Assembly (NCBI RefSeq): GCF_011742555.1
Contig: NZ_JAAQQR010000010.1
Location: forward strand, 62,001-126,000
Direction of reading: 5' to 3'
Length of the DNA stretch: 64,000 nucleotides
DNA from: Luteibacter jiangsuensis
Lineage (GTDB): Bacteria > Pseudomonadota > Gammaproteobacteria > Xanthomonadales > Rhodanobacteraceae
Shown here: positions 1 to 64,000 of the stretch, in pieces
How positions within the stretch are numbered: position 1 is the first letter of the stretch
Layout: each line of letters begins with the position of its first letter
Notes under the pieces: model-generated
The model's database searches: none
What the model saw: the letters and a program-made list of their open reading frames with translations, nothing else
What the model was told of the DNA's origin: nothing
Program-made: the position numbers and the translations under genes

Positions 1-699
1 GCCTGCGGTGTCATCGTCGTGCGTCGCGGGCGGGAGCGATACGTGCCGTGCGAGAACCTCGCGGCCACGCCGGACGAGCACTTCGTGCTGTCGCCTCGTG
101 ACCTTGCCGCGGCGGAGGACCAGGGCGAGGTAACGGCCATCGTGCACTCGCACCCGAACGTGCCTGCCAGGCCTTCGGAGGCCGACAGAGTGGGGTGCGA
201 GCGGTCGGAACTGCCATGGGTGATCGTTTCGGTAATGCCCGGGGAAGGTGGGCCGGTGGTGGCTGACACGCAGATCATCGAACCGAACGGCTACGAGGCC
301 CCGCTGGTCGGGCGCGCCTGGGCGCATGGTGTGCTGGACTGCTGGGCGCTTTGCCGCGACTGGTACGCGCGCGAGCGCGGCATCCTGCTGCCCGACCCGC
401 CCCGTGCCGACGGCTGGTGGGACGACGGCATCAGCGACCTGTACAGCGACAGCGCGATGGAGGCGGCTGGCTTCCGCAAGATCGACCTGAAGGACATCTC
501 CGCCGGCGACCTGATCCTCATGCAGATTCGGTCGAAGAACCTCGTGCCGAACCACGCGGCGGTCTACATCGGCCAGGGGCATATCCTGCACCACCTGCAC
601 GGTCGGCTCAGCTCACGCGACGTCTATGGCGGCTACTGGCAGGAGGTGACGCGCTCCGTATGGCGCCTGGTGTACCCTTCGTCTCTCTCGGAACGGTAG
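1..699 (+). CDS. K: Lambda K-like tail assembly protein (JAB/MPN + NlpC/P60), 5' end cut by window
   Basis: Phage tail-tip assembly peptidase of the lambda gpK type. The reading frame is open from base 1, and the residues before the GTG at 19 (ACGVIV) continue the family pattern, so the true start lies outside the window. The visible N-terminal part carries a JAB/MPN metal motif (VHSHPN followed by S..D). The C-terminal part is an NlpC/P60 cell-wall hydrolase with catalytic Cys in LDCWALCRDWY and His in NHAAVYIG. In lambda the protein acts during tail-tip assembly, and NlpC/P60 domains can cleave peptidoglycan. It is followed by a lipoprotein gene 7 bp downstream and then by the I and J genes, which is the lambda tail order. 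Confidence 0.88.
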   Translation, partial: ACGVIVVRRGRERYVPCENLAATPDEHFVLSPRDLAAAEDQGEVTAIVHSHPNVPARPSEADRVGCERSELPWVIVSVMPGEGGPVVADTQIIEPNGYEAPLVGRAWAHGVLDCWALCRDWYARERGILLPDPPRADGWWDDGISDLYSDSAMEAAGFRKIDLKDISAGDLILMQIRSKNLVPNHAAVYIGQGHILHHLHGRLSSRDVYGGYWQEVTRSVWRLVYPSSLSER

Positions 700-706
700 G
701 GACATC

Positions 707-1135
707 ATGGTGAAGCGTCTGATGCTGATTGTTGCCTCCGTCGCGCTATCCGCGTGCGCGACAAAGCAGATTCCACTCGCCGAGGCGAAGCCGGTACCGA
801 AGGATCGGGTGTTCTTGACATCGGCCGTGCAGGGCGGTGGATCAGTGCAGTTCGTAAGAGACACTGGAATGATGGGCGGCGGTTGCGACCTGGACCTTCG
901 GATCGACCGCGATGTCGTGGCGAAGGTGGCGACGGGGGAGACCATCACAGTTCCCCTGGCCGCTGGCGCCCACGTCGTCGATGCTCGCTTCGGCGGAACG
1001 GGCCTATGCAACGGCGGCAAAGCTGACCGCAACGTGAGGGCTTCGCAGGTCGTCGTGTCGCCAGGCGACAAGCTCATCTACCGAATAGCGGTAGATGACC
1101 ACGGGATCATCACCGTAACACCGAGAATCGACTGA
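707..1135 (+). CDS. Small phage-borne lipoprotein, function unknown
   Basis: This 142-residue protein has a basic N-terminus, a short hydrophobic stretch and a lipobox (LSAC), so it should be lipidated on the Cys near residue 17 and anchored in a membrane. The mature part is mostly beta-type sequence with four further Cys residues. It lies between tail genes K and I, only 7 bp after K, and is followed directly by an intrinsic terminator. That placement is typical of a moron, an extra gene expressed from a prophage that can change the host surface or exclude other phages. This role is an inference from position and lipobox only. I do not recognise the family. Confidence 0.7.
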   Translation: MVKRLMLIVASVALSACATKQIPLAEAKPVPKDRVFLTSAVQGGGSVQFVRDTGMMGGGCDLDLRIDRDVVAKVATGETITVPLAAGAHVVDARFGGTGLCNGGKADRNVRASQVVVSPGDKLIYRIAVDDHGIITVTPRID

Positions 1136-1138
1136 GAC

Positions 1139-1166
1139 AGGCCCGCTTCGGCGGGCCTCATCTTTT
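1139..1166 (+). terminator. Intrinsic terminator after the lipoprotein gene
   Basis: The stem AGGCCCGC pairs with GCGGGCCT across a short TTCG loop, followed by CATCTTTT. It lies 3 bp after the lipoprotein stop and just before tail gene I. Confidence 0.75.
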
Positions 1167-1176
1167 ATGGAGACGT

Positions 1177-1869
1177 ATGTCGCCAACCACTGTGCTGCTA
1201 TCAGGGCCTCTGCGAAAGCGGTTCGGTAGAGAATTCAAGCTTCACCTCGACACAAAGACCCCAGCCGAAGCGATCCAGGCTCTTTGCATCATGATCGACG
1301 GCTTTCGGGCATACCTCCTAGGTGCAGCCGACCGCGGCGTCGAATTCGCGGTTTGGCGTGGGCGAGGAGAGCATGCGGAGAACATTGGTGTCGAACAGCT
1401 TCGTGAGCCCGCTGGTTCGGTTATTCGGATCGCTCCCGTACACGTGGGCGCCAAGAATGGCGGGGTACTTACGACGATCGTTGGTGCGGTTCTGATCATC
1501 GTTGGCGTGATCGGCATGTACACCCCGTTCGGCCAAGCGTTCGGCGGTGCAGCGTGGGGTCCGTTCGCAATTAAGCTCGGTGTCGCCATGGTCGCCGGCG
1601 GCGTCGTGCAGATGCTCAGCCCGCAGCCGAAGATGGGCAAGGGCAGTGCGGACTCGGCGAACAACCAGGCCAGTTACATCTTCAATGGCCCGGTGAACGT
1701 CACCGCTCAAGGCGCGCCGGTCCCGATCCTCTATGGCGGCCCGATGGAGATCGGAAGCGTGGTCGCCTCGGCCGGCATCGAGGCCGTGGACTACAGCTCG
1801 CGTCCATCGAACGTCGGATTCGGCACGCCGGGCGGCAATGGCAAGAAGACCCCGTACGACCCCGACTGA
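1177..1869 (+). CDS. I: Lambda I-like tail assembly protein
   Basis: This 230-residue tail assembly protein is of the lambda gpI type, a family needed to build the tail tip with K and J. The N-terminal ~80 residues form a ubiquitin-like half (VLLSGPLRKRFGREF). Two glycine-rich hydrophobic segments follow at about residues 105-125 and 135-150, and the tail ends in a glycine-rich, proline-containing C-terminus. The family usually shows this layout. It sits directly upstream of J with a terminator hairpin between them. Start is the ATG at 1177, 10 bp after the preceding terminator. Confidence 0.85.
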   Translation: MSPTTVLLSGPLRKRFGREFKLHLDTKTPAEAIQALCIMIDGFRAYLLGAADRGVEFAVWRGRGEHAENIGVEQLREPAGSVIRIAPVHVGAKNGGVLTTIVGAVLIIVGVIGMYTPFGQAFGGAAWGPFAIKLGVAMVAGGVVQMLSPQPKMGKGSADSANNQASYIFNGPVNVTAQGAPVPILYGGPMEIGSVVASAGIEAVDYSSRPSNVGFGTPGGNGKKTPYDPD

Positions 1870-1893
1870 TTCTTCCATCACGAGATACCACCA

Positions 1894-1918
1894 GGCCCGC
1901 CATGCGCGGGCCTTTTTT
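1894..1918 (+). terminator. Intrinsic terminator between I and J
   Basis: The perfect 7-bp stem GGCCCGC/GCGGGCC with loop CATGC is followed by six T residues. It is the second terminator inside the tail gene run, so late transcription probably depends on a Q-type antiterminator (inference). Confidence 0.8.
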
Positions 1919-1929
1919 ATGGGATATCC

Positions 1930-4900
1930 ATGGGCTTCGACCTGATCTACGGCGCCAAGGGCGGCGGCAGCACGCACACGCCCGTCGAAGCACCGGACAC
2001 GCTGCGTTCCATCTCGTTTTTCCAGATCGAGGACCTTCTCTCAGAGGGCGAGATAGGCGGCCTGGTGAACGGTCTCCAGTCGGTGAAGCTGGATGGCACG
2101 CCGGTGGCCAACGCCGACGGCACGCTGAATTTCAGCGGCGTCTCGGTGCAGATCCGCACCGGCACACAGGACCAGAGCTACATCCCGGGCTACGGATCGG
2201 TGAAGAACGAGATCGCCGTCTCGACCGAACTGAAATCGAACACGCCCTGGGTCCGCGCACTGACGAACACGGCCCTATCCGCCTTCGCCGTGACGCTGCA
2301 AGTGGACGCGCTGCAGAAGAGCAATACAAAGAACGGCGACATCAACGGCTACATGGTCCAGTACGCCATCGACGTCTCTACGGACGGTGGCGCGTACCAG
2401 ACCGTGCTCACGACGGCCTTCAACGGCAAGGCTAGCGGCCCGTACCAGCGCACCCACCGCGTCGATCTGCCCAAGGCCGACCTGGGCTGGAATGTGCGCG
2501 TGCGGCGCCTCACGCCCAATGCCAACAGCGCGACCACGGCTGACACGACCCGCATTGTCTCGATCACGGAGATCATCGACGCGAAGCTGCGCTACCCGAA
2601 TACCGCCTATGTGGCGATCAGCGGCGACGCGTCACAGTTCAGCAATATCCCTGTCCGCTCCTACGTGTGCTGGGGACGAACGATCCGCGTCCCGACGAAC
2701 TACGACCCCGCTACCCGAGCCTATGCCGGGGTCTGGGACGGGTCGTTCAAGATCGCATGGACGGACAACCCGGCGTGGATCCTATACGACCTGGTAACGA
2801 ACGACCGCTACGGCATAGGCGATCTCGTCGACGCCTCCCTGATCAACAAGTGGGAGCTGTACCGGATCGCCCAGTACTGTGACCAGTTGGTTCCGGACGG
2901 GAAGGGTGGCCAGGAGCCTCGGTACCGGTGCACGGCTTATCTGCAGTCCCGCGAAGACGCTTTCCGGCTTCTCGGCGACATCGCCTCGGTCTTCAGCGGC
3001 GTGAGCTACTGGATGGGCAGCGCGATCACCACGGTCGCAGATATGCCACAGGACCCGGTCTACACCTATACCGCGGCGAACGTGATCGATGGCCGGTTCA
3101 CGTACCAGTCCAGCGCGAGGAAGACCAGGTTTTCGACGGCACTGGTGACGTGGAACGACCCGGCCAACAGCTACAAGCAGGCCGTCGAATACGTCCCCGA
3201 CAATGACGCCATCGCACGCTACGGTGTGCAGCCGACCGAGTTCGCGGCCTTCGGATGCACGAGCCAGAGCCAGGCGCACCGCCGCGGCCTCTGGGCGCTG
3301 ACGACCAGCCAGTATGAAACCGACTCGGTGACCTTCGCCGTGGGCCTGGAAGGGCTGCGCGCGGCTCCCGGGCAGATCGTGCGCGTGCAGGACCCGAAGC
3401 GCGCCGGCATGCGGCAGGCCGGCCGCCTGAGCGATGCGACGACAGCCTGGGTGCTCGTGGACCGTGAGCCGGGCCAAGCCGCCGTGGGGGATACGCTGAC
3501 GATCCACTTGCCGTCGGGCACGGCCGAGACGCGCACGATCAGCCAGGTCGACGGCCGCCGCCTCTACGTGGGACAGCCCTTCAGCCAGCCTCCGGTGCCG
3601 CAGTCAGTGTGGACCGTGGAAAGCGCCGAGCTGATGAACCAGACGTTTCGCATCCTCAGCGTGTCCGAGGACTCAGGGCAGGGTGAGATCCGCTTCACGA
3701 TCACCGCCGTGCAGCACAACGCGAGCAAGTTCGCGCACATCGACAATGGCGCGACGATCCAGATCCCGCCCATCAGCCAGCTGCCTACCGGCGTCCAGAA
3801 ACCACCGACAAACGTTCGCATTTCCGGCCACGTGGTGGTCGAGCAGGGCATCGCCAACAACGTAATGACCATCGAATGGGATGCGGCCGAGAGCGCCGTC
3901 TCCTACAAGGTGGAGTGGCAGAAGGACAACGGCCAGTGGATCCAGGCCGGCACGGTATCGACGACCTCCTACGACGTCGTCGGCATCTACACGGGAACGT
4001 ATATCGCTCGCGTGACCGCGTTCAACGTGGGGCGCACGCCGTCTATCGCCGCTCTGAGCGCGGCCACCGACATCACAGGTAAGACCGGCGAGCCGCCGCG
4101 GCTCACGACACTGACGACCAAGACCCTTATTTTCGGCATCGGTATCGATTGGACGTTCCCGCCCGGCGCCGAGGACAGCCAGCGCACGGAGATATGGGCC
4201 AGCACCAACGCCGTTCGCCCTGATGACGAAGACACCATCGCGTACCACCTCGGCGACTATGCCTACCCAGGAAACCACACCGAGCTGCACGGTCTGTCCG
4301 CCGGTGCCTCGCTCTTTTTCTGGGGCCGGATTGTCGACAAGGCTGGCAACATCGGCGGCTGGTATCCCGAGACTGGCGCGGTCAATGGTCAGAGCAGCAG
4401 CGATGCCGGCCCCATCCTCGAGTACTTGACCGGGCAGATCACGAGGAGCCAGCTTGGGCAGGAGCTCGCGGAAGCCATCGATTCGATCGACGGGCTCCAG
4501 GCCTTCATTGAGCCACCCACGGCCTGGGCCGATGACGTCGCCTATTCGACGGGCGCCTTCGTCAGCCATAACGGCCAGCTCTGGCTGGCTCTGGAAGACG
4601 TTGCCGCCGGTGGCGCCGAGCCTGGCACGGACCCGGAGATGTGGCGCGACGTCGGAGCAGTGGCGCAGACGGCAGCTGGCCTGGCGCTCCAGATGTCCAA
4701 TGTGAACCTCACGGTCGAGGAGCTCGACGGACAGGTCCAGGCAACCGCCGAAAAAACCGAATCGGTCTATGCGCAGCTCAATCCCAAGAAAATCGGTGCG
4801 GAGACTGGCGGAACCATCGGCGGCGAGAACGATCTGCCGCCGACGGCCGGATACTTCGCCCAGACGTTGGCCCAGGTGGCCGACAACCACGTCCTCGGCA

Positions 4901-5514
4901 AGCGCGTGGAGACCGTCCAGGCGACCATCGGGGCGGTCAGCGCTGCGGTGACGACTGAGACACAGGCGCGCGTCGATGGCGACCAGGCGCTGGCCTCGCA
5001 AGTGACAACCGTCCAGGCGACCGCTGGAGCGGCCCAGGCCTCCGCTCAACTCGCTTTCCAGACGGCCGCCAATGTCGATGGCAAGGTCTCTGCCGCGATC
5101 CTTGGCAAGGTCGGAATCACCAGCGACGGCAAGTATTACCAAGCTGGCTTCGCTGTCGGCATCGACAACAGCGGCGGCACGGTGCAGTCGCAGTTCCTGG
5201 TCACGGCCGACACTTTCGCAATCCTACCGACGACCGCGGGCGGTACAGCCGTCGCGCCGTTCGTAATCCAGGGCGGGCAGACCTTCATCAGCCAGGCGCT
5301 GATTGGCACCGGCTGGATCACCAACGCCATGATCGGCAACACGATCCAGTCGACGGCGGTGGATAGCACGGGCAACCCACTGTGGTCGCTGAACAAGACC
5401 ACGGGGCTCGTGATGCGCGGCTCAAGCGCCGCCGGCCGGACGGAGATCGATGGAAATGGCGGCCGTACCTATGACTCGGCAGGGACGCTTCGCGTGCGCT
5501 GGGGCATCTGGTAA
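1930..5514 (+). CDS. J: Tail tip / host specificity protein J
   Basis: This 1194-residue central tail-tip protein determines receptor binding in lambda-like siphophages. The N-terminal 600 residues are the conserved J core (GFDLIYGAKGGG, then ISFFQIEDLLSEGEI; NDRYGIGDLVDASLINKWEL near residue 300). Fibronectin type III-like segments follow at about 620-720. A Trp-rich module resembling a chitin-binding CBM5/12 fold lies at about 858-910 (AWADDVAYSTGAFV, EMWRDVG). A DUF1983-type coiled region covers about 930-1110. The last residues (YDSAGTLRVRWGIW) match a short motif repeated in the next two genes. Length is close to lambda gpJ (1132). Stop and next start share one base (TAATG). Confidence 0.92.
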   Translation: MGFDLIYGAKGGGSTHTPVEAPDTLRSISFFQIEDLLSEGEIGGLVNGLQSVKLDGTPVANADGTLNFSGVSVQIRTGTQDQSYIPGYGSVKNEIAVSTELKSNTPWVRALTNTALSAFAVTLQVDALQKSNTKNGDINGYMVQYAIDVSTDGGAYQTVLTTAFNGKASGPYQRTHRVDLPKADLGWNVRVRRLTPNANSATTADTTRIVSITEIIDAKLRYPNTAYVAISGDASQFSNIPVRSYVCWGRTIRVPTNYDPATRAYAGVWDGSFKIAWTDNPAWILYDLVTNDRYGIGDLVDASLINKWELYRIAQYCDQLVPDGKGGQEPRYRCTAYLQSREDAFRLLGDIASVFSGVSYWMGSAITTVADMPQDPVYTYTAANVIDGRFTYQSSARKTRFSTALVTWNDPANSYKQAVEYVPDNDAIARYGVQPTEFAAFGCTSQSQAHRRGLWALTTSQYETDSVTFAVGLEGLRAAPGQIVRVQDPKRAGMRQAGRLSDATTAWVLVDREPGQAAVGDTLTIHLPSGTAETRTISQVDGRRLYVGQPFSQPPVPQSVWTVESAELMNQTFRILSVSEDSGQGEIRFTITAVQHNASKFAHIDNGATIQIPPISQLPTGVQKPPTNVRISGHVVVEQGIANNVMTIEWDAAESAVSYKVEWQKDNGQWIQAGTVSTTSYDVVGIYTGTYIARVTAFNVGRTPSIAALSAATDITGKTGEPPRLTTLTTKTLIFGIGIDWTFPPGAEDSQRTEIWASTNAVRPDDEDTIAYHLGDYAYPGNHTELHGLSAGASLFFWGRIVDKAGNIGGWYPETGAVNGQSSSDAGPILEYLTGQITRSQLGQELAEAIDSIDGLQAFIEPPTAWADDVAYSTGAFVSHNGQLWLALEDVAAGGAEPGTDPEMWRDVGAVAQTAAGLALQMSNVNLTVEELDGQVQATAEKTESVYAQLNPKKIGAETGGTIGGENDLPPTAGYFAQTLAQVADNHVLGKRVETVQATIGAVSAAVTTETQARVDGDQALASQVTTVQATAGAAQASAQLAFQTAANVDGKVSAAILGKVGITSDGKYYQAGFAVGIDNSGGTVQSQFLVTADTFAILPTTAGGTAVAPFVIQGGQTFISQALIGTGWITNAMIGNTIQSTAVDSTGNPLWSLNKTTGLVMRGSSAAGRTEIDGNGGRTYDSAGTLRVRWGIW

Positions 5515-5792
5515 TGCCTGCCGGACTTCAGACCTTCGATGCGGCAGGAAATCTCATCGTGGACATCACCACGCGCATAACGCGCGTAGGCGGCACGGCG
5601 GTCATCCCGGCGGGAAGCACAGGCTCTGTCGTCGTGCCCAATGCATCTCAGGGAAACATTTGGTACGCCTTTTGCCACCAATCAGGTGAGCGGTACTACC
5701 CGGTCATCACATTGAGTGGATCAACCATCTCGTGGGGCCCATCATCGCAGGGAACGCCAAGCGATAAAACCATCATTTTCGGTGTCTACTGA
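5514..5792 (+). CDS. Small tail-tip/fibre protein, paralogue of the next gene's N-terminus
   Basis: This 92-residue protein begins MPAGLQTFDAAG, almost the same as the next gene (MPAGLQIMNADG). It contains a motif of type FDAxGxxxxD that also closes the J protein. It overlaps J by one base and the next gene by one base, so all three are translationally coupled. It is probably a minor tail-tip or receptor-binding subunit (inference from position and shared motif). No enzyme motif is visible. Confidence 0.7.
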   Translation: MPAGLQTFDAAGNLIVDITTRITRVGGTAVIPAGSTGSVVVPNASQGNIWYAFCHQSGERYYPVITLSGSTISWGPSSQGTPSDKTIIFGVY

Positions 5793-6439
5793 TGCCGGCC
5801 GGCCTTCAGATCATGAACGCGGATGGCGTCACCGTGCAGGTGGACGACACGTACGCGAACCTTGCCGTTGTCGAAATGGGGGCGATTGCTACCGACACAC
5901 CGACATCCGCTGGTGGAAACTCGGGTGTGACCTTTTCTCGGTCAGGGCTGAAAAATCCTCTGATCGCCGTTGCGGGGCCCGGATCGCAGGTCGCTGTTGC
6001 ATGGCTTCAGAACGCGGCTAATGGCACCTGGGGATTCAACATAGCCGCAGGTGGCGTCGTCGGCACCCAGTGTAAGTACATCATCTTCGACAATCCGCCT
6101 GATGCTGGCCCTAACTACGGGTTTCAGGTCTTCGACGCCAATGGGAAGAAGACCTTCGACGGCAGCCTTCGGTATCTGCGCGTGGTCGATATGCAGCTAA
6201 ACGTGCCCACCGGAGACCTGAATTACCCCGCTGGGCGGCAGTACGCGGTCTGTCATCTTCGATTCGGCTTCCGCGTCTGGAACCAGACAGGATTCAACGA
6301 CGTCGTCACATCCAGCGTGTCAGGCGGAACGATCTCCCTGGGGTACATGCACGTGAACACCGTGCCCGGCAGCCCCACCCAGCTAAACCAGATGTCCTCG
6401 TCGATCCTGGTGATCGACATCACCAACTACGGCCTCTGA
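5792..6439 (+). CDS. Tail-tip/fibre protein with duplicated FDAxG module
   Basis: This 215-residue protein starts with the MPAGLQ module seen in the preceding gene and carries a second copy in its middle (VFDANGKKTFD, about residue 112). The rest is beta-rich with many Gly, Thr, Ser and Asn residues, as in phage receptor-binding proteins. It overlaps the previous gene by one base. A tail-fibre or tip role is inferred from its place between J and the later fibre genes. I do not recognise a named family. Confidence 0.7.
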   Translation: MPAGLQIMNADGVTVQVDDTYANLAVVEMGAIATDTPTSAGGNSGVTFSRSGLKNPLIAVAGPGSQVAVAWLQNAANGTWGFNIAAGGVVGTQCKYIIFDNPPDAGPNYGFQVFDANGKKTFDGSLRYLRVVDMQLNVPTGDLNYPAGRQYAVCHLRFGFRVWNQTGFNDVVTSSVSGGTISLGYMHVNTVPGSPTQLNQMSSSILVIDITNYGL

Positions 6440-6446
6440 GGCACCC

Positions 6447-7577
6447 ATGCCACTGACCATCCAGCGCATCAACTTCAACCCGGTGACGGGCGACAACCCC
6501 AGCGAAGGGTTCATGAAGACGGACCTCAACATCGTCGAGATAGCCACGGCGATTGACGGCGATGGGACTCCAGAGAATCCAGGCGTGCAGGGGCGGATCG
6601 ATGCTGTCGAGGGACAGATTGATGACCTCAACGCAGCGCTCGATGGGCTTGGCAATGCGTCGGCGAGGGACGTCGGTACGGCAGCCAACACCGTCGCGGC
6701 GGGCGACGACGCTCGGTTCGCGAGCCGAGGCCGCCGCCAGTTGCTGATCAACGGCGACACAGCCATAAACCAGTTGGTGTTCGCCGGGGGTGCCATGGGG
6801 GCCAATTCCTACGGCTACGACATGTGGCGCACGTTCGGCGCCGCCGCATCGTTCACCCGATCGGCGGACGGCAGCACGCTTACCTTGAACGGGACCATCG
6901 GCCAGGTGCTGGAAGCGCCGGCGTTGCCCAATGCCACCGTGACGGCGTCGGTGCGAAACCCTTCTGGGCCCATCACGGTCAACCTGCGTCCGGATGCCAC
7001 GACGGCCGGGGCCACTGGCGTCATCCCTGCCGGCTCGGGCATTCAGTCCGTGACACTCGCTGTGCCGGCGAGCCTGACGGGGAACGTCTTCCTGCAGCTC
7101 GTGACGACCGCCGCGGTTTCCTTCGACGGTCCCAGCAAGCAGGGAGGCATCCAACTGGAACTGGGATCGTTCGCGAGCAACTTCGAGAAGGTGACGCCGG
7201 CTGAGGCCATGGCGCAGTGCCAGCGGTACTACTGGAAGTCCTTCCGAGATTCGGTGGCTCCTGGTAACGGAACGGGTAGCCTGACAGGCGCCATAAGCTA
7301 CGTCGTGCCGCCGGGCGGTGGCGGCGCAGGCGTCTTTGCCGGCGTGCGAGTCCCGTTCCCGCAGCGCATGCGGGCTATCCCGGCGCTCACCTTCTTTAAC
7401 CCGCTCGGCTTCAGCGTGAACTGGATCAATGTCAGCCAGAATGCCAATAGCGGCTCTGTATCGATCGGCCCGACGGGAACGTCGGAACTCGCGACTTTCC
7501 TCATCAACCAGCAGGTGTCCACCGACCAGACGCCCCACACCATTTGCGTCCACATGGTTGCCGACGCGAGGCTATGA
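6447..7577 (+). CDS. Phage tail fibre protein
   Basis: This 376-residue protein has a fibre-like layout. A short N-terminal head is followed by a probable trimeric coiled coil (about residues 45-75, DAVEGQIDDLNAALDGLG). The central beta-sandwich domain resembles carbohydrate-binding fibre domains (RQLLINGDTAINQ, MWRT, and QGGIQLELGSFASNFE near 230-250). The C-terminal beta domain starts near 255. The segment around GGIQLELG...FE is common in phage tail proteins that bind surface glycans. It overlaps the next gene by 4 bp (ATGA), as expected for a fibre and its small partner. Confidence 0.75.
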   Translation: MPLTIQRINFNPVTGDNPSEGFMKTDLNIVEIATAIDGDGTPENPGVQGRIDAVEGQIDDLNAALDGLGNASARDVGTAANTVAAGDDARFASRGRRQLLINGDTAINQLVFAGGAMGANSYGYDMWRTFGAAASFTRSADGSTLTLNGTIGQVLEAPALPNATVTASVRNPSGPITVNLRPDATTAGATGVIPAGSGIQSVTLAVPASLTGNVFLQLVTTAAVSFDGPSKQGGIQLELGSFASNFEKVTPAEAMAQCQRYYWKSFRDSVAPGNGTGSLTGAISYVVPPGGGGAGVFAGVRVPFPQRMRAIPALTFFNPLGFSVNWINVSQNANSGSVSIGPTGTSELATFLINQQVSTDQTPHTICVHMVADARL

Positions 7578-8044
7578 CGATGCGCTATATCCACACCGAC
7601 AACCCGGACATGATCATTTGCGTGGACACCGGCACGGTGATCCCTCGCGGCCACTACCTATGGCCGGAGGACGAATCGCTGATCGAGCCCGCGCCCGCGC
7701 CGAACTTCGCCGACTATGTCGCGCGTTTCACGCCCGGACTGCAGGCGTGGATGGAGGCTGTTGCTCGAAGCAATAACTACGATTCGGTGATCTCATGCGT
7801 GTCCTACGATGGCGATGAGGTCGCTCAATTCGCCGGTGACGCAGCTGCGATGAAGCGCTGGCGCAGTGCCCTTTGGAAATGGGCTTCGGATTGGCAGGCT
7901 GGGTTCAATGGCCAGCTGCCCAATCCCATCCCGACCCTGGAAGAGATCATCGCCCTGGCGCCGCAGCCGGGCGACTTCGGGTGGGTGGTGCATCCACCGG
8001 GGACGATCATCGAGTCACAAGTGCCGCCCGTCGCCACGTCCTGA
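7574..8044 (+). CDS. Small tail-fibre-associated (assembly-like) protein
   Basis: The start is the ATG at 7574 inside the fibre stop (ATGA overlap), giving 156 residues. A second in-frame ATG lies two codons later. A short N-terminal beta part is followed by an acidic Pro-rich linker and a Trp-rich helical domain (KRWRSALWKWASDWQAG) that recurs in proteins encoded right after phage fibres. Tail-fibre assembly chaperones usually occupy this place, so that role is suggested, but it is not proved by sequence. It ends the coupled tail block. Confidence 0.65.
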   Translation: MTMRYIHTDNPDMIICVDTGTVIPRGHYLWPEDESLIEPAPAPNFADYVARFTPGLQAWMEAVARSNNYDSVISCVSYDGDEVAQFAGDAAAMKRWRSALWKWASDWQAGFNGQLPNPIPTLEEIIALAPQPGDFGWVVHPPGTIIESQVPPVATS

Positions 8045-8139
8045 TATCCAGCGCCTACGGCGGGTTACCGCCGAAACTTCCCGTCACACCCTAACGCCGT
8101 CCACATTCCTGAGATTAGGCCCGCGTATCGTCCCCGCGC

Positions 8140-8583
8140 ATGGCCCGCGCCTACACCGACCTCGTCTTCTGGAAGCACCACGCCCACGGCTACGAGGCGA
8201 GGCTGACGCCGTACGGCCGCGCTTTCGCGATCGCGCGCATGGTGAAGGACGTGCCGGGCATCCACTACGAGCTGGCGTGGATCTACGGCCCGCGCGTCTG
8301 GCGTCCGTTCCAGGTCTTCAACCTGCTCACGATTCAGCGCATGGTGGATCGCTGGGTCGCGTGCCACCGAGACAGCCTCCTGGCCCGCATGCCGGCCGAT
8401 CCGAACCTGGTGCCGTTTCCATTCCCGTGGCGCGAGCCTGAGCCGCCCGCCGAACCCGACCCCAACCCAGCACGCACGTGTCCCGGCTGTGGGCGCCTAT
8501 GGGGTATGTGCGACGTGACCGCTCCACGCGCGGCAAGACAGCGAGGCAACGTCGGATGGCGCTGCTACCGCATGGCGGGTTAG
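8140..8583 (+). CDS. Hypothetical protein with C-terminal CxxC zinc-ribbon
   Basis: This 147-residue protein is not recognised. The N-terminal ~75 residues are basic and aromatic. A Pro-rich linker (about 88-108) follows, and then a Cys cluster (CPGCGRLWGMC ... RCY) that looks like a small zinc ribbon. It lies 95 bp after the tail block and converges on two minus-strand genes; its stop codon overlaps theirs. It is probably a prophage accessory gene. Coding support is the sustained high-GC frame and the ordered Cys cluster. Confidence 0.5.
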   Translation: MARAYTDLVFWKHHAHGYEARLTPYGRAFAIARMVKDVPGIHYELAWIYGPRVWRPFQVFNLLTIQRMVDRWVACHRDSLLARMPADPNLVPFPFPWREPEPPAEPDPNPARTCPGCGRLWGMCDVTAPRAARQRGNVGWRCYRMAG

Positions 8584-8789
8584 GCCTTCGCTTTCTCTTC
8601 CGCCCAGCGACGAATGGTCGCCTCATAGCGCTCAGCCGCGCACTTCTGGCACCCGCCCAAACGCCAGCCGCCCAGGGTGCGCTGCCATGGGTTGTGGCCG
8701 CCGTGCGTTGGGCAGATCACCCAGGCGTTCTCGCGCTCGTTCTCTTCGCGCCGCGCCCGCTGACCGCGCCGGTTACCGTAGAAGGCCAT
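8580..8789 (-). CDS. Small zinc-finger protein, second of a coupled pair
   Basis: This 69-residue protein starts at the ATG whose A is shared with the stop of the upstream gene (TGATG). After a very basic N-terminus it carries CPTHGG...GGCQKCAAERY, a C-x2-H and C-x2-C pair likely to bind zinc. Similar fingers occur at the N-terminus of phage DnaC-like replication proteins, but no ATPase follows. The longer open frame up to 9005 runs through the upstream gene in another phase and is probably not used. Function unknown. Confidence 0.55.
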   Translation of the reverse strand: MAFYGNRRGQRARREENERENAWVICPTHGGHNPWQRTLGGWRLGGCQKCAAERYEATIRRWAEEKAKA

Positions 8790-8986
8790 CAGCGACACCC
8801 CGGGTGGCAGCCAGGGCATCCGTTCGCCACGACTTCTCCGCGGCGGAGGACGTTCAGACGGTACTCGCCATGCACGCGGCATTTGCCACGAAGGGAGAGG
8901 GCACGCCGGCGATATGCTGCGGCGTCGAAGGGGAGGGTGGGCCGCTTCGTTTTGCGCTGGCCAGATGCGGTCAGATAGTAGCTCAT
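8789..8986 (-). CDS. Small zinc-finger protein, first of a coupled pair
   Basis: This 65-residue basic protein has a C-terminal CRVHGEY...GCPGCHPGC cluster. It shows the same C-x2-HG ... GC-x2-C pattern as the downstream gene, suggesting duplication or partnership. Its TGA overlaps the next ATG, so translation is coupled. It is the gene nearest the prophage edge. DNA or RNA binding is a guess from the charge and zinc motif. Confidence 0.5.
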   Translation of the reverse strand: MSYYLTASGQRKTKRPTLPFDAAAYRRRALSLRGKCRVHGEYRLNVLRRGEVVANGCPGCHPGCR

Positions 8987-9053
8987 GTGGCGATTTTCTC
9001 GCCACCCATTCTCACCGTTCGCGACGGCAACCGCCTGTAAATAGGCCGTCTTT

Positions 9054-9074
9054 TTTACACATCAATTTACACAT
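9054..9074. repeat. Two direct copies of TTTACACAT near the prophage edge
   Basis: TTTACACAT occurs at 9054-9062 and again at 9066-9074, about 50-70 bp from the tRNA-Asn 3' end. Short direct repeats here could be integrase arm-type sites (inference). Confidence 0.4.
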
Positions 9075-9079
9075 GGGGC

Positions 9080-9112
9080 AAAAGAAAAGGGCCAGCATCG
9101 CTGCTGACCCTT
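9080..9112 (-). terminator. Intrinsic terminator of tRNA-Asn
   Basis: On the minus strand an 11-bp stem (AAGGGTCAGCA with TGCTGGCCCTT, one G-T pair) and a GCGA loop are followed by TTCTTTT. It lies 8 bp after the tRNA CCA end. Confidence 0.8.
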
Positions 9113-9120
9113 GGTATCTC

Positions 9121-9197
9121 TGGCGCCCGAAGTTGGACTCGAACCAACGACCCCCTGATTAACAGTCAAGTGCTCTAACCGGCTGAGCTATTCGGGC
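9121..9197 (-). tRNA. tRNA-Asn (anticodon GTT), CCA encoded
   Basis: The 77-nt cloverleaf on the minus strand has the acceptor stem GCCCGAA/TTCGGGC, discriminator G and an encoded CCA. The anticodon loop is CTGTTAA with anticodon GTT. The prophage abuts its 3' side, which is the usual arrangement when a temperate phage integrates in a tRNA gene. Confidence 0.96.
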
Positions 9198-9209
9198 GGG
9201 GAGCCACGT

Positions 9210-9238
9210 ATTTTGTGGAACTGGCGGGGGGCTGTCAA
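9210..9238 (-). promoter_or_regulatory. Sigma-70 promoter of tRNA-Asn
   Basis: On the minus strand a perfect -35 TTGACA is followed by a 17-bp spacer and -10 CAAAAT, 13 bases before the tRNA 5' end. Confidence 0.7.
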
Positions 9239-9244
9239 GCGTCG

Positions 9245-9787
9245 TTAATGCTGCCGCGCGGGGGCCGCGGCGCACGCGGCCGCTTCGTGCGGCCGAACGG
9301 GGTGCCGGTGCGCCAGCCCGGCATTGCCGACGACCACGGCAAGGGCCGTGGCGGGGCGCGATGCCACGCAGAGCACGATCCGCTGGTTCGTGCCGTAGGC
9401 CGCGCCGCGGCGGGTGAAATGGATCTCATGTCGCCCGGAGGGTCGAATGACGCGCAGATGTCCCGGCATGGGCGGAGCCGATACGAGGATGTTCCCTTCC
9501 TTGCCCTCGTTGAACCCGCGAGCGGTCCAGCCCGCGGTCCAGTCCACCGCAGGAGCGCACTCGAACCCCTCGCGGCCGGGGCACACGCGGACATCGACAT
9601 CCCGCCATAGTGCGACCGATCGGGCGTGACGCAGGGTGTCGAGCAGGCTGTCCGCGGCCGCCCGCAGGCGGTAGCGGGCGAGGGCCTCGGTCATGGCGGG
9701 AAGGGCGAGCGTGGCGGCAATCGCCGAGATCGCAAGCACGGCCACCAGTTCCGTGAAGGTGAAGCCGGGCGAACGGCGTGAACGCAT
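9245..9787 (-). CDS. FimT/GspH-family pseudopilin
   Basis: This 180-residue type IV pilus or type II secretion minor pseudopilin of the GspH/FimT group has a short basic leader ending in Gly before the methylated Phe ([15 protein letters not shown]). Glu5 is in place, followed by a ~20-residue hydrophobic helix. The globular domain has a Cys pair ([10 protein letters not shown]). I chose the ATG at 9787 over one 30 bp upstream because it gives the usual leader of about eight residues. It stands alone here, divergent from uvrB, as fimT genes often do in Xanthomonadales. PilD would process it and it would prime pilus assembly. Confidence 0.85.
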
Positions 9788-9918
9788 GGGCCAAGATGGC
9801 AGCGACAGGGCCACCAACCATGTCTGGGACGAATACGATCGGCCAGTCGGTGCCCCACATCACGGCACGTAGGCGCCAGCGCTTTAAACTCGACGTCCGA
9901 ACCAGCATATCGTCAGCC

Positions 9919-11943
9919 ATGACCGATCGCTTCCAGCTCGTTTCCCCGTACAAGCCCTCCGGCGACCAGCCCGAGGCCATCGCACGCCTTGCCGAGGGCT
10001 TCGAGGCCGGCCTGGCCGCGCAGACCCTGCTCGGCGTGACCGGCTCAGGCAAGACCTTCACGATCGCGAACGTGATCGAGAAGGTCCAGAAGCCCACCAT
10101 CGTCCTGGCGCCGAACAAGACCCTCGCGGCGCAGCTTTATGGCGAGTTCAAGGAGTTCTTCCCGCACAACGCGGTGGAGTACTTCGTCAGCTACTACGAC
10201 TATTACCAGCCTGAAGCCTATGTGGTCGCCTCGGACACCTTCATCGAGAAGGATTCGAGCATCAACGACCACATCGAGCAGATGCGGCTTGCCGCCACGA
10301 AGGCGCTGCTGTCCCGGCGCGACGCGCTGATCGTCGCCACGGTCTCGGCCATCTACGGCCTGGGCGATCCCGAGGACTACATGAGCCTTCGCCTCATCCT
10401 CTCGCGAGGCGAGCATATCGAGCAGCGCGCGCTGATTCGCCAGCTCACCGAATTGCAGTACGTGCGCAACGAGATGGAACTGCGGCGCGGTACCTATCGC
10501 GTACGCGGCGAAGTGATCGACGTGTTTCCCGCCGAGTCGGAATCCGAGGCGCTTCGCATCGAATTGTTCGACGGCGACGTGGAGAACCTGTCGCTGTTCG
10601 ATCCGCTCACCGGCGAGGTGCTGCGCAAGGTGCCGCGCTACACCGTGTATCCGAAGACGCATTACGCGAGCACGCGCCAGAGCGTGTTGAACGCGATGGA
10701 GACGATCAAGGTCGAGCTGTCCGAGCGTCTGGAGCAGCTGTACCGCGACAACAAGCTGGTGGAGGCGCAGCGTCTGGAACAGCGCACCCGCTTCGATCTG
10801 GAAATGATGGCCGAAGTGGGCTTCTGCCAAGGCATCGAGAACTACTCGCGCCACATGACCCGCCGCGGCCCGGGTGAACCGCCGCCGACCTTGTTCGACT
10901 ACCTGCCACCGGACGCCCTGATGGTGGTGGACGAATCGCACGTGACCGTGCCGCAGCTGGGGGCCATGTACAAGGGCGACCGCTCGCGCAAGGAAACGCT
11001 GGTGGAATTCGGGTTCCGTCTGCCCTCGGCGATGGACAACCGGCCCCTGCGCTTCGAGGAGTGGGAACGTCGCGCGCCGCGCGCCATCTACGTGTCCGCC
11101 ACGCCGGCGAAGTACGAGCTGGAGCGCTCGGACGACAACGTGGTGGAGCTCGTCGTACGCCCCACCGGACTTATCGATCCCGAGGTGGAAGTGCGCCCGG
11201 TGCGCACCCAGGTGGACGACCTGCTCGGCGAGATACACAAGCGTGTGGCCATGGGCGACCGCGTGCTGGTCACGACGCTGACGAAGCGCATGGCGGAGAA
11301 CCTCACCGATTACCTCTCCGAGCACGACGTGAAGGTGCGCTACCTGCACGCCGACATCGACACCGTCGAGCGCACGGAAATCATTCGCGACCTGCGCCTG
11401 GGCGAGTTCGACGTGCTGGTGGGCATCAACCTCCTGCGCGAAGGCCTCGACATGCCCGAGGTGTCGCTCGTGGCGGTGCTCGACGCCGACAAGGAAGGTT
11501 TCCTGCGTTCCACCCGTTCGCTCATCCAGACGATCGGCCGCGCGGCCCGCAACGTGCGCGGCAAGGCCATCCTCTACGCCGACGAGATCACGGGCTCGAT
11601 GAAAGAAGCCATGGACGAGACGGCCCGCCGCCGCGAGAAGCAGATGGAGTACAACGCGGCGCACGGCATCACCCCGAAGACGGTGGTTCGCCGCATCGCC
11701 GACATCATGGAAGGCGCACGCGCCGACGTGGGTTCGCGCGGCGGCAAGGGCAGGAAGGGCAAGGAGACGAAGAAGGTCGCCGAGGAGGCCACGGACTATG
11801 GCGCGCTAAGTCCGGAGCAGGTCGGCTCGACAATCAAGAAACTCGAGGCCCGCATGTACAAGCATGCCCAGAACCTGGAGTTCGAGGAGGCAGGCAAGCT
11901 CCGCGACGAAATCCACCGCCTGCGTGAAAGAGCCCTGCGCTGA
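9919..11943 (+). CDS. uvrB: Excinuclease ABC subunit B
   Basis: DNA damage-verification helicase of nucleotide excision repair. UvrB takes damaged DNA from UvrA and recruits UvrC. It is 674 residues, the normal length. Walker A is GVTGSGKT near residue 40. The damage-probing beta-hairpin is [10 protein letters not shown] near 95. The DESH box (VVDESHVT) lies near 335. The C-terminal UVR domain that binds UvrC is at about 637-670. The start ATGACCGATCGC fits the family N-terminus; the open frame extends further upstream without conservation. A possible -10 TAAACT lies at 9885-9890. No clear LexA box is visible. Confidence 0.98.
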
Positions 11944-11950
11944 GGCAGTC

Positions 11951-11970
11951 GCCCCTGCGAAGGCAGGGGC
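11951..11970. repeat. Short palindrome after uvrB
   Basis: GCCCCTGC and GCAGGGGC form a perfect 8-bp stem with a GAAG loop, 8 bp after the uvrB stop and without a T tract. It could act as a weak terminator or be a dispersed palindromic repeat. Confidence 0.5.
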
Positions 11971-12017
11971 CCAGTGACTCGGGCTCGCGGCGGGGCGGCC
12001 GGCAATCTGTCGCCCCC

Positions 12018-12046
12018 TTGCACGCCCCGCCGCCGCCCGCTAAACT
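12018..12046 (+). promoter_or_regulatory. Sigma-70 promoter of tRNA-Val
   Basis: TTGCAC (-35), an exact 17-bp GC-rich spacer and TAAACT (-10) are followed by a GC-rich discriminator, typical of stable-RNA promoters under stringent control. The tRNA begins 12 bases after the -10. Confidence 0.75.
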
Positions 12047-12058
12047 GCGCAGCTCTTC

Positions 12059-12133
12059 GGGCGGTTAGCTCAGCGGTAGAGCACTACCTTGACATGGTAG
12101 GGGTCACAAGTTCGATCCTTGTACCGCCCACCA
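12059..12133 (+). tRNA. tRNA-Val (anticodon GAC), CCA encoded
   Basis: The acceptor stem is GGGCGGT/ACCGCCC with encoded CCA. The anticodon stem CTACC/GGTAG holds loop TTGACAT with anticodon GAC. Total length is 75 nt. Confidence 0.96.
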
Positions 12134-12163
12134 CTTTCCCTTTGGAAGTGGCACGAAGACCAC

Positions 12164-12190
12164 AAAAAGGAGCCTCGGGCTCCTTTTTTT
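12164..12190 (+). terminator. Intrinsic terminator of tRNA-Val
   Basis: The stem AAAAAGGAGCC/GGCTCCTTTTT with a TCG loop is followed by T residues. Its T tract overlaps the -35 of the next promoter. Confidence 0.85.
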
Positions 12191-12216
12191 GTGCCTGTCG
12201 CACCGTAGGCTAAACT
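12189..12216 (+). promoter_or_regulatory. Putative promoter of the hemJ-like gene
   Basis: TTGTGC, a 16-bp spacer and TAAACT lie 22 bp before the ATG at 12239. The short leader leaves little room for an SD: GGAG at 12233-12236 is close to the ATG. Confidence 0.5.
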
Positions 12217-12238
12217 CGCCGTTTTCCATGACGGAGCG

Positions 12239-12664
12239 ATGCCGGTGGCCTACCTTCTGACCAAGTCCCTGCACATCGTGTTCGTCATCGCCTGGATGGC
12301 CACGGTGTTCTACCTGCCGCGCATCCTGGTGAATATCGTCGAAGCGGGCGCCGAGCCGGCGGTGAAGGCGCGCCTCGAACTCATGGGCCGCCGCCTCTAC
12401 AAGTTCGGCCACAACATGTTCGGCCTCGCTTTCATCTTCGGCCTCGTGCTGTGGCTGTACTTCCACGTGACCGGTGGCTGGCTGCACGCCAAGATCGCGC
12501 TGGTGATCCTCATGCTGGCCTATTTCATCTGGACCGGGCGTCTGCTGAAGAAGAGCATCGCCGGCGGCGCGCTGCCGGCTCCGAAGACCCTTCGCATCCT
12601 CAACGAGCTGCCGGTGCTGGTGCTGCTCGCCATCGTGTACCTCGTGGTGGCCAAGCCATTCTGA
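12239..12664 (+). CDS. hemJ: HemJ-like (UPF0093/CopD-fold) membrane protein
   Basis: This 141-residue protein has four predicted membrane helices and the conserved N-terminal His in SLHIVFVIAWMATVFYLPR. A Lys-rich cytoplasmic segment lies before the last helix. HemJ proteins oxidise protoporphyrinogen IX to protoporphyrin IX in heme synthesis, in bacteria that lack HemG or HemY. Length and the HxxF...W...LPR pattern fit the family. A more general CopD-family function cannot be excluded from sequence alone. It stands as a single gene between tRNA-Val and recC, with its own promoter-like sequence. Confidence 0.8.
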   Translation: MPVAYLLTKSLHIVFVIAWMATVFYLPRILVNIVEAGAEPAVKARLELMGRRLYKFGHNMFGLAFIFGLVLWLYFHVTGGWLHAKIALVILMLAYFIWTGRLLKKSIAGGALPAPKTLRILNELPVLVLLAIVYLVVAKPF

Positions 12665-12731
12665 GGTCTCACCCGGGGAGACGCGGATCGGCGATGATGC
12701 CCATCGCGAAGTTTCGCCCTGGAGCCGCCCA

Positions 12732-15700
12732 TTGAGCGACGTGGACACCATCGTGCCGGGCCTGATGGTCCTGCACGGCAACCGCCTCGAAGAACTGCGC
12801 GACGTGCTGGTCGGCTGGCTGGCGCGCACGCCGCTGCGTCCGCTGGAAGACGAGCGCGTGCTCGTGCAGTCCAACGGCATTGCGCAGTGGTTCCGCATGG
12901 CGCTGGCCCGCGGGCGCGACGAGGGTGGGTTGGGCATCGCCGCAGCCGTGGACGTGGAGTTGCCCGGCCGTTTCCTCTGGGAAGCCTATCGCGCGGTGCT
13001 GGGGCGCGACGCGGTGCCGCAGGCATCGCCCTTCGACAAGTCGCGGCTGGTGTGGCGCCTGATGCGGCTGCTGCCTGCCGTTTCGCATGAGCCCGGGTTC
13101 GAGCCCCTGGCGGCGTTCCTCGGCGACGGGACGGACGCGCGCAAGCGCCACCAGCTGGCCGAGCGCCTTGCCGATCTCTACGACCAGTACCAGGTCTATC
13201 GCGCCGACTGGCTCGACGACTGGGCGGCATCGCGCAACGTGACGCGCGACGCGCGCGGCGGCGCGCCGACCCTCTCCGAGGCCGATCTCTGGCAGGCCGA
13301 GCTGTGGCGGCGCCTCCTGGCCGACGTGGGCGAACAGGAGGCCCATGGCCACCGGGCCGCGGTGCACGAGCGCTTCCTCGCCGCCGTGTCCGGTGCCACC
13401 GAACGCCCCAAGGCGCTTCCCAGGCGCATCGTGGTCTTCGGCATGTCCTCGTTGCCGCGGCAGACGCTGGAAGCCCTTTCCGCACTCGGCCGCTGGGCGC
13501 AGGTGCTGCTCGTGGTGATGAACCCGTGCCGGCACTATTGGGCGGACATCGTGGACGATCGCGAACTGCTGCGTGCCGAGCGTCGGCGCCAGCAGGCCAA
13601 GCCCGGCATGCCCGCGCTGCCCTCGGAAGAGGACATGCACATGTTTGCCCATCCGCTGCTGGCGGCGTGGGGCAAGCAGGGGCGCGATTACATCCGCCTG
13701 CTCGACGAATTCGACAACCCGGAGGCTTACCGCGACCGCTTCACCGCGTGGGATCAGCGTATCGACCTGTTCGCGGAGCCGCGCACCGATACGCTGCTTG
13801 GACAGGTGCAAGGGGCCATCCTCGATCTGGAGCCGCTGCCCGTCACGCCATACGCGTTGAAAGAGGGCGACACGTCCATCGCCTTCCACGTCACCCATGG
13901 CCCGCAGCGCGAAGTGGAAGTACTGCACGACCAGTTGCTGGCGCGCTTCGAAGAGGCCTCGCGCAAGGGCGATCCCATCCTTCCCCGCGATGTCATCGTG
14001 ATGGTGCCCGACATCGAAACCTACGGGCCACACATCGATGCCGTGTTCGGCCGTGTGCCGCGCGACGATGCGCGCTTCATTCCGTACAGCATCGCCGACC
14101 GCACCGCGCGCGGCACGGCGCCGATGGTCATGGCGCTGGACATGCTGCTGGCGTTGCCCGAGTCGCGTTTCGGTGTGAGCGACATGGCCGACCTGCTCGA
14201 CGTGCCGGCCGTGCGCGAACGCTTCGGCCTCGGCGAGGACGATCTTCCGCTCCTGCATCGCTGGATCGAAGGTGCCGGCGTGCGCTGGGGACTGGATGCG
14301 GCGCAGCGCGCTTCCCTCGGCCTCCCCGCCCTGGAACAGAACACCTGGTTCTTCGGCCTGCGGCGCATGTTGCTCGGGTACGCCGCGGGGCAGGGCGAGG
14401 CCTGGGGCGATATCGAGCCTTACGGCGAAGTGGGCGGCCTGGATGCGCGTCTGGTCGGGCCGTTGGCCGACCTCTTGGACGCGCTCGGCATGCACTGGCG
14501 TCAACTGGCGGAACCTGCGTCTCCCGGGGCGTGGGGCGAGCGCCTGCGCGCGCTCCTGCGCGACCTGTTCGCGCCGTCGAGCCCCGATGACCGCATGCTC
14601 CAGGAGCGTCTGCTGGATGCATTGGAGACCTGGGAAGGCGCCTGTGCCGAGGCCTCGTTCGCCGAGCCGCTGCCGGTGGAGGTCGTGCGCGAGGCCTGGC
14701 TGGCGCCGTTCGACGAGGGCGGCCTTTCGAAGCGATTCCTCGCCGGCGCGGTGAGTTTCGGCACGCTGATGCCGATGCGCGCGATCCCGTTTCGTGTCGT
14801 TTGCCTGCTCGGCATGAACGACGGCGACTACCCTCGTGCGCGGCCGCCGATGGACTTCGACCTGATGGCGCGATCGGGTGCGTGGCGTCCGGGCGATCGC
14901 TCGCGCCGCGAGGACGATCGCTATCTGTTCCTGGAGGCGCTTCTCTCGGCGCGCGACGCCTTGCATGTGGGTTGGGTGGGGCGGAGCGCACGCGACAACG
15001 CGGAACTCGCGCCGTCGGTACTGGTGGGCCAGCTGCGCGACTATCTCGCGGCAGGGTGGCGGATGGAAGGCGGCGGCGACGTGCTGTCGGCCCTTACGGT
15101 AACCCACCCTCTGCAACCGTTCAGCCGGGCGTATTTCCAGGAAGGCGATCCGCGCCTCTTCACCTATGCGGGCGAATGGCGGGTGGCGCACGACGCGCGC
15201 GACGAGCACCGTGACGCCGCCCTCGATCCCCTGTCCGTCGAGGGGGCCATACCCATCGCCACCCTGCGCCGCTTTCTGCGTCATCCCGTGCGCGAGTTCT
15301 TCAATGCCCGGCTTGGCGTGCGTTTCGATGCGGCGGAGGCGGCGACCGAAGACAACGAGCCCTTCTCCCTGGGCGGTCTCGACCGCTACGGAATGACCGA
15401 CACGCTGCTGCGCGCGGCGCTGCGTGAAGAGGGCGACGACCCCGTGCGTGCCATCGAAAGGGCGAGCGCAAGGCTGCAACGTAGCGGCGCGCTTCCCATG
15501 GGCGGCTTCGCCGGTATGGCGCGGCGTACGCTGGAAGAGGGTGCGATAGCCGTGCATGCGCGGTACGCGGCCGAACGCGCGCGCTGGCCGGTGGATGCGG
15601 GCAAGCGCGAACTGGCCGTCTCGATCGATGGCCTGGTCATCGAGGACTGGCTGGCCGGCTTGCGCATGGATGGCGGCGGGCGCCTGGTGTCCTTACGCGC

Positions 15701-16163
15701 CTCGCCTACCGCCGTCATCGACAGGGAAGGGCGCCCCGCGGCACATCGGCTGGTCGAGGCGTGGGTCGAGCATCTCGTTGCGCAGGCCGCGGGCGTCGTC
15801 GTGGAAACGCGCTATGTCGGCCCGGACAGCACCATCGTGATGCCCCCGCTCGATAGCGACATGGCACACGATTTTCTGCTCCGCGTGGTGCGGATGTGGC
15901 GGGAGGGTATGCGCCGTCCGCTGCCCGTCGCCGTACGCACGGCGCTGGCATGGCTTGGAGCGGACGAGGACAAAGCCGAAACGGCCGCACGCGTGGCCTA
16001 CGGCCCCGCGGCGCCCGGCACGCGCGTTCCCGGCGAGGTCGACCAGGATGCATACCTGCGTCGTGCCTTCCCGCAGTTCGGGGCGTTGCTGGCAAGTGGC
16101 TTCGTGGACTGGCTGCCCGCCTATGCGGATTTCCTTGGCGCGCTGCGCGTGGAGGCGGCATGA
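12732..16163 (+). CDS. recC: Exodeoxyribonuclease V gamma subunit RecC
   Basis: This 1143-residue Chi-recognition subunit of the RecBCD helicase-nuclease repairs double-strand breaks and degrades foreign linear DNA. The N-terminus (LMVLHGNRLEELRDVL, VQSNGIAQWF) and the family feature of an inactive helicase fold without Walker motifs are present. The C-terminus has the degenerate nuclease-like domain. The start appears to be TTG at 12732, after GGAG at 12721; an internal ATG 33 bp later would drop the conserved N-terminus. The stop overlaps recB (ATGA). The order recC-recB-recD, all with 4-bp overlaps, indicates one transcript and coupled subunit synthesis. Confidence 0.95.
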   Translation: MSDVDTIVPGLMVLHGNRLEELRDVLVGWLARTPLRPLEDERVLVQSNGIAQWFRMALARGRDEGGLGIAAAVDVELPGRFLWEAYRAVLGRDAVPQASPFDKSRLVWRLMRLLPAVSHEPGFEPLAAFLGDGTDARKRHQLAERLADLYDQYQVYRADWLDDWAASRNVTRDARGGAPTLSEADLWQAELWRRLLADVGEQEAHGHRAAVHERFLAAVSGATERPKALPRRIVVFGMSSLPRQTLEALSALGRWAQVLLVVMNPCRHYWADIVDDRELLRAERRRQQAKPGMPALPSEEDMHMFAHPLLAAWGKQGRDYIRLLDEFDNPEAYRDRFTAWDQRIDLFAEPRTDTLLGQVQGAILDLEPLPVTPYALKEGDTSIAFHVTHGPQREVEVLHDQLLARFEEASRKGDPILPRDVIVMVPDIETYGPHIDAVFGRVPRDDARFIPYSIADRTARGTAPMVMALDMLLALPESRFGVSDMADLLDVPAVRERFGLGEDDLPLLHRWIEGAGVRWGLDAAQRASLGLPALEQNTWFFGLRRMLLGYAAGQGEAWGDIEPYGEVGGLDARLVGPLADLLDALGMHWRQLAEPASPGAWGERLRALLRDLFAPSSPDDRMLQERLLDALETWEGACAEASFAEPLPVEVVREAWLAPFDEGGLSKRFLAGAVSFGTLMPMRAIPFRVVCLLGMNDGDYPRARPPMDFDLMARSGAWRPGDRSRREDDRYLFLEALLSARDALHVGWVGRSARDNAELAPSVLVGQLRDYLAAGWRMEGGGDVLSALTVTHPLQPFSRAYFQEGDPRLFTYAGEWRVAHDARDEHRDAALDPLSVEGAIPIATLRRFLRHPVREFFNARLGVRFDAAEAATEDNEPFSLGGLDRYGMTDTLLRAALREEGDDPVRAIERASARLQRSGALPMGGFAGMARRTLEEGAIAVHARYAAERARWPVDAGKRELAVSIDGLVIEDWLAGLRMDGGGRLVSLRASPTAVIDREGRPAAHRLVEAWVEHLVAQAAGVVVETRYVGPDSTIVMPPLDSDMAHDFLLRVVRMWREGMRRPLPVAVRTALAWLGADEDKAETAARVAYGPAAPGTRVPGEVDQDAYLRRAFPQFGALLASGFVDWLPAYADFLGALRVEAA

Positions 16164-19100
16164 GCGTCGCACCGCTGCAGCCCGTGTCCATGCCGCTGCA
16201 TGGCGTGCGCCTCATCGAAGCGAGCGCCGGCACCGGAAAGACCTGGACCATCGCCGCGCTCTACGTGCGCGCCGTGCTTGGTCACGGTTTGCCGCAGCCG
16301 TTGCTGCCGCCGCAGCTGCTCGTCGTCACGTTCACCGAAGCCGCCACGCAGGAACTGCGCGAGCGCATCCGCGCGCGCCTCGTCGAGGCCGCCACGGCTT
16401 TCCGCGCGTCGGCCTCCGCGGAACCGTTCCTCGCGGAACTGATCGCGGCCTACCCGGCGGAAGCGCATGCAAACTGCGCGCGACGACTCGAACTGGCGGC
16501 ACAATGGATGGACGAAGCCGCCATCTTCACCATCCATGGCTGGAGCCAGCGCATGCTCACGCAGCACGCCTTCGGCAGCGGCCATGCCTTCGCGCTCACG
16601 CTGGAGCCCGACGAAAGCGAACTGCTGGCAGATTGCGTGCGCGATTACTGGCGCCAGGCGTTCTATCCCTTGTCGCCGCGCCAGGCGGAAGCCGTTCTCC
16701 AGGAATGGCGTTCGCCCGACGATCTGCTGCGCTCGCTGAAGCCGCTGTTTCATGGCGGCGACGTGACCCTGCGCGTCGACGGGCAGATCCTCGACGCCGT
16801 GACCGACCCGCGGGCATTGCTTGCCGCGCGCGAAGCATGGGAGGCGGAGAACGAGCGCCTGCTGGCGGAGGCCGCCTCGGCGTGGCGCGCCGATGTCGAC
16901 CGCATCGAAGCGCTGCTGACGGATGCTTCCGCATCCAAGGTGCTCAACAACAACCGTTATCGGCCCGACCGCATGCCGGGTTACCTCGCGCCCTTGCGCC
17001 GCTGGGCGTTCGGTGGCGAGGCGAGCGAAGAAGAACTCCAGCGCTTCACGGCCACGCGCCTGGGCGATGCCACCGGCAAGGGCAAGGCGCGTCCCGAACA
17101 TCCGGCCTTTGCCGCCCTGGATGCCTGGCAAGCGGGAACCGAAGGCAGGGTGGAAATTCGCCATGCTCTGCTGGTCGATGCGCTGGCTCGCGTGCGCGAA
17201 CGCTTCGCCACGCTGAAACGCAAGCGCGCACAGATCGGTTTCGACGACCTGCTGCAACGCCTGGATGCCGCACTGGGCAGCCCCACTGGCGACGTGCTCG
17301 CGGAGACCATCCGCAGGCAGTTTCCGCTGGCGCTGATCGACGAGTTCCAGGACACCGACCCTATCCAGTACCGCATCTTCAGCCGCGTGTACGCAGGCGT
17401 GCAGGATGTGGGTCTGTTGCTGATCGGCGATCCGAAGCAAGCGATCTACGCCTTCCGCGGTGCCGACATCCACACCTATCTTTCCGCGCGGAGGCAGGCG
17501 AGCGCCCCGCATTACAGCCTCCATACCAACTTCCGCTCCACCCAGGCCATGGTGGAGGCGGTGAACGCGGTATTCCTGCATGGGGAGCGACACCCCCAGG
17601 GCGCGTTCCATTTTCCGGAGCGCAGCCTGCCGTTCGTGCCCGTCGAGGCGAAGGGCAGGGCCGAACGCTTCGTGGCCGGCGGCGCAGACCAGCCCGCATT
17701 GCGCCTCTGGCTGCTCGACGACGAGGCACCCGTCGGCGTGCGGCACTATCGCGAGCAGATGGCGGATGCCTGCGCCAGCGAGATCGTGCGATTGCTGGAA
17801 GGCGCCGCGCGCGGGGATACCGGGTTCGCGGAGGGCGGGGACCGCCTCGTTCCCCTGAAGCCTGCCGATATCGCCGTGCTGGTGCGCAGCCGCGCCGAAG
17901 CGGCGCAGGTGCGTTCGTCGCTGGCTGCACGGCAGGTTCGCAGCGTTTTCCTCTCCGACCGCGATTCCGTGCTGGAGAGCGTCGAGGCCGGTGACGTGCT
18001 GGCATGGCTCCGTGCTGTGGCGTCGCCCGCATCCGATGTCGCGATGCGCGCCGCGCTTGCCACGCGCACGCTCGATCTCGGGTATGCGGAGCTGGAGCGG
18101 CTGAATACCGACGAAACCCATTGGGAGCGGCGTGGCGAGCTGTTCGTTGGCCTGCATCAGGTGTGGCAACAGGCCGGCGTGCTCGCGATGCTGCACTCCC
18201 TGCTGCATCGCTTCGACCTGCCTGCGCGCCTGCTGAGCCGCACCGGCGGCGAGCGGGCGCTCACCAATGTGCTCCACCTTGCCGAACTGTTGCAGCACGC
18301 CGCATCCACCCTCGACGGCGAGCAGGCGCTCATCCGCCATCTCGCCGAACGCATCGCGGACACCGCCGGCCATCACGGCGACGACCAGCTCGTGCGGCTG
18401 GAAAGCGACGACGACGTCGTGAAGGTCGTGACCATCCACAAGTCCAAGGGCCTCGAATATCCGCTGGTGTTCCTGCCCTTCGTGTGCGCCAGCGGCGGCA
18501 CGCATCCCGGGCAGGCCGCCTATCGCTACCACGACGGCACGGGCAGCCAGCTGGAGCTGGTGAGCAAGTCGAAAGGTGGCGAGGCGTCCGAGCGCGCCAA
18601 GGAAGCGGCCGACCTGGCCGAGCTCCAGGAAGACCTGCGCCTGCTCTACGTGGCCATGACTCGCGCCCGTCATGCCTGCTATGTCGGCGTGGCGCCGGTG
18701 TGCCACAACAACTCGCGCACCCCGCAGGTGCACCGCAGCGCGTTCGGCCACCTGCTGGGCGGTGGCAAGGAGATCGGCAACGGTGCGATCGCGGGCCTGC
18801 TTCGCGAACTCGCGAACGATGTCCCGTCGATTCGCGTGGAGTACATGCCTGTGCCCGACGAGCATCGTTACGTCCCGGCCGAGCGGGAGGTGGCGCCGCG
18901 GGTGGCACGCGAACCGTCCATGGGGCGCGCCGAGCCGTGGCGCATCGCCAGCTATAGCGGTTTGCGCTATGCGAAGGACATCGCGGCGCCCGAGACCGCG
19001 GCCGACGATGTCATCGTCGAGTATGCGACCGAGCCCGTTGTCCCGGTGCCGGCGGTCACGGGCATTCACGCCTTCGAGCGTGGCGCCGAAGCCGGCACGT

Positions 19101-19801
19101 TCCTGCACGATCTGCTCGAATGGATCGCCGACGAAGGCTTCGCCGCCATCGCCTCCGAGCGCGACCGCCTGCGCGACACGGTGGCGCGCCGTTGCGAGCG
19201 GCGTGGCTGGTCCCGCTACATCGACCTGTTGACCGACTGGCTGATCGTGCTGCTGCGCACACCGATGCCCTTGCCGGAAGGACGCGCCGTGGCGCTCGCC
19301 GACCTCGACGAACCCACGCGCTACCGCGCGGAGCTGGAATTCCTCTTCGAATCCCGCAAGGTGGACACGCTGGCGTTGGATCGCATCGTGCGCCAGCACA
19401 CGCTGGGCGCCGAGGGAAGGCCGCACCTCGCGGCGGATACGATCAACGGCATGCTCAAGGGCTTCATCGACCTGATCGTCGAGCATGACGGGCGCTGGTA
19501 TGTCGTCGACTACAAGTCGAACTGGCTCGGCGCGGACGAACGCGCGTACACCGCGGCCGCCATGCGGCAATCGATCCTGGAATCGCGTTACGAGCTTCAG
19601 TACGCGCTGTATCTCCTGGCGCTGCACCGGCAATTGCGCAGCCGGCTCGGCGATGCCTACGACTACGACACCCATGTAGGCGGCGCGGTGTACCTCTATC
19701 TGCGCGGTGTGGACGGCCGTGGCCACGGCGTACACGTGGAGCGGCCTCCAAGGGCGATGATCGAAGCCATGGACGCCCTGTTCGAAGGAGCGGCCGCATG
19801 A
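16160..19801 (+). CDS. recB: Exodeoxyribonuclease V beta subunit RecB
   Basis: This 1213-residue 3'-5' helicase and nuclease is a subunit of RecBCD. Walker A is EASAGTGKTWT near residue 25. Motif II is LIDEFQDTDPIQ near 392. Motif V is TIHKSKGLEYPLVFLP near 760. The C-terminal nuclease domain has DLIVEHDGRWYVVDYKSN near 1103-1120, with the Asp and Lys that bind Mg2+. The start ATG lies inside the recC stop, so an in-frame upstream extension is unlikely to be used. It overlaps recD by 4 bp. Confidence 0.97.
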   Translation: MSVAPLQPVSMPLHGVRLIEASAGTGKTWTIAALYVRAVLGHGLPQPLLPPQLLVVTFTEAATQELRERIRARLVEAATAFRASASAEPFLAELIAAYPAEAHANCARRLELAAQWMDEAAIFTIHGWSQRMLTQHAFGSGHAFALTLEPDESELLADCVRDYWRQAFYPLSPRQAEAVLQEWRSPDDLLRSLKPLFHGGDVTLRVDGQILDAVTDPRALLAAREAWEAENERLLAEAASAWRADVDRIEALLTDASASKVLNNNRYRPDRMPGYLAPLRRWAFGGEASEEELQRFTATRLGDATGKGKARPEHPAFAALDAWQAGTEGRVEIRHALLVDALARVRERFATLKRKRAQIGFDDLLQRLDAALGSPTGDVLAETIRRQFPLALIDEFQDTDPIQYRIFSRVYAGVQDVGLLLIGDPKQAIYAFRGADIHTYLSARRQASAPHYSLHTNFRSTQAMVEAVNAVFLHGERHPQGAFHFPERSLPFVPVEAKGRAERFVAGGADQPALRLWLLDDEAPVGVRHYREQMADACASEIVRLLEGAARGDTGFAEGGDRLVPLKPADIAVLVRSRAEAAQVRSSLAARQVRSVFLSDRDSVLESVEAGDVLAWLRAVASPASDVAMRAALATRTLDLGYAELERLNTDETHWERRGELFVGLHQVWQQAGVLAMLHSLLHRFDLPARLLSRTGGERALTNVLHLAELLQHAASTLDGEQALIRHLAERIADTAGHHGDDQLVRLESDDDVVKVVTIHKSKGLEYPLVFLPFVCASGGTHPGQAAYRYHDGTGSQLELVSKSKGGEASERAKEAADLAELQEDLRLLYVAMTRARHACYVGVAPVCHNNSRTPQVHRSAFGHLLGGGKEIGNGAIAGLLRELANDVPSIRVEYMPVPDEHRYVPAEREVAPRVAREPSMGRAEPWRIASYSGLRYAKDIAAPETAADDVIVEYATEPVVPVPAVTGIHAFERGAEAGTFLHDLLEWIADEGFAAIASERDRLRDTVARRCERRGWSRYIDLLTDWLIVLLRTPMPLPEGRAVALADLDEPTRYRAELEFLFESRKVDTLALDRIVRQHTLGAEGRPHLAADTINGMLKGFIDLIVEHDGRWYVVDYKSNWLGADERAYTAAAMRQSILESRYELQYALYLLALHRQLRSRLGDAYDYDTHVGGAVYLYLRGVDGRGHGVHVERPPRAMIEAMDALFEGAAA

Positions 19802-21672
19802 TCGCGGACAGTGCCGTCTGGCTCGACCAGGCCCTCGCCGAAGGCCGCATCGCGGCCGTCGATCGCGCCTTCGCGCGTTTCCTGCGCGAACTGGACCCGG
19901 GGGTCGATCCTCGCGTGCAGATCGCTGCGGCATGGCTGAGCCATGAACTGGGCGAAGGGCATATCTGCATGCCACTGGAGACCTTGCGCGAACGGGAGCC
20001 GGACCTCGGGGATCCGATCTCCTTCCTTTCCGCCTCGAAGGTGGTCGCGGACCCGTCGGGAGACCCTGCCGCTCCGCTGGTCATGGAGCACGGCATGCTC
20101 TACATGCGCCGCTTCTGGCGCGACGAGGCCCGCGTGGCGCAAGCCATCCAGGAGCGCATGGGCGTTCACGAGGCCGACGCCGGCCTCGGCGCGGAACTCG
20201 CCCGCCTTTTCCCGGCCGACGCGTTGCACCCGGATTGGCAGAAGATCGCGTGTGCCCTCGCGGCGCGCTCCGGCTTCGCCGTCATCACGGGCGGGCCCGG
20301 TACCGGCAAGACGACCACGGTCGTGCGCCTGCTCGGTCTCTTGCAGACGCTGGCGTTGCGCGACGGCGGAAGTCGCCTGCGTATCCGCCTCGCCGCGCCG
20401 ACGGGTAAGGCCGCTGCGCGCCTCAACGCATCCATCGCGGCGCAGGTGGCCCAGTTGCAGGTGGATCCGTCGGTGAAGCAGGCCATCCCCGCGGAGGTGA
20501 CCACGCTCCACCGCCTCCTCGGCACGCGTCCGGATTCGCGTGCCTTCCGGCACAACGCGGAGAATCCGCTCCACCTCGACGTGCTCGTGATCGACGAGGC
20601 GTCGATGATCGATCTGGAAATGATGGCCGCGACGCTCGAAGCGCTGCCGCCCGATGCGCGCCTCGTATTGCTGGGCGACAAGGACCAGCTGTCGTCGGTG
20701 GAAGCGGGTGCCGTGCTCGGCGATCTCTGCGCACGCGCCGACGCCGGTCACTACGCTCCGTCCACCCGCGACTGGGTGCAGGCGGTTTGCGGCGAGGACG
20801 TCACGCCATGGACGAACGGCGACGATGCCGCGGCACTGGACCAGCACGTGGCGATGCTGCGCTTCAGTCGCCGTTTCGGCAGCGACAGCGGCATCGGCGC
20901 GCTTGCCGCTGCGATCAACGAGGGCGATGCCACCCGGGCGCGTTCGGCGTTCGACATGTTCGACGACGTGGTGCTCGGCACGCCGACGCCGACGGCGATT
21001 GCCAAGCTCGCCATCGAGGGCCGCGACGATGCCCCGGGATATCGGCACTATCTCGACTGGATCGAACGCGAGCGTCCGCCGGTCGGAGCCGACGACGCAG
21101 CCGTCGCGGCGTGGGGCCGCGGCGCCCTGCGCGCCTACGCCGGTTTTCAGCTCCTCTGCGCCACGCGCCTCGGCGACCATGGCGTGCTGGCACAGAACGC
21201 GCGCATCGCCCAGGGGCTGCTTGATCGGGGTCTTATCGAGGCGACGGGCGGCTGGTACGAAGGCCGCCCTGTCATGCTCACGCGCAACGACTACGCCCTG
21301 GGCCTCATGAACGGCGATGTGGGAGTGACGCTATGGGTGCCGGATGGGCAGGGCGGCATGGCACTGCGCGTCGCCTTCGCCGTGATGGACGAGCATGGCG
21401 GCGAACGCATCCGCTTCGTCGTGCCGAGCCGGTTGGCCGCCATCGAAACGGTCTATGCGATGACGGTGCACAAGGCGCAGGGTTCCGAGTTCGAACACAC
21501 CGCCCTGGCGCTGCCGCCCGACGCGTCGCCCGTGTTGACGCGTGAGCTCGTTTATACCGGGGTGACCCGCGCGCGGCGTTGGTTCACGTTGCTGGCCGGC
21601 ACCGACATCCTGGGTTACGCCGTGCAGCGGAAGACCAAACGCGCCTCTGGCCTGCTGCGCCGGTTGCTGTGA
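19798..21672 (+). CDS. recD: Exodeoxyribonuclease V alpha subunit RecD
   Basis: This 624-residue 5'-3' superfamily 1B helicase is the fast motor of RecBCD. Walker A is GGPGTGKTTT near residue 165. Walker B is VIDEASMID near 265. The C-terminal motif TVHKAQGSEFEH lies near 557 and is followed by VYTGVTRARRW. An N-terminal RecB-binding domain precedes the ATPase. It is the last gene of the recCBD operon. A REP-like palindrome starts 14 bp after the stop and may protect the mRNA 3' end. Confidence 0.97.
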   Translation: MIADSAVWLDQALAEGRIAAVDRAFARFLRELDPGVDPRVQIAAAWLSHELGEGHICMPLETLREREPDLGDPISFLSASKVVADPSGDPAAPLVMEHGMLYMRRFWRDEARVAQAIQERMGVHEADAGLGAELARLFPADALHPDWQKIACALAARSGFAVITGGPGTGKTTTVVRLLGLLQTLALRDGGSRLRIRLAAPTGKAAARLNASIAAQVAQLQVDPSVKQAIPAEVTTLHRLLGTRPDSRAFRHNAENPLHLDVLVIDEASMIDLEMMAATLEALPPDARLVLLGDKDQLSSVEAGAVLGDLCARADAGHYAPSTRDWVQAVCGEDVTPWTNGDDAAALDQHVAMLRFSRRFGSDSGIGALAAAINEGDATRARSAFDMFDDVVLGTPTPTAIAKLAIEGRDDAPGYRHYLDWIERERPPVGADDAAVAAWGRGALRAYAGFQLLCATRLGDHGVLAQNARIAQGLLDRGLIEATGGWYEGRPVMLTRNDYALGLMNGDVGVTLWVPDGQGGMALRVAFAVMDEHGGERIRFVVPSRLAAIETVYAMTVHKAQGSEFEHTALALPPDASPVLTRELVYTGVTRARRWFTLLAGTDILGYAVQRKTKRASGLLRRLL

Positions 21673-21685
21673 CGGCTAGAAGGAT

Positions 21686-21768
21686 TGTGGGAGCCGGCTT
21701 CGCCGGCGATCCCGCGGCAGCGGGCAAGCTTGCGGCAAGCAGCCATCGCCGCTGAAGCGGCTCCCACA
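21686..21768. repeat. REP-like palindrome, copy 1
   Basis: An 83-bp element starts TGTGGGAGCC and ends GGCTCCCACA. The outer arms pair (GGGAGCCG...CGGCGAT with ATCGCCG...CGGCTCCC) and the inner part is CCGCGGCAGCGGGCAA. This copy uses GGCTTCGCCGG in its left arm where most copies have CGCTTCAGCGG. It lies between convergent recD and the epimerase. Confidence 0.9.
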
Positions 21769-21782
21769 TCGAGCGCAAGCGG

Positions 21783-22793
21783 TCAGGCGTGGGAATAGAA
21801 CGCCTTGTACCACGCGGCGAACTTCGCCAACCCCTCGTCGATCGACGTCGAGGGCGCATAGCCGACGTCCCGCCGCAGCGCCGACACATCCGCCCACGTA
21901 TCCGGCACATCGCCCGGCTGCATGGGCAGCAGGCGTTTCTCTACCGTGCGGCCGAGGTGTTTTTCCAGCGTCGCGATGAAATCGAGCAGCTGCACCGGTT
22001 CGTCGTTACCGATGTTGTACACACGGTAGGGCGCGGCGGACGATCCCGGGTTCGGTGCGACCGGATCGTAGGAAGGGTCCGGCGTGGCAGGGTGGTCGAG
22101 CGTGCGGATCACGCCTTCGACGATGTCGTCGATATAGGTGAAGTCGCGGCTGTGCTGGCCGTGGTTGTACACGTCGATCGGCTCGCCGCGCATGATCCGG
22201 CTCGCGAACAGGATCGGCGACATGTCCGGACGCCCCCATGGGCCGTAGACGGTGAAGAAGCGCAGGCCGGTCGTCGGCAGCCCGAAAAGGTGGCTGTAGG
22301 TATGGGCCATCAGCTCGTTCGACTTCTTGGTGGCCGCGTAGAGGCTGACGGGATGGTCCACGGCGTCTTCCACCGCGAAGGGCATCTTGCGATTGGCGCC
22401 GTACACGGAGCTGGACGATGCATACACGAGGTGCCCCACCTCGTGCCGGCGACAGGCCTCGAGCACGTTCACGAAACCCACGAGGTTGCTCTGCACGTAG
22501 GTATGCGGATGCGTGATCGAGTAGCGCACGCCGGCCTGCGCGGCGAGATTCACCACACGCTCGGGCCGGAAGTCGGCGAACGCGCGATCCACCGCCGCCT
22601 GTTCGGCGAGATCGGCGCGGAGGTGCGTGTACGCCGGGTGCGTGGCGAAACGTGCCAGGCGGGCTTCTTTCAGCGCGGGATCGTAGTAATCGTTGTGATT
22701 GTCGAAACCGAGCACGGTATCGCCACGGGCGAGCAGGCGCTCGGTCAGGGCCGAACCGACGAAGCCGGCGCTGCCGGTAACCAGGATGCGCAT
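21783..22793 (-). CDS. NAD-dependent sugar-nucleotide epimerase (UDP-glucuronate 4-epimerase-like)
   Basis: This 336-residue extended short-chain dehydrogenase has a Rossmann motif at the start (VTGSAGFVGSAL). The catalytic Tyr-Lys is YAATKKSN near residue 152, with the SSSSVYG segment before it. The stretch GLRFFTVYGPWGRPDM and the closing DVSALRRDVGYAPSTSIDEGLAKFAAWYK fit UDP-glucuronate 4-epimerases, which supply UDP-galacturonate for polysaccharides. The substrate remains an inference. The ATG at 22793 gives the canonical N-terminus; the longer upstream frame has no conserved residues. The gene is monocistronic, facing recD. Confidence 0.85.
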   Translation of the reverse strand: MRILVTGSAGFVGSALTERLLARGDTVLGFDNHNDYYDPALKEARLARFATHPAYTHLRADLAEQAAVDRAFADFRPERVVNLAAQAGVRYSITHPHTYVQSNLVGFVNVLEACRRHEVGHLVYASSSSVYGANRKMPFAVEDAVDHPVSLYAATKKSNELMAHTYSHLFGLPTTGLRFFTVYGPWGRPDMSPILFASRIMRGEPIDVYNHGQHSRDFTYIDDIVEGVIRTLDHPATPDPSYDPVAPNPGSSAAPYRVYNIGNDEPVQLLDFIATLEKHLGRTVEKRLLPMQPGDVPDTWADVSALRRDVGYAPSTSIDEGLAKFAAWYKAFYSHA

Positions 22794-22987
22794 GGGGAAG
22801 GCCTGAGGGTGAGGAAGGGGAATCGTCAAAGTGTAACGGACGCCGCATTTGACACCGAGCCGGCCCTGAACTAATTTCCGCCCGATATCCATGCAACGAA
22901 GGTGGCCCGCGGCAACGCCGGCCGAGTGTGCGACATGCGGACTACGCGCTTCCCAACCTGAGCCCCCCGCCACGTCTTCGTCACCCG

Positions 22988-23009
22988 AAGGGCGCCTGGC
23001 GCCCTTTTT
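22988..23009 (+). terminator. Terminator-like hairpin in the thrS leader
   Basis: The 8-bp stem AAGGGCGC/GCGCCCTT with a CTG loop and five T residues ends 20 bp before the thrS ATG. It may be an attenuator. No Thr-rich leader peptide was found in front of it. Confidence 0.6.
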
Positions 23010-23029
23010 GTTTGTCCGGAATTCCGCCC

Positions 23030-24931
23030 ATGATCCAGATCACGCTCCCCGACGGCAGCCAGCGCCCGTTCGACCACCCCGTTACCGTGCAGGATGTCGC
23101 CGCCTCGATCGGCGCCGGCCTCGCCAAGGCCACCCTGGCCGGTAAGGTGGACGGCAAGCTGGTGGACGCCAGCTACACCATCGACCGCGACGCCGCGCTG
23201 GAGATCGTCACCGAGAAGAGCCCCGAGGCGCTCGACATCCTGCGCCACTCCACGGCGCACCTGCTGGGCCAGGCCGTGCAGCGCCTCTTCCCCGGCGCGC
23301 AGGTCACCATCGGTCCCGTCGTGGAAAACGGCTTCTATTACGACTTCGCCTACGAGCGCCCGTTCACCCCGGACGACCTTGCGGCCATCCAGGCCGAGAT
23401 GGAGAAGATCGTGAAGGAGCAGATCCCCGTCACGCGCTCGGTGAAGAGCCGCGACGAGGCCATCCGCTTCTTCCGCGACATGGGCGAGGAATACAAGGCG
23501 CAGATCATCGAGTCCATTCCGGCCAACGAGGAACTGTCGCTCTACACGCAGGGCGAGTTCACCGACCTCTGCCGCGGCCCGCACGTGTCCAACACGGGCA
23601 AGCTGCGCGCGTTCAAGCTGATGAAGGTGGCCGGGGCCTATTGGCGCGGCGATTCCAACAACGAGATGCTCACGCGCATCTACGGCACCGCCTGGCTCAA
23701 CGACAAGGACCTGAAGGCATACCTGCTCCAACTGGAGGAGGCAGAGAAGCGCGACCATCGCCGCATCGGCAAGCAGCTCGACCTCTTCCATCAGCAGGAA
23801 GAAGCCCCGGGCATGGTGTTCTGGCATCCGAAGGGCTGGGCCATCTGGCAGGCCGTGGAACAGTACGTGCGCGGTGTGTACCGCAGGAGCGGCTATCAGG
23901 AAGTGCGCGGCCCGCAGATCATGGACGTGAGCCTGTGGAAGAAGTCCGGCCATTGGGACAACTACCAGGAAAACATGTTCTTCACCGAGTCGGAGAAGCG
24001 CACCTATGCGCTGAAGCCGATGAACTGCCCGGGCCACGTGCAGATTTTCAACACCAGCCTGCACAGTTACCGCGACCTGCCCATCCGCTACGGCGAGTTC
24101 GGCGGCTGCCACCGGAACGAGCCTTCGGGTGCCCTGCACGGCATCATGCGCGTGCGCGCCTTCACCCAGGACGACGGCCACATCTTCTGCACCCCGGCCC
24201 AGATCGAAGGGGAAGTCGCGGCCTTCCACGCGCAGGCCATGAAGGTGTACGAGGACTTCGGGTTCAACGACATCGCCATGAAGATCGCCCTGCGCCCGGA
24301 GAAGCGCATCGGTTCGGACGAGGTCTGGGACAAGGCCGAGCACGCCCTGCGGGCCGCCCTGTCGGCCGCCGGGGTGGTCTGGGAGGAACTGCCGGGCGAG
24401 GGCGCCTTCTACGGTCCGAAGATCGAATACCACATGAAGGATTCCATCGGCCGCGCCTGGCAGGTGGGCACCATGCAGGTGGACTTCATGATGCCCGAGC
24501 GCCTGGGCGCCGAGTACGTGGACGAACACAGCCAGCGCCAGCATCCGGTGATGCTGCACCGGGCCATCGTGGGCTCGATGGAGCGCTTCATCGGCATCCT
24601 GATCGAGCACCATGCGGGCTTGCTTCCCACCTGGCTTGCCCCCATTCAGGCCGTGGCGTTCAGCATCACCGACGCCCAGGCCGATTATGTGCGCGAAATC
24701 GTGCAAACCCTTGTCGGACAAGGCTTCAGGGTGGAAGCCGATTTGCGCAACGAAAAGGTCGGATATAAAATCCGCGAGCATACGTTGCAGAAGGTCCCCT
24801 ATCTCATCGTGGTCGGCGACCGCGAGCGGGAGACCGGTACCATTTCCGTACGTACCCGCGGTGGCGAAGACCTCGGCAGCATGCCGGTGGCCGACTTCGT
24901 CCAACGTTTGGAAGCCGAGACCCGCCGCTAG
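23030..24931 (+). CDS. thrS: Threonyl-tRNA synthetase
   Basis: This 633-residue class II synthetase charges tRNA-Thr. It has an N-terminal TGS domain (residues 1-60). The editing domain carries HSTAHLLG near 77 and CRGPHV near 185. The catalytic core has zinc-ligand Cys in [10 protein letters not shown] near 333, the motif 2 region [14 protein letters not shown], and motif 3 in [13 protein letters not shown]. The C-terminal anticodon-binding domain is complete. The ATG at 23030 gives the normal length. It heads the thrS-infC-rpmI-rplT-pheST group; a terminator-like hairpin precedes it. Confidence 0.98.
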
Positions 24932-24975
24932 GCCGCGGGTCCGGTATTGGGATCATTCTTCTGGAGGATAGCGGT

Positions 24976-25503
24976 ATCGCTACGACCGATAACAAGGGCA
25001 ATCGCAAGAACAACGAGATCCGCGTCCCGCGGGTCCGCGTGCTGGGCGCCGAAGGCGAGCAGCTTGGCATCATGGACACCCGTGATGCCATTCGTGCCGC
25101 CGAGGATCTCGGCATGGACCTCGTCGAGATCCAGCCGAACGGCGATCCGCCGGTCTGCAAGATCATGGATTACGGCAAGTTCAAGTTCGAAGCCCAGAAG
25201 AAGGCCTCCGCTGCCAAGAAGAAGCAGAAGCAGGTCGAGATCAAGGAAGTGAAGTTCCGCCCCGTCACCGACGAGGGCGACTACCAGATCAAGCTGCGCA
25301 AGATGCGCGAGTTCCTCGAAGAGGGCGACAAGGTCAAGGTCACGATCCGCTTCCGCGGTCGCGAAATGTCCCACCAGGACCTCGGCCAGAACCTGGCCCG
25401 CCGCGTTCAGACGGACATCGGCGAAGACGGCGTGGTCGAGTCGTTTCCGCGCCTCGAAGGCCGCCAGATGGTCATGATGATCGGGCCTAAGAAAAAGGCG
25501 TGA
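24976..25503 (+). CDS. infC: Translation initiation factor IF-3, non-canonical ATC start
   Basis: This 175-residue factor prevents 50S joining and checks the start codon-anticodon pair. The conserved N-terminus ([17 protein letters not shown]) lies upstream of the first GTG at 25039, so that start would remove the IF3 N-domain. The only well-placed start is ATC at 24976, 8 bp after a strong GGAGG (24963-24967). E. coli infC uses AUU, which lets IF3 repress its own translation; the ATC here predicts the same autoregulation. The C-domain closes with the usual [13 protein letters not shown]. It is 44 bp after thrS. Confidence 0.95.
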
Positions 25504-25517
25504 GCGCGCCCATGGCG

Positions 25518-25613
25518 CTTGTAAGTCGGCCGCTGCGCGGCCTGTAAACCGTAAGCTGCCACACGAAGGCTCTTACTTACGGTTCGCAGGCCGCGCAGCG
25601 GCCGACTTACAAG
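25518..25613. repeat. Near-perfect 96-bp palindrome between infC and rpmI
   Basis: The outer arms (25518-25544 and 25587-25613) are perfect reverse complements over 27 bp, beginning CTTGTAAGTCGGCC. An inner 9-bp arm (AACCGTAAG, 25547-25555) pairs with 25576-25584 after a 2-nt internal bulge. A 20-nt loop (25556-25575) separates the arms. No second copy is seen in this window. Confidence 0.92.
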
Positions 25614-25679
25614 CAGGCGCTCCGCGCCGCTGACTCACGCACCCCGGCGCACCCTCTGGCGCGCCCCTCACGCTTCCGT

Positions 25680-25685
25680 TACAAT
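25680..25685 (+). promoter_or_regulatory. Possible -10 box for rpmI-rplT
   Basis: TACAAT lies 115 bp before rpmI and after the palindrome; the same GTTACAATCG context precedes tRNA-Pro. The -35 is poor, so this is tentative. Confidence 0.35.
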
Positions 25686-25799
25686 CGCTGGCTCGGTCCG
25701 TATGGATGGGCCGAATCACCGTACCCGGCAGGATGGAAAGTGCAGGCCCTTCAAGGCCTTGCCGCCGGATCAGTCAGCAACCGAATACGGAGCATTCCG

Positions 25800-25997
25800 A
25801 TGCCCAAGATCAAGACCAACCGGGCGGCGGCGAAGCGTTTTCGCAAGACCGCTTCCGGCAAGTTCAAGGCCGGTCACGCCTTCAAGTCGCACATCCTGAC
25901 CAAGAAGTCGACCAAGCGTAAGCGCGGCCTGCGCGCTCCCAACCACGTCAAGGCGTGCGACACCAAGGGTGTGGCTCGCATGTTGCCGTATCTCTAA
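25800..25997 (+). CDS. rpmI: 50S ribosomal protein L35
   Basis: This 65-residue, very basic ribosomal protein has the family start [20 protein letters not shown] and closes ARMLPYL. The start is the ATG at 25800; an in-frame upstream extension is not conserved. In E. coli the region before rpmI holds the L20 repression site. Here that leader (25614-25799) follows a long palindrome. It is 14 bp before rplT. Confidence 0.98.
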
Positions 25998-26011
25998 GGG
26001 AGGCTTGAACC

Positions 26012-26371
26012 ATGGCTCGTGTTAAGCGTGGCGTTACCGCACGTCGTCGTCACAAGAAGATCATCGGCCGTGCCAAGGGCTACTACAACGCCCGCCGCAA
26101 GGTATTCCGCGTAGCCAACCAGGCCGTCATCAAGGCCGGTCAGTACGCCTACATCGGTCGCAAGCAGCGCAAGCGCCAGTTCCGCGCGCTGTGGATCGTC
26201 CGTATCAACGCCGCCGCCCGTCAGTTCGGTCTGTCCTACAGCCGTCTGATCAACGGTCTGGCCAAGGCCAACATCTCGGTCGACCGCAAGGTCCTCGCCG
26301 ACCTGGCCGTGCATGACATCAAGGCGTTTGGCGCGATCGCAGAGAAGGCCAAGGCCAGTCTGGCTGCGTAA
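26012..26371 (+). CDS. rplT: 50S ribosomal protein L20
   Basis: This 119-residue early-assembly 23S rRNA-binding protein has the family N-terminus [20 protein letters not shown] and the globular C-domain from about residue 60 ([20 protein letters not shown]). In E. coli L20 also represses rpmI-rplT translation by binding the mRNA leader. Its SD is AGGGAGG (25998-26004), just before the ATG. A strong terminator lies between it and pheS. Confidence 0.98.
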
Positions 26372-26393
26372 TCCGCTTTACCACGCGCGGTAG

Positions 26394-27464
<1,071 letters not shown>

Positions 27465-27492
27465 TCGATCCCAAGTTCAACGAGTCGCTCCC

Positions 27493-29874
27493 ATGAAATT
27501 CTCCGAAAACTGGCTGCGCGAACTGGTGGCCATCGATGCCGACCGGGCCGCGCTGGTGCACGCACTGACGATGTCGGGCCTGGAAGTCGAAGAGGTCACG
27601 CCGCTGGGCGAGGGGCTCGACGGTGTCGTCGTGGCCGAAATCGTCGAGGCGGCGAAGCATCCCGAGGCCGACCGCCTGCAGGTCTGCACCGTGGACGCGG
27701 GGCAGGGCGAGCGCCTGCAGATCGTCTGCGGCGCGCCGAACGCGCGCGTGGGCATTCGCGTGCCGCTGGCGAAAGTCGGGGCAACGCTCCCCGGCGGTAT
27801 CCAGATCAAGGCGGCGAAGCTGCGCGGTGTCGAGTCGTTCGGCATGCTCTGCTCGGCGAAGGAGCTCGGCATCGACGCCGACGCTTCCGGCCTGCTCGAG
27901 CTGCCTGCGGATGCGCCGGTGGGCACGCCGCTTGCCGATTACCTCGGGCTGCCCGACGCCACCATCGAACTGAAGATCACGCCGAACCGTCCCGACGTGC
28001 TCGGCCTGAACGGTCTCGCCCATGACGTGGCCGCCCTGTTCGCCAGCCGCGTGAAACCCGTCGGCGGCACCGAGGCGGCGATCGGTTCCAGCCTGTCGCG
28101 TCCGGTGCGGCTCGAAGCCGGTGCCGACGCACCGCGTTACCTCGGCCGCGTGATCGAAGGTGTGGACGCGACGGCGCGTTCGCCTCTCTGGCTGGCGGAG
28201 CGCCTGCGCCGCTCGGGTATTCGCCCGATCAGCGCCATCGTCGACATCACCCAGTACGTGATGCTCGAACTCGGGCATCCGCTGCATGCCTTCGACAACG
28301 ACACGCTTTCCGGTGCCATCCGCGTGCGCCATGCCGGCGAGGGCGAGACCCTGAAGCTTCTCGACGGCAACGACGCCAGACTCGATCCGTCCTTCGTGGT
28401 GATCGCCGACGAAGCGCGGCCGCTTGCCGTGGCCGGCATCATGGGTGGCTTCGACTCGCGCGTGACCGACGGCACCCGCAACGTGTTCCTCGAAGCGGCG
28501 CATTTCGCACCGTCCGCCATCATGGGCCGTGCCCGCAAGCTGGGCCTGCACACCGATGCCTCGCACCGTTACGAGCGCGGCGTGGATCCTGCCCTGCCGA
28601 AACGCGCCATGGAGCGCGCCACGGAATTGCTGCTGCAGATCGCCGGCGGCAAGGCAGGCCCGGTCACGGTCGCCGAACGGCCGGAAGATCTGCGTGAGCA
28701 TGCGCCGGTATTCCTCCGCCATGCGCGCCTGCGTCGCGTGCTGGGCATCGAGGTGGCGGCTGGGGAAGTGACCCGTATCTTCACCGCCCTCGGCATGGCC
28801 GTGGAAGAAGTGGCGGACGGCTGGCGGATCACCCCGCCCAGCAGCCGCTTCGACATCGAGCGCGAGGAAGACCTCATCGAGGAAGTCGCCCGCATCCACG
28901 GCTACGAGCGCATTCCCACCCACGTGCCGGCGGGCGAGATCGCCCTGCGCGCCGAGCCCGAGGCCCGGCTGAGCGAGATGGCATTGCGCGACCAGCTCGC
29001 CGCCCGAGGCTACTTCGAAGCGGTGACGCTCTCGTTCGTCAGCGCCGAACTGCTCGCTACCTGGCAGCTCGACGGCGACGCCGTGCCGCTGGCGAATCCG
29101 CTGTCCGCCGATCTGGCGGTCATGCGCACCTCGCTGCTGCCCGGCCTCGTCGAGGCCCTGCGCCATAACCGCGCCCGTCAGCAGGACCGCGTGCGCCTGT
29201 TCGAAGTGGCTCGCAGCTTCCACGCTACCGGTGGCGCGCCGGACGAGGTGGGCCGCGTCGCGGTCGTCGCTTCCGGCGGCGCACGCGCCGAGCAGTGGGG
29301 CGAGGCCAGCCGCACCGTCGATTTCTACGACCTCAAGGGTGACCTCGACGCCCTGATCGCCCATACCGGCGAGCCGCAGCGCTGGTCGGTGGACGCCGAG
29401 AGCCTGCCTTCCTGGCTGCATCCGGGACGCGGTGCGCGCGTCCTGCGCGACGGGCAGCCGGTGGGTTTCCTGGGCGCATTGCATCCGGCACTCGCGAAGG
29501 CGCTCGATCTGGGCGCGGACGTCCACGTGATGGAATTGGCCCTCGAACCCATCCTGGCCCGCAGGCTGCCGAGCGCGGCACGCGTGCCGCGCTTCCCGGC
29601 CGTGCGTCGCGACATCGCGGTGGAACTGCCCGAGGACGTGTCCTGGGCCGCGGTGGAGGCGGCCGTGCGCGGCGCGCTTGGCGACGTCCTGAAGGAGGTT
29701 CGCCTGTTCGATCGCTATGCCGGCAAGGGGATCGATGAAGGGCGAAAGAGTCTCGCTATGGGCTTGATTTTACAGGACGCTTCACGCACCCTTACCGACG
29801 ACGATGCCGACGCTCGCGTGGCAGACGCGGTGGGGGCATTGGAGAAATCATGCAAGGCGAGACTGCGAGGATAA
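27493..29874 (+). CDS. pheT: Phenylalanyl-tRNA synthetase beta subunit
   Basis: This 793-residue subunit has an N-terminal tRNA-binding EMAP-like domain (about 40-150, with [10 protein letters not shown]), the B3/B4 editing domain (about 210-390), the B5 domain (about 400-475) and a C-terminal ferredoxin-fold anticodon-binding domain (last ~90 residues, [19 protein letters not shown]). It forms the heterotetramer with PheS and edits mischarged Tyr-tRNA-Phe. The start ATGAAATTCTCCGAAAACTG is the family N-terminus. ihfA begins one base after its stop codon. Confidence 0.98.
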
Positions 29875-29875
29875 G

Positions 29876-30175
29876 ATGGCGCTGACCAAGGCGGAAATGG
29901 CCGAGCGGCTTTTCCTCGACGTGGGCCTCAACAAGCGTGAGGCCAAGGAGTTCGTTGACGCGTACTTCGAAGTCGTGCGCGAGGCACTGGAGCGGGGCGA
30001 ACAGGTGAAACTGTCGGGTTTCGGCAATTTCGACCTGAGGCAGAAGAATCAGCGGCCCGGTCGCAATCCGAAGACCGGCGAGGAAATTCCCATCTCTGCC
30101 CGGCGGGTGGTCACCTTCCGCCCCGGCCAGAAACTCAAGGTAAGAGTCGAGGGCTATGCTGGATCCAGGGAATAA
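29876..30175 (+). CDS. ihfA: Integration host factor alpha subunit
   Basis: This 99-residue DNA-bending protein partners IhfB in replication, transcription and phage integration. N-terminal helices ([20 protein letters not shown]) are followed by the beta-arm with the intercalating Pro in [18 protein letters not shown]. It is tightly coupled to pheT, with one base between stop and start, which is the common proteobacterial order pheT-ihfA. Its 3' end overlaps the MerR gene by 20 bp. Confidence 0.98.
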
Positions 30176-30512
30176 CACCGAACTTCCCGCCATTCCGGCG
30201 AAGCGCTACTTCACCATCGGTGAGGTCAGCGAGCTTTGCGGCGTCAAGCCGCATGTCCTTCGCTATTGGGAGCAGGAGTTTCCGGCCCTGAAGCCCGTCA
30301 AGCGCCGCGGCAACCGCCGCTATTACCAGCGCCACGACGTGCTCATGATCCGCCAGATCCGCTCCCTGCTGTACGACGAGGGCTTCACCATCACGGGCGC
30401 CCGCGCCCGGCTGGAAGGCTCGCAGGCGCGCATGGAGGCCAGCATGTCGCACCAGATCGTCCGCCAGGTACGCCTGGAGCTCGAAGAAGTCCTGACCCTC
30501 CTTCGTCGCTGA
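30156..30512 (+). CDS. MerR-family transcriptional regulator
   Basis: This 118-residue regulator has an N-terminal winged helix ([40 protein letters not shown]) and a short helical dimerisation segment. It has no Cys metal cluster, so it is not a typical metal sensor. A MerR gene right after ihfA is conserved across many gammaproteobacteria, but its target is not known to me. Translation is coupled through a 20-bp overlap with ihfA. Confidence 0.9.
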
Positions 30513-30541
30513 TCCGCTTCCGCAGATCGCGGCGATGCTGT

Positions 30542-30547
30542 TACAAT
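30542..30547 (+). promoter_or_regulatory. -10 box of tRNA-Pro
   Basis: TACAAT lies 11 bases before the tRNA 5' end. The -35 region (TTCCGC around 30518) is weak. Confidence 0.5.
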
Positions 30548-30558
30548 CGTTAGCTCGT

Positions 30559-30635
30559 CGGGGTGTAGCGCAGCCTGGTAGCGCACTACGCTGGGGGTGT
30601 AGTGGTCGCGAGTTCGAATCTCGCCACCCCGACCA
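30559..30635 (+). tRNA. tRNA-Pro (anticodon GGG), CCA encoded
   Basis: The 77-nt cloverleaf has acceptor CGGGGTG/CACCCCG, encoded CCA, anticodon stem CTACG/TGTAG and loop CTGGGGG with anticodon GGG. Confidence 0.96.
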
Positions 30636-32084
30636 TTATTCAAAAAAGCGTCCTTCGGGGCGCTTTTTTTTGCTCGGAAGCAAGGCGAGCATGGCAAGGC
30701 CCAGCAAGATCGCCACGTCGATCCAGGCAAACCAGTTGCCCCAGCGCGCATAGGGCGTCCGCGTCTCGCGTATCGCAAGGTCTCCGACCAGTTCTGCGTC
30801 GTCGTGTTCGCTGGATGCTTCCGCCATCACGCGGCCGCGGTCGTCGCTGAGGGTAAGCCGGCCGGAGCGGGCGGCACGAGCGATGGCGAAACCGCCTTCG
30901 ACCCCTCGCATGATGGCCATGCGGCTGTGCAGCCAGCCGTCCTCCACGAAATCCCAGGCAGGCACGAGCAGGAGTTGCGCGTTCCGTTGGCCGTAGGCTG
31001 CCGCGAAATCCTGAAAGTCCATGTCCTTGCAGATCGCGAGGCCGACACGCGGGTTGCCCGGGAGCATCCGGAACGAGGTGCCGGGCGTGAATCTGTCTTC
31101 GAAGCCGGGAATCAGGTGATGCTTGTGGTACGTGGCGGGTGACATCGCCCCCGGTTGGAAGACCATTGCCGTGTTCCGTTCCGCACGGTTCTCCACCTGG
31201 AAATCGACGCCGACATCGACGACAACGCCGCGCTCCTTCGCGAAGCTGGCGAAGGCAGGGATAGGGGCTGAGGCGGCGAAGCTGCCTTCCGGGATAACGA
31301 TCACCTGGGCTCCCTTGCCGGCGGCGCGATCCATGGCCGCGAGGTAGCGATCCTGGCGCGACTTGCCTTCCGGCGAATCCGCGGCCACAAGTTTGCCGCT
31401 CTGGTCGAGCGAGATGAGTCCCACGCGAATCTGGGATGTGGCCGGGGTGGCGAGGCGCCAGAAGCCGTAGGTGAGGGCAGCCGCCAGGACCAGCACCGCG
31501 CTTCCGGCTATCGCGATCCGGACCCTGGTCGCGACATGCGTCGCACCCAGCATGGCCACCGCAGTCGCGACGAGGAGCAGCAGCGCACCGATGCCCCAGA
31601 TGCCCGTCAGCGCGGCCAACTGGATGACCGGCAGCGCGTCCATCTGGGTATAGGCGATGTCGAAGAAGGTGCCGTGGGGAGAGAGCAGGTTATTGAAGAA
31701 TGCCAATGCCACCCAGGTGACCGGCAGGGCGAGTGTCGCCGCGACGGGCCGGCCGCGCATCAGCAGGCGTTTATGAAGCAGGACGCAAAGCGCGGCCATC
31801 GCACCGGGTAAGGCCATGGCGTAGATGACGACAGCCAGCGGCAGGCGGATGTGGCTGTACATGTAGGACCAGAGGTTGCCCGAGCCGACTGCCATCGCCA
31901 GGAAGGCGGCGGCGACGGCCCACGATGTCCGTACCCTCGATGCCAGCCACAGCACGGGAAGAGGCGCCAGCCAGATGGCCCACCACACCGGGTGGGTGCC
32001 GCTCCCGTACCACCAGCCGATGGCCGTCAGGGCGGTCGCCAAAAGCCATGCCGGCATGGCCGAGCGCTCAGGTTGCGAAGGCAT
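30636..32084 (-). CDS. Lnt-like apolipoprotein N-acyltransferase / nitrilase-fold membrane protein
   Basis: This 482-residue protein has an N-terminal membrane part of about six helices (residues 10-210) and a periplasmic nitrilase domain with the Glu-Lys-Cys triad in place (IPEGSFA, YHKHHL, AICKDMDF). A last membrane helix lies near 460. Lnt adds the third acyl chain to lipoproteins. Divergence from the usual active-site surroundings and pairing with a TetR gene suggest a specialised paralogue rather than the housekeeping enzyme. The last 15 residues (SKKKRPEGRFFE) are read from the tRNA-Pro terminator, and the stop codon touches the tRNA CCA end. Confidence 0.8.
   Translation of the reverse strand: MPSQPERSAMPAWLLATALTAIGWWYGSGTHPVWWAIWLAPLPVLWLASRVRTSWAVAAAFLAMAVGSGNLWSYMYSHIRLPLAVVIYAMALPGAMAALCVLLHKRLLMRGRPVAATLALPVTWVALAFFNNLLSPHGTFFDIAYTQMDALPVIQLAALTGIWGIGALLLLVATAVAMLGATHVATRVRIAIAGSAVLVLAAALTYGFWRLATPATSQIRVGLISLDQSGKLVAADSPEGKSRQDRYLAAMDRAAGKGAQVIVIPEGSFAASAPIPAFASFAKERGVVVDVGVDFQVENRAERNTAMVFQPGAMSPATYHKHHLIPGFEDRFTPGTSFRMLPGNPRVGLAICKDMDFQDFAAAYGQRNAQLLLVPAWDFVEDGWLHSRMAIMRGVEGGFAIARAARSGRLTLSDDRGRVMAEASSEHDDAELVGDLAIRETRTPYARWGNWFAWIDVAILLGLAMLALLPSKKKRPEGRFFE
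30642..30671. terminator. Terminator of tRNA-Pro, inside the 3' end of the Lnt-like gene
   Basis: The stem AAAAAAGCGTCC/GGGCGCTTTTTT with a TTCG loop (one G-T pair) is followed by TT. Its A and T tracts make it usable in both directions, although on the minus strand it lies inside a coding region. Confidence 0.85.
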
Positions 32085-32649
32085 CGATCAGTCTTCCAAG
32101 GGACGCGAGGTAGAAGACCCGGAATTGCGTTTCGTCATAGCTGAAGCGGCCCGCCCGATACAAAACGATGAGCCCATGGGCGTGCGCCCACAGATCCATC
32201 GCCAGATCCCATTCGTCGAGTTGTCGCAGTGCGCCTTGCGCGATGCCTTCCACGATGGCGTCGGCGATGAGGTTCAGCGTGGGCGAACGACGCGCGTGGA
32301 AGTCCTCGGGGAAGCGCCTGGCATCGTCCCGCGGCAGCCCGAAGGCGTGGTCGAACAGGTGCGGATGCGCCACGGCGTAGTCGAGGTAGGACGCCAGCAT
32401 GGCCAGGAGTCGCCGGCGCGGATCGCGCTGCCGCGCGTGGCTTGCCCATGTCCGCGCTGCCTCCTCGAAGCTGTCGTTGGACAGGCGCTCCAGCAGCGCT
32501 TCCCGATTGGGAAAATGGCGGTAGATCGCCATGGCCGACAAGCCAAGCTCGCCCGCCACGCGGCGCATGGTCACGGCCTCGGCGCCATGAGCGTCGAACA
32601 GGGCATGAGCGGCGGCGAGGATTCGGTCGGCGGTCTTGGCGGTCGGCAT
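32068..32649 (-). CDS. TetR-family regulator of the Lnt-like gene
   Basis: This 193-residue repressor has an N-terminal HTH (RILAAAHALFDAHGAEAVTM, MRRVAGELGLSAMAIYRHF) and a C-terminal ligand domain of the TetR_C_33-like kind (WDLAMDLWAHAHGLIVLYRAGRF). The ATG at 32649 abuts a perfect 15-bp palindrome, predicting autorepression. It overlaps the Lnt-like gene by 17 bp, so both are one transcript. The ligand is unknown. Confidence 0.9.
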   Translation of the reverse strand: MPTAKTADRILAAAHALFDAHGAEAVTMRRVAGELGLSAMAIYRHFPNREALLERLSNDSFEEAARTWASHARQRDPRRRLLAMLASYLDYAVAHPHLFDHAFGLPRDDARRFPEDFHARRSPTLNLIADAIVEGIAQGALRQLDEWDLAMDLWAHAHGLIVLYRAGRFSYDETQFRVFYLASLGRLIDAFAT

Positions 32650-32664
32650 GTTTACACTGTAAAC
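32650..32664 (-). promoter_or_regulatory. Perfect TetR-type operator
   Basis: GTTTACACTGTAAAC is a perfect 7-1-7 palindrome directly in front of the TetR start codon. The TTTACA-N-TGTAAA core is a well-known TetR-family half-site arrangement. It also lies 110 bp upstream of the divergent GGDEF gene. Confidence 0.85.
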
Positions 32665-32774
32665 GATGGCGTCCGGGTGACGCAACGCCCCCCATGGTTC
32701 AAGCTTCGCGAAGCCCGACCGATAACGGGAGGTGCGACTATTCGCGGCTGCGGCCGCCACGGGGAAAAAAGGCC

Positions 32775-33725
32775 ATGAGCGTTGACGACTCGCTTCTTCG
32801 CGAGGACCCAGGGGTTTACAAGACCTTGCTGGAGTCGACCCGCGCCATTCCCTGGAAAATAGACTGGGCCACGCTGCGCTTCGCCTATATCGGCCCGCAG
32901 ATCGAGGAGCTGCTCGGGTGGACGCCCGATTCCTGGGTCACGGTGCAGGACTGGGCTGACCGCATGCATCCCGAAGACCGCGAGCGGGTCTTCAATTTCT
33001 GCGTGGCGCAATCGCAGGCAGGTGTGGACCACGAGGCCGATTACCGTGCCCTGCGCAAGGACGGGGAATTCGTCTGGATCCGCGACGTCGTGCACGTGGT
33101 GCGCAATCCCGACGGCACGCCGCATGCGCTGATCGGTTTCATGTTCGACATCAGCGAGCGCAAGCGCACCGAAGAGCGGCTGCTCGACATGCAGCGCGAA
33201 CTGGAGGAACTGTCGTACAAGGACGGCCTGACAGGCCTGGCCAACCGTCGTCGCTTCGACATGATGATGGACGCGGAGTGGCGCCATGCGCAGAGCCTGC
33301 GCCAGCCGGTGTCGGTCGTCGTGCTCGATATCGATTACTTCAAGCAGTACAACGACCACTACGGCCACCTCGAAGGCGACGAGTGCTTAAAGCGCGTGGC
33401 GAGGACGCTGGAAGGTGTTCTGCGTGGGCCGCGCGACATGCTCTGTCGCTTCGGTGGGGAAGAGTTCGTGCTGCTGCTGCCGGATACCGACGAGGGCGCG
33501 GCCATGGCCATGGCATGGCGCTGCCTGGATCTCGTGGACAAGGCTCTCATCGCTCACGCCGGGCATGGTTCCGGCAGGCGGCTCACGTTGAGCGCGGGTG
33601 TGAACACCGTGGTACCTAAAGAGCACGACGAGGTCACCCCGTTCCTCGCCACGGCCGACCGGCGGCTCTATCTGGCGAAGGAACGTGGCCGTGCGCGGGT
33701 GGTGTGCGACGACGGCGTGCTTTAG
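32775..33725 (+). CDS. PAS-GGDEF diguanylate cyclase
   Basis: This 316-residue predicted soluble c-di-GMP synthase has a PAS/PAC sensor (about residues 20-130, with DWADRMHPEDRERV and GFMFDISERKRTEERL) and a linker helix leading into a GGDEF domain. The active site is GGEEF at about 227, and DIDYFKQYNDHYGH is intact. The product-inhibition I-site is not a standard RxxD (LRGPRDMLCRF has Arg one residue too far), so feedback may be weak. It is divergent from the TetR-Lnt operon. No membrane segment is seen, so it acts in the cytoplasm. Confidence 0.92.
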   Translation: MSVDDSLLREDPGVYKTLLESTRAIPWKIDWATLRFAYIGPQIEELLGWTPDSWVTVQDWADRMHPEDRERVFNFCVAQSQAGVDHEADYRALRKDGEFVWIRDVVHVVRNPDGTPHALIGFMFDISERKRTEERLLDMQRELEELSYKDGLTGLANRRRFDMMMDAEWRHAQSLRQPVSVVVLDIDYFKQYNDHYGHLEGDECLKRVARTLEGVLRGPRDMLCRFGGEEFVLLLPDTDEGAAMAMAWRCLDLVDKALIAHAGHGSGRRLTLSAGVNTVVPKEHDEVTPFLATADRRLYLAKERGRARVVCDDGVL

Positions 33726-33764
33726 CGCCGCTCCACGGTCGACGTACTTCCCCGGGCGCTGGCG

Positions 33765-35000
33765 CTAGTACAGCGCGCGCGCCTTCAGCGTGCCTTCGAT
33801 GGCTGCCAGCTCGTTGCGTAGCGCGGCCGCATGTTCCTCGGATGTGGTCACGTCGATGACCACGTAGCCCACTTGTGCCGAGGTTTGCAGGTACTGGCCG
33901 TCGATGTTCACCGCGGCACGGGAGAAGACCTCGTTCACCCGTGACAGCACGCCGGGAATGTTCCGGTGGATGTGCAGCAGGCGCCGGCTGGTGGGATGCC
34001 CCGGCAAGGAGACCTCGGGGAAATTCACCGCCGAGAGCGTGCTGCCGTTGTCGCTGTAGCGAACCAGCTTCGAGGCCACCTCGATGCCGATGTTCTCCTG
34101 CGCCTCGGCGGTGCTGCCACCCACGTGCGGCGTGAGGATGACGTTGTCCATGCCCACCAGCGGCGAAACGAAGGGATCGTCGTTGCCCTTGGGCTCCACC
34201 GGGAAAACGTCGATGGCCGCGCCCGCGAGATGCTTCGAATGCAATGCGGCGGCCAGGGCGTCGATGTCGACGACGGTGCCGCGGGACGCGTTCACCAGCA
34301 TGGCGCCGGGGCGCATGCGGGCGATCTCCGAGGCACCGATCAGGTTCTTCGTCTGTGGCGTTTCGGGCACGTGCAGGGTGACCACGTCCGCCCTTTCGAG
34401 CAGGTCGTCGAGGCTGGCGGCGGCACGGGCATTGCCGAGCGAGAGCTTCGGCTCGATGTCATGGAAGATCACGCGCATGCCCAGAGCCTCGGCCAGCACG
34501 CCCACCTGCGTGCCGATATGGCCGTAACCGACGATGCCCAGCACCTTGTCGCGAACCTCGTAGCTTCCTGCGGCGGATTTCGACCAGCCGCCCCGGTGAC
34601 ACAGCGCGTTCTTCTCGGGGATACGGCGCACGAGCAGGATGGTTTCGGCGATAACCAGTTCCGCCACGCTGCGGGTGTTCGAATAGGGCGCATTGAACAC
34701 GGGCACGCCGAGGCGCTCGGCCTCGCCGGTATCGACCTGATTCGTGCCGATGCAGAAGCAACCCACCGCGATCAGGCGGCGGGCTTCCGCCAGGACCGGG
34801 GCCGTGAGCTGGGTGCGGGAGCGGATGCCCACGATATGGGCATCGGCGATGCGCTCCATCAGCTCGTCCTCGGGGAGGGACTTCTCATGGAACTCGATTT
34901 GCGAATAGCCGGCCTGGCGGAAGGTGTCCAGCGCGCTTCGGCTCACGCCTTCCAGCAGCAGGACCTTGATGTCTTCCTTTGGATACGAGGTGCGCGTCAT
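33765..35000 (-). CDS. serA: D-3-phosphoglycerate dehydrogenase
   Basis: This 411-residue first enzyme of serine synthesis has the NAD-binding loop GIVGYGHIGTQVG near residue 155. The catalytic residues sit in NASRGTVVD, EPKGND and TPHVGGSTAEAQ. A C-terminal ACT domain (from about 335, LHIHRNIPGVLSRVNEVF) allows feedback by serine, as in the E. coli-type 410-residue enzyme. Such SerA enzymes also reduce 2-oxoglutarate to D-2-hydroxyglutarate. The gene divergently faces a D-2-hydroxyglutarate dehydrogenase-like gene. The ATG at 35000 gives the normal N-terminus. Confidence 0.95.
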   Translation of the reverse strand: MTRTSYPKEDIKVLLLEGVSRSALDTFRQAGYSQIEFHEKSLPEDELMERIADAHIVGIRSRTQLTAPVLAEARRLIAVGCFCIGTNQVDTGEAERLGVPVFNAPYSNTRSVAELVIAETILLVRRIPEKNALCHRGGWSKSAAGSYEVRDKVLGIVGYGHIGTQVGVLAEALGMRVIFHDIEPKLSLGNARAAASLDDLLERADVVTLHVPETPQTKNLIGASEIARMRPGAMLVNASRGTVVDIDALAAALHSKHLAGAAIDVFPVEPKGNDDPFVSPLVGMDNVILTPHVGGSTAEAQENIGIEVASKLVRYSDNGSTLSAVNFPEVSLPGHPTSRRLLHIHRNIPGVLSRVNEVFSRAAVNIDGQYLQTSAQVGYVVIDVTTSEEHAAALRNELAAIEGTLKARALY

Positions 35001-35114
35001 GGCCGGTACGTTCTGTTCCACGGGAGGAAGGACCACTATGCCAGATCGCGGCACGCATGTTGCGGCGCACCCAAAGGGCTGGCACGCTCGACACGACACC
35101 CGAGCGAGCTTTCC

Positions 35115-36497
35115 ATGACCGACCCCCGCCTGGCCGAGCTGATCCGCCTGATCCCCGCCCTCAAGCTGTCCGTGGAGGCAGGCGATCTGGAACACCACGG
35201 CCGCGACTGGACGCGGCGCTGGACCCCCGCGCCGCTGGCGGTCGCGTGGCCGGCGTCCATCGACGAGGTGCAAGGCGTCGTCCGCTGGGCGAGCGCGCAC
35301 GGCGTCGGCATCGTGCCCTCGGGAGGACGCACCGGCCTTTCCGGGGGCGCCGTGGCCGCGCAGGGCGAACTGGTGCTCAGCCTCGATCGCATGAACCGCG
35401 TGCTCGGCTTCGACCCCATCGACCGCACGCTCACGGTCGAACCCGGCATCGCTTTGGAGGCGGTGCAGAATGCCGCACGCGAGCATGCGCTGCTTTATCC
35501 GGTGAACTTCGCCGCGCGCGGCTCCTGCCAGATCGGCGGAAACATCGCGACCAACGCCGGGGGTATACGGGTCATTCGTTACGGCAACACGCGGCAGTGG
35601 GTGGCAGGCCTGAAGGTGGTCACCGGTACGGGCGAACTGCTCGACCTCAACCGCGGGCTGGTGAAGAACGCTTCCGGCTACGACCTGCGCCACCTGGTCA
35701 TCGGTTCCGAAGGCACCCTGGGCATCGTGGTGGAAGCGACGCTTACGCTCACCTCACCGCCGCCGCCGTCCCAGGTCATGCTGCTGGCGGTTCCGGCCAT
35801 GGACGCGCTGATGAAGGTGTTCGCGGAAGCGCGCCACCGCCTCGCGCTCGAAGCGTTCGAGTTCTTTACGGAAAGGGCGTTGCATCACGTGCTTGCGCAC
35901 GGCGCGCAAAGGCCCTTCGCCGAGGATCACCCGTTCTATGTCGTGACCGAGTTCGATGCGGGCGACGAGAAGGCGGAGGCGGAGGCGCTGGATTTCTTCG
36001 AATTCTGCCTCGGCGAAGGCTGGGTGACCGATGGCGTGATCGCCTCCAGCGAAGCACAGGCGGCGTCGCTGTGGCGCTTGCGCGAAGGCATCACCGAGAG
36101 CCTCGCCCCGCACAAGCCGTACAAGAACGACGTCTCCGTGCGCATTTCCGCCGTGCCGGCCTTCATGGAAGAGATGCACGCCCTCCTTTCCGCCGAGTAC
36201 CCGGCATTCGACGTGGTGTGGTTCGGACACATCGGCGACGGCAACCTGCACATCAACGTGCTGAAGCCCGCGGAACTCGACAACGGCGTGTTCGTCGAGC
36301 AATGCGAGCATGTCACCTCGTTGCTCGTGGAGACGCTGGCCCGCCACGGCGGCAGCATCTCGGCCGAGCACGGCATCGGCCTCGTCAAGAAGCCCTGGCT
36401 GGGCAGTGTGCGCAGCGAGGCCGAGATCGCCCTGATGCGCGGTATCAAGGCGGTGTGGGATCCGAACGGCATCATGAATCCCGGGAAGCTTCTGTAG
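35115..36497 (+). CDS. FAD-linked oxidase, probable D-2-hydroxyglutarate dehydrogenase
   Basis: This 460-residue flavoenzyme of the VAO/GlcD family has a PP-loop FAD domain (PSGGRTGLSGGAV near 75; CQIGGNIATNAGG near 140; NASGYDLRHLVIGSEGTLG near 185) and a C-terminal FAD-oxidase domain with HIGDGNLHINVL and SAEHGIGLVKKPWL, which hold the metal and substrate residues. D-2-hydroxyglutarate and D-lactate dehydrogenases share this layout. Adjacency to serA supports the hydroxyglutarate substrate, because serA makes that by-product. The 114-bp gap to serA should hold both promoters. Confidence 0.85.
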   Translation: MTDPRLAELIRLIPALKLSVEAGDLEHHGRDWTRRWTPAPLAVAWPASIDEVQGVVRWASAHGVGIVPSGGRTGLSGGAVAAQGELVLSLDRMNRVLGFDPIDRTLTVEPGIALEAVQNAAREHALLYPVNFAARGSCQIGGNIATNAGGIRVIRYGNTRQWVAGLKVVTGTGELLDLNRGLVKNASGYDLRHLVIGSEGTLGIVVEATLTLTSPPPPSQVMLLAVPAMDALMKVFAEARHRLALEAFEFFTERALHHVLAHGAQRPFAEDHPFYVVTEFDAGDEKAEAEALDFFEFCLGEGWVTDGVIASSEAQAASLWRLREGITESLAPHKPYKNDVSVRISAVPAFMEEMHALLSAEYPAFDVVWFGHIGDGNLHINVLKPAELDNGVFVEQCEHVTSLLVETLARHGGSISAEHGIGLVKKPWLGSVRSEAEIALMRGIKAVWDPNGIMNPGKLL

Positions 36498-36507
36498 GAA
36501 CGCGCCC

Positions 36508-36588
36508 TGTGGGAGCCGCTTCAGCGGCGATCCCGCGGCAGCGGGCAACCTGCCGCGAGCACCCATCGCCGCTGAAGCGGCTCCCACA
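36508..36588. repeat. REP-like palindrome, copy 2
   Basis: An 81-bp element starts TGTGGGAGCCGCTTCAGCGG and ends in GCGGCTCCCACA, with inner CCCGCGGCAGCGGGCAA and TGCCGCGAGCACCC. It follows the dehydrogenase stop by 10 bp. Confidence 0.95.
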
Positions 36589-36646
36589 CAAAGCCCGGTG
36601 GTCGCAAGACAAGCAGGTGCTGGTGTCGCAAGGCTCCGCTCGTTAG

Positions 36647-37636
<990 letters not shown>

Positions 37637-37646
37637 GAGCGAGCCC

Positions 37647-37727
37647 TGTGGGAGCCGCTTCAGCGGCGATCCCGCGGCAGCGGGCAACTTGCCGCGAGCA
37701 CCCATCGCCGCTGAAGCGGCTCCCACA
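37647..37727. repeat. REP-like palindrome, copy 3
   Basis: An 81-bp copy nearly identical to copy 2 (including CGCTTCAGCGGCGATCCCGC), in the same orientation. It begins 10 bp after the pip stop, just as copy 2 follows its gene. Confidence 0.95.
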
Positions 37728-37734
37728 GTAACGA

Positions 37735-37760
37735 CGGGGTGCCCCCGGGAGGGCACCCCG
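37735..37760. terminator. Terminator-like hairpin between pip and the nuclease gene
   Basis: The 10-bp perfect stem CGGGGTGCCC/GGGCACCCCG with a 6-nt loop is followed by TTT on the plus strand. It lies between convergent genes. Confidence 0.65.
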
Positions 37761-37766
37761 TTTCCA

Positions 37767-40505
37767 TCAGAACAACCCCAGCGGCAGCGCCAGCATGTCG
37801 ACCACGAAACCGTCATGGTCCGACGAGCCGATGGCCTTCTGCACGCCTGTGGCGGACGCCGAATCGTCGATCGTCTGCACGGGTGCGTCGAGGTTGCCGC
37901 GGCCGTACTGCATCTGCAGGAAGAGGCCACGTGCCACGGTGTTCAGTAACGCATGGTCCAGCACCTGGTGGGTGGGCACCTTGCGGGGGCCTTCGCCCTG
38001 GATGTTGCCGAAGTTCTCGGTGAACAGGAACGAGTAGCGGTCCTGCGCCGGCACCGAGTCCACGGCATTCCAGAGCGACGGCCTCACCAGGTTTCCGCCC
38101 AGCTTCAGCAGGTTCTGGCTGTCGTCGTACTTGCCCGAGATGAGGCCCACCACGTCGGTGAAGCCGTCGCTGAACTGGTAGGCGTTGAAGTCGCCCACCA
38201 CCAGCAGCGGTGCGAGCAGGTTCTTCCTGTCCGTCTGGATCGCCTGCACCTGCGTAGCCAGCGATTTCGCCTGGAGGAACCGCTTCTCGCGGTCGCGCTC
38301 GGCGGTCGGGCCGGTCTTGTCCACGTTCTGCCGTGCCTTCGGATGCACCGAGATCACGTTGATCCGCATGCGTCCTACGATCGACGGCACGTCGGCGGTG
38401 AGCAGCAGGGGCGGGTGATCGTGCACGAACGCGGTCTGGTCGCCGTCCTGCCAGGTTTCGTCGGCACCGAGCTGGCGCACGGAGAGCACACGAACGCGAT
38501 CGGTGCGAACGAGGAAGCCCACGTTGATGCCGCTCGGATCGTGGCCCGGCTGGAGGAATGCCTCGTACTGTGCCGGATAGTCGTCACCCAGCTGCTTCGC
38601 GAGGCCTTGCAGCACCTGCAGGCTCTTCACCTCTTCCACGGAGAGGATGTCCGGCAGCTTCAGCACGCTACCGATATAGGCCGACAGCCGCTGGGTCTTG
38701 AGCTTCACCTCGTCGGCGGTCGGCTCCGTGTCGCCACCGCTGCAGGTATAGGTGGTGTTGAACTCCGTGTCGCAGAAGCGCTCGGTGTTGAACGCGCCGA
38801 TGCGCACCGCGTAGAACGGCCGCGAATCCACCGCGCGGGGCAGCTTGGCCGCCTTCTTGATATCGATCGATGTCGGAATGAAGGTGTATGCGCCGAACGC
38901 ATAAGACATCACGCCTTCGGCGCGGAAGGTGGTGCCGGCGTTGAACGGTGTGTTCGGAGCGACGGCGCCGAAGTCCGCGGTGTTCATCTTGAACACCTGC
39001 GGATTACCCGACCAGTTCGGCAGGTTCACGCCCTCCGGCACCGGCACGGTGTAGCGCACGCCCGGTTCGCGCAGCGACCGCTTGCCATTGGCGGTGATGT
39101 ACACCTCGGCGAAGGGTTCGTTGCTGAAGCGCAGGTTGCCGGTGGTGATCATGCCGTTGTCGATCGAGACGCGCATGCCCACGTAGCACTGGAAGTTGGT
39201 CTCGCCGCAGGACAGCGCATTCGGGTCCGACGAAGGCACCTTGTCGCCGAAGACCACGGCCTTGGGCAGACGCACACCGCGCTGCGTGGTGGTGATCTGG
39301 GCGTTCTTCAGTTCCGGCAGGTTGAAGTAGTTGTCGACGGTGGCTTCCACATCGACCATGTCGCCGGCCTTCACCGTCGGCGTCGTGCTCGTGAACACGT
39401 AGATGCCGTTGGAGGTCAGGCGATCGTCGTCGGCGCGGTTGTCCGGCGTCTGCATCGTGAAGCCCGCGGGGCCCACGGCGGTGACGATGTTGCCATGCGT
39501 GGAAACGCGCTTGCCGAGTAGCGGCGACACCTGGCCGCGCCCCGTGACCTGCCAGATCTCGGCGGCGACGGGAATCTCGTTGAGGATGGCCCCGATGGCC
39601 GAGCCCTTGGCGATGGTGACATCGCCGCCGGTGGCGTCGCTCAGGTTGACGCGGAAGGCCTTGTCGGGGCCAGCGGCTTTCGCACCGTGCACGTTGACGT
39701 TGAACGTCGTGCTCGTGCTTCCGGCCGGAATGGTGACCGTCGTGTCGACGGCGTCGTAATCGCCGGCGGCGACGGTCGCGGTGTCGTCGGCGGTCGCGGC
39801 ATGCACGGCGATGTCGGTCGAAGCCGCTTCGCTCAGCGACACCGTAAACGGCATGGGCTGGTCGTCGCCATTGCGCACGCTGACCGTGGCGTCGGCGATC
39901 GAAAGGCTCAGGCCCTGGACGGTGCAGGGCGATGTGCTGGCGCGCGGCGAGGTGGGTGCCACCTTTACCCAGTCGGCCGAGTTGTCGCCGCTGTTCTGCG
40001 GCAGGCCCGCGCCGTTGACCTTGCGTCCGTAGCCCTGGTCCGCATTCGCACTGCCCAGGCTGGCGAGCGGCGTGCCTTGCTTGTACGCCGAGCCTGCGCT
40101 CAAACCTACCTGGTCGACGATCGTCCCGGAGGCGTTCAGCAGGGCGAGGCCGCCGTCGTCGGTGATGCCGGTGGAATACTTCAGATCGGGCGTCACGGCG
40201 CCCGAGTAGCCGGACGAACCGCCGTTCGCCAACAGCAGGAAACATCCCGGGGCCACTGACGTGCCGGCGGGGAAGGTGAAGCGCGTGCCGGTGGTGCCGC
40301 TGGCGTTGGAAGCGTTTAACTTATAGCCGGAAACGTCCAGTGCGGCCGTGCCGGTGTTCTGCACTTCCACGAATTCGTCGTTGCCGCCGCTGGGGCCGCG
40401 AACGCGGAATTGCGTGATGGAAAGATCCGCCGCCTGCAGCGGCAGAACGGTAAGAAGGCCTGCCAGCGCCGCCCATGAGGCACGCCGTGAAGTCGTGGAA
40501 CGCAT
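37767..40505 (-). CDS. Secreted ExeM/NucH-type extracellular nuclease
   Basis: This 912-residue exported nuclease has a signal peptide of about 25 residues (WAALAGLLTVLPLQAADL). A lamin-tail-like domain (LTD, about 27-145) is followed by a Calx-beta-like module (about 205-300). An OB-like region with a Cys pair (SCGETNFQCY) comes next, and then a C-terminal endonuclease/exonuclease/phosphatase domain. Catalytic residues are visible in IGAFNTERF, DILSVEEV, VVGDFNAY and the final SSDHDGFVVDM. ExeM homologues degrade extracellular DNA and shape biofilms. The ATG at 40505 starts directly at the signal peptide. It has no C-terminal anchor. Confidence 0.9.
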   Translation of the reverse strand: MRSTTSRRASWAALAGLLTVLPLQAADLSITQFRVRGPSGGNDEFVEVQNTGTAALDVSGYKLNASNASGTTGTRFTFPAGTSVAPGCFLLLANGGSSGYSGAVTPDLKYSTGITDDGGLALLNASGTIVDQVGLSAGSAYKQGTPLASLGSANADQGYGRKVNGAGLPQNSGDNSADWVKVAPTSPRASTSPCTVQGLSLSIADATVSVRNGDDQPMPFTVSLSEAASTDIAVHAATADDTATVAAGDYDAVDTTVTIPAGSTSTTFNVNVHGAKAAGPDKAFRVNLSDATGGDVTIAKGSAIGAILNEIPVAAEIWQVTGRGQVSPLLGKRVSTHGNIVTAVGPAGFTMQTPDNRADDDRLTSNGIYVFTSTTPTVKAGDMVDVEATVDNYFNLPELKNAQITTTQRGVRLPKAVVFGDKVPSSDPNALSCGETNFQCYVGMRVSIDNGMITTGNLRFSNEPFAEVYITANGKRSLREPGVRYTVPVPEGVNLPNWSGNPQVFKMNTADFGAVAPNTPFNAGTTFRAEGVMSYAFGAYTFIPTSIDIKKAAKLPRAVDSRPFYAVRIGAFNTERFCDTEFNTTYTCSGGDTEPTADEVKLKTQRLSAYIGSVLKLPDILSVEEVKSLQVLQGLAKQLGDDYPAQYEAFLQPGHDPSGINVGFLVRTDRVRVLSVRQLGADETWQDGDQTAFVHDHPPLLLTADVPSIVGRMRINVISVHPKARQNVDKTGPTAERDREKRFLQAKSLATQVQAIQTDRKNLLAPLLVVGDFNAYQFSDGFTDVVGLISGKYDDSQNLLKLGGNLVRPSLWNAVDSVPAQDRYSFLFTENFGNIQGEGPRKVPTHQVLDHALLNTVARGLFLQMQYGRGNLDAPVQTIDDSASATGVQKAIGSSDHDGFVVDMLALPLGLF

Positions 40506-40650
40506 TCGATGTCCCCTCGAGTCGTTGGTTGCGTGCGACCCGAAAGCACCCCGCATCCCCTGCGCGGCGTTCCCCCTGTCGAGCCCACCCGCCGAGTGTG
40601 CCCCGAATTTGTGACAGCGGGATGTGACGGAGCCGTCGCCTTAGGAATCG

Positions 40651-40720
40651 ACCAGCCGGCGATCCCGCGAACCCGGCAGGCTCGCGACGAGCACCCATCG
40701 CCGCTGAAGCGGCTCCCACA
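40651..40720. repeat. REP-like palindrome, copy 4, 5'-degenerate
   Basis: The right part of the element is intact (GAGCACCCATCGCCGCTGAA through GGCTCCCACA), but the left arm is shortened and altered (ACCAGCCGGCGATCCCGCGA). It is part of the 327-bp gene-free stretch 40506-40832, which otherwise holds only copy 5 and presumably the nuclease promoter. Confidence 0.8.
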
Positions 40721-40738
40721 AAAAGCCAAGCTGCTCCG

Positions 40739-40822
40739 TGTGGGAGCCGGCTACGCCGGCGATTCCCGCGGCAGCGGGCCGTCTGGCCGCGAGCACCCAT
40801 CGCCGCTGAAGCGGCTCCCACA
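40739..40822. repeat. REP-like palindrome, copy 5
   Basis: An 84-bp copy has the variant left arm GGCTACGCCGG and a normal right arm, 18 bp after copy 4 in the same orientation. It ends 10 bp before the upp stop codon. Confidence 0.92.
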
Positions 40823-40832
40823 GAAGGTGACT

Positions 40833-41471
40833 TTAGCCAGCCTTCTGTTTCGTGCCGAAGATCTTGTCGCCCGCGTCGCCCAGGCCGGGGAGGATGTAGC
40901 CCAGTTCATTGAGGCGGTCGTCGATGGAGGCCACGTAGATCTCGATGTCCGGATGAGCGGCCTCGATGCGCTTCAGGCCCTCCGGTGCGGCTACGAGGAA
41001 CAGGCCCTTGATCTTCTTCGCACCCGCCGCCTTAAGCATGTCCACCGTGGCGACGAGCGTGCCGGCAGTGGCCAGCATCGGGTCGACAATCAGCGCCGTG
41101 CGTTCGGCCATGCCGCCGCTCAGTTTTTCGTAATACGCGACCGGTTCCAGAGTCTCCTCGTCACGCTGGATACCCACGACGCTGACCTTGGCCGAGGGGA
41201 TCAGCTCCAGCACGCCCGAGAGCATGCCCAGGCCGGCACGGAGGATCGGTACGATGGTGACCTTCTTGCCCTTGATGTGGGTGACTTCGACGGGGCCGGC
41301 CCAGCCGTCGATAGTCTTGCACTCGGTCTCCATGTCGGCCGTGGCTTCGTAAGTGAGCAACGCGGCGACTTCGGACGCCAGTTCGCGAAATTCCTTCGTG
41401 CTTATGCCGGCCCGGCGCATCAGGCCGAGCTTGTGCTGGATGAGGGGGTGGCGAACTTCGACGATCTTCAT
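40833..41471 (-). CDS. upp: Uracil phosphoribosyltransferase
   Basis: This 212-residue pyrimidine salvage enzyme makes UMP from uracil and PRPP. The N-terminus is [19 protein letters not shown]. The PRPP-binding loop is [11 protein letters not shown] near residue 130, where most relatives have ATGGS/T; the first Gly is Ala here. The uracil-binding end [13 protein letters not shown] is intact. The ATG at 41471 is the family start. REP-like elements flank both ends. The gene is monocistronic. Confidence 0.96.
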
Positions 41472-41534
41472 GGCACGGGCTTCGCATGGCGGTGACCCGC
41501 GCATTGTCGCACCTGCCTTGGGACGGGGGACACA

Positions 41535-41615
41535 TGTGGGAGCCGCTTCAGCGGCGATCCCGCGGCAGCGGCAGGCTGGCCGCAAACACCCATCGCCGCT
41601 GAAGCGGCTCCCACA
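41535..41615. repeat. REP-like palindrome, copy 6
   Basis: An 81-bp copy with standard arms and a slightly altered centre (GGCAGGCTGGCCGCAAACAC), same orientation as copies 2-5, upstream of upp. Confidence 0.94.
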
Positions 41616-41680
41616 CAAAGCTGGCTGTGTACAGGCGAGGTATGCCTCTTGCTGCATTCGCGCCTTCGGCGCCCGACGAA

Positions 41681-41992
41681 TCAGTGCTTCAGACAACTGC
41701 TCATGAAGCTCTTCCGCGCGTCGCCCTTCAGACCCTTCGCGGACGCGTCGGCGTTGCACGACTTCATCCTTTCCTGCGGCGACGACTTCGCCGGCTGCTC
41801 GCCCTTGAGGCAGCTGCTCATGAAGGCTTTTCGTTCATCGCCCACCTTCCCGGAGGCCTGCGAGTTGCAGGTGCTCATCCGCTGTTGCTGCGGGGTCAGG
41901 TCTTTCTTTGCGGGCATCTGCTGCGCGGCAACGGTGCCGGCGGCGAAAAGGGACAGGGACACGACGGCAAGGACACGGAGCTGCGTACGCAT
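41681..41992 (-). CDS. PsiF-repeat exported protein
   Basis: This 103-residue small periplasmic protein has a signal peptide ([20 protein letters not shown]) and two copies of the PsiF repeat (MSTCNSQA...FMSSCLKG and MKSCNADA...FMSSCLKH), each with two Cys. In E. coli psiF is induced by phosphate starvation; the biochemical role is unknown. The ATG at 41992 starts at the signal peptide. No Pho box was identified in the short upstream region, which holds a REP-like element further out. Confidence 0.88.
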
Positions 41993-42086
41993 GGCAAACC
42001 CTCGACGTGAAGCCGGGCGAATCCGGCCGGTGGAGCTTACCGCGGTCACGGGATCGGTGCTGCCCCTCCCGCAGACGGGGGCTTTG

Positions 42087-42169
42087 TGTGGGAGCCGCTT
42101 CAGCGGCGATGGGTGCTCGCGGCAGAGTTGCCCGCTGCCGCGGGATCGCCGGCAAAGCCGGCTCCCACA
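42087..42169. repeat. REP-like palindrome, copy 7, opposite orientation
   Basis: An 83-bp element reads TGTGGGAGCCGC...GGCGATGGGTGCTCGCGGCA and ends GCCGGCTCCCACA. Relative to copies 1-6 it is inverted, because the GGGTGCTCGCGG part now comes first. Confidence 0.93.
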
Positions 42170-42197
42170 AGGGTTCCTGGCCCCAGGATACCGGCGG

Positions 42198-43694
42198 TCA
42201 CGCCGCCTTGGTCGACGCCCGGCGCGGGCCTTCCTTCAGCGCGTGGCGGACCTCTTCCACGATCAGGTCCACTTCCGCGCTGGTGACGCGGAAGTGCGGC
42301 GTGAAGCGCAGCGAGTTGGCGCCGCCGTGAATCACGCCGATGCCACGCTCACGCATGTATTCCTCGGTGGAACCTTCGCCATAGCACTTGAACTCGGGCG
42401 CCAGTTCGCAGGAGAACAGCAGGCCGGTGCCCTGCACCTTGGTGATGAGCCCGCCGAGTTCGTTCTTGAGGGCCTCGAACTTCCTCAGGAATTCCTGGCC
42501 CTTCTCGCGAATGTTCGTGCGCACGTCGTCGGTCAGTTCGTCCAGCGTGGCCACGGCGACGTCGAGCGCGCGCGGATTCGCGGTCATCGTGTTGCCGTAG
42601 ATACCCTTGCGGTAAAGACCCGCCACGCGTTCGGTCACGGCCAGCACCGACAGCGGATACTGCCCGGCGTTGAGCGCCTTCGAGAAGGTTTCCATGTCCG
42701 GGGCTTCCATCGATTCGAAGCCCGGGTAGTCCACGATGGACAGCACGCCGTGCGCGCGCAGGCCGGCCTGGATCGAATCGACCAGCAGCAGCGTGCCGTG
42801 CTCGCGGGTGAGTTCGCGCGCCGCCGCGTAGAACTCCGGCGTCACGGCACGACCCGGGTCGCCTTCGCCCATCACCGGCTCGAGGAACATCGCCTCGATG
42901 AACCAGCCCTGGCGATCGGCCTCGGCGAACGCGGCCTTCAGCTGGGCCACGTTATACGGCTCCACCGTGATCAGCGTGTCCTCGTTGCGGAAGCTGGCGA
43001 GGTGCTGCTGGTAGTTGCGGCGCGAGGAATCCGAATAGAGCGCGGGGCGCTCCGTGCGGCCGTGGAACGCGCCCTTGACGGCCAGGCGCTTGATGGTGCG
43101 GCCGGCATGCCGTGCGCCAGGGTCGGTCATGAGACGTGCGTTGACGTCGGCGATGCGTCCCGCCAGCGTGACCGACTCGGAGCCCGAATTCAGGCACAGG
43201 AAGTGTGTGTACGGGCTGCCGCCACGGTTGCGACCGAGTTCCTTGCGCAACGCATTCGAGAGGCGGATCTGCGCGACGTTGGCCGTCATGACGTTGGCCA
43301 TGACCTGCGGGCGAGACATCGCTTCGAGCACGTGTTTCGGATTGTGGCCAAAACCGAGCATGCCGTAGCCGCCGTCGTCGTGCAGCACGGCACCCTTGAG
43401 CGTGACGATCCAAGGACCGCGCGCGGCGGCCGGCATGTACGGGTTCACGCAGTCGTCGGGGTAGAAATTGACCAGCCCCGACTGCGCGCGATGGATCTGT
43501 TCCGCTTCGTCGAGGCGGAGGAAATCGGCCATGTCGTTGCGCAGGGCGCGGTGATAGGCGACTGCTTCCTCGATGGCTTCCACGAGGGACGCGTCGGTTG
43601 CCGCGAAGCGGGCGATGGTGTCGTCCGGCAGGCCGCGCGTACGCGGCGCACCGCCGAAGTCGCGCAACTCACGCAAAAGACCGATGACGTCCAT
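42198..43694 (-). CDS. Class III PLP-dependent aminotransferase
   Basis: This 498-residue aminotransferase is of the acetylornithine/4-aminobutyrate fold. It has an unusually long N-terminal part of ~100 residues before the usual fold. Motifs include LNSGSESVTLAGRIA (PLP phosphate), KGAFHGRTERP, EPVMGEGDP, LLVDSIQAGLRAHG (Asp on the PLP ring) and the Schiff-base Lys in METFSKALNAGQYPLS. Substrate cannot be read from sequence. The ATG at 43694 has GGAGTGG upstream. It is monocistronic, divergent from the ABC-kinase operon. Confidence 0.9.
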   Translation of the reverse strand: MDVIGLLRELRDFGGAPRTRGLPDDTIARFAATDASLVEAIEEAVAYHRALRNDMADFLRLDEAEQIHRAQSGLVNFYPDDCVNPYMPAAARGPWIVTLKGAVLHDDGGYGMLGFGHNPKHVLEAMSRPQVMANVMTANVAQIRLSNALRKELGRNRGGSPYTHFLCLNSGSESVTLAGRIADVNARLMTDPGARHAGRTIKRLAVKGAFHGRTERPALYSDSSRRNYQQHLASFRNEDTLITVEPYNVAQLKAAFAEADRQGWFIEAMFLEPVMGEGDPGRAVTPEFYAAARELTREHGTLLLVDSIQAGLRAHGVLSIVDYPGFESMEAPDMETFSKALNAGQYPLSVLAVTERVAGLYRKGIYGNTMTANPRALDVAVATLDELTDDVRTNIREKGQEFLRKFEALKNELGGLITKVQGTGLLFSCELAPEFKCYGEGSTEEYMRERGIGVIHGGANSLRFTPHFRVTSAEVDLIVEEVRHALKEGPRRASTKAA

Positions 43695-43752
43695 AAACCA
43701 CTCCTCGCACTGGTGACGCGGCACTGATGGCAACGATCCCTTAAGAGGCCGC

Positions 43753-43781
43753 TAAGTATCTATATGTAAAGGGATTATCAA
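43753..43781 (-). promoter_or_regulatory. Possible promoter of the aminotransferase gene
   Basis: On the minus strand TTGATA, a 17-bp AT-rich spacer and TACTTA lie about 60 bp before the ATG. The surrounding 40 bp is the most AT-rich part of the locus. Confidence 0.4.
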
Positions 43782-43906
43782 CCCAGCATAGCACGCGCAT
43801 TTTGGCGGCGTAACCCCCGGGTGACGCTTGTCACATGCGCACAATGACGCAAGCGACTGCCGCCAATGGCTTGCGAGGGAATATGTTGCGCTGCAAGGAG
43901 GGGACC

Positions 43907-44815
43907 ATGAACGACACTCGCATCGCACGCCTCGTCAAAGCCCGCAAGAGCTACGGCGCCATTACCGCACTCGACGGCATCGACCTCGACGTCCACCGCG
44001 GGGAAATCCTGGCCTTGCTCGGCCCCAACGGCGCGGGCAAGAGCACCAGTATCGCGTTGCTTCTGGGCCTCCACCGCCCGGACGGCGGGTCCGCGACGCT
44101 CTTTGACAAGGATCCTCAGGACATCGACGCCCGCCGCCGTATCGGCGTGTTGCTGCAGGCGGCGAACCTGCCGGCCACGCTGAAGGTGGACGAGTTGCTC
44201 CGGCTTACGGCGAGCTACTACCCCGAGCCGCGACCTGTGGCGGAGTGTGCAGCGCTGGCGGGTATCACGGACCTGCTGTCACGCCGGTACGGCGCACTGT
44301 CGGGCGGTCAGCAGCGCCGGGTGCAGTTTGCCCTGGCGATGGCGGGCCGGCCCGACATCCTCTTTCTCGACGAACCGACCGTCGGCATGGACATCGATGC
44401 ACGGCAGTCGCTGTGGGTGTCCATTCGTCAGCTGGTTGCGGAAGGCTGCGCGGTGGTGCTCACCACCCATTACCTCGAAGAAGCGGAGGCCTTGGCCGAT
44501 CGCGTCTGCGTCATCGCCAAGGGGCGCGTGGTGTCCGAGGGAAGCGTGGACGCCATGCGCGCGCACGTTTCGCTGCGCCGGATTCGCTGCGTCACCTCTC
44601 TGGGGATCGACACGTTGCAGGCATGGCCGGAGGTCGTTTCGGTGGACACGAAGCAGGGCCGGACGGTCATCGCCACCGCGCAAGCGGAAGCCGTGGTGCG
44701 GCGGCTCCTCGATGGCGATCCCGGCCTTTCCGAACTGGAGGTGCAGCGCGCGGGACTTGCCGAGGCCTTTCAGGAAATCACGCGCGACACCGAGAATCTG
44801 CAGGAGGCCGCATGA
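43907..44815 (+). CDS. ABC transporter ATP-binding protein
   Basis: This 302-residue exporter ATPase has Walker A (GPNGAGKST near residue 45), Q-loop (VLLQAANLP), signature LSGGQQRRV near 140, Walker B ILFLDEPTVGMD near 160 and switch His in LTTHYLEEAEALADR. It resembles the CcmA/DrrA/NatA group that works with ABC-2 permeases for drugs, lipids or peptides. The start is the ATG at 43907 after AAGGAGGGG; an upstream in-frame ATG lacks such a site. It overlaps the permease by 4 bp and heads a five-gene operon with two kinases and a regulator. Confidence 0.93.
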   Translation: MNDTRIARLVKARKSYGAITALDGIDLDVHRGEILALLGPNGAGKSTSIALLLGLHRPDGGSATLFDKDPQDIDARRRIGVLLQAANLPATLKVDELLRLTASYYPEPRPVAECAALAGITDLLSRRYGALSGGQQRRVQFALAMAGRPDILFLDEPTVGMDIDARQSLWVSIRQLVAEGCAVVLTTHYLEEAEALADRVCVIAKGRVVSEGSVDAMRAHVSLRRIRCVTSLGIDTLQAWPEVVSVDTKQGRTVIATAQAEAVVRRLLDGDPGLSELEVQRAGLAEAFQEITRDTENLQEAA

Positions 44816-45591
44816 GCACGATCGACAGCACCGCCACGCCCGCCATGACCACCGCACGCGTGGTTGCAGCCTACGTGGAGGAGGCGAGGGCGGAATGTCT
44901 CCGTTACCTGCGCAATCCCGGCTTCCTGTTGCCGACGCTTCTGTTCCCGTCGGTGTTCTATGTGATGTTCGGTATCTTCCTGGCCCACGCGAACAGTGCG
45001 GACGCGCCGCGCTACCTGCTGGCGTCCTATGGCACGTTCGGCGTCATGGCGCCCGGCCTGTTCGGCTTCGGCGTGTCTCTGGCGCTGGAGCGCGACACGG
45101 GCCTGCTCACGCTGAAGCGCGCGCTCCCGATGCCGCCCGGGGCCTATCTGCTCGGCAAGATGTGCATGGCCTTGCTGGTCGCTGCGATCGTGTCGGCCAT
45201 CCTGTTGTGCCTTGCGATCTTCGTCGCGGGTGTGCAGTTGCCGGCGTGGCGCATCGGCGGATTCTTCCTGCTCGAAGTGCTCGGCGTGCTTCCGTTCGCC
45301 GCCCTCGGGCTGCTGGTGGGAACACTGGTGAAGGGGCAGGGCGCCCCGGGCGTGATCAACCTCATCTACCTGCCCATGGCATTCCTCTCCGGTCTCTGGT
45401 TTCCGCTGCCGGTGATGCCTGCGTTGCTGCAAGCGATCGCGCCCCTCTGGCCGGCTTACCACCTCAACCAGCTGGCGCTCTCGGCAATGGGCCTCGGTCA
45501 GGGCGGCGAGGCGCTCCACGTTGCCGTGCTCGCCGGTTTCACGGTGGCCTTCGTGGCCATTGCTACGCGTCGCCTGCGCCGCCACGGTTGA
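44812..45591 (+). CDS. ABC-2 type permease
   Basis: This 259-residue membrane protein has about six helices (residues 40-60, 80-100, 120-145, 150-170, 175-200, 235-252). The ABC-2 signature segment runs through INLIYLPMAFLSGLWFPLPV. It would form the exporter with the preceding ATPase; substrate unknown. Start ATG overlaps the ATPase stop (ATGA). It is followed by two sensor kinases, an arrangement seen for DesKR-like and antibiotic or lipid stress exporters. Confidence 0.92.
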   Translation: MSTIDSTATPAMTTARVVAAYVEEARAECLRYLRNPGFLLPTLLFPSVFYVMFGIFLAHANSADAPRYLLASYGTFGVMAPGLFGFGVSLALERDTGLLTLKRALPMPPGAYLLGKMCMALLVAAIVSAILLCLAIFVAGVQLPAWRIGGFFLLEVLGVLPFAALGLLVGTLVKGQGAPGVINLIYLPMAFLSGLWFPLPVMPALLQAIAPLWPAYHLNQLALSAMGLGQGGEALHVAVLAGFTVAFVAIATRRLRRHG

Positions 45592-45597
45592 AGTAGC

Positions 45598-46827
45598 ATG
45601 ACCGCACGCCTTTCCACGGATACACGCATGTCGCCCTCGTGGTTCAAGCCGACCCCGGACTCGCTCTGGAACCGCTTCCGCGAGCGGCCCAGGCTGCGCG
45701 TCGCCAGCCTGGTGAACCTCGTATGGGCCGTGTACGTGTTCGGCGACGTCATCTTCGCCAACGAGCTCGGCCCCTGGTGGGGGCTGGCCACGGGGCTTTC
45801 GTTTCCTATCTTCCTGCTGTTGTATGCGGCGGCCTATACGCGGCCCTTGCGGCACGTGTCCTGGTACGCCGGCGGCGTGGCGCTGCTTGCGTACGCCACC
45901 CTGCATTTCAACCATAGCGCCGGCGGCACCTATGTGATCTACGCCTGCGCCATGCTCGGCTTCGAAGGTGCGCCGAAGAAATGCATCGCCGGCATGGTCG
46001 CGGTCATCGGCGGCTTCGTGGGTGTAGCGTATTTTCTGATGGGCTGGCCCATTCCCGTCATTGCCACCCTCTCGTTCATCGCCTTGTCGGTGGGCACGAT
46101 CAACGTGGTCTACCGGTTCAACGCGCAGCGCGATGTGGAGTTGAAGCTCTCGCACGACGAAGTAAGGCGACTGGCGGCCACCGCGGAACGCGAGCGTATC
46201 GGGCGCGACTTGCACGACCTCCTGGGGCACACGCTCTCGTTGATCACGTTGAAGCTGGAGCTTTCCCGGCGCCTGTTCGACCGCGACGCCGATGCCGCCC
46301 GCCGCGAGATCGAAGAAGCCGAGCAGGTCGCGCGGCATGCGCTGGCCGAAGTGCGCTCTGCCGTGACGGGCATCCGTGCCTCCGGTGTCGTGGCCGAACT
46401 CGCCTCCGCGCGTCTCCTCCTGAACACCTCGATGATCGACTTCGTCTACCGCGCCGACGTGCCCGAACTGCCGCCACGCGTGGACAACGAACTTGCCCTG
46501 GTGTTGCGCGAGGCCGTGACGAACATCCACCGCCATGCGGGGGCCTCGTTCGCGGAGGTGACCGTGAGCATGGACGACCGCGCCTGCACGATGACCATCG
46601 TGGACAACGGGCGGGGGTTCGCAGGCAGCGAGGGGAACGGTATCTGCGGCATGCGCGAGCGGGTACGCGCCCTTGGCGGCACGCTTGCCTTCGCCTCGGA
46701 CGCGGCGAAGGGAACCGTGGTGAACATTCAGGTGCCGCTGCTGCCTGCCGATCGGCGTCCGGCGCTGTCGGACATCCGGGCAGACAAGGGCCTGCCCGTC
46801 AGCGGCGACAACAGACTCGCCTCGTGA
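45598..46827 (+). CDS. DesK/NarX-type sensor histidine kinase, copy 1
   Basis: This 409-residue membrane kinase has about five N-terminal helices (residues 35-180). A HisKA_3 dimerisation domain carries the phosphorylated His in ERERIGRDLHDLLGHTLSL near 205. A HATPase domain has the N box EAVTNIHRHA and G box DNGRGF. It has no periplasmic sensory domain, so it probably senses the membrane or its ABC partner. The DLHDLLGHTLSLITLK stretch is identical in copy 2. It ends in a TGATG overlap with copy 2. Confidence 0.93.
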   Translation: MTARLSTDTRMSPSWFKPTPDSLWNRFRERPRLRVASLVNLVWAVYVFGDVIFANELGPWWGLATGLSFPIFLLLYAAAYTRPLRHVSWYAGGVALLAYATLHFNHSAGGTYVIYACAMLGFEGAPKKCIAGMVAVIGGFVGVAYFLMGWPIPVIATLSFIALSVGTINVVYRFNAQRDVELKLSHDEVRRLAATAERERIGRDLHDLLGHTLSLITLKLELSRRLFDRDADAARREIEEAEQVARHALAEVRSAVTGIRASGVVAELASARLLLNTSMIDFVYRADVPELPPRVDNELALVLREAVTNIHRHAGASFAEVTVSMDDRACTMTIVDNGRGFAGSEGNGICGMRERVRALGGTLAFASDAAKGTVVNIQVPLLPADRRPALSDIRADKGLPVSGDNRLAS

Positions 46828-47960
46828 TGCGCATCCCGCCGCCGCACAAGGACTCGCTTCTCGGCGTACTGCGCTCGCCCGTGTATCTGCGCTGGCAGGC
46901 CGGCCTGCAGGTGTTCTGGCTGATCGCGCTCATCCAGGCGCCGCTCGCCGTTAAGGGATTCGACTGGGAGTGGATGGCGCCGACGCTCGCGTCCATTCCG
47001 GTGTACCTCGTCTGCTATACGGCGGTTTACACGGCGCCGGTGGCACGCCTGCCTTTCCATGCCGGCGCCATCTCCGCCCTGGGTTTCGTGCTGTGGCCCG
47101 TGAATCCGCTGGCCCTGGGCTATGTGGTGATCGGCGAGGTGCTGCTGGCCTACTCGAATCGTCTGCGCGTCTGGCTGGGCGGTGTTGCCATCGCGACACT
47201 CGTGACGCTTGCCTGGGTTCCTGCGTTTCACGTGCCGCCGGTGCATGTGCTGGTTGTGTTCGGGGTGGGCCTCGCCGCCGGATTCAGCAACTACCTGTAT
47301 GTACGCGGTGGCCGCCGCGACGCGGAGCTTCGCCTTTCGCAATCGGAAGTGCGGCGGCTGGCCACGCTGGCGGAACGCGAGCGCATCGGCCGTGACCTGC
47401 ACGACCTGCTCGGCCACACGTTGTCGCTCATCACGTTGAAGTCCGAGCTCGCCAAACGGCTTGCCCTGGCCGATCCGCCGCGAGCGCAGCAGGAGATGGA
47501 AGAAGTGGAGCGCGTCGCCCGGCATACGCTGGCGGAAGTACGCAGCGCCGTCACCGGCCTTCGTGCGGGCGATCTTTCCAGCGAGCTGGTATCGGCCCGT
47601 TTGATGCTGGAATCGTCCGGCATCGCATTTGTTCACGAAGTTCCGGCGGACTTCAGCCTTCCGGAAAAGATCGAGGCGATGCTTTGCCTCGTGCTCCGCG
47701 AAGCCGTCACCAATATCCACCGTCATTCGCGCGCCACCGAGGCGCGCGTGGTCATCGCCCGGAACGGGCAGGAGTTTTCGATGCGAATCACGGACAACGG
47801 CTGCGGCGGACTCGCGGCGCACGGCAATGGCGTCTCGGGCATGCGCGAACGCGTGCGTCAGATCGGCGGGCGCCTCGCCATCGAGTCGCCCCTCCGGCAC
47901 GGCACGGCGCTGGAGATCGGCGTACCCATCGGAGAACCTCGCATGGAGCGCCTCGCATGA
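46827..47960 (+). CDS. DesK/NarX-type sensor histidine kinase, copy 2
   Basis: This 377-residue kinase is a paralogue of the preceding gene with the same layout. About five membrane helices (25-170) are followed by HisKA_3 with the same core (RIGRDLHDLLGHTLSLITLK near 195), then HATPase (EAVTNIHRHS, DNGCGG). The G1 box has Cys where copy 1 has Arg. Membrane segments have diverged more than the catalytic parts, which suggests different inputs to one regulator. The start shares its A with the copy 1 stop; a GTG three bases upstream is possible. Confidence 0.93.
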   Translation: MRIPPPHKDSLLGVLRSPVYLRWQAGLQVFWLIALIQAPLAVKGFDWEWMAPTLASIPVYLVCYTAVYTAPVARLPFHAGAISALGFVLWPVNPLALGYVVIGEVLLAYSNRLRVWLGGVAIATLVTLAWVPAFHVPPVHVLVVFGVGLAAGFSNYLYVRGGRRDAELRLSQSEVRRLATLAERERIGRDLHDLLGHTLSLITLKSELAKRLALADPPRAQQEMEEVERVARHTLAEVRSAVTGLRAGDLSSELVSARLMLESSGIAFVHEVPADFSLPEKIEAMLCLVLREAVTNIHRHSRATEARVVIARNGQEFSMRITDNGCGGLAAHGNGVSGMRERVRQIGGRLAIESPLRHGTALEIGVPIGEPRMERLA

Positions 47961-48559
47961 TCCGCGTGTTGCTGGCCGAAGACCAGGCGATGGTGCGCGG
48001 TGCACTGTCGGCACTGCTGAACCTGGAGCCGGACATCGAGGTACTGGGTTCGGCGGCCGACGGCGAAAGCGCCTGGCGCGAGCTTCAGCGCCTGAAGCCG
48101 GATGTGCTGGTGACCGACATCGAGATGCCGGGCCTCACGGGCCTGGAGATTGCCCAGCGGGTGCGCCGGCACGAGCTGCCGGTGAAGGTGGTCATCGTCA
48201 CCACCTTCGCTCGCCCGGGCTTCCTGCGCCGCGCGCTCGACGCGGGCGTTGGCGGATACCTGTTGAAAGACGCCCCCGCCGAAAATCTGGCCGACGCACT
48301 GCGGACCGTGCATCGCGGCGGCAGGGCCATCGACCCGCAGCTGGCCCTCGAGGCGTGGTCGGACGCGGACCCGCTGAACGACCGCGAACGGCAGGTGCTT
48401 CGGCTAGCGGGGGAGGGGCATTCGGCGAGCGACATCGGCACCCAGCTGAACCTTTCGCACGGCACCGTGCGCAATTATTTATCGGAGGCCATCGGCAAGC
48501 TCGGTGCAGCCAATCGCATCGAAGCGTACCGTCTGGCACGGCAGAAGGGCTGGCTCTGA
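47957..48559 (+). CDS. NarL/DesR-type response regulator
   Basis: This 200-residue regulator has a receiver domain with the acidic pair in LLAEDQ, phospho-acceptor Asp in [12 protein letters not shown] near residue 54, conserved Thr (VTTFAR) and Lys ([10 protein letters not shown]). A C-terminal LuxR-type HTH is at 135-195 ([38 protein letters not shown]). It overlaps kinase 2 by 4 bp and probably controls this operon's exporter. The start is the ATG at 47957. Confidence 0.96.
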
Positions 48560-48641
48560 GCGCGAAACGGAGGAAGGTTTCAGGCTCGACGGTCAAGGAT
48601 GGGCGATAATCCCCCCAATCGCTCCATCTCCGGCCGTACCC

Positions 48642-49673
48642 GTGAAGAAATCCGACTTCGACTTCGACCTTCCCAACGAGCTGATCGCGCAGGCTCCGCT
48701 CGCCCGCCGCTCGGGCAGCCGCCTGCTCGTCGTCGACGTGGCGGCGCACACCAAGAAGGACCGCAAGTTCCACGAGCTACCGGAGATGCTCCTTCCGGGC
48801 GACCTGCTCGTGTTCAACGACACCCGTGTGCTGCCCGCGCGCCTGTACGGACGCAAGGAGTCCGGCGGGGCGGTGGAGATCCTGATCGAGCGCGTCACCG
48901 GCGCCCATGAGGCCCGAGCGCAGCTGGGCGTCAGCAAGAAGCCGAAGGAAGGGGGCCGCATCGAGCTGGCCGACGGCAGCATGATCACCGTGCTGGGGCG
49001 CGACGGCGAGTTCTTCATGCTCCGCTTCGACACGGACGAGCCGCTGGAGCGGCTGCTGTCCCGTCTGGGCGAGATGCCGCTGCCGCCTTACATCGAGCGC
49101 AACGCGGACAGCACGGACGCCGAGCGTTACCAGACCGTGTTCGCCCGCGAACCCGGCGCGGTCGCCGCGCCTACCGCGGGACTGCACTTCGACGAGGAAC
49201 TGCTCGATCGCCTGCGGGAACGGGGCGTGGAGATGGGTTACGTCACTCTGCACGTGGGGGCCGGCACCTTCCAGCCGATGCGCGCCGACGACGTGCGCGA
49301 TCACGTGATGCACCGCGAATGGCTGAATGTCGGCGCCGGGCTCGTGGAAAAGATCCGCGCCACGCGCGCAGCCGGCGGTCGCGTCATCGCCGTGGGCACC
49401 ACCGTGGTCCGTGCCCTGGAAAGCGCCACCGTCGAGGGCGTCCTGCGCCCCTTCGCCGGCGAAACACAGATCTTCATCTTCCCCGGCTACAAGATCACCA
49501 GCATCGACGCCCTCATCACCAACTTCCACCTGCCGCAATCGACGCTGCTGATGCTGGTGTCGGCCCTGGCAGGCAAGGAAGCGATCCTGGATGCGTACCG
49601 CTATGCCGTGCTGCAGCGGTATCGCTTCTTCTCGTATGGCGATGCGATGTTGATCATTCCGCCGAAGTCGTAA
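48642..49673 (+). CDS. queA: S-adenosylmethionine:tRNA ribosyltransferase-isomerase
   Basis: This 343-residue enzyme converts preQ1 in tRNA to epoxyqueuosine using the ribosyl part of SAM. The N-terminus is [20 protein letters not shown]. Family motifs include [48 protein letters not shown] and [13 protein letters not shown]. The start is GTG at 48642; no ATG sits in a sensible place. Its usual partner tgt is not next to it, and the following gene is an orphan. The preceding regulator ends 82 bp upstream. Confidence 0.97.
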
Positions 49674-49682
49674 CGCTTGAAG

Positions 49683-50048
49683 ATGTCATCCCATCAGTGC
49701 CTTGGCGGAGTTGACCCGACATCGTCGACTGCAGCGATGTCAGGATTCACTCCTTTGACATTCCGGCACGTCGGCGACTGGAGCAAAGGATTCTTGCAGG
49801 GAGGCGCCAGCGGCCTGAATCCTGTCAGCTTTCTCAGCCAGACCGTGGACGCTGTGGCCCATCCGGCTGAATGGTTCAGGGGGCAACAGGCGTGCACCCA
49901 GTACGTCCTTCAGGAGGCGTGGACTGTCAACTTGCGACCGGCCGGCCAGTTGGAGGGTGCTCTGCTGGGCGGGTTCGTGCTGTTCGTCGCCGCGCTCAAA
50001 CTGGTTGTGGTTCTCTACCGCACGTGGTCGAAGGCGTTGCGCGGCTAG
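49683..50048 (+). CDS. Small hypothetical protein with one membrane helix
   Basis: This protein has up to 121 residues; ATG starts exist at 49683 and 49737, and neither has a clear SD. The only feature is a hydrophobic segment near the C-terminus (GALLGGFVLFVAALKLVVVL) followed by a basic tail. It sits 9 bp after queA in the same direction. Codon use looks less GC-biased than in its neighbours, so it may be acquired or not a gene. I do not recognise it. Confidence 0.4.
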   Translation: MSSHQCLGGVDPTSSTAAMSGFTPLTFRHVGDWSKGFLQGGASGLNPVSFLSQTVDAVAHPAEWFRGQQACTQYVLQEAWTVNLRPAGQLEGALLGGFVLFVAALKLVVVLYRTWSKALRG

Positions 50049-50130
50049 GGGATCGCCCCCTTGCGTGGCAGCTCTTCTCAATCTCGGGCGGAATGTCGCC
50101 TTCTGACCCCTGCGCTCGGCGACCGGACTG

Positions 50131-50910
50131 CTAGACCATCGCCGTGCCGGGCACGCCGTGCGAGAGCTCGCGCGACACATCCGCCGCGGCCGCGACCAGC
50201 GCGCGCGACGTGCCCTTCATATCGAGCTTCGCACCGCGCCGCTCGATGAACGGCACGGTGAGGGCGCATACCGCGTGATTGCTCTCAATGATCGGTGCCG
50301 ACAGATCGGTGACGCCATCGACGACCTCGCTGGGAATCGTGGCCAGTCCGGCCGCACGGATGGTCTTGATCGCGGCTTCGACCCGCGCGCGCTTCAGCGT
50401 CGGCTCGTGCTCCAGCATCGTACGAAACCAGCGCTCGCGCGTTTCGTCGGTTTGCCAGGCCAGGAGCACATAGCCAGAGGCCGAATGCGAGATCGGCCGG
50501 CGATGGCCCACGCGCACCACCAAGCCGGTTTCGCCAGGCGGGTCGACGCGTGCGATCACCACGATCTGCTCTTGCGACGGCACCACGAGGTGGCAGGACT
50601 GGTCGATTTCATCGGCCAGCCGATGCATCACGGGCATCGCCGTTTCGACGATATTGCGCACCGGCGGTTGCTCCATGCCGAGACGGAACAGGCGCGGCGT
50701 GATCGAGTAAGCGCCGTCGCCGTCGGCACGCGCTATGTAGTCGCGCTCCTCGAGTACCTGGAGCATCCGAAAGATCTCCCCGCGCGAACGGCCGACACCA
50801 TCGGAGATCTCCGCGATCGACAAAGGCTGGGTCGCCTTGGCGAGCAGTTCCAGGATGTCCAGGCCCTTGTCCAGGGCAGGAGCTCGATACTTTGGAGAGT
50901 CTGAAGGCAT
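50131..50910 (-). CDS. IclR-family regulator, likely fucose-regulon repressor
   Basis: This 259-residue regulator has an N-terminal winged HTH (residues 10-75: KGLDILELLAKATQPLSIAE, VGRSRGEIFRMLQVLEERDY) and the IclR effector domain (85-250: DQSCHLVVPSQEQIVVIARV, HSASGYVLLAW). It is divergent from fucP, with a 151-bp gap containing a motif that recurs at the fucose catabolic promoter. IclR members often control sugar-acid pathways, so it is the best candidate for the fucose regulator (inference). The ligand could be L-fuconate or 2-keto-3-deoxyfuconate. Confidence 0.88.
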   Translation of the reverse strand: MPSDSPKYRAPALDKGLDILELLAKATQPLSIAEISDGVGRSRGEIFRMLQVLEERDYIARADGDGAYSITPRLFRLGMEQPPVRNIVETAMPVMHRLADEIDQSCHLVVPSQEQIVVIARVDPPGETGLVVRVGHRRPISHSASGYVLLAWQTDETRERWFRTMLEHEPTLKRARVEAAIKTIRAAGLATIPSEVVDGVTDLSAPIIESNHAVCALTVPFIERRGAKLDMKGTSRALVAAAADVSRELSHGVPGTAMV

Positions 50911-50998
50911 GGCATTCCGTGGCGTTGGGTGTGCGTCGCTGCGGGAGTCTAGCGGGCCAAAGGGCGCCCGCATGTTGCACCGCAGCTTGTTATGTAGG

Positions 50999-51022
50999 TG
51001 AATATCGAGTTCATATTTGTAC
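50999..51022 (+). promoter_or_regulatory. Predicted fucose-regulon operator, copy A (fucP)
   Basis: A 24-bp AT-rich site starts TGAATATCG and ends TTTGTAC, 39 bp before fucP. It matches copy C at 17 of 24 positions and copy B at 14. A possible promoter (TTGTTA at 50987, 17 bp, TTCATA at 51010) overlaps it, which fits repression. Confidence 0.55.
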
Positions 51023-51061
51023 ACGACGGGGCCTGCCGTGTCACGGTTGAGGAGGGCGAGC

Positions 51062-52360
51062 ATGCAGCAACACACGCCGATCGCGGCGTCCCCTACGGGC
51101 TCTCTTGCGCGTACGCCCCTGCTTCCCCTTGTGCTGATCGTAAGCCTCTTTTTCCTTTGGGGGGTGGCGAACAACCTCAACGACGTGCTGGTGGCGCAGT
51201 TCAAGAAAGCCTTCACCCTTTCCGATTTCCAGGCGGGGCTGGTACAGAGCGCGTTCTATCTCGGCTATTTCCTGCTCGCGATTCCCGCCGGCATGTTCAT
51301 GCGCCGCTTCGGCTACAAGGCGGCAGTGGTGTTCGGCCTGGCGCTCTACGGCGCCGGCGCCTTGCTTTTCTGGCCGGCGGCGGCGACGGCGACGTATGAC
51401 ATCTTCCTCGCAGGCCTTTTCGTCATAGCGGCAGGCCTGGCTTTCCTCGAAACATCCGCTAACCCGTGGGTGACCTTGTTGGGCCCGCGCGAATCGGCGG
51501 CCTCGCGCTTGAACCTCGCGCAGGCTTTCAATCCCCTCGGTTCCATCACGGGGGTGTTGATCGGCCAGCACTTCATCTTCACCGGCGTGGAACGCACGCC
51601 GGCCGAACTCGCGGCGATGGATGTGGCGGCGCGCACCGCTTACATGAAGAGCGAAGCGGCCGCCGTGCAGATGCCCTACCTCCTCATCGGCCTGGGGGTG
51701 ATCGCGTGGGCCGTCCTCATCGTGCTTACGCGTTTCCCGCGAACGGCTGCCGAAGGTGACGGCAGCGACGTGGCGGAGCGGGGCGTACTCGGCCGTCTGT
51801 TTCGCGATGCCCGCTTCATGTCGGCCGTGCTGGCGCAGTTCTTCTATGTCGGTGCGCAGGTGTCGGTGTTCAGCTACATGATCCGTTATGCGCAGGCGAC
51901 CATGCCCGGTACCGCCGAGAAGACGGCGGCGAACTTCATCACCGCGGGCCTGCTCTGTTTCATGGCGGGACGGTTCGCGGGCGCCGCGATCATGAAATAT
52001 CTCCGGCCGGCCCACGTGCTGCGTACGTTCGCACTGGTCAACATCGCGCTGGCAGCGGCGGCGGCGTTCGTGCCGGGGCGGGTGGGCATCTATGCACTCG
52101 TGGCATCGAGCTTCTTCATGTCGATCATGTACCCGACGATTTTCGCCCTCGGCGTGGAAGGACGAAGCGATGCGGAGCGCAAACTCGGTGCCTCGCTGCT
52201 GGTGATGTCGATTGTCGGCGGCGCGGTGCTCACGGCGGCGATGGGCGCGGCGTCCGATCGGTTCGGTATCGCGCATGCCATGCTCGTTCCCATGCTGTGC
52301 TTCGTGGCGATCTTCCTGTTCGCCTGGCGCCGCACGAAGGGCAGGGAAGCCGTCGCATGA
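51062..52360 (+). CDS. fucP: L-fucose:proton symporter (FucP-type MFS)
   Basis: This 432-residue inner-membrane transporter has 12 predicted helices. The E. coli FucP hallmarks are kept: WGVANNLNDVLVAQFKKAF (proton-coupling Asp) and GLAFLETSANPWVTLLGP (substrate Glu). Length is close to E. coli FucP (438). The start is ATG at 51062 after GAGGAGG. Its stop overlaps the mutarotase start (ATGA). It would bring L-fucose across the inner membrane after the TonB receptor and the fucosidase have released and imported it. Confidence 0.93.
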   Translation: MQQHTPIAASPTGSLARTPLLPLVLIVSLFFLWGVANNLNDVLVAQFKKAFTLSDFQAGLVQSAFYLGYFLLAIPAGMFMRRFGYKAAVVFGLALYGAGALLFWPAAATATYDIFLAGLFVIAAGLAFLETSANPWVTLLGPRESAASRLNLAQAFNPLGSITGVLIGQHFIFTGVERTPAELAAMDVAARTAYMKSEAAAVQMPYLLIGLGVIAWAVLIVLTRFPRTAAEGDGSDVAERGVLGRLFRDARFMSAVLAQFFYVGAQVSVFSYMIRYAQATMPGTAEKTAANFITAGLLCFMAGRFAGAAIMKYLRPAHVLRTFALVNIALAAAAAFVPGRVGIYALVASSFFMSIMYPTIFALGVEGRSDAERKLGASLLVMSIVGGAVLTAAMGAASDRFGIAHAMLVPMLCFVAIFLFAWRRTKGREAVA

Positions 52361-52725
52361 GCTGGCAATGTTTCGCACTGGATCTGCACGACGATCCCGC
52401 TGTGATCGCGGAATACGAGCGTTGGCACCGTAGCGAGTTCGTGTGGCCAGAGGTCCTGCGCTCTATCCGCGAGGCGGGCATCCTCGACATGCAGATATTC
52501 CGGACCGGCAACCGGCTGGTAATGCTGATGCGGGTGGGCCCGGGTTTCGATGCGAAAGCCAAGGCGGCCGCCGATGCGGCGAACGAACGCGTGCAGGCAT
52601 GGGAGACGCTGATGTCCACGTTCCAGCGGCCGCTTCCGTGGGCGCAGGCCGGGCAGAAGTGGGTGCCGATGCAACGGATCTTCGACCTGGCGAGTTGTCC
52701 GGACGTGCGCGAAGACGCACCGTAG
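52357..52725 (+). CDS. L-rhamnose/L-fucose mutarotase (RhaM-type)
   Basis: This 122-residue cytoplasmic protein of the DUF718/RhaM family interconverts alpha and beta anomers of 6-deoxy sugars. The conserved His is in ERWHRSEFVWPE near residue 24, and the Trp-rich end (PLPWAQAGQKWVPMQRIFDL) is typical. Position next to fucP and the fucose enzymes indicates L-fucose as the substrate. This would give the pyranose anomer that the dehydrogenase uses. Translation is coupled to fucP. Confidence 0.9.
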   Translation: MSWQCFALDLHDDPAVIAEYERWHRSEFVWPEVLRSIREAGILDMQIFRTGNRLVMLMRVGPGFDAKAKAAADAANERVQAWETLMSTFQRPLPWAQAGQKWVPMQRIFDLASCPDVREDAP

Positions 52726-52744
52726 GTGCGGGTTCGATCCAAAG

Positions 52745-52814
52745 TGTGGGAAGCGCGCCGGCGGGTGGAGGGATAACGGCGGGGGGCCATTCACGCGCCG
52801 GCGCGCTTCTCACA
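52745..52814. terminator. 19-bp inverted repeat between convergent genes
   Basis: Arms TGTGGGAAGCGCGCCGGCG (52745-52763) and its near reverse complement (52796-52814, one G-T pair) are separated by 32 nt. It lies between the mutarotase and lldD, so it may act as a bidirectional transcription barrier. There is no long T tract. Confidence 0.6.
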
Positions 52815-52822
52815 ACAAACAG

Positions 52823-53965
52823 TCATCCATTCCAGAGAATGTCGCGTGGCACGCGCGTGGCGTCCAGCGCGCCCGTGAGGGCCATGGTGACGCTCAGCTC
52901 GCGGCGGATGATGTCGATCGCCTGGGTGACGCCGGCTTCGCCGCCCGCCCCGAGGCCGTAGAGGAAGGCCTTGCCGATGAGGCCGGCGCGAGCGCCGAGG
53001 GCCAGTGCCTTGAGCAGGTCCTGGCCGCTCAGGATGCCGCTGTCGAACAGCACCTCGGTGCCGCCGGTCACGGCATCCACGATGGAAGGAAGGACGTCGA
53101 TGCTCGCCGGTGCGCCATCCAGCTGTCGCCCTCCGTGGTTGGATACCACGATGGCGTCCACGCCGTGCGCGGCGGCCAGCTTCGCGTCCTCGGCATCCAG
53201 GATGCCCTTCACGATGAGCTTCCCCGGCCATAGCTCGCGAATCCAGGCCAGGTCGTCCCACGTGATCGTGGGATCGAACTGGGCCGCGATCCACTGCGCG
53301 AGCGTGGTAAGGCTGTCGGCGCCCTTGATATGGCCGTCGAGGTTGCCGAACGAGCGACTGGGCGCGCGCAGGACGTTCCAGGCCCAACGCGGCTTGCTGG
53401 CGATGTCGAACAGATTGTGCAGCGTGACCTTGGGCGGCACCGACAGGCCATTCTTGATCTCGCGATGGCGCTGCCCCTGCACGGTGAGATCGGCCGTGAC
53501 CATCAGGGCCGAGCAGTCGGCGGCGCGTGCGCGCCGGATCAGCTCGCGGGTGAAACCGCGATCCCGCATCACGTACACCTGGAACCAGAAGGGCACGTCG
53601 GTCGCCGCGCGCACCTGCTCGATCGAGCAGATCGATACCGTGCTGAGGCAGAAGGGAATGCCGGCTTTCGCAGCCGCGCGCGCGCCGTGAATCTCGCCGC
53701 TTCCGTGCTGCAGTCCCGCCATGCCGGTGGGAGCGATGGCGAGCGGCATGCTCACGGGCTGGCCCACGATGGTGGTGGCGAGCGAGCGATGGTCCACATT
53801 GCGCATCACTCGCTGGCGAAAGCGCAGGCGTTCGAATGCGCGGCGGTTCTCGCGCAAGGTGGTCTCGTCATAGGAGCCACGGTCCGCGTACTCGAAGAAC
53901 GCCCGCGGCACGCGGCGACGCGCGAGTTCGCGCAGGTCGGCGATGTTTGTGACCGGCGCGGCCAT
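52823..53965 (-). CDS. lldD: FMN-dependent L-lactate dehydrogenase
   Basis: This 380-residue alpha-hydroxy-acid oxidising flavoenzyme has AFFEYADRGSYDETTLREN near residue 22, PLAIAPTGMAGL near 80, the catalytic His in VVSNHGGRQLDGAP near 275 and FMN-phosphate binding in LFDSGILSGQDLLKAL. Length fits membrane-associated LldD. It is the last gene of the fucose operon, 4 bp after the dehydratase. Since the pathway ends in pyruvate plus L-lactate, this enzyme would oxidise the L-lactate to pyruvate and feed electrons to the respiratory chain. Confidence 0.93.
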   Translation of the reverse strand: MAAPVTNIADLRELARRRVPRAFFEYADRGSYDETTLRENRRAFERLRFRQRVMRNVDHRSLATTIVGQPVSMPLAIAPTGMAGLQHGSGEIHGARAAAKAGIPFCLSTVSICSIEQVRAATDVPFWFQVYVMRDRGFTRELIRRARAADCSALMVTADLTVQGQRHREIKNGLSVPPKVTLHNLFDIASKPRWAWNVLRAPSRSFGNLDGHIKGADSLTTLAQWIAAQFDPTITWDDLAWIRELWPGKLIVKGILDAEDAKLAAAHGVDAIVVSNHGGRQLDGAPASIDVLPSIVDAVTGGTEVLFDSGILSGQDLLKALALGARAGLIGKAFLYGLGAGGEAGVTQAIDIIRRELSVTMALTGALDATRVPRDILWNG

Positions 53966-53969
53966 GTCG

Positions 53970-55289
53970 TCAGCCGTCGCTGGCCATGGGGATGCCCTGC
54001 CAGACAATGCCGCCTGGATACAGATGGTCGCGCACCGATACAGGGTGCATCTGCGCGGAGAATCCCGGCGCCGTGGGCGCCATGTAACGCCCGTTGACGA
54101 TGCGTACCGGATCGACGAAGTGTTCGTGCAGGTGGTCCACGAACTCGATGGCACGATCCTCTTTCTTGCCCGTGATCGCCACGAAATCGGCCATGGCCAG
54201 ATGCTGCACCAGTTCGCACAGGCCCACGCCGCCGGCATGCGGGAAGACGCGGACGCCGAACTCCGCGGCGAGGAGCAGGATGGCGAGGTTTTCGTTTACG
54301 CCGCCCACGCGCGCGGCGTCGATCTGCACGAGGTCCACCGCGCCGGCCTGGAACAGCTGCTTGAACAGCACGCGGTTCTGGCCATGCTCGCCAGTGGAAA
54401 TGGGCGTCGGCGCCACGCCCTGGCGAATGGCCGCGTGGCCCAGCACGTCGTCCGGGCTCGTCGGTTCCTCCACCCAGGCCAGGCCCACGCTTTCCAGCGG
54501 CTTCAGCCATTCGATAGCGCTGCCCACGTCCCAGCGCTGGTTGGCGTCGACGGCGATGGCGATATCGGGTCCTACCGTGGCCCGGGCGAGCCGGCAGCGA
54601 CGAATATCGTCTTCCAGCCGCAGGCCCACTTTCAGCTTGATGGTGCGGAATCCATCCGCAACCGCCTGGCGTGCCAGCCGCTGCATTTTCTCGTCGGAGT
54701 AGCCGAGCCAGCCGGGCGAGGTCGTGTAGGCCGGATAACCTTCGGCTTCCAGTTGCGCGATACGCGCGTGCTTGTGCGGTTCCGCCGCCCGCAGGATCTC
54801 GAGTGCGCGCTCGGGTGTGAGGGCATCCGTGAGGTAGCGGAAGTCGACCTGATCGACGATCTGTTCCGGCGTCATGTCGGCGATGAAGCGCCACAGCGGC
54901 TTGCCCGCACGGCGCGCCGCCAGATCCCACGCGGCATTGATCACCGCGCCGATGGCCATGTGCATCACGCCTTTCTCGGGGCCCAGCCAGCGCAGCTGCG
55001 AGTCGCCGACGAGTTCCCGTGCGAAGTCGCCCAGGCGCTGTACCACGTCGTCGACATCCCGGCCGAGCACCATCGGTTCGAGGGCTGCCAGTGCGGCGGT
55101 CTGCACGTCGTTGCCGCGCCCGATGGTAAAGACGAGCCCGTAGCCGGCGAGGCCGTCCGGGCTGTCGGTGCGCATCACCACGTAGGCCGCGGAATAGTCA
55201 GGGTCCGGATTCATGGCATCCGAGCCGTCATGGTCGATCGACGTGGGGAAGCGCACGTCGAACGTGTCCAGCGCCGTGATCGTCACCAT
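53970..55289 (-). CDS. L-fuconate dehydratase (enolase superfamily)
   Basis: This 439-residue enzyme removes water from L-fuconate to give 2-keto-3-deoxy-L-fuconate. The catalytic KxK is FRTIKLKVG with Lys near 218 and 220. Metal ligands are in [19 protein letters not shown] and STGEHGQNR, and the general acid His is in [10 protein letters not shown]. The N-terminus has the FucD segment [21 protein letters not shown]. The X. campestris L-fuconate dehydratase has the same layout and almost the same length. It overlaps the preceding hydrolase by 7 bp. Confidence 0.95.
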
Positions 55290-56143
55290 GCGCGCCTGTC
55301 TCCATGTGCCACCACGTCCTGGCGCTGCCTGCCCAGGCCTTCGATACCCAGCTCGATCACGTCGCCCGGCTTGAGGTACGTGGGCGGCTTCAATCCCAGG
55401 CCGACCCCCGCGGGAGTGCCGGTGCTGATGACGTCGCCGGGCATGAGGGTCATGTAGCGGCTGATGTAGCTCACCAGTTGCGCCACGCCGAACACCATGG
55501 TTCGCGTGTTGCCGTTCTGGTAGCGATGTCCGTTCACCTCGAGCCAGAGGGAGAGATTCTGCGGATCGGGTACTTCGTCGCGCGTGACCAGCCACGGGCC
55601 GATCGGGCCGAATGTGTCGCAGCTCTTGCCCTTCACCCACTGGCCACCGTGCTCGAGCTGGAACGCGCGCTCCGAGAGATCGTTGATGACGGCGTAGCCG
55701 GCAACGTGCTCCATGGCCTTCTCGACGGGGACGTCGCGGGCCACTTCGCCCACGATCACGCCCAGTTCCACTTCCCAGTCCGTTTTCACGGAATCGCGGG
55801 GAATCACCACGGTGTCGTTGGGCCCGCCGATGGCGGTGGTGGCCTTCATGAAGAGCACGGGCTGCTCGGGCACAGGTGCGCCGGTCTCGGCGGCGTGATC
55901 GGCGTAATTCATGCCCACGCAGAGCATCTTGCCGATGCCCGCCACCGGTGCGCCGAACCGCGGGTTCCCCGGTACCAGGGGCAAGCTCGCCGGATCGAGT
56001 TCGGCGAGGCGGCGCAGGCCGGCGTTGCCGATGGCTGCGCCGGCAAGGTCGTCGATGATGGCAGACAGATCGCGGAGCCGGCCTTCGCCGTCGACGAGGC
56101 CGGGCTTTTCCTGGCCGGGTGCACCGTAGCGGGCGAGTTTCAT
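55283..56143 (-). CDS. 2,4-diketo-3-deoxy-L-fuconate hydrolase (FAH family)
   Basis: This 286-residue fumarylacetoacetate hydrolase-fold enzyme has [20 protein letters not shown], metal-binding Glu residues in [11 protein letters not shown], and Asp in NDLSERAFQ, with [15 protein letters not shown] toward the C-terminus. In the X. campestris-type pathway this step hydrolyses 2,4-diketo-3-deoxy-L-fuconate to pyruvate and L-lactate. Context (dehydratase downstream, dehydrogenase upstream) makes that assignment strong. It lies 9 bp after the SDR gene. Confidence 0.92.
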
Positions 56144-56152
56144 CGCATGTCC

Positions 56153-56899
56153 TCAGTTCGACCAGCCGCCGTCCACGACATGGACAGTGCCGGTGGTAAA
56201 CGACGATTCGTCGGAGGCCAGATAGACGGCCAGTGCGGCGATTTCGCGCGGATCGCCCAGGCGTCCCATGGGCTGGCGGGCAGTGAAACCGCGCCACGCG
56301 GCCTCTTCGTCGCCGCCCATGGCACGGACGCGATCGGCGAGGGAAGGCGTCTTCACCGTGCCCGGACAGATCGCATTGCAGCGGACACCGCGGGCCACGA
56401 AGTCGGCGGCGATGGATCGCGTGAGGCCGATGACGGCGGCCTTCGTGGCGCCGTAGGCAAAGCGGTTCGGGACGCCCTTGATGCTGGATGCCACGGAAGA
56501 CATGTTCACGATGCTGCCGGCGCCGCGTTCGAGCATGCCCGGGAGCACGGCGCGGCACGTGTGGAACATGCTGTCGACGTTGATGGCGAACGAGCGTCGC
56601 CAGCTCGCCTCGTCCGTGTCGAGGATGGTGCCGGCGTGCACGTAACCCGCGCAGTTGAACAGGATGTCGATGGCGCCTGCGTCGGCGACGAGGGCGGCGA
56701 TCGCCGCCGGGTCGGTGACGTCGAGAATCCGCGTGCTTGCCGATGCGCATTCCTCGCCCAGCGATGTGAGGCTGGCCGCATCGATGTCCGTCGCGACCAC
56801 CGTCGCGCCTTCGGCGGCGAAGGCGAGTGCCGTCGCGCGGCCTATGCCCGCGCCTGCCGCTGTGATCAGGGCGCGCTTGCCTGTCAGCCGGCCGCTCAT
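56153..56899 (-). CDS. 2-keto-3-deoxy-L-fuconate dehydrogenase (SDR)
   Basis: This 248-residue NAD-dependent short-chain dehydrogenase has Rossmann [19 protein letters not shown] near residue 14 and NCAGYVHAG near 85. The catalytic Ser-Tyr-Lys is in [20 protein letters not shown] near 130-150. It oxidises the C4 hydroxyl of 2-keto-3-deoxy-L-fuconate to the diketo acid. The specific substrate is inferred from the complete pathway around it. The start is the ATG at 56899, 46 bp after the lactonase stop. Confidence 0.92.
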
Positions 56900-56945
56900 G
56901 GGTGTGGCCCGCAGGGAAGGGAAACCATGGGCGCGAACATGTGCG

Positions 56946-57803
56946 TCATCGCAAGATCCTCGAAGCGGCATGTGCCGGCGCGTGGCCGGCAAGGGAATAG
57001 ACGGCGACGGCGTTGCCGCCAAAGACGGCGGCCTCCGCGAGCGGCGCATGGCGCTGCACGAAGGCGCGCGCACAGGATTGCCATGCGTCGTAAGTGGCGT
57101 GCGTGGTGAGCACCGGCCAGTCGCTGCCCCAGATGAGGCGATGGGGGCCGAACGCGTCGAACAGGTGTGCCACATAGGGTTCCAGCGCATCCGGTTCGGG
57201 TGCGGCGCCCGCTAATGTGAGCAGGCCGGAGAGCTTGCAGTACACATCGGGCATCTGCGCGAGCCGCGCCATCGACGTTGCCCACTCGGCAAAGCCACGG
57301 CCGGCGATATCCGGCTTTGCCGCATGGTCGATCACCGTGCGCAGGCCCGGATGTCGCGTCAGGCGTTCGGAGAGCGCCCGCAGGTGGCGGCTATCGACCA
57401 GCGCGTCGAATACGAGCTCGCGTTCCCGCACGTGCTCGAACGCGGCGTCGAGCGCCGGCAAGGCCAGCCATTGCGTATCCGGAATGTCCTGCACCATCGG
57501 CCGGATGCCGCACAGCAGGCCGCCGCCGTCCGCCACAAGCCAGTCCAGACGCGAGGCGACATCGAGCGCCTCCATGTCCACCCATCCCACGACCCCGAGC
57601 ACACCGGGATCGTTGCGGGCGATGTCGAACAGGAAACGGGTCTCCCGCTCGTCGGGCGCAGCTTGCACGAGGATGCAGGGGTCGGGGTCGCCCGGAAAGT
57701 CGCCAGGCAGGAACGCGCGGCGAAGCGTCTCGGGGGCACTGCGCAGCCAGTCGTAGCGCAGCCGGGAAGGATCCCAATAGTGGCGATGCGCGTCGACGAT
57801 CAC
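56946..57803 (-). CDS. L-fucono-1,5-lactonase (amidohydrolase family)
   Basis: This 285-residue TIM-barrel lactonase of the amidohydrolase-2 group has the metal motif VDAHRHYWDP at the start, VIDHAAKPDI near 160, YCKLSGLLTL near 190 and the catalytic Asp in RLIWGSDWPVL near 235. It opens L-fuconolactone to L-fuconate. The start is GTG at 57803, overlapping the dehydrogenase stop (GTGA); this gives the normal N-terminus without an extension. Confidence 0.92.
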   Translation of the reverse strand: MIVDAHRHYWDPSRLRYDWLRSAPETLRRAFLPGDFPGDPDPCILVQAAPDERETRFLFDIARNDPGVLGVVGWVDMEALDVASRLDWLVADGGGLLCGIRPMVQDIPDTQWLALPALDAAFEHVRERELVFDALVDSRHLRALSERLTRHPGLRTVIDHAAKPDIAGRGFAEWATSMARLAQMPDVYCKLSGLLTLAGAAPEPDALEPYVAHLFDAFGPHRLIWGSDWPVLTTHATYDAWQSCARAFVQRHAPLAEAAVFGGNAVAVYSLAGHAPAHAASRILR

Positions 57804-58813
57804 GGCGTGGGCACCGTGGGATCGATCAGGCCTTCCTTGCGAAGCGCCGCCCAGGTCGCCGGCGGCACCGGCGCGCGCTGGCGGTGCAGCGCCGCGTCCA
57901 CTTCGGCAACGGAGCGCAGGCCGCATACGACGGCGGATACGGCGGGGTGGGCGAGGGGAAACTGCAAGGCCGCCGCGCCAACTTCCGCGCCCGTGCGATG
58001 ACAGATGTCGTAATAGCGCTGCGCGCGGGCGATCACCTCGGGGGAGGCCGGCGCATAGTTGTAGGTGGCACCGGGCCCCTCTTCGGCGCCGAGCAGGCCG
58101 GAGTTGTACGGCCCGGCAACAAGCACCGATACGCCCGTCGCGGCCGCGCGCTCCATCACGGCCTTGCTCGCGTCCTGCTCGAACAGCGTGTAGCGCCCGG
58201 CCAGCATGATGACGTCCAGCGGAAACCGCGGCATCACCTCGAGGCACACGGCTTCCTCGTTCACACCAATGCCAATGGCGCCGACGAGTCCTTCCTCGCG
58301 CATGCGCGCCATTTCCGGAAGCGCCTCGTCCAGGGCCTGGGCCAGCACCTGCGGATGCCGGTCGCCATGCGTGAGCGCGCCGATGTCATGGAGGAAAAGC
58401 ATGTCGACATGCTCGAGCCGCAGCCGGCGAAGACTTGCTTCCAGACTGCGCCGCACGCCCGCGCGGCTGTAGTCGAAGCGCGCGATGCGACCGTCGACGG
58501 CGAATCCGTCGTCCTGGCCGCGGCGACCCGCGGCATCTTCGATGATTCTTCCGACCTTGCTCGAGAGTGTGTAGCTCGCGCGCGGCAGCCCGGCAAGCAC
58601 GTGTCCAAGTCGCGATTCGCTCAGCCCGAAACCGTAATAGGGCGCCGTATCGAAGTGGCGGATGCCGCCTTCCCAGGCATGACCGATCGCCCGCGCAGCT
58701 TCGGCCTCGTCCACCTCGCCATAGAGATTGCCCACCGGCGCTCCGCCGAACGCCAACGGCGACAGGGGCGTGCCGCGCGGTGGGGCTGATAGGCCGGCTT
58801 TCGACAACGACAT
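57800..58813 (-). CDS. L-fucose 1-dehydrogenase (aldo/keto reductase)
   Basis: This 337-residue oxidoreductase first oxidises L-fucose at C1 to the lactone. The AKR tetrad is present: Asp and Tyr in FDTAPYYGFGLSE near 50-55, Lys in LSSKVGR and His in LFLHDIG. AKR-type D-threo-aldose/L-fucose dehydrogenases share this layout. It is the first gene of the minus-strand fucose operon, with two copies of the predicted operator in the 290-bp gap before the TonB receptor. The ATG at 58813 was chosen because the upstream frame crosses that promoter region. Confidence 0.92.
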   Translation of the reverse strand: MSLSKAGLSAPPRGTPLSPLAFGGAPVGNLYGEVDEAEAARAIGHAWEGGIRHFDTAPYYGFGLSESRLGHVLAGLPRASYTLSSKVGRIIEDAAGRRGQDDGFAVDGRIARFDYSRAGVRRSLEASLRRLRLEHVDMLFLHDIGALTHGDRHPQVLAQALDEALPEMARMREEGLVGAIGIGVNEEAVCLEVMPRFPLDVIMLAGRYTLFEQDASKAVMERAAATGVSVLVAGPYNSGLLGAEEGPGATYNYAPASPEVIARAQRYYDICHRTGAEVGAAALQFPLAHPAVSAVVCGLRSVAEVDAALHRQRAPVPPATWAALRKEGLIDPTVPTP

Positions 58814-58862
58814 CGAGGCTCCCTGGGATTGGCCGCTCGTCTCTGGCGACACTGACCAGATA

Positions 58863-58886
58863 TGGATATTACGTTTATATGTGAAC
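58863..58886 (-). promoter_or_regulatory. Predicted fucose-regulon operator, copy C (dehydrogenase operon)
   Basis: Read on the plus strand, a 24-bp site starts TGGATATTACGTT and ends ATGTGAAC, 50 bp before the dehydrogenase ATG. It matches copy A at 17 and copy B at 16 of 24 positions. Confidence 0.55.
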
Positions 58887-58980
58887 TTGTCCAGCGGCAA
58901 GCGTCTCTCCCTCACGAAAATGCCCGGAGACTTGTTTTTTTTTCGCGCCGCGTCGCAACTTGAATCGCCCGGAACATATC

Positions 58981-59004
58981 TGAATACTTCGTTCGCCAGT
59001 GAAC
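58981..59004 (+). promoter_or_regulatory. Predicted fucose-regulon operator, copy B (TonB receptor)
   Basis: A 24-bp site starts TGAATACTTCGTT and ends CAGTGAAC, 100 bp before the receptor ATG. It shares TG-ATA, CGTT and GTGAAC with copy C at the same spacing. Confidence 0.55.
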
Positions 59005-59103
59005 ATTGGCCGATTGGGCGGGGCAAATCACACACATACCAGCATGCGTCGACCGGCCGCGGTCGGGCGCGTGCTTCCGGGGCAGAGGTTGGGGAGACCA
59101 TCG

Positions 59104-61797
59104 ATGAAGATCAGCAAGACCGTGCTTTGCGCGAGCATCCTGTATGCCCTCGCCGCAGTGACCCATGCGCAGGATGCAGCGCCCGCCGGGGCGGACAAGC
59201 CGAAGACGGCGCAGGAAAAAGCCGCCGAAAAACAGGCGCAGCAGCTCCAGGAGATCACCGTCACCGGCTACCGGGGAAGCCTGGAGAAGGCCATCGACGT
59301 GAAGCGCAACGCGAACGCCGTGGTCGATGCCATCAGTGCGACCGACATCGGCAAGTTCCCCGACACCAATGCCGCGGAGTCGCTGTCGCACCTCCCCGGC
59401 ATCACTGTGGACCGCCAGTTCGGCGAGGGCGAGAAGATCAGCGTCAACGGCACCGATGCCGCCCTGAACCGTGTGCTCCTGAACGGCCAGACCATCGCGT
59501 CCGGCGACTGGGGCGGCAACCCCACCGACACCAGCGGCCGCACGTTCAATTACTCCCTGTTGTCGCCCGAGATCATCGGGTTGATGGAAGTGTACAAATC
59601 GCCTGAGGCCCGCATCGACGAGGGCAGCATCGGCGGTACCGTGATCATCCACACGCGCAAGCCGCTGGATCTGCCGGCCAACACCCTGCGCGGCTCGCTT
59701 GGCTACAACTACAACGACCGCTCGAAAGACGGCAATCCGCGGGGATCGGCCTTGTGGAGCTGGAAGAACGCCGATAGCACGTTCGGCTTCCTGACCAGCG
59801 TCACGCACGACAAGGAAGACCTCTCCCGTGCGGGCATCGAGTTCTTCGGTTACACCACGGGTGCCAACATCACGGGTAATCCCCGCGTGACCGGCGACCC
59901 GGACTATGCCAACGCGAAGATCCCTGTGGGCATCAACAGCGCGTACTTCCAGCAGGAGCGCGAGCGCAACGGCATCCAGTCCGCGTTGCAATGGCGTCCC
60001 GACGAAAAGAACGAGTTCAACCTGACGGGGCTCTACGTCAAGGGCAAGTACAACAACTTCAGCGAGTCGCGCTATGTCTGTCCGGGCTGCGGCGACCTCA
60101 ACAAGCTGACGGACATCAACGTCAACAACGGCTACATCACGTCCGGTACCGTTTCGTCCACTACCGGTAACGGCCAGCCCTACGCCGAGCTGGACGCGAA
60201 CTATCGCAAGACCGAGGTCTCCACCAAGAGCATCAACCTGCGCCACGACTTCAACGGCGACGCATGGGTGTTCACCAGCCAGGTGGGCTACACCTCCGCC
60301 AGCGGCGGCAAGGATCCGGAATACCTGATGAAGTACCTGCTGCAGAATGGCGGTTACGACTTCTCGTACGACGGCCGCAATACGGGCGTGAACTATCAGA
60401 ATGGTTCGGCGGCCAACTGGGGCCTGCCGGGTTCGCCCGCCAACTCGCCGCCGGGCGACACATCCTTGCCGGGCCAGAACCAGGCGGGCGGCATTTATTA
60501 CGAAACCACGAAAGACCGCGAGCGCTACGCGCAGTTCGATGCCACCCGCGATCTGGAATGGGGCCCCATCAACCAGATCCAGATGGGCGTGAAGTACACC
60601 AACCATTTCAACGGCACCAACTCGCGCGGCAACCGCATCAACACCACCGATCCGGTATCGCTGCTCGACTTCGACCCGGGCAGCACGCCGGGTGGCCTGT
60701 TCGACGGCCTGCATGCGAGCGGCGACCTCACCGACTGGCCTACGGCCAGCAAGGGCGCCGTGGTGTCGTACCTCAATGGTCAGCCGCAGGGGCCGTACAA
60801 CATCAACTACCCCGCGACGTTCGGCGTGGCCGAAGTGACCAAGGACGCCTACCTCCAGGTGAACTACCAGGGCGGCCCGTGGCGCGGCAACGTGGGCGTT
60901 CGCTATGTCGACACGAAAGACACGTCCACCTATTACGTGAACAGCGACGGCGGCACTTACAACCGCGTCTCGGGCACCACGCATTATTACAAGCCGCTGC
61001 CGTCCTTCAACCTGGCCTACGATATCGACGACGACAAGGTCGCGCGCCTGTCGGTGGCCAAGGTCATCGCCCGGCCGCGCTACGGCGACCTCGCCGGCGC
61101 CACATCCCTCAGCGGCGCCAGCACCGGCAACTTCACCGCCAGTGCCGGCAATCCCAACCTGAAGCCTTACCAGTCGACCAACTTCGACGTTTCGGCGGAG
61201 TGGTACTTCGCGCCGGCCAGCCTGCTTTCCGTGGAAGGCTTCGTGCGCAAGATCGACAGCTATATCGTCACGACCACGTCGGAACGCACGATCACCGATC
61301 CGACGACAGGACAGACCAACCTGTACTCGGTGACGTCGCCGGTGAATGCGTCCAATGCCAAGGTGTCCGGCCTCTCGCTGATCTACCAGCAGGACCTCGG
61401 CTACGGCTTCGGCATCCAGACCAACTACACGTATAGCAAAGCCACCACCCATGCCGATGCCGCCGGCGACAAGCTCAACCTGCCGTACCTGTCGAAGAAC
61501 ACCATCAACATCATTCCGTACTACGAGCACGGCCCGTGGTCGGCCCGCATCAACTACAGCCGCCGCTCGCCGTACTTCACCCAGGTGGGCCGCCTGAACT
61601 CCAACGTGTTCGCCGATGCGTACAAGGAACTGGATCTCAGCGCCTCGTACCAGATCAACGCGTGGGCCGGCATCACGCTCAGTGCCACCAACCTTCTGGA
61701 TTCCACGTACTACCAGTACGCCGACATCAAGTACGCTCCGATCGGCGAGTACAAGAGCGGCCGTACCTATTCGGTCTCGATGAACTTCAAGCTTTAA
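59104..61797 (+). CDS. TonB-dependent outer-membrane receptor, fucoside uptake
   Basis: This 897-residue receptor has a signal peptide (KTVLCASILYALAAVTHAQ), then an Ala/Lys-rich linker and a TonB box (QEITVTGYR near residue 50). A plug domain follows (about 55-170: DTNAAESLSHLPGITVDRQF, GEGEKISVNGTD, IDEGSIGGTVIIHTRKPLDL). A 22-stranded barrel runs to the end, which closes SVSMNFKL with Leu rather than the usual Phe/Trp. It is a proteobacterial TonB receptor of the TIGR01782 type, often carbohydrate-specific. Position at the head of a fucosidase operon suggests import of fucosylated oligosaccharides. The ATG at 59104 fits the signal peptide. Confidence 0.93.
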   Translation: MKISKTVLCASILYALAAVTHAQDAAPAGADKPKTAQEKAAEKQAQQLQEITVTGYRGSLEKAIDVKRNANAVVDAISATDIGKFPDTNAAESLSHLPGITVDRQFGEGEKISVNGTDAALNRVLLNGQTIASGDWGGNPTDTSGRTFNYSLLSPEIIGLMEVYKSPEARIDEGSIGGTVIIHTRKPLDLPANTLRGSLGYNYNDRSKDGNPRGSALWSWKNADSTFGFLTSVTHDKEDLSRAGIEFFGYTTGANITGNPRVTGDPDYANAKIPVGINSAYFQQERERNGIQSALQWRPDEKNEFNLTGLYVKGKYNNFSESRYVCPGCGDLNKLTDINVNNGYITSGTVSSTTGNGQPYAELDANYRKTEVSTKSINLRHDFNGDAWVFTSQVGYTSASGGKDPEYLMKYLLQNGGYDFSYDGRNTGVNYQNGSAANWGLPGSPANSPPGDTSLPGQNQAGGIYYETTKDRERYAQFDATRDLEWGPINQIQMGVKYTNHFNGTNSRGNRINTTDPVSLLDFDPGSTPGGLFDGLHASGDLTDWPTASKGAVVSYLNGQPQGPYNINYPATFGVAEVTKDAYLQVNYQGGPWRGNVGVRYVDTKDTSTYYVNSDGGTYNRVSGTTHYYKPLPSFNLAYDIDDDKVARLSVAKVIARPRYGDLAGATSLSGASTGNFTASAGNPNLKPYQSTNFDVSAEWYFAPASLLSVEGFVRKIDSYIVTTTSERTITDPTTGQTNLYSVTSPVNASNAKVSGLSLIYQQDLGYGFGIQTNYTYSKATTHADAAGDKLNLPYLSKNTINIIPYYEHGPWSARINYSRRSPYFTQVGRLNSNVFADAYKELDLSASYQINAWAGITLSATNLLDSTYYQYADIKYAPIGEYKSGRTYSVSMNFKL

Positions 61798-61816
61798 GCC
61801 GAGGGGAGTGTTACCC

Positions 61817-63439
61817 ATGCTGCGACGACTGGCCTGCTTCGTGACTGCGGCACTCATCGGAGGCGTCGCGAACGCCGGCCAGGCGACCGCCCCCACCGCG
61901 GGCAGCATGTCGCCCGAGGCGCAGGACATGGCATGGCAGAAAGCCGCCGCGAGGTTCGCGCCGGAACGCAGGGCCATTCTGGATCACGTGCACAAGGACG
62001 TGGCGGACGGCCCGTTCCGGCCCGACTGGGCTTCGCTGAAGGCTTACCGCTCGCCTGCGTGGTACGACGACGCGAAGTTCGGCATCTTCATCCACTGGGG
62101 TGTCTACTCGGTGCCGGCCTTCGGCAGCGAGTGGTACTCGCGCAACATGTACAAGCAGGGCAGCAAGGAGTTCGCCCATCACGTCGCCACCTATGGGCCG
62201 CAGTCCCGATTCGGCTACAAGGACTTTGTGCCGATGTTCAAGGCCGAGCACTTCGACGCGGATGCCTGGGCGGCGCTGTTTCGCGAAGCCGGTGCGCGCT
62301 ATGTGGTGCCGGTGGCCGAACACCATGACGGCTTCGCCATGTACGACTCGAAGCTGTCGGACTGGACTGCGGTGAAGAAGGGCCCCAAGCGCGACGTCAT
62401 CGGCCTGCTGGCGAAGGCGGTCCGGGGGCAGGGTATGCACTTCGGTGTTTCGTCGCACCGCGCGGAACACGACTGGTTCTTCGACGGCGGGCGGCACTTC
62501 GATTCCGACGTGAACGACCCGTCCAATGCCGAGCTCTACGGGCCAGCGGTGGACCACCTCAGCGTGCGCGACGAGAACCTCGCGGACGACTGGACCTATG
62601 TCTCGCAGGCGTGGCTGGACGACTGGCTGGCGCGCACGACGGAATTGATCGACGACTACCACCCGGACCTGATCTATTTCGACTGGTGGATCGGGCACCC
62701 GACCTTCCGCAACACCTTGCCGACCCTGCTCTCGTACTACTACAACGAGGGCAGCAGGCGCGACGGCGTGGTGGTGAACTACAAGCTGGGAGACCTCCCC
62801 GAGGGCGCGGGCACGCTGGATATCGAGCGCGGCCAGCTCACCGGCATCCACCCCACCCACTGGCAGACCGACACCTCGATCAGCAACGAATCCTGGGGCT
62901 ACATCGAGCACGATACCTACAAGTCGCCCACCTTCATCATTCACCTGCTGGCCGACGTGGTGAGCAAGAACGGCAACCTCATGCTCAACATCGGGCCGCG
63001 CGCGGATGGCACGATCCCGCAAGGTGCGCAGGATACGTTGCGCAGCATCGGCCGCTGGCTGACCACGAACGGCGAGGCCATCTACGGCAGCAAGCCGTGG
63101 CGCGTGTACGGCGAAGGTCCCACCGAGGTGGTCGGCGGTACGTTCCAGGACACCAAGACCAAGCCCTATACGGCGAAGGATTTCCGTTTCACCACCGGCA
63201 ACGGAAAACTCTATGCGATCGAGTTGGGCTGGCCCGCGAAGGGTGCCGCCACGATCACCTCGATCAAGCCCGCCGACAAGGTGACACGCGTGGAACTGCT
63301 CGCGGACGGCAGTAACCTGCCGTTTACCCAGGATGCCGGCGGCCTGCACCTGCGTCTTCCCTCCCAGCCCGTCGGCAGCGATGCCTATGTGTTCCGCATC
63401 ACCCTGGCGACGGCGAACCCCACCAAGGTCCCCCGATGA
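61817..63439 (+). CDS. Alpha-L-fucosidase, GH29
   Basis: This 540-residue exported retaining glycosidase releases L-fucose from glycans. A signal peptide (ACFVTAALIGGVANAGQATA) is followed by a GH29 barrel (KFGIFIHWGVYSVPAFGSEW near 85, VAEHHDGFAMYDS near 165). The nucleophile Asp is in PDLIYFDWWIGH near 290, and the MLNIGPRADGTIP end of the barrel is near 395. A C-terminal beta-sandwich follows. The start is ATG at 61817 with GAGGGGAG 8 bp upstream; the GTG at 61808 would bury that SD. It is 19 bp after the receptor and overlaps the next gene by 4 bp. Confidence 0.95.
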   Translation: MLRRLACFVTAALIGGVANAGQATAPTAGSMSPEAQDMAWQKAAARFAPERRAILDHVHKDVADGPFRPDWASLKAYRSPAWYDDAKFGIFIHWGVYSVPAFGSEWYSRNMYKQGSKEFAHHVATYGPQSRFGYKDFVPMFKAEHFDADAWAALFREAGARYVVPVAEHHDGFAMYDSKLSDWTAVKKGPKRDVIGLLAKAVRGQGMHFGVSSHRAEHDWFFDGGRHFDSDVNDPSNAELYGPAVDHLSVRDENLADDWTYVSQAWLDDWLARTTELIDDYHPDLIYFDWWIGHPTFRNTLPTLLSYYYNEGSRRDGVVVNYKLGDLPEGAGTLDIERGQLTGIHPTHWQTDTSISNESWGYIEHDTYKSPTFIIHLLADVVSKNGNLMLNIGPRADGTIPQGAQDTLRSIGRWLTTNGEAIYGSKPWRVYGEGPTEVVGGTFQDTKTKPYTAKDFRFTTGNGKLYAIELGWPAKGAATITSIKPADKVTRVELLADGSNLPFTQDAGGLHLRLPSQPVGSDAYVFRITLATANPTKVPR

Positions 63440-64000
63440 AACGACGGATTCTCCTGCTTGCCTGCCTGCTCTGGCTGCCCCTGGCCGCCTTCGCCAAGGC
63501 GCCGGTCGCGTTGTTCTACATGATGAACACGCAGAAATCGATCGCCTCGCTCGAAGCCCACGCCGATAAGATCGATCTGCTCGTACCCACCTGGTACGGC
63601 GTGGACGAGCACGGGCTGGTTTCCGGCGGCCCCAACGATTACGTGCTGGATCTGGCGAAGAAGCACCGCCTTCCCGTGATGCCGATCATCTCGGCGGGCG
63701 GCGACCGGGCGAAGTTCCATGCGCTGCTCGGCGACGAGACGGCGAAGAAACACATGATCGACTCGATGATCGACGAAGCGAAGGAGCACGGCTATACCGG
63801 CTTCCAGTTCGACTTCGAGAACATCGCATGGACGGATCGCGATGCGCTCACGCTCTTGACGAGGCAGACCTACGAAGCACTGCATAAGCATGGTCTGCAA
63901 CTCACCATGGCCGTGGTGCCCAATGCGCCGGGACACGCAGGGGAGGGCGCCTTCGGCAAGTGGATGTGGGAGTACTGGCGTGGCGCGTACGATCTGAAGG
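63436..64000 (+). CDS. Exported GH18-family glycosidase, 3' end cut by window
   Basis: The first 188 residues are visible. A signal peptide (RRILLLACLLWLPLAAFAKA) is followed by a GH18-type barrel start (VALFYMMNTQKSIASLEAHA, LLVPTWYGVD) and the catalytic strand GFQFDFENIAW near residue 125, with the D-x-E pair of GH18 enzymes. The style resembles YaaH-like and endo-beta-N-acetylglucosaminidase members more than true chitinases. Coupled to the fucosidase by ATGA, it may cut N-glycans or similar glycans that carry fucose (inference). The gene continues beyond the window. Confidence 0.85.
   Translation, partial: MKRRILLLACLLWLPLAAFAKAPVALFYMMNTQKSIASLEAHADKIDLLVPTWYGVDEHGLVSGGPNDYVLDLAKKHRLPVMPIISAGGDRAKFHALLGDETAKKHMIDSMIDEAKEHGYTGFQFDFENIAWTDRDALTLLTRQTYEALHKHGLQLTMAVVPNAPGHAGEGAFGKWMWEYWRGAYDLK

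What the first reader, a model, noticed from the sequence alone, without database searches (positions are those of the whole stretch)
50999..59004. A shared 24-bp operator-like motif in front of all three fucose transcripts
Sites at 50999-51022 (fucP), 58863-58886 (dehydrogenase operon) and 58981-59004 (TonB receptor-fucosidase) align without gaps. Pairwise identities counted by eye are 17, 16 and 14 of 24. The shared frame is TG-r-ATA at 1-6, GTT at 11-13, and TG(a/t)AC at 20-24. It occurs at the promoters of the genes that act on fucose, and an IclR gene sits next to one site. This suggests a single fucose regulon, not yet named to my knowledge.
Basis: partly seen in the sequence, partly recalled or inferred. 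Interest (0 to 1): 0.72.

Follow-up and report, generated by a model that had tools for sequence, protein, structure and literature searches.

The report
IclR-type fucose regulon operator
The three DNA stretches in front of this soil bacterium's fucose genes are real, conserved landing sites, most likely for the neighbouring IclR-type regulator, so one switch appears to control fucose import, breakdown and release from sugar chains.

Summary
The sites are where stated, with 17, 16 and 14 of 24 identities; 0 of 300 shuffles reach that. A profile built from fucP promoters of other genera ranks the three sites 1, 2, 3 of 127,914 positions; the third is weak on that profile alone.

The 24-mer is truncated. 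The operator is about 33 bp: 13-bp inverted arms around 7 bp, or two palindromes centred 19 bp apart. Two order relatives carry perfect arms, ATGCAAATATAAA-N7-TTTATATTTGCAT.

The IclR protein (50131-50910) is the likely reader. IclR and fuconate dehydratase co-occur (64 of the 66 genomes with either). The operator model hits 51 of 65 IclR+ and 1 of 168 IclR- genomes. Fucose operons lying elsewhere still carry it. The HTH changes (GRSR to GYSK) in the two genera whose operator differs.

Operators overlap or abut promoters in several cases, so repression is inferred. Binding, repression and effector are untested. A new regulon of a known kind (compare Campylobacter FucR).

The parts
50990..51022 (.).
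   Evidence: Top hit of the fucP-only profile from other genera, 51.4; all-class profile 41.3; 33-bp frame read
58854..58886 (.).
   Evidence: Rank 2, score 5.3; all-class profile 22.8
58972..59004 (.).
   Evidence: Rank 3, score -10.9; all-class profile 20.7
50131..50910 (-). IclR-family regulator, proposed reader of the operators
   Evidence: PF09339 HTH_IclR 51.8 bits and PF01614 IclR_C 72.7 bits, both above cut-off
51062..52360 (+). fucP, L-fucose:H+ symporter
   Evidence: TIGR00885 435.5 bits, cut-off 280.4
57800..58813 (-). Aldo/keto reductase, presumed L-fucose dehydrogenase, first gene of the operon
   Evidence: PF00248; substrate inferred from context
56946..57803 (-). Amidohydrolase, presumed L-fuconolactonase
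   Evidence: PF04909; best NCBIfam match L-fucono-1,5-lactonase at 177 bits, below its cut-off of 400
56153..56899 (-). SDR, presumed 2-keto-3-deoxy-L-fuconate 4-dehydrogenase
   Evidence: PF13561; closest solved chain 8y11, an SDR, 317 bits; substrate inferred
55283..56143 (-). FAA hydrolase, presumed diketo-acid hydrolase giving pyruvate and L-lactate
   Evidence: Closest solved chain 8gsr, L-2,4-diketo-3-deoxyrhamnonate hydrolase, 342 bits; NCBIfam match 431 bits, below cut-off 500
53970..55289 (-). L-fuconate dehydratase
   Evidence: 759 bits to 2hxt/1yey, L-fuconate dehydratase
52823..53965 (-). FMN L-lactate dehydrogenase, last gene of the operon
   Evidence: NF008398 425.2 bits, cut-off 376
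59104..61797 (+). TonB-dependent receptor
   Evidence: TIGR01782 753 bits, cut-off 310
61808..63439 (+). GH29 alpha-L-fucosidase
   Evidence: PF01120 356.9 bits
58866..58893 (-). Promoter-like TGGACA-N16-TAATAT of the catabolic operon; spacer and -10 inside operator 2, -35 just outside
   Evidence: 1 found, 0.1 expected; kept in 5 of 6 genus members read

Best explanation
The three sites are operators of one L-fucose regulon, bound by the IclR-family protein encoded at 50131-50910 (proposed name FucR). Each operator is about 33 bp: two 13-bp inverted arms around 7 bp (in order relatives ATGCAAATATRAA-N7-TTYATATTTGCAT), which also reads as two short palindromes centred 19 bp apart, as expected for two dimers or a tetramer on one face of DNA. 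Without fucose the protein sits on the promoters of fucP, of the non-phosphorylating catabolic operon and of the TonB receptor-GH29 transcript and blocks RNA polymerase; a pathway intermediate, most likely 2-keto-3-deoxy-L-fuconate, releases it. Shown by sequence: sites, conservation, symmetry, co-occurrence, promoter overlap at one window promoter and at relatives' receptor promoters. Inferred: IclR as the binder (strong), tetramer (moderate), repression (moderate), effector (weak). The confidence given is for the operator being the IclR protein's and for one fucose regulon.
For: Profile from fucP promoters of other genera ranks the three sites 1-3 of 127,914. IclR and FucD each in 65 of 233 genomes, 64 shared. 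Operator model: 51 of 65 IclR+ genomes, 1 of 168 IclR-. In 11 of 11 newly fetched regions with the AKR gene, 9 of them with FucD 10-50 kb from iclR or on another contig, the best hit lies upstream of the AKR gene. HTH 65-67% identical to the window's in g2/g24, which have variant operators, against 79-94% elsewhere; GYSK in 8 of 8 of these, GRSR in 53 of 53 other family proteins read, window included. No other regulator gene lies between 50131 and 63439. Promoter overlap.
Against: No binding data. Operator 3 is weak by itself. In genus g6 a receptor-side site was found in only 1 of 6 fetched AKR regions, and weakly (12.1). The g2/g24 change may be a single evolutionary event. The spacing fits neither published IclR consensus (4-6 mismatches at best). 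IclR and the fucose genes are neighbours in most genomes, so their co-occurrence is partly linkage. No promoter-like match was found for fucP or the receptor in the window.
Confidence: 0.88

Rival explanations
1. Same operator and same IclR protein, but the protein activates, or both activates and represses, as some IclR-family members do (recalled).
For: No convincing core promoter was found for fucP or the receptor in the window, which can mean activator-dependent promoters; operator 1 ends 40 bp before the fucP start codon and its promoter is unknown.
Against: The catabolic-operon -10 and spacer lie inside operator 2; in 19 of 22 receptor-side sites of relatives a TTGC-type promoter ends at the operator's edge; Campylobacter FucR is a repressor (PMC12566272, passages).
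Confidence: 0.2
2. The sites are operators of another transcription factor encoded elsewhere that co-occurs with the fucose genes.
For: Binding was not tested; the half-site spacing does not fit the two published IclR consensuses.
Against: HTH and operator change together in g2/g24; a second IclR paralogue in G145, beside a GH29 gene, also has a strong operator (41.1) next to it; the one IclR- genome with a hit has it about 1.2 kb from another IclR gene.
Confidence: 0.08
3. The shared motif is a promoter element (sigma-factor hexamers) and not an operator.
For: The sites lie at promoters and are AT-rich.
Against: The element is a 33-bp dyad, sits at different offsets from the recognisable promoters, occurs 3 times in the genome in the loosened frame and is hit in 1 of 168 genomes without IclR.
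Confidence: 0.03
4. Chance similarity of three AT-rich promoter stretches.
For: Site 3 alone is not significant with the fucP-only profile.
Against: 0 of 300 shuffles reach the triple; conservation across family and order.
Confidence: 0.01

Closest known systems
FucR (Cj0480c) of Campylobacter jejuni
   Same: IclR-type regulator divergent from a fucose locus with fucP; represses it and binds its promoter in EMSA (PMC12566272, passages).
   Different: No operator sequence appears in the passages I read ('binding site' 0, 'motif' 2 occurrences); a different gene set; orthology to the window protein was not tested.
IclR-family group 1, group 2 and tandem operators (PMC8222616; passages and sections 13 and 15)
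   Same: Half-sites with inverted symmetry; tandem palindromes 18-22 nt apart are reported for 94 orthologous groups, and here the spacing is 19.
   Different: Half-site spacing fits neither GKTYCRYW3-4RYGRAMC nor TGRAACAN1-2TGTTYCA (4-6 mismatches at best).
FucR of E. coli and Bacteroides (DeoR/other type)
   Same: Control fucose genes (as described in PMC12566272).
   Different: Different regulator family; E. coli FucR acts through fuculose-1-phosphate of the phosphorylating pathway.
TtgV of Pseudomonas (solved structures 2xrn, 2xro)
   Same: IclR fold (56 bits to the window protein); tetramer on a long operator (recalled).
   Different: Controls an efflux pump (recalled), not sugar use.
Predicted FucR regulons of Halomonas and others in microbial mats (PMC5507952, section 12 read)
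   Same: Same non-phosphorylating pathway; FucR sites predicted in a figure.
   Different: The regulator family of that FucR is not stated in the text I read; other taxa.

Membership tests
IclR-family transcription factor (the protein) | N-terminal HTH_IclR and C-terminal IclR_C domains above curated cut-offs | tested here: met
   PF09339 51.8 bits (cut-off 22), PF01614 72.7 bits (cut-off 24)
PcaR/PcaU/PobR subfamily | TIGR02431 score above curated cut-off 284.75 | tested here: not met
   106.5 bits
KdgR | NF011671 score above curated cut-off 275 | tested here: not met
   74.6 bits
IclR group 1 / group 2 operator consensus | GKTYCRYW3-4RYGRAMC or TGRAACAN1-2TGTTYCA in the promoters | tested here: not met
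   Best plus-strand matches need 4-5 (group 1) and 5-6 (group 2) mismatches
IclR tandem-palindrome operator | Two palindromes with centres 18-22 nt apart | tested here: met
   Centres at 6.5 and 25.5 of the profile, 19 apart
Fucose regulon (single regulator, several fucose transcripts) | Same operator at transport, catabolic and fucosidase promoters, conserved in relatives | tested here: met
   the receptor-side site is weak or missing in genus g6
Fucose regulon (single regulator, several fucose transcripts) | Regulator binds the sites and answers to the pathway | not testable with these tools
   Needs EMSA/footprint and expression data
FucR of Campylobacter jejuni | Orthology to Cj0480c | not tested
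   The Campylobacter sequence was not fetched

The most novel reading that the evidence does not exclude
An order-wide IclR regulon with an operator type outside the two published IclR consensuses: a 33-bp dyad (13-7-13) read by two dimers, whose HTH and half-sites have changed together (GRSR to GYSK), and which in this genus commands a wider glycan-harvest set (fucosidase, a GH20 and/or ShlB-type transcript, a further TonB receptor) through a 2-keto-3-deoxy-L-fuconate signal.
Probability: 0.4. Interest if true: 0.55.

Novelty: new member of a known kind. Interest (0 to 1): 0.42.

Why it matters
It gives a function, a target set and a DNA site to an IclR regulator found in 65 of 233 genomes of the family (E 1e-50) and, at a looser E 1e-40, in 19 genomes of other families among the 299 sampled from the order. 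It offers a natural series (GRSR/GYSK helix start against operator variants) for learning how IclR proteins read DNA, and it predicts further members by site alone. It is a regulon found by eye and confirmed by footprinting, but the kind of system is well known.

Tried and rejected
One search covered a mis-registered pattern (seven letters for the first box), so its two hits mean nothing. I tried to fit the sites to the published IclR group 1 and 2 consensuses; the spacing does not fit. A second block, GYTGCRNYGCRNCTTG, next to operators 1 and 3 looked like another regulator's site; its core TTGCRNYGCRNCTTG has 5 matches in the genome, one at fucP, against 4 for the reversed control, and in relatives its TTGC coincides with the -35 of the receptor-side promoter, so I set it aside. 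The covariance model R1 reported only operator 1 and the site near 135 kb in the own genome at E 10 or better, not operators 2 and 3; I presume this is because it does not allow for the GC-rich background, and I did not use it to rank them. A whole-genome ranking with my own profile was not possible. In one search three order-level rows (L169, L172, L173) were translated on the wrong strand; one search replaces them.

On checking, the -35 lies just outside the operator, and the extra site lies between two divergent genes, of which the ShlB-type one is shared by G000 and G108; both statements are mended and the probability of the novel reading was lowered from 0.45 to 0.40 for the second.

Genera g1, g2, g24 were left out of the fucP training set (46 of 59 fetched fucP regions used). 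Of 50 clustered sites 4 weak or divergent ones were left out of R1 (46 used). Of 42 AKR regions outside the genus 41 gave at least one site and 22 gave two; L066 was a 14-base stub. Those are in-sample for the all-class profile; one search gives scores with the fucP-only profile. Of 68 IclR matches listed, 60 were fetched; of 17 in the second family of the order sample, 13 were fetched as regions.
Full report
What is there. The window holds a fucose locus of a Luteibacter-like bacterium: a named Luteibacter jiangsuensis contig carries the same genes in the same order with 89% IclR identity. From left to right: an IclR regulator (50131-50910, minus), fucP (51062-52360, plus), a six-gene operon on the minus strand (aldo/keto reductase, fuconolactonase-like amidohydrolase, SDR, FAA hydrolase, L-fuconate dehydratase, FMN L-lactate dehydrogenase; gaps of at most 46 bases by coordinates), and divergently a TonB receptor and a GH29 fucosidase followed by the start of a GH18 gene. 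The dehydratase matches solved L-fuconate dehydratases at 759 bits and the FAA hydrolase a solved diketo-deoxyrhamnonate hydrolase at 342 bits; the substrates of the reductase, SDR and amidohydrolase are inferred from context. The set fits the non-phosphorylating pathway reported for Xanthomonas campestris (PMC5507952, section 12 read).

The observation. Coordinates, sequences and identities are right. The frame loosened to TGNAC occurs three times in the whole genome, only at these sites. Across 23 genomes of the genus it occurs 15 times: 13 in the six genomes that carry IclR, all at the three orthologous places; one in a contig fragment with the receptor and reductase genes in an 80%-complete draft (G113, L117); one unrelated (G106, best profile score in its locus -16).

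Prediction from other genera. I aligned fucP promoters of 46 loci outside the window's genus and outside two divergent genera and scanned the window. They scored 51.4, 5.3 and -10.9. Shuffled windows gave a best score of -11.8 on average and 0.9 at most; column-permuted profiles gave best scores up to 8.8 and third-best up to -9.1. So on this profile site 1 is beyond every control, site 2 beyond the shuffles only, and site 3 not significant by itself. With 109 sites of all promoter classes, still without the genus, the three sites give the top seven hits, counting both strands and shifted registers, and the best unrelated place scores 2.3.

The real operator. The conserved unit is longer than 24 bp. 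Its profile has symmetry centres at 6.5, 16.0 and 25.5: two short palindromes 19 bp apart, together one dyad of two 13-bp arms and a 7-bp middle. In 13 loci of a second family of the order, beside the same iclR-fucP pair, the arms match 13 of 13 in two (ATGCAAATATAAA-N7-TTTATATTTGCAT) and 7 to 12 of 13 in the other eleven; in the window they match 7, 8 and 6 of 13.

Who reads it. IclR (E 1e-50) and FucD (E 1e-120) each occur in 65 of 233 family genomes, 64 shared; the exceptions, G004 and G006, are drafts of 280 and 530 contigs. The operator model hits 52 of 233 genomes at E 0.01 or better: 51 of the 65 with IclR and 1 of the 168 without. The 14 misses are G104 (found at E 0.023) and the 13 genomes of g2 and g24. 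Many positives are in-sample for the model; the genus g1 and the IclR- genomes are not. The exception, G092, has its site about 1.2 kb from another IclR gene. In all 11 newly fetched regions with the AKR gene, 9 of them with FucD 10 to 50 kb from iclR or on another contig, the best hit lies within about 350 bp upstream of the AKR gene. Genera g2 and g24 have variant operators (for example GTTTCATGGGTGGA-N7-TCCATATACGCAAC). Their HTH is 65-67% identical to the window's against 79-94% in the other genera, while the rest of the protein (52%) is about as divergent as in several canonical genera (53-55%), and the helix start reads GYSK in 8 of 8 against GRSR in 53 of 53 other family proteins read, window included, and GRSR in 12 and GRSK in 1 of 13 of the second family. 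This ties protein to site, though it may be one evolutionary event.

How it likely works. A promoter-like TGGACA-N16-TAATAT for the catabolic operon has its spacer and -10 inside operator 2 and its -35 just outside, and is kept in 5 of 6 genus members read. In 19 of 22 receptor-side sites of relatives a TTGC...TA promoter ends at the operator's edge, against about 0.04 expected per slot. This geometry suits a repressor. No promoter-like match was found for fucP or the receptor in the window. Campylobacter FucR, also IclR-type, represses its fucose operon, and L-fucose did not release it in vitro (PMC12566272, passages). XynR of E. coli (IclR-type, recalled) answers to a 2-keto-3-deoxy acid (PMC13279387, abstract). 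I therefore favour 2-keto-3-deoxy-L-fuconate as effector, weakly.

Reach of the regulon. In this genome one further site (R1 E 0.87; all-class profile 25.8, above operators 2 and 3) lies on the same contig 14 kb past operator 3, outside the window, between a GH20 hexosaminidase and a divergent ShlB-type outer-membrane gene. In G108 a weaker site (15.9) lies between a glucokinase gene and the same ShlB-type gene, so the target of this site is open. In two congeners strong sites (37.9 and 31.0) lie in front of another TonB receptor, in one of them beside a BNR-repeat gene. In genus g6 the receptor-side site was found in only 1 of 6 fetched AKR regions. A regulon for fucosylated glycans is a reasonable reading, not a shown one.

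Relation to what is known. The protein is an IclR-family member and below the curated cut-offs of PcaR/PcaU/PobR and KdgR. The operator has the tandem spacing reported for many IclR proteins but fits neither consensus. None of seven full-text searches listed a paper that, as far as I read, names this regulon (four papers opened, the rest seen as listings); the supplement of PMC8222616 may hold it. Verdict: real, well supported, a new regulon of a known kind.

Noticed in passing
L111 (G000:C1:133507-136533), site at L111:1493-1528; outside the window: A further operator-like site (25.8) between a GH20 hexosaminidase gene and a divergent ShlB-type two-partner-secretion gene; in G108 (L127) a weaker one sits between a glucokinase gene and the same ShlB-type gene.
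   Followed up: partly
L118:1500-1535 and L119:1500-1535: Strong operators (37.9, 31.0) in front of a second TonB receptor in G108 and G103; in G108 a BNR-repeat (sialidase-like) gene precedes it.
   Followed up: partly
L108:16162-18981 and L057: G145 carries two IclR paralogues; the one beside a GH29 gene has its own strong operator (41.1), the other sits at the usual fucose locus.
   Followed up: partly
L105:31-182 (G079): Two extra operator-like hits (35.8 and 24.1) near the end of a GH3-like gene (read by eye), whose target gene lies outside the fetched stretch.
   Followed up: no
window 50974-50989 and 58947-58962: Block GYTGCRNYGCRNCTTG next to operators 1 and 3 (0 and 1 mismatches), recurring beside the operators in relatives; its TTGC coincides with the -35 of receptor-side promoters in relatives.
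   Followed up: partly
window 63436-63999: A GH18-type gene starts at the end of the fucosidase gene and runs off the window, probably the same transcript.
   Followed up: no
window 52823-53965: An FMN L-lactate dehydrogenase closes the fucose operon, which fits L-lactate as an end product; it was not found next to FucD in some relatives, for example L040 and L072.
   Followed up: no
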